Assembly (NCBI GenBank): GCA_945870185.1 | Contig: CAMBRK010000047.1 | Span: 1 to 33,874, forward strand | From: Aureispira sp. CCB-QB1 | Lineage (GTDB): Bacteria; Bacteroidota; Bacteroidia; Chitinophagales; Saprospiraceae | DNA length: 33,874 bases | Direction: 5' to 3' | In this document: one piece after another, positions 1 through 33,874 of the stretch | Layout of the letters: each line of letters begins with the position of its first letter | How positions within the stretch are numbered: position 1 is the first letter of the stretch | The notes under the pieces: model-generated | Told to the model about the DNA's origin: nothing | Seen by the model: the letters and a program-made list of their open reading frames with translations, nothing else | Databases searched by the model: none | Translations under genes and position numbers: made by a program

Positions 1-182
1 TTTTTCTATCGCTTTGATTATCATTCTTTTATTTTTAATATTCTACAAATGCGATAGACGCACTTTTCTGCCCACCCGTTTCACGCCTGCCTGCCGGCAA
101 GGCAGGGTTCACTTCGTCAAAGGCTTTGCCTTTGGTGCTTTGCACTTCACTACGTTCTTATTTACTATCGCTTGTTTTTTGA
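1..182. repeat. Palindrome-rich intergenic element
   Basis: This stretch has no convincing gene but is full of inverted repeats. CTATCGC at 6-12 and again at 165-171 both pair with GCGATAG at 51-57. An imperfect GC-rich palindrome lies at 88-108 (CCTGCC...GGCAGG), and AAAGGC/GCCTTT form a hairpin at 119-133. The short reading frame at 14-202 is rich in residues forced by these repeats and is not a believable protein. The texture resembles the folded insertion at 741-1014, so this may be another copy of the same class of REP-like palindromic sequence. It sits directly upstream of the broken surface-protein gene and may have contributed to its truncation. Confidence 0.5.
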
Positions 183-1205
183 ACGATATCCCAGTCCTAT
201 AGCATTAATATTTTTGAAAGAATTTGGCTTTTTCAGCAGGCCCTATATAAATTTGATGTAATTCCTATGGGTCTTTATAAAATTGTAAAATCTGGAAATG
301 AGAATTACGAAAGTGACAATGACATTGATGGAATTGATGATGGTACAATTTCTGTTACATTAGATTTGACTAAAACAGCATCCACAGGTAATGATTTCAA
401 CGAAAAACCACAGGAGCCACTTCCAGTAAGACTTAAAAATATCCATTTAACTTCTAAAGGAAATCAACAGTATAATTTGTCTTGGGAAGCAGCTTCAGAA
501 ATCAATTGAGATTTTTATACCGTTAAATCAACTGTAGACCATAAAAATCATGAAATATTAGGTCAGATAAATTCATTTAATCAAACCCAATCAGCTTATT
601 CTTTCGATTTTACTTATGATTTTAGCCAATCTGACATTTTGTATATAAATCTTTCTCAAACTGATTTCGATGGAACTGAAACGGATCTATATCTTGGAAA
701 AATATCAGGTAAAAAATCATATGGAACCATAACTCTATCACTTAATCCTTTTAACCTGGATTATGCATTAGAAAATCTATTCCGAAGCTAAACTTCGTGC
801 CTTTGGCTCGACAAGGTCTGCAAATCAGGATCCGCCGCGGCGGACTATTTTTCTTCTGTAACCGTAGCGGTGCTACGGTTTTCGAATATAAATAGCTGAT
901 TTACCTGCCCGCCTACCATGTAGTGGTCAGGCTGGTTGCATTTTAGCTTCTTCCCGCTAAAGCGGGACAGGCTATTACAAAGTTCTAACGCATAATCCAG
1001 GTTTAAGGAATCAGTATCCATGGTACTTACAGATCCTGCTGGATTTGAAAACGCCAACATCTTAAATGTAACAGGACAAATTATGCTCACTCAAAAAATA
1101 GTAGGTCAAACCAATATTTTTGATATGAATACCTTACCAAATGGAGTATATTACTTACAATTAACTGGGAAGTCAAGTATAACTAAAAAGATCATTAAGT
1201 TCTAG
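183..1205 (+). pseudogene. Broken T9SS-secreted surface protein, C-terminal part
   Basis: Remains of the C-terminal end of a large exported protein. The frame is open from 183, with the first Met at 267. It reads an acidic Ca-binding-like stretch (SDNDIDGIDDG), then a linker ending SWEAASEIN as in many Bacteroidota surface proteins. A TGA at 507-509 interrupts it where an EINSDFY-like sequence would be expected, and the same frame continues to a stop at 789-791. A palindromic insertion follows (741-1014). The frame resumes at 1020 with a typical type IX sorting domain, ILNVTGQIMLTQ...LPNGVYYLQL and a basic KKIIKF end. The protein would have been exported and anchored by T9SS. The 5' part is missing from the window, so this is a dead gene fragment. 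Confidence 0.75.
741..1014. repeat. Folded palindromic insertion inside the T9SS pseudogene
   Basis: The ends are an imperfect inverted repeat of about 32 bases: 741-773 (core CCTGGATTATGCATTAGAA) and 983-1014 (core TTCTAACGCATAATCCAGG). Inside are several nested hairpins: CGAAG/CTTCG (783-797), a perfect 14-base palindrome TCCGCCGCGGCGGA (831-844), a hairpin with 9-base arms at 860-880 (AACCGTAGC-GGT-GCTACGGTT), AAATCAG/CTGATTT bracketing them (822-828 and 896-902), and TCCCGCT-AA-AGCGGGA (952-967). There is no transposase. It interrupts the reading frame between the body and the sorting domain of the surface protein. It looks like a non-autonomous, REP- or MITE-like element; which enzyme moves it is unknown. 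Confidence 0.6.
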
Positions 1206-1855
1206 TAAGAAGCAATAACGGTACGATTACCAGTAACTTTGTCGTCTAGGTTTACCAAGATTTTAGCATTCAAAGGCAAGTATAAGTCAACTCTAGATCC
1301 AAATTTGATAAACCCCATTTCTAGTCCTTGGGTAGCAGTGTCACCTTGCTTGGCATAGTTCACTATCCGACGAGCAAGAGCTCCTGCCACTTGACGTAAT
1401 AAAACTTTTCGTCCATTATTTTCATAGCAAACGGTGGTCCTTTCATTTTCTGTTGAAGCTTTTGGATTCCAGGCAGCTAAAAATTTTCCAGGATGGTATT
1501 TTGAATACAAAACTTGGCCACCAGACGGGTACCAATTGATGTGAACATTTAAAGGAGACATAAAAATAGAAACTTGGATACAGTCTGACTTTAAAAATTC
1601 AGGCTCGTAAACTTTTTCTATAACCACTACTTTACCATCACAAGGCGAGAGCAAAGTATTATCATTGATTTGGCTAACTGATCTATCTGGTTTTCTAAAG
1701 AATGAAACCAAAAAAAGAAATAATATTCCTGTGGTCAATAAAATAAATATAAACAGTACTGGAGCGAAGGAATAAACTATAAAATTTAATACTGAAAAAA
1801 TTATAAGACTTAACAATAAGGTTGGAGTTCCTTCTTTATGAATGGTCATACTCAT
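1202..1855 (-). CDS. psd: Phosphatidylserine decarboxylase family protein
   Basis: Makes phosphatidylethanolamine by decarboxylating phosphatidylserine at the inner membrane. The 217-residue length fits the short Psd class. Two hydrophobic segments (about residues 11-50) precede the catalytic domain, which starts near RKPDR (54-58) and SPCDGKV (70-76). FMSPLNVHINWYP (98-110) is the conserved middle block. The self-cleavage site is F-G-S at 185-187 in GFIKFGSRVD; Ser187 would become the pyruvoyl prosthetic group of the alpha chain. It is last in an operon behind cdsA (9-base gap). Its 3' end overlaps the end of the convergent T9SS pseudogene by four bases. No phosphatidylserine synthase gene is present in the window. 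Confidence 0.93.
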   Translation of the reverse strand: MSMTIHKEGTPTLLLSLIIFSVLNFIVYSFAPVLFIFILLTTGILFLFLVSFFRKPDRSVSQINDNTLLSPCDGKVVVIEKVYEPEFLKSDCIQVSIFMSPLNVHINWYPSGGQVLYSKYHPGKFLAAWNPKASTENERTTVCYENNGRKVLLRQVAGALARRIVNYAKQGDTATQGLEMGFIKFGSRVDLYLPLNAKILVNLDDKVTGNRTVIASY

Positions 1856-1864
1856 GTTGATTTT

Positions 1865-2710
1865 CTATGGTTTTGATATAAAAAGCAGCAAAAATAATAC
1901 AAATGGTAGAATATATATAAAACTATCAAATCTATCTAAAATTCCACCATGACCGGGCAGTAAGTTGCCCGAATCTTTAACTTCAAATTTTCTTTTAATA
2001 GAAGACTCTACCAAGTCTCCCAAGGTCCCAATAATCCAAGCAAATGCGGCAATAATTACCCAAAATATACCTATATTTAAATATTGTAAATCCAGTCCTG
2101 CTGAAAAAGCATTAAAATAAATCCCAATAAAATAAGCTATAGGCAAAGTCGTTATAGCTCCTAAAAATCCTTCCCAAGTTTTTTTGGGAGAAATTCTTTC
2201 TAAAAGTTTTGTCTTACCTATCCTTGAACCTACTAAATAAGCCAGACTATCACTCAGCCAAATCATAATCAAAACACCCAACCAAAAGAAGCCAGAAAAA
2301 TTTTGATCATGGTAAACATTGGTCATAAACAAACCTACGGGTAGAGCAAAGTATAAAACGGACACCAACCAGTAGGTTCTCTTATGATTGATATACTCAA
2401 AAAATAAATTTATAATTCCAGCTATCATTGCCAAACAAGATAATATAACCAAAGCTTTGTATCCAATACTTGAAGGTGGCATTGATGATACTATGAGAAA
2501 AATAATTACTGCATTACTTAAGATAGATAATCTGAGTTTTTTCTTAACTTTAGGAAATACCATACGCATATACTCGTAGGTGCACATCATCGACATGATA
2601 CCCGCAAGTACCATAGACCCGGGTTTTCCAGACAACAAAAGTGCTATGACTACTAACCCAAATACAATACCCGTAATGGTTCTTTGCTTTAAAACCTGAT
2701 TTCTATTCAT
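1865..2710 (-). CDS. cdsA: Phosphatidate cytidylyltransferase
   Basis: Converts phosphatidic acid and CTP to CDP-diacylglycerol, the precursor of all phospholipids; integral membrane enzyme. The family signature is complete near the C-terminus: SSIKRKFEVKDSGNLLPGHG followed directly by GILDRFD, with the KD, HGG and DRxD residues. About eight hydrophobic segments precede and flank it. I place the start at the ATG at 2710 (281 residues). It overlaps the upstream stop as TGATG, which suggests translational coupling. A TTG at 2713 would add one residue. Together with the psd gene downstream, it supplies two steps on the route to phosphatidylethanolamine. Confidence 0.95.
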   Translation of the reverse strand: MNRNQVLKQRTITGIVFGLVVIALLLSGKPGSMVLAGIMSMMCTYEYMRMVFPKVKKKLRLSILSNAVIIFLIVSSMPPSSIGYKALVILSCLAMIAGIINLFFEYINHKRTYWLVSVLYFALPVGLFMTNVYHDQNFSGFFWLGVLIMIWLSDSLAYLVGSRIGKTKLLERISPKKTWEGFLGAITTLPIAYFIGIYFNAFSAGLDLQYLNIGIFWVIIAAFAWIIGTLGDLVESSIKRKFEVKDSGNLLPGHGGILDRFDSFIYILPFVLFLLLFISKP

Positions 2711-3591
2711 CAATAAATGGTATTTCGTTTTAATGAAATAAATCTAATATAAAACATGGACAATGAAAAAATCAAAACCCCAATCAAAACTCCAACGAAG
2801 GATATATTCTCTGATGAAGCACTTGCAGTATCCATTGTAGCATCACCAGCAAGATAATACGCTACGGTAGCTAGTCCATTATTTAACATATGAATGACTA
2901 TGGGCAATACCAAGCTACCAGAAAAGTGATAGGCGTACCCTAAAATGACTCCAATCATAAATTTTGCTGCAAACCCTGTAACCTGAAAATGTAAAATACA
3001 AAAAATAAAGGCCGCAAGCCAAATCGCAAAATGGGATCTGTTGGTATGTAAATATATTTCTTTTTGTATCACTCCTCTGAATAACAGTTCTTCTCCCACG
3101 GCCGGTATAATAGTCATGACGATGAGGTTGATTAATAAATCTGCACCACTGTTCATCTTGAGTAGACCTGATAAGGTGTCCAGTGCACTTTTGTCCATTT
3201 GACTCAGAAATAAAGGCAATTCTAGCTTTTCAATGTACCCTGCAATATAGCCCATCAAAGGATAAAGTGAGAAAAGGGCTATCGGAAATAACAATAAATA
3301 CCTAGGATCAAAATGTTGTAACTGTAGATACCCCCATATATTTTTTCTATAAAAAAACATTAAAAAAACAATAGGTGCGCATAAAAAAATGAGCAGATGA
3401 TTTGTGCCTATTATCAATTTTATAAATCCATTATATCTTTCATTCTCTAAGAGCAGAATCATAGCTTCCTTATCGTCTAAAGATATACCAAGGTATGACG
3501 ACCCTAATAATACTAATAAATTTCCAGCAAGAAAAAATACTAATATTATAGATAGTAGTGACAGTATTTTTATATAAACACTGGAATTCAA
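2710..3591 (-). CDS. CPBP family intramembrane metalloprotease
   Basis: A 293-residue polytopic membrane protein of the CPBP/Abi (Rce1-like) family. The three active-site motifs are all present: EELLFR (Glu167, Glu168, Arg172), a helix carrying FCILH (His201), and HMLNN (His234, Asn238). Members cleave substrates within the membrane; in bacteria they act in prenyl-protein-like processing, bacteriocin self-immunity or signalling, and the substrate here is unknown. It is first in the operon with cdsA and psd, overlapping cdsA by one base (TGATG). That coupling hints at a membrane-homeostasis role, which is inference. A hairpin terminator-like sequence lies about 90 bases upstream of the start. 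Confidence 0.9.
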   Translation of the reverse strand: MNSSVYIKILSLLSIILVFFLAGNLLVLLGSSYLGISLDDKEAMILLLENERYNGFIKLIIGTNHLLIFLCAPIVFLMFFYRKNIWGYLQLQHFDPRYLLLFPIALFSLYPLMGYIAGYIEKLELPLFLSQMDKSALDTLSGLLKMNSGADLLINLIVMTIIPAVGEELLFRGVIQKEIYLHTNRSHFAIWLAAFIFCILHFQVTGFAAKFMIGVILGYAYHFSGSLVLPIVIHMLNNGLATVAYYLAGDATMDTASASSENISFVGVLIGVLIFSLSMFYIRFISLKRNTIY

Positions 3592-3680
3592 AGGGTATGA
3601 GTGTTGGTTGAGCGGACAAAGGTAATAATAAAAAACATAAATTCAACAAATACAGCCAAGTATGACCTAAATCCTCCGTG

Positions 3681-3713
3681 AAAACAAAAAAAGCCACTCT
3701 GAAGAATGGCTTT
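3681..3713 (-). terminator. Intrinsic terminator or leader attenuator upstream of the CPBP gene
   Basis: Read on the minus strand, AAAGCCATTC-TTCA-GAGTGGCTTT forms a stem of about 10 pairs with one G-U pair, followed by a run of seven T. It lies about 90 bases upstream of the CPBP protease start. No gene on that strand ends just before it, so it may mark the end of a lost gene or act as an attenuator in the leader of the lipid operon. Confidence 0.6.
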
Positions 3714-3887
3714 AAGGGTTGGTTTAACAATTACAGGTTTGAATCATATTAGATTCATTTTATATATGACAAAAACCATACCACTTTGAGTTTAGTATAG
3801 ATTGATTACATTTTTATTTTGAATCTTTAAACCTAAAAAGGTTTTGGAAGTCCATTGATTTAAAATTAAAATTTGGCATCATTTAGA

Positions 3888-3908
3888 TCACGCCTTGAGT
3901 GACAGGCA
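3888..3908. repeat. Short palindromic repeat, member of a local family
   Basis: TCACGCCTTGAGTGACAGGC is a small hairpin (TCAC/GTGA) followed by GACAGGC. It matches the layout of two other window sequences: TCCCGCTAAAGCGGGACAGG at 952-971 and TCACGCCAAAGCGTGACAAA at 4326-4345. All three share a short stem, an A/T-rich loop and a trailing GACA. The three form a degenerate dispersed family. Confidence 0.45.
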
Positions 3909-3935
3909 GCGGCACAACCTATGCCGAGCAGGCCC

Positions 3936-3980
3936 AAAAAAAAAGACCAAATACATACCTTATGCACTTGGTCTTTTTTT
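3936..3980. terminator. Two-way intrinsic terminator
   Basis: Arms AAAAAAAGACCAA (3938-3950) and TTGGTCTTTTTTT (3968-3980) are perfectly complementary over 13 bases around a 17-base loop. The T and A tracts make it usable from both strands. No intact gene ends at it; it appears to survive from a gene that has been lost. Confidence 0.75.
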
Positions 3981-4325
3981 CGTAATGGGGTACGAAATTC
4001 ATTTCGTACACAAAAGATAAGCTATTCGCCTATTCCTTTATTATTTTAACATAACTGACGATGTTTCCCCCCGTTCTGCGTAGGCTTCGCCTCTGCCTTT
4101 CACAGTTTACTTGATGGCTGTTTTGCTATGGTTTAGCTGTAATTTTTGGTAGTTTTCCATGAATATTATATATTTGCATGATGAGAGTACTGGATACCCA
4201 ATATATGATAAGGCAGGATCTTACTTTTCAAGTCGTGGATTGGGTTGCTGTTTTTACTCGCAAAATTTATAGAGATATCGTATTAGAAAGTTTTGGATAT
4301 TGTAGAAAAAATAAAGGATTGCAAC

Positions 4326-4345
4326 TCACGCCAAAGCGTGACAAA
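4326..4345 (+). repeat. Short palindromic insertion within the RAYT frame
   Basis: TCACGC-CAAA-GCGTGA hairpin plus trailing CAAA, adding about seven residues between GLQL and AYVVM where relatives read straight through. It resembles 952-971 and 3888-3908 in the same window. The insertion is inferred from family memory of the uninterrupted protein sequence. Confidence 0.45.
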
Positions 4346-4437
4346 TTATGGGCTTATGTAGTCATGTCGAATCATGTTCATTGCATAATTAGTGCCGATA
4401 ATGGTAACTTACCCGATATTAATGTCAGTAGAAGTAG

Positions 4438-4468
4438 TAAAGGCACAAGTTGCAAACTTGCGCCTTTA
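4438..4468. repeat. REP-like palindrome at the RAYT truncation point
   Basis: TAAAGGCACAAGTTG meets CAAACTTGCGCCTTTA, a 31-base near-perfect inverted repeat with one mismatch and one bulge. It ends the RAYT frame. RAYT enzymes act on such palindromes, so a REP landing in its own transposase gene is plausible. Confidence 0.6.
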
Positions 4469-4479
4469 CCTTAAAACAA

Positions 4480-4518
4480 AAAAAGAACTGACTTCCAAAA
4501 CAGAAATCGGTTCTTTTT
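4480..4518. terminator. Intrinsic terminator after the RAYT remnant
   Basis: AAAAAGAACTGA (4480-4491) pairs with TCGGTTCTTTTT (4507-4518), 12 pairs with one G-U on one strand, then TATATAA. It can serve the plus-strand remnant and, on the other strand, lies just beyond the end of the M29 peptidase gene. Confidence 0.7.
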
Positions 4519-4619
4519 ATATAATCACATGCATTTGATCAACTGCCTCCACTACATTTCAGCAGTCAGGCCCGATCACTAGATTACAAAATCATTAGAT
4601 CAATAGATTACAAAATCCC

Positions 4620-5723
4620 TCATATCAAAAAATACCCATTCTGATAAATCAATTTCCCATCTGCCCATATTTCGCCACCTTCTTTCATGTTGGCTATCAT
4701 GTCCCAATGGATGGGTGATTGGTTTTTTCCACCGGTTTGTTTGTAGGATTGGCCTATAGCCATGTGTATAGAGCCTCCTATTTTTTCGTCAAAAAGGATG
4801 TTTTTTGTTGTTGTTTGGATGTTGTAGTTGGTACCGATGGCTACCTCTCCAAAATATCTGGAGCCTTCTATCTTAAAAATATCATCTAGAAATTCCTGAC
4901 CTTTGTCTGCTGTCCAGGTGACTACTCTGCCATCTTTGACATGTAGTGTGACGCCTTGTACCTCATGACCCATATAGACCGTTGGAAAATCAAAATGCAT
5001 ATATCCGTTTACCGTATCTTCTATCGGACCTGTAAACACTTCGCCACTTGGCATATTGGACCTTCCATCAGAGTTGATCCAGATTCTGTTTTTTACACGG
5101 AAAGTGATATCAGATTTGGGATTTTTGTATCTAATGTAATCACAATTATTGAGATAATCCACCGCTTTTTGCTGCGACGCGCGTACTTCGAGCCATTTTG
5201 ACGCAGGATCATCAGCTGATAGGTGACATGCATTATAGACAAAATGTTCGTACTCTTCCAGACTCATGCCTGCTTCCTGAGCGGCTGCCTGAGTAGGAAA
5301 CTGACATAGACATCTTTTGAGACTTCGGTCAGCAATTCGTTCTGAGTAGATTTGATTAACAATATTGAGTGCTTTTTGTCTTCTTCCTGTTTTTTGCGGA
5401 TCGTTTGCTTGATCTTCTCTGACATTAAAAGGTGCCCTAATCACTAAATAAGCATCATAAGTGGACATCATCTCTTCATAAGATGGATTGACATAATCCA
5501 GTTGGTCTTCATTGGCCTCAGCTATGAATATTCTGTTTTGCTCTCTGAAAGTCATCTGATACTCCACAATCGCTCCTTTTCTAATCGCAAGACGGTATAT
5601 TTCTCTGAGTAGTGGCTCCGCCAATGTCGTAGTACTGATATACAATTTTTCACCTGCTTTTATTTCCAGGCAGTAATTGACCAGTAAGTCTGCATATTTT
5701 TCCAATACATTTCTATTCATCAT
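4620..5723 (-). CDS. M29 family aminopeptidase
   Basis: Cytosolic two-metal aminopeptidase of the thermophilic (AmpS/AmpT/PepS) family; removes N-terminal residues from peptides. The 367 residues fall slightly short of the roughly 410 usual for the family. All expected metal and catalytic residues can be placed: Glu228 in MPSGEVFTGP, Glu293 in YFGEVAIGTN, His320 in GGSIHMAIG, Tyr327 in GQSY, and His339 and Asp341 in IHWDM. The start is ATG-ATG with the following Asn-Arg-Asn. It follows the DUF3108 gene by 22 bases on the same strand, so they are probably co-transcribed. No functional link between the two is visible beyond position. Confidence 0.92.
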   Translation of the reverse strand: MMNRNVLEKYADLLVNYCLEIKAGEKLYISTTTLAEPLLREIYRLAIRKGAIVEYQMTFREQNRIFIAEANEDQLDYVNPSYEEMMSTYDAYLVIRAPFNVREDQANDPQKTGRRQKALNIVNQIYSERIADRSLKRCLCQFPTQAAAQEAGMSLEEYEHFVYNACHLSADDPASKWLEVRASQQKAVDYLNNCDYIRYKNPKSDITFRVKNRIWINSDGRSNMPSGEVFTGPIEDTVNGYMHFDFPTVYMGHEVQGVTLHVKDGRVVTWTADKGQEFLDDIFKIEGSRYFGEVAIGTNYNIQTTTKNILFDEKIGGSIHMAIGQSYKQTGGKNQSPIHWDMIANMKEGGEIWADGKLIYQNGYFLI

Positions 5724-5745
5724 TAAAGCTGAGTATTATTGTTTT

Positions 5746-6585
5746 TTATTTTTTAATCAGTTTGTGCCTGAGACCATTGTAAGACTTCAGAATAGCTTTT
5801 GCGCTTCCTACGGATAGTGGTGATTCTATAAGCAAGGGAAGTTTATTACCATCATTGGAGACATAAACTTGCATCATGTTGCCTTCTTTAAAAACATTGC
5901 CCGTTACTAGATCCGGAACTACTTTTATGGCATCAAAAACGCCCAAATCTTTGATCTCATAATTATCATACATACCCTCATACCTTACTTTAATGGGATA
6001 TATTTTTTCATCAAATAAGATTTTGGTTGGAATTCTATCGCCTGGGCGATACTTGCTGACATCGATATTTCGCATAAAGTACATAACAGAAAGCAAATCA
6101 TGTGTACACTCGTCAATGGTCACATATTTCCTTTTGGCAGTCTCTTTAGTGGGTCCATTGTAGCTTACAGCATGTTTTTTATCATGATGGAATGATAAGC
6201 TATCGTATCTGCGATAATTTCCTTCTTCTACTTTGCGAACAAAGCGACGGGGAAACATCGTCTTTTTATCTATGACACTATGGAAGTAGTCCCGTACCTT
6301 GAAAAAAGCATCGTAACCTTTGTACGTTTTTCCTATGACGGTGATTTCATAAGTATCTGTGGTTTCTTTGATATTGAACTCTGCTTCGCCTGCAGGTACC
6401 CACACAAACTCCCAATTGTAGTATGCTTTATAGACGATTTTTTCGCCACCTTTCATGGCAGTATTGGTAATAGAACAGCCATCGTTCAAGTCATGCATGT
6501 AGCTGTCCGTAGCATTGACAAAAATAAAGATCGTCAATCCACAAAACAAGAGTACACAAAAATATCTAAATGCTTTTAAAATCAT
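5746..6585 (-). CDS. DUF3108 domain protein, probably exported
   Basis: A 279-residue protein with an uncleaved or cleaved hydrophobic N-terminus (about residues 10-25, CVLLFCGLTIFIFVNA), so the rest is expected to be periplasmic. The body starts GGEKIVYKAYYNWEFVWVPA, the hallmark of the DUF3108 family. These proteins are beta-rich and lack known catalytic residues; their molecular role is not established. Here it lies 73 bases after ileS and 22 bases before the M29 peptidase. The full family length appears present, with no sign of damage. Confidence 0.85.
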   Translation of the reverse strand: MILKAFRYFCVLLFCGLTIFIFVNATDSYMHDLNDGCSITNTAMKGGEKIVYKAYYNWEFVWVPAGEAEFNIKETTDTYEITVIGKTYKGYDAFFKVRDYFHSVIDKKTMFPRRFVRKVEEGNYRRYDSLSFHHDKKHAVSYNGPTKETAKRKYVTIDECTHDLLSVMYFMRNIDVSKYRPGDRIPTKILFDEKIYPIKVRYEGMYDNYEIKDLGVFDAIKVVPDLVTGNVFKEGNMMQVYVSNDGNKLPLLIESPLSVGSAKAILKSYNGLRHKLIKK

Positions 6586-6658
6586 AAAGCAATCTTATTT
6601 TGATACTGAACTATAACGTAAGCCTTGCTCGCGATGTTTCACTGCCTACCAATATTTA

Positions 6659-9600
6659 TCAAATCCGCTCTACCAGAATATTTAAACTCACATCTTCTGT
6701 GATTTCGATACTTTCACCAGCTACGTCATCAAGGATCTCGATCGATTCACCCAATACTTCATTTTTGATATATGCTCCGTACTGATTTACCGCACTTCTG
6801 ATCATTTCATGATCTTGAATCTTGATAGCAATTTTATCTGTGACATTAAAATCACTTGACTTTCTGATATTCTGTATACGGTTTACCAATTCCCTAGCGA
6901 TACCTTCAGCTATGAGATCTTCCGTAAGATTGACGTCAAGTGCTACGGTAATATCCCTGTCTACAGCTACCTGCCATCCAGGTATCTCGTCAAAGCTGAT
7001 CTCTACATCTTCTGCGGTGATCATATATCGGTCGCCTTCAATCTCTAAGATATGCTGATTGGTTTTTTCTAGAGCAGTGATCGCCTTTTGATCCATTTCC
7101 TGTATGAGTTGAGCACCGGCTTTCATATGTTTGCCCAAGGTTTTTCCTAGGGTTTTGAAGTTGGCCTTGACTTTTTTATTGATAAAGCCAACAGTATCCG
7201 TGATATATTCTATCTCTTTTACGTTGACTTCCGAAAGTATCAACTCCTTGACCGCATCTACTTGGGTTATGAATTCAGGATTTAATATTGGCAACAGGAT
7301 TTTGGTCAGTGGCTGTCGTACCCTGTGACCTTCTTTCTTTCGGATAGACAATACTAATGAAGAAATGCGTTGTGCATAATCCATTCTTTGTTCCAAGTCC
7401 AAATCTATAGAAGCCAAATCATACGATGGGAAGTCAGCCAAGTGTACGGACTCATGAGTTTCCAATCCTGATGCTTCGTTAAGGTTTTTGTACAACCAAT
7501 CTCCAAACAATGGAGCTACCGGTGCCATGAGTTTTGCGATGGAAGACAAACATTCGTAAAGCGTCTGATAAGCAGCTATTTTGTCCTCACTATACTCACC
7601 TTTCCAGAATCTGCGACGACAAAGTCTTACATACCAATTGCTCAGGTGCTCGTCTACAAACGTCATTACTTTACGAGTAGCATTGGTAGGCTCATAGTCA
7701 CTGAGTTCTGCTTCCACATCTTCGATGAGCGAGTTTAATAGCGATATGATCCATCGGTCTATTTCTTGTCTTTTTTCTAAAGGAATACGCGCTTCTTTAT
7801 ATTCAAAGCCATCAATATTGGCATACAATGCAAAAAACGAATACGTATTGAACAAGGTTCCAAAAAACTTTCGTCTTACTTCATCGATACCTTCCAGGTC
7901 AAATTTGAGATTGTCCCAAGGCTGTGCATTGGATATCATATACCATCTGGTGGCATCAGCACCATATGTCGCGATGGTTTCGAATGGGTCAATGACGTTG
8001 CCTAGTCTCTTGGACATTTTAACACCGTTTTTGTCCAAGACTAGACCGTTGGAAACCACATTTTTGAAGGCTACATTTTCGAAAACCATACTAGCGATGG
8101 CATGCAATGTAAAGAACCATCCGCGAGTCTGGTCTACGCCTTCGGCAATGAAATCTGCAGGGAAAGTGATACCTTTTTCGATAAGGTCTTTGTTTTCCAT
8201 AGGATAATGCCACTGAGCATAAGGCATCGCACCAGAATCAAACCATACATCAATGAGGTCCAATTCTCTTTTCATAGGTTTGCCAGTGTTAGATACCAAA
8301 ATGATCTCATCAATATAAGGTCTATGCAGGTCTTTGGGTACAGATTGGTTTAACCCTAAAGCAGCATTTGCCTTAAAAATAGCTTGCTCCAAATCTGCTA
8401 TACTTGATATACATTGTTCTTCTGTAGTGTCATCAGTACGCCATATCGGCAATGGAATACCCCAATATCTGGATCTGGAAAGGTTCCAATCATTAAGGTT
8501 TTCGAGCCAATTGCCAAAACGCTTCTCACCCGTATGTGCCGGTTTCCAATTGATTGTTTTGTTAAGTTCGATCATTTTGTCTTTCATCGCTGTAGAGCGG
8601 ATAAACCAACTATCCAATGGATAATATAGCACAGGCTTATCAGTACGCCAACAATGTGGATAGTTGTGTACATACTTTTCTACTTTGAAAGCTTTATTTT
8701 CTTCTTTGAGTTTGATGGCAATTTCCACATCCACTGATCTTTCCGGAGCTTCTCCATCTTTATAATATTCATTCTTAACATACTTGCCACCTATTTCTTC
8801 AAGATCCGCTCTGAATTTTCCTTGCAAATCTACCAAAGGCACAGCATTTCCATTATCGTCCAATACCAACATAGGTGGTACTTCTGGATTGGCTTCTTTG
8901 GCTACTTTAGCATCATCTGCACCAAAAGTGGGTGCTGTATGTACTACTCCTGTACCATCTTCAGTAGTTACGAAACTTCCGCCTATAACTCTAAAAGCAT
9001 TTTCAGGGTTCTGATACGGTAAACTATATTTTAGTAATTGTTCGTATCGGATACCTATTAATTCTTCTCCCTTACATTCTGTGATAATAAAGTATGGTAT
9101 TTTTTTATCTGAAGTCTGATATGACAAAACAGCGTCAATAGATTCTGTTTTTTCATATTTTCCTGCAAATTGTTTTTCTACAAGAGCTTTGGCCAATATG
9201 ACATTTATAGGCTTGAAAGTATATTGATTGTATGTTTTTATCAAAACGTAATCGATCTTAGGACCTACTGTCAACGCAGTATTGGATGGAAGTGTCCATG
9301 GTGTAGTCGTCCAAGCCAATATGTAAATGTCTCCCTGGTCTTTTAAAAATTCTGGAAGTGTCTCTGGCTTTGTCAAAAACTGAGCTACCACTGTAGTATC
9401 CGTAACATCTTTGTAGCACCCAGGTTGGTTCAATTCGTGCGAACTCAAACCCGTGCCTGCAGCAGGTGAGTATGGTTGTATGGTATATCCTTTGTACAAG
9501 AGGTTTTTTTGATAAAGCTGTCCCAAAAGCCACCAAACAGACTCTATATATTCATTATTAAAGGTAATGTATGGATTGTCCAGATCAACCCAATAACCCA

Positions 9601-10018
9601 TTTTTCTGGTGATATCATCCCAAAGGTCTTTGTATTGCATGACGGTTTCACGACACTTGGCATTATATTCGTCTACAGTGATCTTGGTACCGATATCTTC
9701 TTTAGTGATGCCTAGTTCTTTTTCTACAGAAAGCTCTATCGGAAGTCCATGAGTATCCCATCCACCTTTTCGCTCTACGCGCTTACCTTTCATGGTCTGA
9801 AAACGGCAAAAAATATCTTTTACAGTCCTACCCATCACGTGGTGAATACCAGGTTTACCATTGGCTGATGGTGGTCCTTCAAAGAAGACAAATGAATTGT
9901 CCTTTGATCTTTGGTCTACACTTTTTTGGAAGATTTTTTGGTCTTCCCAAAACTGTCGGATGTGCTTATCTATCTGTGGAAGATTGAGTTGTTTAAGATC
10001 GTCATTATATTTTGCCAT
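6659..10018 (-). CDS. ileS: Isoleucyl-tRNA synthetase, type 2, with swapped HIGH motif
   Basis: Charges tRNA-Ile. The 1119 residues and the long C-terminal part ending in a DVNLTEDLIAEGIARELVNR block without the zinc-ribbon cysteines mark it as the eukaryote-like IleRS2 class. Visible landmarks are the CP1 editing domain (WTTTPWTLPSN at 236-246, GTGVVHTAP at 355-363), DVWFDSG (590-596) and KMSKR (667-671). The HIGH signature is altered: residues 57-60 read Gly-Ile-His-His (GKPGIHHVMG), the first and third positions being exchanged. Codons at 9839-9850 confirm this on the DNA. In published IleRS2 work this GXHH form gives extreme mupirocin resistance while keeping activity. It is the only ileS in the window; whether the genome has a second one cannot be seen. 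Confidence 0.97.
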   Translation of the reverse strand: MAKYNDDLKQLNLPQIDKHIRQFWEDQKIFQKSVDQRSKDNSFVFFEGPPSANGKPGIHHVMGRTVKDIFCRFQTMKGKRVERKGGWDTHGLPIELSVEKELGITKEDIGTKITVDEYNAKCRETVMQYKDLWDDITRKMGYWVDLDNPYITFNNEYIESVWWLLGQLYQKNLLYKGYTIQPYSPAAGTGLSSHELNQPGCYKDVTDTTVVAQFLTKPETLPEFLKDQGDIYILAWTTTPWTLPSNTALTVGPKIDYVLIKTYNQYTFKPINVILAKALVEKQFAGKYEKTESIDAVLSYQTSDKKIPYFIITECKGEELIGIRYEQLLKYSLPYQNPENAFRVIGGSFVTTEDGTGVVHTAPTFGADDAKVAKEANPEVPPMLVLDDNGNAVPLVDLQGKFRADLEEIGGKYVKNEYYKDGEAPERSVDVEIAIKLKEENKAFKVEKYVHNYPHCWRTDKPVLYYPLDSWFIRSTAMKDKMIELNKTINWKPAHTGEKRFGNWLENLNDWNLSRSRYWGIPLPIWRTDDTTEEQCISSIADLEQAIFKANAALGLNQSVPKDLHRPYIDEIILVSNTGKPMKRELDLIDVWFDSGAMPYAQWHYPMENKDLIEKGITFPADFIAEGVDQTRGWFFTLHAIASMVFENVAFKNVVSNGLVLDKNGVKMSKRLGNVIDPFETIATYGADATRWYMISNAQPWDNLKFDLEGIDEVRRKFFGTLFNTYSFFALYANIDGFEYKEARIPLEKRQEIDRWIISLLNSLIEDVEAELSDYEPTNATRKVMTFVDEHLSNWYVRLCRRRFWKGEYSEDKIAAYQTLYECLSSIAKLMAPVAPLFGDWLYKNLNEASGLETHESVHLADFPSYDLASIDLDLEQRMDYAQRISSLVLSIRKKEGHRVRQPLTKILLPILNPEFITQVDAVKELILSEVNVKEIEYITDTVGFINKKVKANFKTLGKTLGKHMKAGAQLIQEMDQKAITALEKTNQHILEIEGDRYMITAEDVEISFDEIPGWQVAVDRDITVALDVNLTEDLIAEGIARELVNRIQNIRKSSDFNVTDKIAIKIQDHEMIRSAVNQYGAYIKNEVLGESIEILDDVAGESIEITEDVSLNILVERI

Positions 10019-10176
10019 GCTATCTAAATATTGAGCCTTACAGAATAAATTTTTGCAAATATGCAGTAGGCTATTAAAAATGACGGCAAAGATAAAAAGA
10101 TTTACCTATATTTCCTGTAAAATGTAAGGATCAAAAGCCAATAAAAACCACTTAAGGCGATAATAAGATGACACTA

Positions 10177-10827
10177 TCACTCTTGTAGTTTCTTGCCAAA
10201 TGCAAGATCTCCCGCATCTCCCAATCCAGGGACAATGTAGGACTTGGCAGTAAGTTCTTCATCTTCTGCTGCCATCCACAGATGTGCTTTGGGAAACAAA
10301 CGATGCATTTGCTTTACTCCATAGGAAGAAGCTATAATTGAAACAATATGAAGCTGATCATATTTTCCAAATTCTTCCAATGATTCCAGTGTCTTTTGGA
10401 TAGAAGCTCCGGTAGCTAACATAGGATCAGACAATATCAACGTAGCTCCATTAAGATCAGGACAAGTCACATATTCCAAGCTGATTTCAAAACTTCCATC
10501 TTTATGATTTTTGCGGTAAGCTGCTACAAATGCATTGCCTGCGTCATCAAAATAGTCTAATAATCCTTGATGGAGAGGCAAGCCTGCCCGCAATATGGTG
10601 CAAAGGATAATCTTAGTATCTGGTATCATTGATTTTGCAATACCTAGTGGCGTTTCTACATCATCTTCTTTATAAGACAACAATTTACTGATCTCATACG
10701 CAAATATATTGCCTAAACGCTCCATATTCTTACGAAAAAGAAGTTTGTTATTTTGATAGTTGACATCTCGGAGTTGCGCTAAAAACTGATTAGCGATAGT
10801 ATTATCTTTGGAAAGATTATGAATCAT
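10177..10827 (-). CDS. upp: Uracil phosphoribosyltransferase
   Basis: Salvages uracil: uracil plus PRPP gives UMP. The 216-residue length is normal. The PRPP-binding loop is LSDPMLATGAS (132-142), ILRAGLPL (78-85) is the conserved pyrophosphate-contact strand, and the uracil-recognition loop is IVPGLGDAGDLAFG (198-211). Only a single start fits (MIHNLSKDN). It is upstream of ileS on the same strand with a 158-base gap, so probably a separate unit. The 235-base space to the divergent rhodanese operon holds promoters for both directions. Confidence 0.96.
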   Translation of the reverse strand: MIHNLSKDNTIANQFLAQLRDVNYQNNKLLFRKNMERLGNIFAYEISKLLSYKEDDVETPLGIAKSMIPDTKIILCTILRAGLPLHQGLLDYFDDAGNAFVAAYRKNHKDGSFEISLEYVTCPDLNGATLILSDPMLATGASIQKTLESLEEFGKYDQLHIVSIIASSYGVKQMHRLFPKAHLWMAAEDEELTAKSYIVPGLGDAGDLAFGKKLQE

Positions 10828-11033
10828 ATCGTGAATATATTATAGCTACAAAGGTGACAAATTATAATCACTTTTTTTAGTTTGGTGTACAAAAATAAAA
10901 TTTGTACTACAAAAAACCTTTAATAAACCATTAAAAGCATAATTCTAAAATGTTAACCTGAATTCAACACGGTCAAATGAGCTTTTTTATAGGTAATGTA
11001 ACAATAGTAGCAAAGTCTATGCTCGAGATACCT

Positions 11034-11041
11034 TAATTTTG
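11034..11041 (+). promoter_or_regulatory. Bacteroidota -7 element of the rhodanese-OsmC operon
   Basis: TAATTTTG fits the phylum's TAnnTTTG -7 consensus and lies 22 bases before the ATG at 11064. I see no clear TTG -33 partner. Confidence 0.5.
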
Positions 11042-11063
11042 TAGCATCAAAATAATATCAGTC

Positions 11064-11357
11064 ATGAATATTGAAAAATTAATCACAGAAAATAAAGGTA
11101 CCATAGTAGACGTGCGCACACCAGGCGAGTTTATGGGAGGCAATGTAGCAGGTTCAAGAAACGTGCCATTAAATGAAGTTGCCTACAGACTAGAAGAATT
11201 AAAAGGGCTTCCAACGCCATTAATTCTCTGCTGCGCATCTGGAAACAGAAGTGGTCAAGCTGAAGGATTTTTAATGTCCAATGGTGTCAATTGTGTAAAC
11301 GGTGGATCTTGGATGACAGTGAATTACTATAAATCTCTGGTACCACAAGAATCCTAA
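11064..11357 (+). CDS. Single-domain rhodanese (sulfurtransferase)
   Basis: A 97-residue single rhodanese domain, probably cytosolic since no signal is seen. VDVRTPGEF (15-23) is the opening CDC25-like motif, and the active loop is Cys57-Ala-Ser-Gly-Asn-Arg-Ser in LCCASGNRSG; Cys57 would carry the persulfide. GGSWMTV (80-86) is the C-terminal rhodanese motif. It is first of three tightly spaced genes (next start 2 bases after the stop) with a small membrane protein and an OsmC-type thiol peroxidase-like protein. This suggests a role in handling reactive sulfur or peroxides; the exact substrate is not shown by sequence. Confidence 0.92.
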   Translation: MNIEKLITENKGTIVDVRTPGEFMGGNVAGSRNVPLNEVAYRLEELKGLPTPLILCCASGNRSGQAEGFLMSNGVNCVNGGSWMTVNYYKSLVPQES

Positions 11358-11359
11358 TC

Positions 11360-11605
11360 ATGATAGAAATACTTTTTAAAAATTGGCATTTTATTAGGTG
11401 GCTAAGACTAGTAATTGGTTTAGTGCTGATGTACCAAGCATTCAGTGGAAAAGATCAGGTATTAGGATTTTTTGGAGCGTTTTTATTGTTTCAGGCTGCT
11501 ACCAATACGGGATGTGGACCATCAGGATGTGCTCCAAATATCACTAATGATAAAAATATTGATACCGCCAAAGAGCCAGAATTTGAAATCATAAAACCAA
11601 AATAA
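11360..11605 (+). CDS. Small membrane protein with a paired-cysteine motif (DUF2892/YgaP-like?)
   Basis: An 81-residue protein with two hydrophobic segments (about 13-27 and 34-46) and then TNTGCGPSGCAPN, in which Cys52 and Cys57 sit just after the membrane. A polar tail follows. The size, the neighbouring rhodanese and the topology recall the membrane part of YgaP (DUF2892), where a rhodanese is fused to such a hairpin; here the two would be separate chains. The family call is tentative. The Cys pair could accept sulfane sulfur from the rhodanese, which is inference. It is intact, with 2-base gaps to both neighbours. Confidence 0.75.
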   Translation: MIEILFKNWHFIRWLRLVIGLVLMYQAFSGKDQVLGFFGAFLLFQAATNTGCGPSGCAPNITNDKNIDTAKEPEFEIIKPK

Positions 11606-11607
11606 AC

Positions 11608-12042
11608 ATGGAATCACACATATATAATGTTAATTTAAAATGGGTAGCCGATCGCATAGGTGAGATATCATCTCCTGAACTATTGGACACCATAGATGTA
11701 GCAACACCTCCTGAATTTCCCCATGGTGTAGACGGTATGTGGTCTCCGGAACACTTTTTTACCGCAGCAGTTAATGGTTGTTTTATGACTACTTTTCTAG
11801 CTGTTGCAGAAAATTCTAAATTGGAGTTTAAGTCCTTTACTTGCTCATCAGAGGGAAAACTTGAAAAAGTAGATGGCAAATATATTATGAATGAAATTGT
11901 ACTCATGCCAAAACTTGAGATTCTACATACAGCCGATATGGATAAAGCCGAAAGAATTCTTCAAAAATCAGAAAGCGCTTGCCTGATCTCCAACTCCATC
12001 AAATCAAAAGTTATATTAAAAACTGATGTCATAGTTGTTTAA
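11608..12042 (+). CDS. OsmC/Ohr family thiol-dependent peroxidase-like protein
   Basis: A 144-residue OsmC-fold protein. The two conserved redox cysteines are in place: Cys58 in VNGCFMTTFL and Cys125 in ACLISNSI, the pair that reduces organic hydroperoxides in OsmC and Ohr. PEFPHGVDGMWSPEHFFTAA is the typical lead-in. The subgroup (OsmC, Ohr or YhfA-like) cannot be settled by eye. As the last gene of the rhodanese operon it ends before a two-way terminator shared with htpG. Co-expression with a rhodanese suggests protection against oxidants or persulfides. Confidence 0.9.
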   Translation: MESHIYNVNLKWVADRIGEISSPELLDTIDVATPPEFPHGVDGMWSPEHFFTAAVNGCFMTTFLAVAENSKLEFKSFTCSSEGKLEKVDGKYIMNEIVLMPKLEILHTADMDKAERILQKSESACLISNSIKSKVILKTDVIVV

Positions 12043-12060
12043 CTTAAACTAAATCATAGA

Positions 12061-12101
12061 AAAAAAGAGGACAAATTTAGATTAAATTGGCCATCTTTTT
12101 T
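12061..12101. terminator. Two-way terminator between the OsmC gene and htpG
   Basis: AAAAAAGA (12061-12068) pairs with TCTTTTTT (12094-12101), and inside it CAAATTTA (12072-12079) pairs with TAAATTG (12083-12089) with one bulge. It sits between the ends of two converging genes. Confidence 0.65.
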
Positions 12102-12147
12102 ATTTTATACAGGTATTTTAATAATAACTTTTAAGTTTAAAAATTAC

Positions 12148-14016
12148 TTACTTCACAAACTCTAAGCTCCTAGATATAAAATTAGAAAGCTCTTCACCTT
12201 TGAGCATGCCTTGATTCAATAGTGCCAAATCATGGAGATATGTAGCAAAGTCCGCTTTCTTATCTTCGCTTTTCATCTTTAGGAGTTTTTCTGCTACTAA
12301 TGGATGATTAGAATTGACAACAACATTGTGACTGTCAGGAAACATGTTCATATCTATACCTTGCATGGCTTGCATTTCCTTCATACGACGCATAAACTCC
12401 GGTCTGGTGATGACCACAGGGTGATCTGTTGGCGACATAGCTTTGAGTTCTACTTGTCCTGCACCGATATTTTTGACTGATTTTGTAAATATATCTTTTA
12501 CTTTATCCTGATCAGACTGGCTCAATACAGATTCTTTGGTCTCATCTTTTTGTACCAAATTGTCAGGTGTCTCAGAGTCCACCCTAACAAACGTCACTTC
12601 ATGTCCTTTGTATTCGATATGCTGCATAAAGTGATTGTCTATAATCGTATCCATTTCCAGAATATCATAGCCATACTCTTTTGCAGCTTTGATATAGCTA
12701 TGTTGGGCTTTGACATCATTGGCATATAAGTAAATCAGCTTGTTGTGTTTGTCGGTTTGATTAGATTTTACCTTTTCTTTATATTCTTCCAACGTAAAAT
12801 GCTCATTGTCCATATTTTTCAACAATGCAAACGACATGGCTTTTTCACTAAACTTTTCGTCTGAGATCATACCATACTTCACAAAAGTACTGACTTCCTT
12901 CCATTTTTCTTCGTACCCCTTACGGTCGGTGGTAAACAATGAATGCAATTTTTCAGCAACCTTTTTGGATATGTAGGTATTAATTTTTTTGACATTACCA
13001 TCAGACTGCAGATAACTTCTCGACACATTCAGTGGAATATCCGGAGAATCTATCACACCATGTAGAAGCATCAAAAACTCAGGAACGATTTCCTTGACAT
13101 CATCAGTGATAAATACCTGATTGCTGTAAAGTTGGATTTTATTTTTTTGAACTTCAAAATTATTGGTCAGTTTAGGGAAATATAAAATTCCAGTTAGATT
13201 AAATGGATAATCAATATTCAGATGAATCCAAAATAACGGCGGTTGACTGTAAGGATGCAATTCTTGGTAGAAATTTTTATAATCATCATCAGTCAAATCC
13301 GCTGGCTTTTTCTTCCATATAGGATGTGGATTGTTGATGATATCATCTACTTCTGTTTTGATTTCCTGTTTTTCATCTCCTTCGCCTTCCCAAGTAGATT
13401 CTGTTCGAGTACCAAATTTGATCTCTACAGGTAAAAACTTACAATATTTATTAAGTAATTCTCTGATTCTGCTTTCTTCTAGATATCCGAGATTTTCTTC
13501 ATTTATGTGCAGAATGATTTCTGTACCTCTATCTGTTTTGTCGTGTGGCTCCAGAAAGTACTCAGGATTGCCATCACACTCCCATCTAACTGCAGGAGCC
13601 TCTTCGCGGTATGATTTGGTGATCACTTCTACCTTGTCGGCCACCATGAAAGCTGAATAAAATCCCAATCCAAAATGACCAATGATAGTAGCATCATCTT
13701 TATATTTGGATAAAAACTCCTCAGCTGATGAGAATGCCACCTGATTGAGATATTTGTTGACTTCGTCTTCGCTCATCCCGATACCTTTGTCAATGATGTG
13801 CAAAGTCTTAGCGTCCTTATTGATCTTTACTTCAATCTTCGTATCTCCTAAGTCGCCTTTAGCTTCTCCTTTTAGAGAAAGGGTCTTCACCTTGGTGGTG
13901 GCGTCTACAGCATTGGAGACGAGCTCTCTGAGGAAGATTTCGTGGTCAGAGTACAAAAATTTTTTGATGATTGGGAAAATGTTTTCCGCCTGTACGGATA
14001 TATTACCTTTTGCCAT
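12148..14016 (-). CDS. htpG: Molecular chaperone HtpG (bacterial Hsp90)
   Basis: ATP-driven cytosolic dimeric chaperone that remodels client proteins. The 622 residues match the family. The GHKL ATPase motifs are intact: the SDHEIFLRELVSNAVDA helix with the catalytic Glu, HIIDKGIGMSEDE (Asp and Gly for ATP), and IGHFGLGFYSAFMVAD for the lid region. The middle-domain YLQSDGNVKK carries the region with the catalytic Arg, and the C-terminal dimerisation part is complete. It is a single gene facing the OsmC operon, with a terminator between them. Confidence 0.98.
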   Translation of the reverse strand: MAKGNISVQAENIFPIIKKFLYSDHEIFLRELVSNAVDATTKVKTLSLKGEAKGDLGDTKIEVKINKDAKTLHIIDKGIGMSEDEVNKYLNQVAFSSAEEFLSKYKDDATIIGHFGLGFYSAFMVADKVEVITKSYREEAPAVRWECDGNPEYFLEPHDKTDRGTEIILHINEENLGYLEESRIRELLNKYCKFLPVEIKFGTRTESTWEGEGDEKQEIKTEVDDIINNPHPIWKKKPADLTDDDYKNFYQELHPYSQPPLFWIHLNIDYPFNLTGILYFPKLTNNFEVQKNKIQLYSNQVFITDDVKEIVPEFLMLLHGVIDSPDIPLNVSRSYLQSDGNVKKINTYISKKVAEKLHSLFTTDRKGYEEKWKEVSTFVKYGMISDEKFSEKAMSFALLKNMDNEHFTLEEYKEKVKSNQTDKHNKLIYLYANDVKAQHSYIKAAKEYGYDILEMDTIIDNHFMQHIEYKGHEVTFVRVDSETPDNLVQKDETKESVLSQSDQDKVKDIFTKSVKNIGAGQVELKAMSPTDHPVVITRPEFMRRMKEMQAMQGIDMNMFPDSHNVVVNSNHPLVAEKLLKMKSEDKKADFATYLHDLALLNQGMLKGEELSNFISRSLEFVK

Positions 14017-14117
14017 AATTATAATATTTTGATTACTTCATATAGGTGTCAAAGTACGTGCCATTTGTATTTATCATGTCATTTTGACAGAAAAAATGAC
14101 AACAATGTATTCAAACA

Positions 14118-14147
14118 ATTTGTAATTTTGGTATTATTTTTACTTTT
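14118..14147 (+). promoter_or_regulatory. Bacteroidota-type promoter of the esterase lipoprotein
   Basis: A TTTG at 14118-14121 and TACTTTTG at 14140-14147 (TAnnTTTG) are separated by 18 bases, close to the phylum consensus. The ATG follows 17 bases after the -7 element. Confidence 0.6.
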
Positions 14148-14164
14148 GCAATATATACATCATT

Positions 14165-14926
14165 ATGAGACTGGTATTTTTGGGGATTTTGAGTATTCTG
14201 TTATCTTGCAGTACACCTAAATATATGGGACTAGCTGGAAAAACTTTTGTAAGTGATCAAAAGAAAACTTTGCCGTATAATATCTATTATCCAGACGAAT
14301 ACTATCAACAAAACACCAAACTACCGGTACTTTTATGGTTGCATGGCGCGGGCGAACGTGGCGATGATAATGTAAGTCAATTGATACACATAGTGCCATA
14401 TTTAGCTTCAGACATTGTGCAAAGCAAGTTTCCATCTATCATTATTGCTCCTCAATGTCCCAAAGAAGATTATTGGGCACCTATAAAACGTGGAGAATGG
14501 ACTCCTGTCAATCAAGGTCAAGTCACTCCAGCTATGGCGCAAGTTATTCAGCTTATGGAACAACTACTTCAAGACCCCAAAATTGATCAAAATCGGATTT
14601 ATGTAGGTGGGTTGTCTATGGGAGGATTCGGTACATATGATATTTTATGCCGTAAGACGGAGTGGTTTGCTGCAGCCATTCCTATATGTGGTGGTGCTGA
14701 TTTGACCAAAGTATCAGGTATAAAAAATATCCCATTATGGATTTTTCATGGGGCAAAAGACGAAGTGGTTACTCCAGAGCTGTCTAGAAATTTAGTTAAA
14801 GAATTGAGAAATATGGGCGTAAACCCCATATATACTGAATATGAAAATGGTGGTCATGACGTGTGGAACAGGGCTATCAGAGAGCCAGAATTATTAAAAT
14901 GGCTTTTTGAACAAAAGGGAAACTAA
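14165..14926 (+). CDS. Alpha/beta-hydrolase lipoprotein (esterase-like)
   Basis: A 253-residue predicted lipoprotein: a short hydrophobic signal ends in the lipobox ILLSC, with Cys15 as the lipidation site. The hydrolase fold shows LLWLHGAGERG (oxyanion region), the nucleophile elbow GLSMGG (Ser151), HGAKDEVV with Asp199 and GGHDVW with His231, a complete triad. Family members of this layout are esterases, often feruloyl- or polyester-type or phospholipase-like; the substrate is unknown. It sits between divergent htpG and the permease gene downstream, with its own promoter. Confidence 0.85.
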   Translation: MRLVFLGILSILLSCSTPKYMGLAGKTFVSDQKKTLPYNIYYPDEYYQQNTKLPVLLWLHGAGERGDDNVSQLIHIVPYLASDIVQSKFPSIIIAPQCPKEDYWAPIKRGEWTPVNQGQVTPAMAQVIQLMEQLLQDPKIDQNRIYVGGLSMGGFGTYDILCRKTEWFAAAIPICGGADLTKVSGIKNIPLWIFHGAKDEVVTPELSRNLVKELRNMGVNPIYTEYENGGHDVWNRAIREPELLKWLFEQKGN

Positions 14927-14961
14927 CCCTATCAGTTATCCAAAAATCCATAAGAAATCTA

Positions 14962-14969
14962 TATCTTTG
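14962..14969 (+). promoter_or_regulatory. -7 element upstream of the LptF/G-type permease
   Basis: TATCTTTG matches TAnnTTTG, 67 bases before the ATG at 15037, implying a leader of about 60 bases. No clear -33 TTG is at the expected distance. Confidence 0.45.
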
Positions 14970-15036
14970 CACATCATTTATACACAAATCTTCGTTGTAT
15001 TAGCAGTAAAGATATTCTATAGTTTAACATCACTTC

Positions 15037-16122
15037 ATGAAGATACTTGATTGGTACATCATCAAAAAGTATTTAAGTACTTTTTTCTTTATCATGTTGC
15101 TCATCACGATGATCGCAGTATCTATCAATTATTTTGAGTGGATAGACAAATTTGTGAACTCAGGCTTAAGTTTTCCAGAAATATTTGTGCAGTACTACAT
15201 TTATTTTATCCCTTATATTAATGGATTGTTGTGGCCATTATTTGCGATGCTTGCCGTTATATTTTTCACTTCCAGAATGGCTAAAAACTCTGAAATCATC
15301 AGTATGCTGAGCGCTAAAATAAGCTACTCCAGGATCATGAGACCGTACCTCATTGGAGCTTCTGTTATCGGAGGGCTTCTTTGGTTTGGAAATAATTATA
15401 TCATACCCAAAAGCAATGTGCGCAAAAATGCCTTTGAAGTGAAATACATAAAACCATCACTTCAGTCAACGCTGAATCATAATATTCATTTTTGGATTTC
15501 TCCCAATGAAAAAATATATATCAGAAGCTACTCCAGTTATGATAGTTCGGGCAGGATTTTTAGATTAGAAAAATTTAAAGACAACCAACTTGTCTATACT
15601 TTAAAAGCAAACAAACTTAAATATATAGGACCACCCAACAAATGGAAACTAGAAGGATGGGAAGAGAGAACCTTTAGTGAAAAAACAGAAACACTGCTAG
15701 CCAAACCTAATGATTTTATAGACACTGCTTTCACTTTTGTGCCTGAAGACTTCACCCGATATACCAATCAAATGGAGCTAATGACATCAGGAGAACTTAG
15801 TAGGTTCCTACAATATGAACAGGACAAAGGATTGGATTCTGGAAAAAAGTATAGTATAGAATTGTACAGACGTACAGCGGAGCCATTTACCATTTTTATT
15901 CTTACATTAATAGGAGTAGCTGTTGCTTCACGCAAAGTCAGAGGAGGAATGGGTTTTCATATAGCTGCCGGTGTGATTATAGGAGCTACGTATGTTATTC
16001 TCTCCAAGTTTAGTACTACTTTTTCTACTAATTTATCCCTCCATCCCATGCTCGGCGTTTGGATACCCAATATTATGTTTTCCATTATAGCTTGGTATCT
16101 GATCAGAACAGCGCAGAAGTAA
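15037..16122 (+). CDS. LptF/LptG family permease
   Basis: A 361-residue YjgP/YjgQ family inner-membrane protein. It opens MKILDWYIIKKYLSTFFF, typical of LptG. Membrane segments lie at about 12-32, 57-79 and 100-121, then a periplasmic jellyroll-like domain (about 125-265) and three more helices to the C-terminus. LptF and LptG form the permease of the LptB2FG transporter that extracts lipopolysaccharide from the inner membrane. A partner gene is not adjacent, as is common in this phylum. It converges with the GT39 gene, with only 16 bases between the stops. Confidence 0.92.
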   Translation: MKILDWYIIKKYLSTFFFIMLLITMIAVSINYFEWIDKFVNSGLSFPEIFVQYYIYFIPYINGLLWPLFAMLAVIFFTSRMAKNSEIISMLSAKISYSRIMRPYLIGASVIGGLLWFGNNYIIPKSNVRKNAFEVKYIKPSLQSTLNHNIHFWISPNEKIYIRSYSSYDSSGRIFRLEKFKDNQLVYTLKANKLKYIGPPNKWKLEGWEERTFSEKTETLLAKPNDFIDTAFTFVPEDFTRYTNQMELMTSGELSRFLQYEQDKGLDSGKKYSIELYRRTAEPFTIFILTLIGVAVASRKVRGGMGFHIAAGVIIGATYVILSKFSTTFSTNLSLHPMLGVWIPNIMFSIIAWYLIRTAQK

Positions 16123-16138
16123 TTAACATTAGTAGTTT

Positions 16139-17854
16139 TTAATTAGTAATTAATTTACCTTTCCTCCTGACATAAAAGCAGAAACTTCCTTCACATTTTA
16201 GTTTTTGAATATCAGTTCTACCATCTAATTCTGTTTGATTTACCTTGGTAACAAAATACACATCTTTATCTATTTTACCATCTAAGAGCCATGACTTATC
16301 TTTGCTTTGGGCATCAGCTCCTGGTTTTATCTTTTTATAGAAGTATTGTGCATAGCTTTTAAACCCTATAGTTTCCACATATACATCCTGTTTTTCTAGT
16401 GATTTATAAAAGTCAATAGCAGGTCCTTGACTATATCTTTCGATGCCTGGCAAAACCCAAAGCAATGTCATCAAAAGTGTAGAAGCTATAGATAAAGATA
16501 TTGTTGTGATTACATAAATCATTCTTTTTTGGATCCAAAAGTAAAGAGAAAGCACAAAACCTAATCCAAAAAATATCCCGATCATGGGCTCGTATCCTGT
16601 CCAAGAGTTGGATATATCTAATGCACTTAAAGCAATCTTATCATTTATGTATGGCTTTAATAAATCGATATGATTGATCAAATAAAAAAATGTAATAAAT
16701 AAAGCTGTCCAAATGAAACCTAGCAAGGTATATACCCAAAATACAAATCTGCTTATTACTCTTTTGGCTAGCACAACTTCATATATATATTTTGCAGCTA
16801 AAAAGCTCAATGGCAAATACGTCATCGATGAATAATGGACGATTTTGGTTGTACTAAAACTAAAAATAATCATGACCACCCAAAATAAAGCAATCATCCA
16901 GATTTTAAGATTATTTCCAGACCGATCTTTTCCATGAATAAGATAAGGCAACCCAAAAACTGATATCGGAAAACAACCCAGAAAAACCACTACAAAATGA
17001 TAATAAAATGGCTGACCATGACCTGCTACAGGTGTCGTAAATAACTCAATTTGATATTTTGTAAACTTAATCAAAATATCAAATCCATGAAAATACACTT
17101 CTGCACCTAACCATATAACAATCAAGCTACTAAATCCGAGAGTAAACATTAGTATAGCTTGCCAGACTCTTGAATTTTTTAAAAATCTGATCGTCGTTTT
17201 TACGATATTCTTAAATGCTGATTCTTCAACGATTTTTGAATTGGACAAAAGAAGCCATATCGAAACCAAACCTGTGGTACAAATAACAAGCAAGAGTCCT
17301 ACAGGACCTTTCGTCAAAAAACTCAAGCCACTAAATAACCCAGCGAACAATGCGGATTTTGAACTGATCTCATCATCCTCAAAAACTTTATATACATAAT
17401 ACACGGACATGAATATAAAATAATTAAACATCGGATCAATGATACCTGACTTAAAATACAGATGTGGCAATATAGAGCCAAAGTACATCAGTGACCACAA
17501 CCAACCAAAGCTAACATCTTTCATCAGACGAAGTCCAATATGATATAATGTCACTAAATATATCACTCCAATTAGTGCATTGGGAAATCTTGCTGCAAAC
17601 TCATTGACACCAAAAATTTTCATGGAGATGGCCTGCATCCAAAAAAACAATGGAGGCTTTTCCCAAAATGGAATATAATTGATTTGTACGGAAAGGTAGT
17701 TTTGTGTTTCCAGCATTTCTCTTGCTGACTCTGCAAAATTGACCTCATCCCAATCAAACAAATGTACATTTCCCAAGCCTATAAAAAAGAACAATGACAA
17801 CCCTATCAGTATAATAAGTTGATTATTTTTTAAATATACGATGTATTTGTCCAT
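16139..17854 (-). CDS. GT39-type glycosyltransferase (ArnT/PMT-like)
   Basis: A 571-residue polytopic membrane protein. The first periplasmic loop has HLFDWDEVNFAESAREM, holding the acidic pair (Asp34/Asp36-Glu37) that is catalytic in the PMT_2/GT39 family, followed by PFWEKPPLFFWMQA with the conserved KPP. About ten to twelve further helices follow and a short soluble end. These enzymes transfer sugars from polyprenyl-phosphate carriers to lipid A or other acceptors outside the membrane; the sugar and acceptor are unknown. It is downstream of the PHP-domain gene with a 25-base gap, probably one operon. Confidence 0.9.
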   Translation of the reverse strand: MDKYIVYLKNNQLIILIGLSLFFFIGLGNVHLFDWDEVNFAESAREMLETQNYLSVQINYIPFWEKPPLFFWMQAISMKIFGVNEFAARFPNALIGVIYLVTLYHIGLRLMKDVSFGWLWSLMYFGSILPHLYFKSGIIDPMFNYFIFMSVYYVYKVFEDDEISSKSALFAGLFSGLSFLTKGPVGLLLVICTTGLVSIWLLLSNSKIVEESAFKNIVKTTIRFLKNSRVWQAILMFTLGFSSLIVIWLGAEVYFHGFDILIKFTKYQIELFTTPVAGHGQPFYYHFVVVFLGCFPISVFGLPYLIHGKDRSGNNLKIWMIALFWVVMIIFSFSTTKIVHYSSMTYLPLSFLAAKYIYEVVLAKRVISRFVFWVYTLLGFIWTALFITFFYLINHIDLLKPYINDKIALSALDISNSWTGYEPMIGIFFGLGFVLSLYFWIQKRMIYVITTISLSIASTLLMTLLWVLPGIERYSQGPAIDFYKSLEKQDVYVETIGFKSYAQYFYKKIKPGADAQSKDKSWLLDGKIDKDVYFVTKVNQTELDGRTDIQKLKCEGSFCFYVRRKGKLITN

Positions 17855-17879
17855 TCAGAAATCCTTGATTAAATGAAGT

Positions 17880-19034
17880 TTACCAACGAATCAGTTTTAT
17901 CCATAAGTATCCAACTGTAGCGAAAGCTAACAAAAAGCTTAGTCTCCAAACCCAAGTCATTATATTGTCTTGCTGGGCTTCTAAATCTGATGCCATAATC
18001 AAACTTTTACCATCATATCTCACTAATGGATTTAAATATAGTGCGCTATTCTGATTTCTAGCTACTACCCTGATGTAAGTATCGTCATTCGTAAAAGTAT
18101 AAGATGCGGTATCTGTTTGTGTACTTTTTTGTTTCAATGCACCATTTTGGCCTATAAAATCAATATCAGCCGGTTTCTCCAAAACTACTTCAAAACTATT
18201 TTCGCCTGTCTTTTTGCAAGAAAGCATTTTGTTTTCTGCTTGTTTGGTAAAAGATTGAGTCGCGTAGTTTTTGCCATTTTTAAGATTTAAAAGTATTTCT
18301 TCAGGTTTGGCGCTAAATATATTGTTCCATATCTGAAAAATCTCAGGGTCTTTGATATCATGAATATCATCATTTCCTATGATCCAAGAAAGTCTTCCTA
18401 CGGAAAGCGCACGATCCCAATACTCTTCTGAATTTCGGTAATGATTGAGCACCTCAATAAGATGATATCCTGTGAGCTGCTCCATGTTTTCAAAAGTACG
18501 ACCACCACCAAATTTAGGATGAGCTATGGCTACGATATCAGCATTTGCTCTAAGTTTGTTAGTAATGGTTTGCTGATGTGAAGAAGATTGCCACAAAGGA
18601 AAATCCCAAAAAACTACATCCTTGGCATTTATGGCCAAATAGTGCGCCTTTTTCATACTATAACCATGCTCGTAAACTGGGAAATTGGTGATGGATTTTT
18701 GTCCGTCATATGGACTTATTTTTTGGTAGTTGGAAAGACATGCCACATCATAACCTTTTTCAATATAAGCTTCAATGACTTCATTTTCGGTATTTTTACC
18801 ATTAGTGGCTCCTGCCCAAGCTTTACTGTGTGCATGAAAGTTGGATTTGGAAGATTGGGTCCCTACATCATCATATGGATTATATATTTGTTGACCTGAA
18901 AAAGGGGCTGATTTAGGAAAATCGTAAATAGCTGTTCCGGCATAAAGTATTAAAAACAAACCGATGGCACCCAAGAGTAACGATACTATCAGTTTTAGAG
19001 AGAACTTGGATAAGGTTTTTAAAATTCGCAACAT
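17880..19034 (-). CDS. Membrane-anchored PHP-domain metal-dependent hydrolase-like protein
   Basis: A 384-residue protein with one helix near each end (about 11-35 and 360-381) and a central domain between them. PHP-superfamily metal residues can be traced: His67-x-His69 in NFHAHSK, His123 in YEHGYS, His172 in AIAHPKF, Glu194 in LIEVLN, and Asp223-x-His225 in NDDIHD. Such domains hydrolyse phosphoesters or act in polysaccharide phosphoregulation. The substrate is unknown, and the orientation of the domain across the membrane is not certain. Pairing with the GT39 glycosyltransferase gene suggests an envelope-sugar role, which is inference. Confidence 0.75.
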   Translation of the reverse strand: MLRILKTLSKFSLKLIVSLLLGAIGLFLILYAGTAIYDFPKSAPFSGQQIYNPYDDVGTQSSKSNFHAHSKAWAGATNGKNTENEVIEAYIEKGYDVACLSNYQKISPYDGQKSITNFPVYEHGYSMKKAHYLAINAKDVVFWDFPLWQSSSHQQTITNKLRANADIVAIAHPKFGGGRTFENMEQLTGYHLIEVLNHYRNSEEYWDRALSVGRLSWIIGNDDIHDIKDPEIFQIWNNIFSAKPEEILLNLKNGKNYATQSFTKQAENKMLSCKKTGENSFEVVLEKPADIDFIGQNGALKQKSTQTDTASYTFTNDDTYIRVVARNQNSALYLNPLVRYDGKSLIMASDLEAQQDNIMTWVWRLSFLLAFATVGYLWIKLIRW

Positions 19035-19151
19035 GCCATTAGAATTACTTACATTTAATGCAAGTATTTATTAGAACATGCAAAGATACTATGATTTAGC
19101 CAAAAGCAGGGTGTTTTATAATGAAACCTAAATATCAACTTGATATTTTGC

Positions 19152-21599
19152 CTATTTGATAAGATCTGCTGTCATTTTTTGTATACGATCTACAAGTTTT
19201 TCAGAGCTCATTTTTTCCCTAAGCCTGTCCACAATAATGGGGAAAGAAAAAGGAGTAGCTTTTTCAGGTTTGCTGATGATGATATGGGCATTTTGGATGG
19301 TCTGAAGGCACTTTCTCATTCGGTTTTCTTCGAGCTGGAAAGCCATGACTTCGTCATAAGTTTGCATAAAAAGCAAATGGTCAGGTTCGTACTCTCTGAA
19401 AACATCAAAAAGCAATTGACTACTGGCTTGAAGATGTCTTTCTTTCTTTTGTTTGCCCGGAAATCCCGTAAAAATCAAACCTGAAATTTTGGCAATATCT
19501 CGAAATTTTCTCCTAGCCATCTCCACACTATTGATACTGGATTGAATATCTGACGTTAGATTTTTAGTATCAAAAAGTGCTTTATTTATCACTAGATCTA
19601 CGTCAATTTCTCTATCTGAAAGCAATTCAAAACCTAAATCATTCATAGCTATGGAAAACGAAATAGGATACATCATGCTGATTCTTTTAGCTAGCAATGC
19701 TGCCATTCCTTCGTGTACATTTCGGCCTTCAAAGGGATACATCAACAAATGAAAACCATCTTTACTTTCAAAATACTCTATCAAAAACTCATCTCTTTTA
19801 GGAATAATCGAGCGCTTTTCTTGCATTTCAAAAATAGGAATCAAAGCTCTTATTTCTGCATCTTCTATGATATTTTCGGTATACTTGTAAATTTTCTCCT
19901 TCAAAACGGCGGACATTTGAGAACTCAATGGCATTCGTCCACCTTGATATGATGGTATTTTTCCACTCTTAGCGTTGGAAAGTCTGACTTGTGCTACCAT
20001 ATCTTTGATCCTGACCAACTCTAATGCTTTACCTGCAAACCAAAAAACATCTCCAGGTGACAGTTGTGAAACAAACCACTCTTCTATGACGCCTATGTGT
20101 GTTCCTTTTACCAACTTGATAGACATCAGCCCTTCTGAAACTATCGTACCAATACTAAGCTTGTGCTTGAGTATCTGTTTTCGGTCCGTAACTCTATATT
20201 TACCATCTTCTTCTATGATTACTTTTTTGTACTCATCATATGCCTGAAGAGATTGACTGCCATAAACCAGAAAACTCAGGACTTTATGCCACTCATCCCG
20301 GTCTAGGGATGCATAACAGTATGTTTTTTTTATTTCTCTCCATATCTCTTCAGGGTAAAAACCTTCTGAAACAGCTAGCGTCATCAAGTACTGAATCAAA
20401 ACATCGAAACTTCTGATATAAGGTATTCTATCCTCAATTAATTGATTGTCGATGGCCATTCGTAAGCCTGCCGCTTCTATAAGCTCCAATGCATGTGTAG
20501 GCAAAAACCAAATATGACTAGAAGCTCCGGGCTGATGGCCACTACGACCGGCACGTTGCATAAATTTAGCTACACCCTTGGGGCTACCTATCTGTATGAC
20601 GGATTCTACGGGTCTGAAATCGACACCCAAATCCAAACTAGAAGTACACACGACGGCTTTTATCCTTCCTTCATGCAAAGCTTCTTCTACCCATTCTCTG
20701 ATGTCTTTGCTGATAGACCCATGATGCATAGCTATTTGTCCCGCCAGATCAGGTTCGGTTTCCAATAATTTTTGGTACCAAATCTCGCATTGTGCTCTGG
20801 TATTGGTAAAGATCAGGCTAGATTTACTTTTTTGGATGATTTCTACGGCTTTGTTAGCCATTTTGATACCCAAGTGTCCTGCCCATGGAAATTTTTCCAT
20901 CTCATCCGGAATGACGGACAACACATGGATTTCCTTTTTAATATTTGCCTTAATGACCTTTCTGAGACTTTCATCTTTGGAATAAAGCAAAACTTCTATG
21001 GCATCATCCATATTACCAATCGTAGCGGAGATTCCCCAAATCCTAAGATTGGGACATAATGCTGACAATCGGGAAATAAACAACTCAGTTTGGACACCAC
21101 GTTTGGAGCCGATGAGTTCGTGCCACTCATCCACGACTATACATTTTACTGTTTGCAGCATTTGTGTATAACCTTTCGAAGTCAGAACCACGTGAAGGCT
21201 TTCAGGTGTGGTGATGATAATCTGTGGCGGCTTCTTAAACTGTTTTTGTTTGTGATCAGACGAAGTGTCACCGGTGCGCACTTCTACTCTCCAAGGAAGC
21301 TGCAAGCCTTCCACAGCTTTTTGGCAGGACAAGTATATTTCTTTGGCCAATGCCCTGATAGGTGCTATCCATATCAGTTGCATACCTTCTGGAACTTGAG
21401 TTTTATAGTTTTTATGATTTTGAATATAATTTGCCAATAAACCCAAGAAGCCTGCATAAGTTTTTCCACTTCCCGTAGGCGCATTGATTACGCCAGAATA
21501 TCCTTCATCATAGGCTTGCCACGCTTCGATCTGAAACTCCATAGGCTTCCAACCTTTTTCTTTAAACCAGCCTTCTACGATTTTGATACCTGAGCTCAA
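19152..21599 (-). CDS. Ligase-associated DNA damage response DEXH-box helicase (Lhr-like)
   Basis: An 815-residue SF2 helicase of the Lhr branch: Walker A is APTGSGKT (40-47), motif II is DEWH (157-160), motif VI is QRAGRSG, and the C-terminal winged-helix and DEXH_assoc region is present. It belongs to the group normally encoded with an ATP-dependent DNA ligase, an exonuclease and a phosphoesterase in a repair cluster. Those partners are absent here. The start is a TTG at 21599. No in-frame ATG lies upstream before a stop, and the next ATG (Met20) would trim the family-typical GWFKEKGWKP. Confidence 0.92.
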   Translation of the reverse strand: MSSGIKIVEGWFKEKGWKPMEFQIEAWQAYDEGYSGVINAPTGSGKTYAGFLGLLANYIQNHKNYKTQVPEGMQLIWIAPIRALAKEIYLSCQKAVEGLQLPWRVEVRTGDTSSDHKQKQFKKPPQIIITTPESLHVVLTSKGYTQMLQTVKCIVVDEWHELIGSKRGVQTELFISRLSALCPNLRIWGISATIGNMDDAIEVLLYSKDESLRKVIKANIKKEIHVLSVIPDEMEKFPWAGHLGIKMANKAVEIIQKSKSSLIFTNTRAQCEIWYQKLLETEPDLAGQIAMHHGSISKDIREWVEEALHEGRIKAVVCTSSLDLGVDFRPVESVIQIGSPKGVAKFMQRAGRSGHQPGASSHIWFLPTHALELIEAAGLRMAIDNQLIEDRIPYIRSFDVLIQYLMTLAVSEGFYPEEIWREIKKTYCYASLDRDEWHKVLSFLVYGSQSLQAYDEYKKVIIEEDGKYRVTDRKQILKHKLSIGTIVSEGLMSIKLVKGTHIGVIEEWFVSQLSPGDVFWFAGKALELVRIKDMVAQVRLSNAKSGKIPSYQGGRMPLSSQMSAVLKEKIYKYTENIIEDAEIRALIPIFEMQEKRSIIPKRDEFLIEYFESKDGFHLLMYPFEGRNVHEGMAALLAKRISMMYPISFSIAMNDLGFELLSDREIDVDLVINKALFDTKNLTSDIQSSINSVEMARRKFRDIAKISGLIFTGFPGKQKKERHLQASSQLLFDVFREYEPDHLLFMQTYDEVMAFQLEENRMRKCLQTIQNAHIIISKPEKATPFSFPIIVDRLREKMSSEKLVDRIQKMTADLIK

Positions 21600-21729
21600 T
21601 GGTGGGTAATTATATTTTTAAGATATCATAAGATTACAGAAAAATAGACAATGTGTTCAAATGGTGTAATAGTTTTTAGCGTATTTCTAAGAAACCACTT
21701 ATATATTTTATTGAATCATTATAAAAATG

Positions 21730-21760
21730 TTGTACGATAGTGAAACAATCTTTATCTTTG
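21730..21760 (+). promoter_or_regulatory. Promoter of the HigBA operon
   Basis: TTG at 21730-21732 and TATCTTTG at 21753-21760 are separated by 20 bases, an excellent fit to the phylum consensus. The toxin ATG (21765) follows only four bases later, so the transcript should be leaderless or nearly so. Confidence 0.6.
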
Positions 21761-21764
21761 CAGA

Positions 21765-22112
21765 ATGGATGGTAAAAAGTTCAGAAAGGTTATTTATTAC
21801 AAGAGTTACTTTAGAGATTTTTTAAAGGCACAAACAATCAATGTAAAAAAGAAAATAATTTGGACTCTTGAACTTATAGAAGATATTGAAAAAGTTCAGG
21901 AAACTTATTTAAAACATATATCAGGAACAGACGGGCTTTATGAAATAAGAATAAATATTGGAACCAATACCTATCGAATCTTTTGCTTTTTCGCAGAAGA
22001 TAAGCTAGTAGTTCTTATGAATTCATTTCAGAAGAAAACCCAGAAAACTCCCAAATCAGAAATTCAAAAACCAGTAAAATTAAAAGCAGGATATGAACAA
22101 GAAAATAAATAA
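21765..22112 (+). CDS. higB: HigB-like (Gp49/RelE superfamily) toxin
   Basis: A 115-residue protein of the phage Gp49-like HigB family, ribosome-dependent mRNA endonucleases that stop translation. YYKSYFRDFLKAQ and KKKIIWTLELIED open the fold, LKHISGTDGLYEIRI and TYRIFCFFAEDKLVVLMNSF are the conserved sheet, and FQKKTQKTP is the basic tail. The antitoxin gene overlaps its end by 20 bases, the toxin-first order typical of higBA. It looks intact. Confidence 0.9.
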   Translation: MDGKKFRKVIYYKSYFRDFLKAQTINVKKKIIWTLELIEDIEKVQETYLKHISGTDGLYEIRINIGTNTYRIFCFFAEDKLVVLMNSFQKKTQKTPKSEIQKPVKLKAGYEQENK

Positions 22113-22401
22113 TACAGGGACATTAGAAGATTTGAAAGAAGAGTTTTTCGGAAAAAAAGGAACAAAAGAAAGACTTGAACTTGAAGAAGGTTATATTAAC
22201 TTCAAGATAGGTATGATGCTTCAAGATGAAAGGCTAAAACAAGGATTGACGCAGCAAGAATTAGCTGATAAAGTTGGTACCACCAAATCTTATATTTCGA
22301 AAATTGAAAATAGTGTAAAAGAAGCAAGAATTTCTACATTAGAAAAGATAGTGCGATATGGTTTTGGGGGAGAACTTGAGATAAAAATAAAATTGAACTA
22401 A
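22093..22401 (+). CDS. higA: HigA-like XRE antitoxin
   Basis: A 102-residue protein with a Cro/C1 helix-turn-helix: RLKQGLTQQELADKVGTTKS YISKIENS (about residues 52-77). Antitoxins of this type bind and inhibit the upstream HigB toxin and repress their own promoter, here the one at 21730-21760. The N-terminal third is charged and may wrap the toxin. It starts inside the last codons of the toxin gene, indicating coupled translation. Confidence 0.88.
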   Translation: MNKKINNTGTLEDLKEEFFGKKGTKERLELEEGYINFKIGMMLQDERLKQGLTQQELADKVGTTKSYISKIENSVKEARISTLEKIVRYGFGGELEIKIKLN

Positions 22402-22430
22402 CTTTCAAAAAGAAAAGCAATTAAAGAAAT

Positions 22431-22970
22431 TCAAAACCCAAAAGTCATCTGATGATCTACATACTTCTGCGGATTTTCTAAGGATAGTAAGTGTTTTTTA
22501 ACATCAAGACCAAGGGCAAATCCAGTCAAACTACCATCAGAACTAATGACTCTATGGCAAGGTATAATGATCGGAATAGGATTTCGTCCATTTGCTGTAG
22601 CTGCAGCTCTTATACATTTTGGGTCTCCCAAGATATTTGCCATTTGGGCATAAGAAATGGTTTTGCCATAGGGTATTTCAGTGAGAGCTTGCCAGACTCG
22701 TACAGAAAACTCAGTATACCCTTCCAAATCCGTTTTTACAGAAAATCGTTTGAGTTTTCCAGCAAAATATTGGGTCAACTCTGCAGCTGCATGCTGCGTG
22801 TGCTCATTGGGTTTGTCCGTTATATGGTAAGTATCGACTATCTTGATCCATCTGATGCCAGTTGCAGATGCACCAACGATCCACGTGCCGTAAGGTGTCC
22901 CTATGTTTTGGACATACACATCTGGTTTGATGTCACTTTCCGTCAGCAAAGAGGATATTTTCCTGTCCAT
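22431..22970 (-). CDS. ogt: Methylated-DNA-[protein]-cysteine S-methyltransferase
   Basis: Suicide repair protein that takes alkyl groups from O6-alkylguanine onto its own cysteine. The 179 residues carry the active motif IIPCHRV (Cys138), the DNA-binding helix with FSVRVWQALTEIPYGKTISY, and TGFALGLDVKKHLLSLE at the C-terminal alkyl-binding site. The N-terminal domain is short, as in Ogt. The sequence reads RAAATANGRNP where most relatives have RAVGxANxxNP, a mild variation. It starts in the stop codon of the upstream gene (TAATG), so the two are translationally coupled. Confidence 0.94.
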   Translation of the reverse strand: MDRKISSLLTESDIKPDVYVQNIGTPYGTWIVGASATGIRWIKIVDTYHITDKPNEHTQHAAAELTQYFAGKLKRFSVKTDLEGYTEFSVRVWQALTEIPYGKTISYAQMANILGDPKCIRAAATANGRNPIPIIIPCHRVISSDGSLTGFALGLDVKKHLLSLENPQKYVDHQMTFGF

Positions 22971-23830
22971 TATCTACCAAAAATAGATTTGAATGATTGA
23001 TATCTTTCTGGATTTATAGCTTTGTACTTTTCAGCAAATGAAAAATATATTGTGATATGCACCGGAATCAAGCTCAGTTCTTTCATTCCCGTTTGGCTTA
23101 AAATTTGTTCCTTTGACCATCCGGTGATCGCTTCGATATCAGGCCACGAATCCACTACATCTGGGTAAATAATATCTTTTTGAGTGGCTACAAAAGCTTC
23201 AGCATAAGCATGATAGCCCACATTATAATAATCTTGTGGATACAGTACCGCATTAGTCAATTGTTCTAAAGAAAGGATGATCACGCCATCTTCAGTATCT
23301 ACTTCCACATTATGTAAATATTGATGTTTGGGGGTAGGAAAAGGATGTTTATACAAAAAAATTCTATCCATGTCACCCATCAGGTAATCCTTTCTGTTTA
23401 AGGTCAAAATCAATCCATGTGCCGCTACCATACATTGGATATCATGTGGTACATCTCTATGCTCTGAGCCCACAGACTGAAAAAGCCTGCCTTCCATATA
23501 CAAAGTCATGTGGTTTTCAAACAACTTTTTAGCATCTTCGCTTAATAAAGTATAAGGGTTAAAATACTTGGTCAACCAATCACGAAGCTTATCATCAAAT
23601 TTAATCGGGTACTTAGTTAGCCACCAATGATCCAGTGGTCCGTGAAAAACATATAGACAAACTAGCAACACCACAGGAATCAAAATGTAAATAGAGTCAC
23701 TCTCAAAAGGCGACACAAAAATTCTATACAAAAAGCATCCTGCCAGGACCAATAATGGAAATGATAGCGCCTTGGAAATAGAATGTATCTGCATCTGTGG
23801 AAGATTTATCTTTAATAAAACGTAATGCAA
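22970..23830 (-). CDS. MtfA (M90)-like membrane protein, metal site degenerate
   Basis: A 286-residue protein with two N-terminal helices (about 22-39 and 46-63) and a cytoplasmic domain that follows the MtfA zinc-peptidase layout: IFLYKHPF (157-164), GVIILSLEQL (182-191), NVGYHAYAEAF (203-213) where the family has a NVVxHEFAHxLD zinc motif, and IYFSFAEKYKAINPERYQSF near the end. The HEXXH motif is replaced by HAYAE (207-211), so the first His survives but not the catalytic Glu or second His. I read it as a relative that lost activity. It is coupled to ogt by TAATG. The homology is by eye and should be treated as likely, not proven. Confidence 0.6.
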   Translation of the reverse strand: MHYVLLKINLPQMQIHSISKALSFPLLVLAGCFLYRIFVSPFESDSIYILIPVVLLVCLYVFHGPLDHWWLTKYPIKFDDKLRDWLTKYFNPYTLLSEDAKKLFENHMTLYMEGRLFQSVGSEHRDVPHDIQCMVAAHGLILTLNRKDYLMGDMDRIFLYKHPFPTPKHQYLHNVEVDTEDGVIILSLEQLTNAVLYPQDYYNVGYHAYAEAFVATQKDIIYPDVVDSWPDIEAITGWSKEQILSQTGMKELSLIPVHITIYFSFAEKYKAINPERYQSFKSIFGR

Positions 23831-24033
23831 ATAGAAATTGTTATAATGAATGGAAAAATACTTTTCAAAATGTTATAACAAAAAATACTATTTTTCAAAT
23901 CTTGGTTATAAAAATATGTTACATGAAACATTGTTTTATGAATTTTAAAATTTAAACCAATTTAAAAGATGACTCCTTTACCGGTTAATAAAACTATAAT
24001 TGCATAATGCGGGATAAATGTATAATTCAAAAA

Positions 24034-24225
24034 TTATATAATGTTTCTTTGGTAATATATTCTTTCCAATATGCCAAATATTTGTTCATTGTACTCAGGC
24101 GTTTTGTATATCTCCAATAATGACAGACCAATTTTATATGCTGCGGTTCTAGAGTTGTGTCTGATTTCTGTATCTTCTATGGCTACTCTCCCGAGGCTAT
24201 ATTGTTGCACGAATCTTTTACGCAT
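24034..24225 (-). pseudogene. N-terminal fragment of an ISNCY-like transposase
   Basis: A 63-residue frame, MRKRFVQQYSLGRVAIEDTE then SRTAAYKIG and EYNEQIFGILERI. Its start resembles the N-terminus of ISNCY-type transposases (MRKxFEQQxxLGxxPI...). It ends at a stop and no further transposase sequence continues downstream in any frame, so it would be a remnant. A minus-strand TACATTTG (24252-24259) precedes it and could be a promoter, which leaves room for a small real gene instead. Confidence 0.4.
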
Positions 24226-24287
24226 TTTGAATGATTTTATAATTTTTTGACCAAATGTACTAAAAACATATGTATAATTAATACAAT

Positions 24288-24309
24288 ATAAGTATATTAA
24301 TATACTTAT
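24288..24309. repeat. Perfect 22-base AT palindrome
   Basis: ATAAGTATATT followed by its exact reverse complement, ending ATACTTAT. It lies 62 bases upstream of the transposase-fragment start. It could be an operator for a dimeric repressor or the end of an old element; AT-rich palindromes also arise by chance in such DNA. Confidence 0.45.
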
Positions 24310-24367
24310 GCAAATTCATAACTAAATTATTCAAATTCTTATTTCTACACATGTATCTGTGCATTAG

Positions 24368-25105
24368 TTAGTTATACGTTTTCTTGCAGTCACTAAAGAT
24401 AGAGATGGGGACGGATACGGTGATTCAGTTCAGATATATCAGGTGCGTAATGCTCCTGGCCCGGGTTTTGTAAATAATAAATTAGATTGTGATGACGAAA
24501 ATCCCAATAGTATACAGATAGGCATAACTTTTGAGTTTAAAGATTCTTCAGGAATATTTAATGACGGTCATGTCTGTGCAGGAGACTCAGTGATTATTAC
24601 TAGTAAAAGTAAATCATCTCAGTATATTTGGAGCAATACATCTACGTCTTTTTAATTATTTTTGGAGCCCATTGCTTCAGCAACCTATACCATCACTGTG
24701 ACGTGTAACTATGGCTTTACAAGTAGCGCTAGTGTCAGTGTAAACACAAAAGGAACAGATGTAATGAGCTCCTTAAACGATGGCCCTCGAACTTTGAGAA
24801 GTGTTTTAAGCTGTATAAGTGAGTTGGGTACCGTGACTTATGATTTACCATCAGTATCTCATAGCTTACTCACTGCTCCGCTATTAATAAATAAAAGTGT
24901 TACCATTGCGAGTTTAAATATAGATAATCGTCTAGAAATAAGATTTGATATGGAGTCCATAAATCATGGATTTAACTTGTCTGCAGGTAAGATATTGACT
25001 TTACAAAATACAGAGTTAAAGCTATTAAATCAATCGCAAAAACCCGCATTCATTGGTTTGGGAGCGGTCTCAATCAAGGATTTGGTGAAGTTTCTATCCA
25101 ATTGA
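24368..25105 (+). pseudogene. Broken surface-protein gene with Ca-binding-like repeat
   Basis: A fragment of a large exported protein. The frame opens at 24368 without a start codon: DRDGDGYGDS...DCDDENP is a thrombospondin type 3/MopE-like calcium-binding repeat of the kind seen in Bacteroidota surface proteins. SVIITSKSKSSQYIWSNTST then leads to a TAA at 24653-24655. The same frame continues at once with EPIASATYTITVTCNYGFTS, then a beta-helix-like domain (SSLNDGPRTLRSVLSCISEL) to the stop at 25105. Nothing like a T9SS signal follows. A single nonsense codon plus loss of both ends make it a pseudogene. Confidence 0.7.
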
Positions 25106-25206
25106 GTTAAGATTTTTAAGAGTGCTGATAAAGAATCACTTAAGTTTGTTTTCCGCTAAATCGATCCTGATAATTTTCTTTAAATCCACTAAGTCTTGAA
25201 GTTTTA

Positions 25207-25237
25207 TTGTTCAATCAATTGAATAGTATTAGTTTTG
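25207..25237 (+). promoter_or_regulatory. Promoter of pth
   Basis: TTG at 25207-25209 and TAGTTTTG at 25230-25237, 20 bases apart, match the phylum consensus. The first ATG (25242) lies only four bases on, the second (25254) 16 bases on. Confidence 0.55.
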
Positions 25238-25241
25238 CGCC

Positions 25242-25856
25242 ATGTTTGCATGGATGGCTAATTTATTTAACAAAGAAACAATACCTTCGGATCCCATGAA
25301 GTATTTGATAGTAGGTTTGGGCAATATAGGCTCAGAATATGAAGGCACAAGACACAATATTGGTTTTGACGTGGTCAATTATTTGGCCAAAGATGCAGGT
25401 ATTAGTTGGGTTCAAAATACTCATGGTGACTTGTCAGAGGTAAAACATAAAGGCAGAACTTTAATTTTATTGAAGCCTTCCACCTATATGAATTTAAGTG
25501 GCAAAGCCGTAAAGTATTGGATGGAGAAGCATAAGATTCAACCCGAGAACCTTCTCGTAATTGTGGATGATTTGCATCTCGACATTGGTAAAATGAGACT
25601 TCGGGACAAAGGTAGTGATGGTGGTCATAATGGACTGAAAGACATTCAGGATAAATTTGGACATAATAATTACGTACGTTTGCGCATGGGTATAGGCAAA
25701 GATTTTCATTCTGGCCAACAGGTAAACTATGTCCTTGGTAAGTGGAAAAATCATGAAACTGACGATGTCGAAAAGATGATTATCAAGGCGTCAGAAGCTG
25801 TGAAAAATTTTGTCACCATAGGTTTAAAGTTAACCATGGATGGATTGAATAGGTAA
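25242..25856 (+). CDS. pth: Peptidyl-tRNA hydrolase
   Basis: Frees tRNA from peptidyl-tRNA that drops off ribosomes; essential and cytosolic. IVGLGNIGSEYEGTRHNIGF holds Asn28 and the catalytic His38, LLKPSTYMNLSG and VIVDDLHLDIGKMRLR (with the catalytic Asp) follow, then GSDGGHNGLKDI. Three starts are possible: 25242, 25254 (Met5) and 25296 (Met19, directly before KYLIVGLG). I kept the longest because extensions before KYLIVG occur in this phylum. If the promoter call is right, 25242 would be almost leaderless, which favours 25254 or 25296. Confidence 0.95.
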   Translation: MFAWMANLFNKETIPSDPMKYLIVGLGNIGSEYEGTRHNIGFDVVNYLAKDAGISWVQNTHGDLSEVKHKGRTLILLKPSTYMNLSGKAVKYWMEKHKIQPENLLVIVDDLHLDIGKMRLRDKGSDGGHNGLKDIQDKFGHNNYVRLRMGIGKDFHSGQQVNYVLGKWKNHETDDVEKMIIKASEAVKNFVTIGLKLTMDGLNR

Positions 25857-25870
25857 AATAACAAATTACC

Positions 25871-27007
25871 TTATTCTAAAACGATTCCTTCAGCCCTGAG
25901 TCGATCTACTAAAGGCATACCAAACGCTTCCACAGGAGTCAGCACACCGCACTTAGCTTTATTATTTTTTAAAAGATCCAAAAGCGCAAAAGCAGCTTGA
26001 GAAAACATTTTAGACGTTTCATTATATCCGGGATCCCCTCCAGAAAATGTAGTTTTTGCCTTAGCTGTTGTCGACTCGCCAAAACAAATGACTTCAAATT
26101 TTGATTGTGCTCTTCTTGCTTCAGTAGGACCGGTACCTGGGCTAAATTTCTTGAACATTTTATCTCGAAAAAATTTAAATCTTACCATAATCATAGCAGA
26201 AGCTATTGGCAATACCGTTTTAAGTACTTTCATGAATGATGTACGTACAAAAAATTGAGCATAAGCCGCAGGCCCATACGATTCCGGCAAGCCGTAGATG
26301 CTTCTCTTTACAATGTGTGGGTCCACCACAGGCATAGGAATAGCCCAACCTTGTATTTCTTTAGCGTAATGTATTTTTAAAGAAATTTTTGGAGTATCAG
26401 GATGCCTTTTTAATTTCACCTTATGGGATATTTTTTTGGCTTCCATATGCAATGCCTGAATGGCCGTAGTTAATGTCCCTCCGGAAAATGTAGCATTTGT
26501 CCTGATGAATCCTTTAAGTGATTTTGGCTCATGCTGTGGGAGCTTTAAGGCTGTTAACCAAGCCGCAAAATCAGCAGGAATACTATCAAATCCACAGCAG
26601 TTGACTATGCAAACTTTATTATGTTCAGCTGTAAGATGATGTAAATTGTAAGTACTGGCAACAAAAGATGGTTCGCCGGTAATATCTAGATAGTGGGTTT
26701 TTGATTCCAGACAAGCTTTAATTACATCAGGCCCGTAGGTATTAAATGGCCCAACAGCATTCATTAAGATTGTGGTTTTAGCCGTCATTTGGTTTAAACT
26801 GTCATAATTCTTTACATCGGCAACAACCGTATCAGGTTTTAACCCCATGCATGATGAGGAGATACTTTTTAACTTTTTTTCATCTCTGCCAGCTATGGCC
26901 CATTTTATATTTTCTTTTTCTGCATTATGAGACAAGTACTGAGTGATCAGTTGTCCTGTAAATCCAGTTGCTCCAAAAAGCACAATATCATACTGTTTAT
27001 CTTGCAT
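25871..27007 (-). CDS. Saccharopine dehydrogenase-like / trans-acting enoyl reductase family protein
   Basis: A 378-residue NAD(P)-dependent oxidoreductase. The Rossmann nucleotide loop is FGATGFTGQL (11-20), with AIAGRDEKKL after beta2 and NAVGPFNTYGPDVIKACLE and HYLDITGEP as in saccharopine-dehydrogenase-like proteins and mycobacterial trans-acting enoyl reductases. A hydrophobic stretch near 265-280 is also seen in that group. The substrate is unknown; related proteins act on lipids. It begins in the stop of the DUF3109 gene (TAATG), so it belongs to the Crp-DUF3109 operon. Confidence 0.88.
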   Translation of the reverse strand: MQDKQYDIVLFGATGFTGQLITQYLSHNAEKENIKWAIAGRDEKKLKSISSSCMGLKPDTVVADVKNYDSLNQMTAKTTILMNAVGPFNTYGPDVIKACLESKTHYLDITGEPSFVASTYNLHHLTAEHNKVCIVNCCGFDSIPADFAAWLTALKLPQHEPKSLKGFIRTNATFSGGTLTTAIQALHMEAKKISHKVKLKRHPDTPKISLKIHYAKEIQGWAIPMPVVDPHIVKRSIYGLPESYGPAAYAQFFVRTSFMKVLKTVLPIASAMIMVRFKFFRDKMFKKFSPGTGPTEARRAQSKFEVICFGESTTAKAKTTFSGGDPGYNETSKMFSQAAFALLDLLKNNKAKCGVLTPVEAFGMPLVDRLRAEGIVLE

Positions 27008-27594
27008 TATTCTTGATTTTTTAAATAAAAGTCTGCAGCAGCTTCCAATTCTTCATAAAAGGCTTCGCTCTTTACACGTACGATGGCATTTTTTATAAAT
27101 TTATAAACGGGTATTTTTTCCTTTTCTCCTTTGGTACAAGCTGCTGAGCAAATATCCCAACGATCGTAGTTCCAGGCTTCGAATCCTGAGATTTCATTTT
27201 TGGAAACTCGCAAAGGGTAAAGATGGCATGATACCGGTTTGTTAAAAGGTATTTTACCTTCAGCATGAAGTTTTTCTATATTGCACATGGATATACCCAG
27301 TTCGTTGGTAGTGAGAAAAACACAAGCGCCATCATCATGACAGGATGTTCCCCATACCTTGGGTTTTGCGTAGTATTCAAAACCATTATTTTGTCCAATA
27401 ATGGCTTTAGAAGCATCAGATAAATCATCCTTTATAATATCTGCATATTGGGTGATTAATTGCATCTCATTTTTTTCGAGAGGGGCACCATAATCACCTT
27501 CAGTACAACATGCACCTTTACAGGCGTGAAGATCACAGACAAATTTTTCTGTAACCAATTCTTCACTCACTATGACATCTTGGATTATTAACAT
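27007..27594 (-). CDS. DUF3109 cysteine-rich protein (YkgJ-like)
   Basis: A 195-residue protein with ten cysteines at 20, 25, 29, 30, 85, 91, 104, 123, 149 and 153. CDLHACKGACCTEGDYGAPL and SCHLYPLRV are hallmarks of DUF3109, related to the YkgJ metal-cluster family that probably binds zinc or Fe-S. Its biochemical role is unknown. It lies 11 bases after the Crp-type regulator and overlaps the next gene by one base. Confidence 0.9.
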   Translation of the reverse strand: MLIIQDVIVSEELVTEKFVCDLHACKGACCTEGDYGAPLEKNEMQLITQYADIIKDDLSDASKAIIGQNNGFEYYAKPKVWGTSCHDDGACVFLTTNELGISMCNIEKLHAEGKIPFNKPVSCHLYPLRVSKNEISGFEAWNYDRWDICSAACTKGEKEKIPVYKFIKNAIVRVKSEAFYEELEAAADFYLKNQE

Positions 27595-27605
27595 GTTTGT
27601 CTAGG

Positions 27606-28277
27606 TTATTTTAATAAAGCCTTTAAGCGGTCAAGATCTCTTACAAGTAATCTTTTTCTGTCAAATTGGATGATGTTATCATTACGTAACTCATTGAGAA
27701 TCATGGTTACAGACTGTCTTGAAGTAGACGTCAGGCTGGCAATATCCTGATGAGTTAAGAAATTGCGCAATACCCATTCATAACCGATACGTTGTCCTTT
27801 TTTTTCTATACTTTTAATGATATACTCCAGAATTCTGGTTTTGGAATCTTTAAACACTAAGGACTCTAATCTATCTTGGATCTCAAAAGTACGATTTCCA
27901 ATGATTTTCATAACCAAAATACTAAGATCTGGGTATTTTTTCATGAGTTGGTTAATCTCATCTTGTTTAAAACTCACAATTTGGCTCTCTTCTGATGCTA
28001 TGGCAAAATCTTTTCTTTTTCCAGTGGCGATCAATGTCAATTCACTGAATACATCACCTTCGACAAGGATTGCTGTAATCACTTCTTTGTCTTGTTCATT
28101 GAAAGTTCCTATTTTGATTTTTCCTTTTATTACAAAATATATAGCATCCATATTTTCATCAGGTATATAGATGTATTCCCCTTTGTGCACCACTTTGATT
28201 CTATGATGAAACTCTTTATGAAGTGCATCGCTAGTTTCAAAAAGTGTATGAAGATCAATAATTTGCGAACTTTCCAT
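27606..28277 (-). CDS. Crp/Fnr family transcriptional regulator
   Basis: A 223-residue regulator: N-terminal cyclic-nucleotide-binding fold (HKGEYIYIPDENMDAIYFVI and ILVEGDVFSELTLIATGKRK), a dimer helix, then a Crp-type winged helix with HQDIASLTSTSRQSVTMILN (about 171-190) as recognition helix. The cAMP-contact Arg-Ser pair of Crp is not present, and no Fnr cysteines are seen, so the ligand is unclear. It is first in an operon with DUF3109 and reductase genes and may control them or itself. Confidence 0.9.
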   Translation of the reverse strand: MESSQIIDLHTLFETSDALHKEFHHRIKVVHKGEYIYIPDENMDAIYFVIKGKIKIGTFNEQDKEVITAILVEGDVFSELTLIATGKRKDFAIASEESQIVSFKQDEINQLMKKYPDLSILVMKIIGNRTFEIQDRLESLVFKDSKTRILEYIIKSIEKKGQRIGYEWVLRNFLTHQDIASLTSTSRQSVTMILNELRNDNIIQFDRKRLLVRDLDRLKALLK

Positions 28278-28435
28278 TATTTGGCAATGTGAAATATAAT
28301 TAACGGTTTTATATACTTTAAGTTGAAGACTATCATATCAAATACCAAAAGATGAATCTTGTAAGCGTTTATTATGCTGAATGCATGGTTGATAACAAAA
28401 ATATAAAGGATTCAGTTTGGGTTTCATTATCAAAT

Positions 28436-30199
28436 CTAGGCTTCTGTATCTATTTTTAACCCAAATTTTTGGGTAAAGACTCCTAATGATTGATTTTTTT
28501 CAAGCATATAGATATATCTTTCCTTTTGAGTCATCACTTGAACCGGTTTGGTATCATCAAAATCAGGAAATAATGACTTATTCACTTCTATATCAAAAAC
28601 GAGATCATGTACACCCAACTCGTCCCTCAATCTAGCCAATAGGATCGTCTCTTGTAAAATCATATCTTTTGATACCTGAGTAGGTACTTTGGCAAAAACA
28701 GTCTTTTCCTTGAAATCGAGAATGGCCAGTTTTAGCGCAGATTGGACACTCACAGATGGATTGTGTTCTGTATGGTTATTCCAAATGTCCTTTACACCTT
28801 CTAAACTAATGTTTTTGCGTGCTTCAGATTTAAAATGTTCATCTTTTTTAATACTAGCCCTGATAGCTTCGATATTATTTAAGGAGATGGGAGCACTTAC
28901 TTTTTGGGCATCGGGAACTATAGGTTTTACAGGTATGTTTGTGCTTACTTCAGACCTAACTTCATTTTTAACTTCAAGTGTGATTTCTTTTATTGGTTCA
29001 GGAATTGTTGTACTTATTTCTTTTTTTACGCTTTCTTCGTTCAGAAATTTAGTTTTTTTTTCCTGAGATTCGCCTTGGTGGGCAAAAATATCAGTATCAA
29101 AAGCTCTTTGAAGATAAGTAAGTTTACTCAAGGCTAGTTCTACTTGTAGTCTTTTATTTTTTGCTCTGACTAGATCTATATCACATTGATTCAAAATATT
29201 CAAACCCGATAACAAAAAAGAAGCTTTGGCTAATTGAGATTGATTATAATACCTTTTTTTCAATTCGTCGCTTGCTTCCAAAATACTAATAGTTGCAGGT
29301 ACCTTGGCTACCAATAAATCTCTGAAATGATCTGCTAGGCCTACTACAAAATGTTCAGCATCAAAACCTTGCTTTACTATTTCATTTAAGGTAAGTAGCA
29401 CTTCGCTGATATCTTCTCTTAAGAATGAATCTGTTATTTTAAAATAATATTCATAATCCAATAGGTTAAGATTAGCGACCACATCTTTGTAAGTAATACT
29501 ATTGGTTGTTGAAGAACTAGCTATTTTATCAAAGATGGTTAAAGCATCTCTCATCGCACCATCAGCTTTTATCGCAATGGTGTGTAATGCTTCTTTTTCT
29601 GCTGTAATTCCTTCTTTTTCACATATTTTTTCCAACTGAACTACAGTATCAGAAATTTGGATTCTCTTGAAATCAAAAATCTGGCAACGTGATAAAATAG
29701 TTGGTATAATTTTATGCTTCTCAGTTGTTGCTAATATAAAAATGGCATGGTCCGGTGGCTCTTCAAGAGTCTTAAGAAAAGCATTGAAAGCTGCTGTAGA
29801 CAACATGTGTACCTCGTCTATGATAAACACCTTATATTGGCCTTGTTGCGGTTGAAATCTTACTTGCTCTATGAGTGTTCTGATATTATCTACACTATTA
29901 TTGGATGCAGCATCTAGCTCCAGTATGTTGAAAGATGCGTTGTCATTAAATGATGTACATGACGAACATTGGTTACAAGCGGCTACTTTATCTATCGGAT
30001 TTTCGCAGTTGATGATTTTTGCCAGTATACGTGCACATGTTGTTTTTCCTACACCTCTTGGGCCCGTAAATAAAAAGGCATGTGCCAAATGGTCTGTTTG
30101 AAGTGCATTTTTTAAAGTTTTTGCAACATGATCTTGTCCTACCACTTCATCAAAGGTAGTAGGTCTGTACTTACGTGCCGAAACTACAAAATTGCTCAT
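28436..30199 (-). CDS. dnaX: DNA polymerase III subunit gamma/tau
   Basis: The clamp-loader ATPase of the replisome. The 587 residues show Walker A GPRGVGKT (46-53), a zinc knot with Cys65, Cys75, Cys78 and Cys81 (CNQCSSC), Walker B FIIDEVHML (125-133), the SRC motif in ILSRCQIFDF, and then a tau-like C-terminal part with a proline/lysine-rich linker and a final domain. A minus-strand promoter lies at 30219-30226. I did not establish whether a frameshift gives a shorter gamma form. Confidence 0.96.
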   Translation of the reverse strand: MSNFVVSARKYRPTTFDEVVGQDHVAKTLKNALQTDHLAHAFLFTGPRGVGKTTCARILAKIINCENPIDKVAACNQCSSCTSFNDNASFNILELDAASNNSVDNIRTLIEQVRFQPQQGQYKVFIIDEVHMLSTAAFNAFLKTLEEPPDHAIFILATTEKHKIIPTILSRCQIFDFKRIQISDTVVQLEKICEKEGITAEKEALHTIAIKADGAMRDALTIFDKIASSSTTNSITYKDVVANLNLLDYEYYFKITDSFLREDISEVLLTLNEIVKQGFDAEHFVVGLADHFRDLLVAKVPATISILEASDELKKRYYNQSQLAKASFLLSGLNILNQCDIDLVRAKNKRLQVELALSKLTYLQRAFDTDIFAHQGESQEKKTKFLNEESVKKEISTTIPEPIKEITLEVKNEVRSEVSTNIPVKPIVPDAQKVSAPISLNNIEAIRASIKKDEHFKSEARKNISLEGVKDIWNNHTEHNPSVSVQSALKLAILDFKEKTVFAKVPTQVSKDMILQETILLARLRDELGVHDLVFDIEVNKSLFPDFDDTKPVQVMTQKERYIYMLEKNQSLGVFTQKFGLKIDTEA

Positions 30200-30218
30200 C
30201 TCATCATTTTTAAGAGCA

Positions 30219-30226
30219 CAAATGTA
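30219..30226 (-). promoter_or_regulatory. -7 element of dnaX
   Basis: On the minus strand TACATTTG fits TAnnTTTG and lies 19 bases before the dnaX ATG at 30199. No clear TTG -33 partner. Confidence 0.5.
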
Positions 30227-30361
30227 CGAAAAAAATAAGTTTTTGATAAATTTTGTCTTTTTTGATTTTATAATACTGCGATGTCATTTTTTTATGTATC
30301 TTAAATCAAAGGATTTTGCAAGATTGATTACCTTCGCACTACCTAACCAAAAATAAAATCA

Positions 30362-32410
30362 ATGAAGTTACAGAATTTTGCTCTCGGAAAGTGGATAGAA
30401 GGATCCGGTGAAGGTCAAATACTTTATGATGCCAGTACAGGTACAGCAGTAGCCACAGCTAGTAGTCATGGACTGGATTTTGAAGAAATGCTTAATTATG
30501 GTCGTAAAGTAGGTAACAAAAATTTACGAAACATGACCTTCCAGGAGCGAGGCAGGATGCTCAAAGCACTAGCTCTCTATCTGATGGATCGCAAAGAAAA
30601 GTATTATGAAGTAAGCTATAAAACTGGAGCTACACGCATCGACTCATGGATAGATATAGAAGGTGGTATTGGCAATCTATTTGCCAATGCTAGTCTACGG
30701 CGTAAATTTCCTGATCTCCCTTACTATACAGAAGGCGATCCCGTAGGCCTCAGTAAAGGTGGTACATTTATGGGGCATCACATCTTGGTACCCAAAGAAG
30801 GTGTAGCCGTCCATATCAATGCTTTTAACTTTCCCGTATGGGGTATGCTAGAAAAATGTGCCGTCAATTGGCTTGCTGGAATGCCTGCCATTGTAAAACC
30901 TGCTACCTTGACATCATTTGTTACCGAAGCAGTTGTGAAAGATATCATTGATTCAGGTATATTGCCAGAAGGAGCACTTCAATTGATTTGTGGTAGTGCA
31001 CGTACCATTCTCGATCATGTCAATTATCAGGATGTAGTCACTTTTACGGGATCTGCCAGTACCGGTATCATGCTCAAGTCCAATCCCAATATCATCCGTG
31101 AAGCCGTACCATTCAATATGGAAGCTGACTCGCTCAATAGTATCATTTTGGGTAAGGATGCCGCACCAGGCACCCCAGAATTTGATCTTTTCATCAAAGA
31201 AGTCAGAAAGGAAATGACCATCAAATGTGGTCAAAAATGTACTGCAGTCCGTAGGATTATCGTGCCTGCTGATTATATGGAAGATGTACAAATTGCCATT
31301 GGCAAATCACTCACAGGGCTAGCTATAGGCGATCCACGTACAGAAGGCGTACGCATGGGCGCGCTTGCAGGACAAGAGCAAGTGAAGGAAGTAAAGGATA
31401 AACTTAGCGAACTGATGTCATTTTCACAATTAGTGTATGGTGATGTGGAGAGTTTTGAAGTCACTCATGGTAGCAAAGACAAAGGTGCCTACATGGCACC
31501 CATTTTATTGAGAAATGACCATCCTTTCGAACAAATAGGAACGCACGAAATCGAAGCTTTTGGTCCGGTGTCTACGATGATGCCTTATCATGACCTGGAT
31601 GAAGCGATAGAGTTGGCCAGAAAAGGAAAAGGTTCGCTTTGCAGTTCTATCGTCACCTTTGATGATAAAATTGCTCGTGAATATGTAGTAAATGCTGCCA
31701 CACACCATGGTAGAATTTTAGTGCTCAATAGAGAATCTGCCAAAGAAAGTACTGGACATGGTTCGCCTATGCCCTTATTGGTACATGGTGGACCAGGTAG
31801 AGCTGGAGGTGGCGAAGAAATGGGTGGAATGCGTGGAGTAAAACACTATATGCAGCGATGCGCCATTCAAGGTACGCCTACCACACTATCTCACATCACC
31901 CAACAATATCAGTACGGCGGGAAATATATCGAAGACGTCAAACATCCATTTAAAAAATACTTTGAAGAGCTGGAAATTGGCGAAACACTGATCACACACA
32001 AACGTACGGTCACTGATGCCGATATCGTCAATTTTGCCAATGTCTCTTGGGACCATTTCTACGCACACACGGATGCTACATCTCTAGAGGGGACACCGTT
32101 TACACAAAGAGTGGCACATGGATATTTTGTGTTGTCAGCTGCCGCAGGTCTATTTGTAGATGCTGCCAAAGGACCTGTAATGCTCAATTATGGCTTGGAA
32201 GAGTGTCGTTTTACTAAACCCGTTTATCCAGGTATGACCATAGGCGTAAGACTTACTGTCAAAGAGAAAGTAGCACAGGAAAAAAGAGAAGACGAAGATT
32301 ACATCAAAGGTATCGTCAAATGGCTAGTAGATGTCTATGATGAAACGGGTGAAACAGTAGCGATTGCAACAATATTGACGATGGTGAAGATGAGAGGGGT
32401 AAGGAAATAG
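30362..32410 (+). CDS. paaZ: PaaZ-like bifunctional aldehyde dehydrogenase / enoyl-CoA hydratase
   Basis: Two-domain ring-cleaving enzyme of aerobic phenylacetate breakdown: the C-terminal MaoC-like half opens the oxepin-CoA ring and the N-terminal half oxidises the resulting aldehyde. The 682 residues match E. coli PaaZ. The dehydrogenase active residues are Glu254 (FNMEADSLN) and Cys293 (CGQKCTAVRR); the hydratase residues are Asp564 and His569 in SWDHFYAHTD. No other paa genes are in the window. Its last 29 or so codons (649-677) have an 81% identical copy at 33028-33111. I see no clear promoter; TACCTTCG at 30329-30336 is one base off the -7 consensus. Confidence 0.93.
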   Translation: MKLQNFALGKWIEGSGEGQILYDASTGTAVATASSHGLDFEEMLNYGRKVGNKNLRNMTFQERGRMLKALALYLMDRKEKYYEVSYKTGATRIDSWIDIEGGIGNLFANASLRRKFPDLPYYTEGDPVGLSKGGTFMGHHILVPKEGVAVHINAFNFPVWGMLEKCAVNWLAGMPAIVKPATLTSFVTEAVVKDIIDSGILPEGALQLICGSARTILDHVNYQDVVTFTGSASTGIMLKSNPNIIREAVPFNMEADSLNSIILGKDAAPGTPEFDLFIKEVRKEMTIKCGQKCTAVRRIIVPADYMEDVQIAIGKSLTGLAIGDPRTEGVRMGALAGQEQVKEVKDKLSELMSFSQLVYGDVESFEVTHGSKDKGAYMAPILLRNDHPFEQIGTHEIEAFGPVSTMMPYHDLDEAIELARKGKGSLCSSIVTFDDKIAREYVVNAATHHGRILVLNRESAKESTGHGSPMPLLVHGGPGRAGGGEEMGGMRGVKHYMQRCAIQGTPTTLSHITQQYQYGGKYIEDVKHPFKKYFEELEIGETLITHKRTVTDADIVNFANVSWDHFYAHTDATSLEGTPFTQRVAHGYFVLSAAAGLFVDAAKGPVMLNYGLEECRFTKPVYPGMTIGVRLTVKEKVAQEKREDEDYIKGIVKWLVDVYDETGETVAIATILTMVKMRGVRK

Positions 32411-32470
32411 GGATTTAATGTATGGTTGCATTGATCAGTAGTGATAATAATTTGGAGTTGTATGGTTTTA

Positions 32471-33121
32471 AGTAAAAACAAATGCAAATACGAAATATTA
32501 TTATATTAAGTAGGCAGAAATAAAACAGAAGTATCCGTTTACTTTGAGAAAGGTAGCTTTTGGCTTACACAGAAAGCGATGGCCATACTGTTTAATGCGC
32601 AAGTACCCGCTATCAGTAAGCATTAAAAAAATATTTTTGAAAGCCAAGAACTTGAAGAAAATTCAGTTATTTCCATTTTGGAAACAACTGCCGAGGATGG
32701 CAAAAAATATGATACAAAATTCTATCGCCTAGAAGCCATACTGGCAGTAGGGTATAGAGTCAATTCTACCCAAGCTACTGATTTTCGCAAATGGGCTACG
32801 ACTACACTCAACGAATTTATCATCAAGGGATTTGTATTGGACGATGACCGTTTGAAACAAGGTTTAAACTTTGGTCAGGACTTTTTTGATGAATTACTCG
32901 AGCGGATTAGAGAAATAAGATCCAGCGAACGTAGGTTTTATCAGAAAATTACAGATTTATATGCTTTGAGCACCGATTATGATAAAAATAGTCAACAAAC
33001 CAAAGACTTTTTTGCAGCCGTACGTAAAGGTATTGTCAAATGGCTCTTAGATGTCTATGACCAAGCTGGTGCGACAGCAGCCATTGCGACTATTTTGACA
33101 ATGGTGATGATGAAGGAGTAA
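32471..33121 (+). pseudogene. RhuM-like gene, broken and fused to a copy of the paaZ tail
   Basis: One frame reads like a RhuM family protein (COG3943, often in mobile or virulence-linked regions): TEVSVYFEKGSFWLTQKAMA, NAQVPAISKH, FESQELEENSVISILETTAE, KFYRLEAILAVGYRVNS and FRKWATTTLNEFIIKGFVLD. Two in-frame TAA codons interrupt it, at 32507-32509 (a Gln to stop by the family pattern) and 32624-32626 (a Leu to stop); from 32678 it is open to the end. After TKDFFAAV it switches to RKGIVKWLLDVYDQAGATAA and IATILTMVMMKE, a paaZ-like C-terminus. The intact RhuM end is missing. It is dead as RhuM, though the frame from 32678 could still be translated. Confidence 0.75.
33028..33121 (+). repeat. 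Diverged direct copy of the paaZ 3' end
   Basis: Bases 33028-33111 match 32309-32392 of paaZ at 68 of 84 positions (81%) without gaps, and the translations share 22 of 28 residues. Most differences fall at third codon positions, so this copy evolved as coding DNA before being captured. It points to a paralogous or foreign paaZ, not a recent local duplication. Confidence 0.75.
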
Positions 33122-33177
33122 CTTGTTAATTTTTTTACTTCATACATTTTCATTTAAAAAAATAAAATTTATTATCG

Positions 33178-33185
33178 TATCTTTG
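33178..33185 (+). promoter_or_regulatory. -7 element of the decayed toxin-antitoxin pair
   Basis: TATCTTTG fits TAnnTTTG, about 75 bases before the first in-frame Met of the antitoxin. No TTG is at the right distance upstream. Confidence 0.45.
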
Positions 33186-33203
33186 AAACTCAAAAGGTAC
33201 TAT

Positions 33204-33445
33204 AAGACCACTTTAACCATAAAAATAAACTTACTAAAGCGGGAAAAGCATTTATTGCCATGTCCGAAACTTTTTTGAGTGGTGTGGAAGGCATTGAAAT
33301 TATTGAGAAAATATCTTCAAAAAAAAAGGATAAAGAAGTTTATAGTGATGAATTTGTTAAAAAAATAAAATCGGCAGAAGAAGACATTAAAAAAGGTAAT
33401 ACAACAAAGTTAAATCCAAATGATATATGGGGAAGTATTTTGTAG
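33204..33445 (+). pseudogene. Antitoxin of a Txe/YoeB-type pair, 5' end damaged
   Basis: From the Met at 33260 it reads MSETFLSGVEGIEIIEKISS, SDEFVKKIKSAEEDIKKGN and LNPNDIWGSIL (61 residues), a charged protein typical of the antitoxin placed before a Txe/YoeB toxin. In-frame sequence before the Met (KLTKAGKAFIA) looks like a continuation of the protein, and a different frame at 33204 reads KTTLTIKIN, so an original longer protein was probably frameshifted near 33227. The C-terminal part overlaps the toxin start by 19 bases. Confidence 0.5.
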
Positions 33446-33708
33446 AATTCTCAAAAATTGCACGAAAAGATTTACAAACGCATTACAAATCTGGAAATAA
33501 ATCGACCATAAAAAAGATTGAAAAAATACTATTAGAGCTTACAGAAAATCTATATTTTGGTGAAGGCAAGCCAGAAGAGTTGAATTACAAATATAAAGGA
33601 TACTGGTCCCGAAGAATTAACTAAAAAGATCGTATGATTTACAGGGTTAAAGAGGAAATTGTTACTGTTTACATCATAGCAGCCTTTGGACACTATTATG
33701 ACATATAA
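33427..33708 (+). pseudogene. Txe/YoeB-like toxin inactivated by a stop codon
   Basis: MGKYFVEFSKIARKDLQTHY and EELNYKYKGYWSRRIN follow the YoeB/Txe fold of ribosome-dependent mRNases, including the Glu and Arg of the active site. A TAA at 33622-33624 then ends it after 65 residues. The same frame continues KDRMIYRVKEEIVTVYIIAA and FGHYYDI to the stop at 33706-33708, giving the expected 93-residue length. The truncated part holds the catalytic His of GHYY, so the toxin should be dead. Confidence 0.75.
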
Positions 33709-33874
33709 TGCGTTTTATCCAACCACTAAGTAGGGCCTGCTTGGTGTAATATAAATTAATGATTATCAATTATATATGTACATATTCGTAGATTTCGTTG
33801 CACGGGAATTTCTTCAAAACTCCTGAATCATTTGCACATCATTTAAGCTTTTGCCCTATGCGGGCCTGCCTGAC
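33709..33874. other. AT-rich end of window with small palindromes
   Basis: No gene seen. A GCCC/GGGC hairpin (33853-33865) and GGCCTGCCTGAC at the very end resemble the GC-rich palindromic pieces near position 90, so a REP-like element may begin at the edge. Confidence 0.4.

Follow-up and report, generated by a model that had tools for sequence, protein, structure and literature searches.

Replacement of the class I signature HXGH by GXHH in type 2 isoleucyl-tRNA synthetases (IleRS2) was linked to mupirocin hyper-resistance in work published in 2023 (PMC10485003), and the mechanism considered here is therefore not new; a first-pass annotation of the DNA studied below had cited this link as known, and that paper indeed contains it. 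By its counts, 86 IleRS2 carry G/AXHH and 77 HXGH, while the swap occurs in none of the type 1 enzymes (IleRS1), which it inactivates. The IleRS2 motif is described there as shifted: the histidine at the third position replaces the catalytic first histidine, the adenine still fits, and this third-position histidine is said to clash with mupirocin. The IleRS2 of D. radiodurans, with ALHH, has a mupirocin Ki of 6.6 mM that falls 823-fold upon change to HVGH, and introduction of GVHH raises the Ki from 0.20 to 35 uM in T. thermophilus IleRS2 and from 1.08 to 460 uM in P. megaterium IleRS2 (PMC10485003).

The enzyme studied here is encoded in a stretch of 33,874 nucleotides from Aureispira sp. CCB-QB1, hereafter the window. 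Like the G/AXHH IleRS2 of D. radiodurans (ALHH) and Streptomyces griseus as described in PMC10485003, it shows an exchange between signature positions 1 and 3 and keeps a KMSKS-type loop and the editing domain; it differs from them in coming from Bacteroidota, in carrying GIHH and KMSKR, and in being known from sequence alone. The canonical IleRS2 of P. megaterium (PDB 8c8u/8c8v) and T. thermophilus (1ile) resemble it in their other motifs, with identities of 44% over the P. megaterium segment compared and 41% over residues 1-246 of the T. thermophilus segment, but have HVGH in place of GIHH and the micromolar Ki values given above (1.08 and 0.20 uM, respectively; PMC10485003). E. coli IleRS1 shares the reaction, the class I fold and the editing domain with the window enzyme, but has HIGH, Tyr59 and NKIL and is of the mupirocin-sensitive type that, according to the same source, does not tolerate the swap. 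The MupA and MupB IleRS2 (NF000257 and NF000258) are a related family, matched at 758.7 and 770.7 bits; these scores lie far under the 1900-bit cut-off, and the gene in the window is a housekeeping gene rather than an acquired second copy. An acquired MupA/MupB-type gene was rejected on these cut-offs. As set out below, the observation of a swapped signature is correct and the phenomenon already published; it is the phylum that is special, and not the organism.

The ileS gene and its signature motif

The ileS open reading frame lies on the minus strand, starts with ATG, contains no internal stops and encodes a full-length protein of 1119 residues. Its features are as follows.

6659 to 10018, minus strand: ileS, type 2 isoleucyl-tRNA synthetase (IleRS2), 1119 residues; open reading frame, TIGR00392, best PDB match 8c8w
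9839 to 9850, minus strand: GIHH signature motif, codons and residues 57-60; aligned to HVGH/HIGH
9281 to 9310, minus strand: TTTPWTLPSN, threonine-rich editing-domain peptide, residues 237-246; one residue off E. coli 241-250
8903 to 8950, minus strand: editing-site motif GVVHTAPTFGADDAKV, residues 357-372; aligned on E. coli IleRS 330-345
8195 to 8209, minus strand: HYPME, residues 604-608, at the position of the IleRS2 signature HYPFE (PMC4861432); from alignment
8006 to 8020, minus strand: KMSKR, second class I signature (KMSKS); from alignment
7304 to 7759, minus strand: anticodon-binding domain PF08264, residues 754-905; from Pfam
6665 to 7246, minus strand: C-terminal DUF5915, PF19302, residues 925-1118; from Pfam

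The reverse complement of 9839-9850 reads GGTATTCACCAC (GGT ATT CAC CAC) and encodes Gly-Ile-His-His. In HMMER and MAFFT alignments, this GIHH falls on HVGH in both P. megaterium IleRS2 (8c8u/8c8v) and T. thermophilus IleRS (1ile), and on HIGH in E. coli IleRS; the flanking columns are gap-free in the alignments with solved IleRS, and the placement is consistent between a 24-row alignment and the alignment with E. coli ileS. The first-pass annotation had put GIHH at codons 57-60, exactly on the class I HxGH site, had named a different true HxGH elsewhere as what would speak against this, and had described KMSKR and the editing domain as kept. Alignments with IleRS1 and IleRS2 agree on the placement, those to P. 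megaterium, T. thermophilus and E. coli reveal no rival HxGH for the signature site in the window enzyme, and KMSKR is present together with the editing-domain motifs TTTPWTLPSN and GVVHTAPTFGADD. That the motif is a sequencing error or a misalignment, with the true HxGH elsewhere, is a reading of negligible probability for which we found no supporting point: the adjacent GPPSANG and VKD stretches align position by position, and the same GIHH stands at the same place in seven same-genus genomes (near-full-length matches, 79-85% identity), which argues against error and chance alike.

The protein belongs to the ileS family TIGR00392, with 977 bits against a curated cut-off of 621.4. Its best PDB match is 8c8w, a P. 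megaterium IleRS2 entry carrying GVHH (E 1.5e-232), strong enough to settle the fold. The window protein scores 778 bits against solved P. megaterium IleRS2 and at most 294 bits against solved IleRS1. Tyr59 and NKIL (E. coli numbering), given as IleRS1 signatures in PMC4861432, are absent, Ser51 and GRTV standing in their place, and HYPFE, given there as the IleRS2 signature, is present at the right position with one substitution as HYPME; a relative of 79% identity (L140) also has HYPME, and one of 65% (L141) has HYPFE. A quick tree built without the motif columns groups the window enzyme with P. megaterium IleRS2 and with further GXHH enzymes in a set of 22 rows (SH-aLRT 99). Because the method is quick and IleRS1 is represented by just one row, on a long branch, this tree by itself tests the enzyme type weakly. 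Glycine at position 1 and histidine at position 3 of the signature place the enzyme in the G/AXHH group. Judged by these signatures and similarities, the protein is a GXHH-swapped IleRS2, as the first-pass annotation had claimed, lacking the IleRS1 signatures and closer to solved IleRS2 than to solved IleRS1.

A count of ileS genes, proposed in that annotation as a check, gave a single match above the TIGR00392 cut-off in the window genome (4.9 Mb, 99% complete). The remaining matches reach at most 210 bits and lie in frames of 881, 948 and 734 residues, which we take as ValRS, LeuRS and MetRS, respectively. The published loss of IleRS1 activity upon the swap (PMC10485003) might suggest a degenerate or moonlighting paralogue, with tRNA charging performed by another enzyme. 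This is very improbable given the lone ileS-grade match in so complete a genome, the presence of the editing, KMSKR, anticodon-binding and C-terminal parts, and strong conservation in relatives, and we rejected it on the single match and the remaining motifs. We instead favor, with a probability of roughly 0.87, the reading that ileS here is a housekeeping gene and, judging from the assembly, encodes the sole IleRS of the organism, a Bacteroidota IleRS2 whose GXHH swap would make the target insensitive to mupirocin.

Fixation of GXHH across the phylum

The first-pass annotation had called the signature otherwise nearly invariant. This is misleading in view of the IleRS2 counts in PMC10485003 (86 G/AXHH versus 77 HXGH) and of the phylum itself, where GXHH stands in 240 of 240 genomes read. 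These represent 248 loci reduced to 240 distinct stretches, one per genome, with GIHH at 225 of the 248 loci, GVHH at 20 and GLHH at three. They were gathered over search rounds contributing 28 of 30 genomes (the window genome included), 29, 40 regions, 24 new, 30, 29 new and 60, from overlapping searches of the phylum (296 genomes, 295 with a match) and the class (296 genomes, 291 with a match), of which a part was read. The sample is not random, the loci being best matches and the regions picked to span many families; two fetched phylum loci (L025 and L030) lack the N-terminus, so that their motif is not readable.

A second scan, of named genomes, used patterns that exclude the motif itself ([AG]GWDTHGL and [AVI]WTTTPWT), and found GXHH in all 77 readable loci among the best 80; it is silent on distant IleRS2 because only these best 80 matches were taken. 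The GXHH loci among them include Flavobacterium, Tenacibaculum, Prevotella, Dysgonomonas, Hymenobacter and Ignavibacteria records, and seven carry titles from outside the phylum (L209, L213 and L215-L219). The phylum and named sets overlap in two loci (L140 = L010 and L206 = L096/L114), so that their counts are not additive, and L215 is the same locus as L251 of the Chloroflexota set described below. The nearest named loci among the best 80, from which records very near the window genome may be omitted, belong to a Chitinophagales MAG (79%) and a Saprospiraceae MAG (65%), and the earlier assignment of the DNA to Bacteroidota therefore holds. One record of the named set, L209, is titled as an Oceanococcus MAG and has an IleRS2 with GVHH that nests among the sequences of the window's phylum in the quick tree and also in the careful tree described below; it may carry a wrong record label or reflect gene transfer.

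The single copy is likewise general. Scoring the top three candidates per genome, 290 of the 296 genomes of the class sample have exactly one ileS-grade match (E <=1e-120), five have none and one, G510, an assembly of 460 contigs, has two. We also applied TIGR00392 to 33 phylum genomes, namely 30 with two earlier matches (a part of the two-match phylum genomes), two in which a single, weaker match had been seen, and G205, which had shown no match. The second match scores 258-293 bits in 28 of the 33, in frames of 887-946 residues that we take as ValRS; in two others it proves to be part of one split gene together with the first match, two have a single match, and G205 again has none. G205 is 100% complete by its listing and yielded no ileS by protein or profile search, which is probably an assembly gap.

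Every motif read in the window's phylum is thus GXHH, which is ordinary there: with 240 of 240 genomes, 77 of 77 named loci and a single ileS-grade match in 290 of 296 genomes, it is a fixed trait of the group and not of the organism.

Expected consequences for mupirocin

Onto the motif, the type 2 identity, the single copy and the fixation across the relatives read, which are direct observations, catalysis by His59 and resistance may be transferred by homology from other IleRS2. We suggest that His59, at the third position, would stand in for the absent first histidine, which would be workable if the motif is shifted away from the adenine as in the described IleRS2, and that the bulky His59 would clash with mupirocin and lead to a very high Ki. 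The swap is an old trait, fixed in the phylum as sampled and most simply explained by vertical inheritance. Because the swap is old and fixed in the phylum and the histidine is expected to clash with mupirocin, target-level insensitivity of the organism is predicted, and the intrinsic resistance proposed in the first-pass annotation is likewise a prediction; outer-membrane permeability could be a further factor. The size of the Ki is not transferable to the window enzyme, because the effect reported in PMC10485003 varies with the enzyme background (35 uM for the T. thermophilus IleRS2 mutant versus 6.6 mM for D. radiodurans IleRS2). Our literature search found no published Ki or MIC for this enzyme and, among listings and abstracts, no paper connecting Bacteroidota with GXHH, or with mupirocin insensitivity through this motif. 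The words Bacteroidetes and Bacteroidota are absent from the main text of PMC10485003, and the phylum may well be in its source-data tree.

Fixation of this kind also bears on why the swap arose. A trait that all 240 genomes share could have become locked in long ago, just as it could have resistance as its cause, and we consider it possible, at slightly under even odds, that the swap is no resistance adaptation at all: it would have been fixed ancestrally by drift or active-site coupling, with insensitivity as a by-product. This alternative concerns the reason for the swap and not the identity of the enzyme, so that its odds overlap with those of our main reading. It draws on the lack of exceptions both in the 240 genomes of the phylum and in the 77 named loci, and on the gut and rumen lineages among the GXHH loci, as judged from record titles, for which exposure to a Pseudomonas antibiotic is presumably not obvious. 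Against it stand the very large and specific Ki effect reported in PMC10485003 and the canonical forms found among GXHH relatives in Chloroflexota, where the state is evidently not locked.

Under our main reading of a housekeeping IleRS2, the published swap is the normal IleRS state of a large phylum as sampled. Target-level mupirocin insensitivity is therefore expected there by default, and such ileS genes in resistome surveys should therefore not be scored as acquired resistance, nor should annotators mark GXHH as a defective catalytic site. The parts most worth keeping are this phylum-wide lock and the exceptions in Chloroflexota.

Possible signature switches in Chloroflexota

We searched 121 genomes of Chloroflexota, the phylum of a Thermoflexus genome, and took 110 loci from the 115 with a match. 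The first reading covered 108 of the 110 loci and gave 104 G/AXHH, two HIGH and two HYGH; five more genomes (two whose loci were missing earlier and three without a match at first) all have GXHH, for a total of 109 G/AXHH in the 113 genomes read. One of the genes from these five genomes, in G339, has a stop within its frame. The HYGH enzymes (L297 and L301) sit on their own long branch in the quick tree, whereas the HIGH enzymes, L250 (G418) and L264 (G425), lie among GXHH enzymes, each being the sole ileS above the cut-off in its genome.

We compared a careful tree (45 rows thinned from 75, motif columns excluded) with the quick tree (57 rows). In the careful tree, L250 lies within a supported 15-row set (100/98) whose 14 other members have GXHH, and L264 lies apart from it, at an unresolved fork with T. 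thermophilus. Four state changes are needed on this tree, three of them forced by supported branches, and six on the quick tree, five of them forced. AU tests reject a clade of L250 with L264 (p = 0.012) and a grouping of both with T. thermophilus (p = 0.0067) and do not reject T. thermophilus with L264 (p = 0.39), p values that are weakened because these groupings were defined once the tree was already known. In a shuffle control, 500 of 500 shuffles on the careful tree gave as few changes as observed (mean 3.9 versus 4), as did 103 of 500 on the quick tree; the change count is therefore no statistic by itself, the canonical label being as scattered as a random one. By our own count, one gain with three reversions makes four steps and parallel gains make five, and the data fit either reversions or remnants with parallel gains.

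PMC10485003 states at least two gains and one reversion, the latter in Deinococcus-Thermus, and L250 and L264 suggest switches beyond those. We tentatively propose, giving the idea a little less than an even chance, that the IleRS2 signature is a two-state switch, repeatedly flipped in some lineages such as Chloroflexota and locked in others, as GXHH is in the window's phylum. If the Chloroflexota exceptions are confirmed, they offer natural material on swapping a catalytic signature back and forth in an essential enzyme, and, if the two-state switch is real, natural pairs of related enzymes in which to gauge the cost, reversibility and resistance value of the swap.

The Chloroflexota enzymes also vary at the X position, described as hydrophobic in PMC10485003: threonine occurs there as GTHH in L251 (the locus shared with the named set), L294, L295 and L298 and as ATHH in L296, L324, L325 and L328. 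A second deep GXHH group (with loci such as L302, L313, L326, L333 and L360) has the context DGP(I/M)TANNPMGVHHAWGR in place of EGPPTANGxPGIHHV, and is perhaps the minor IleRS2 clade mentioned in PMC10485003.

Surroundings of ileS in the window

By Pfam, the genes around ileS belong mostly to housekeeping families, and no biosynthetic cluster appears among the 29 window open reading frames considered (ileS included; shorter and overlapping frames left out). Scanning the window for Rfam families and tRNAs gave no hits. A Gp49-like/DUF891 protein (21765-22112, plus strand) is followed by an overlapping HTH_3 protein (22093-22401, plus strand), a pair that we take to resemble a toxin-antitoxin system of the HigB-HigA type. 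The frame at 32678-33121 (plus strand) matches the first half of the RhuM profile only (positions 7-124 of 252), and that at 30362-32410 (plus strand) encodes an aldehyde dehydrogenase fused to a MaoC-like dehydratase domain, presumably the arrangement of PaaZ-type phenylacetate ring-opening enzymes.
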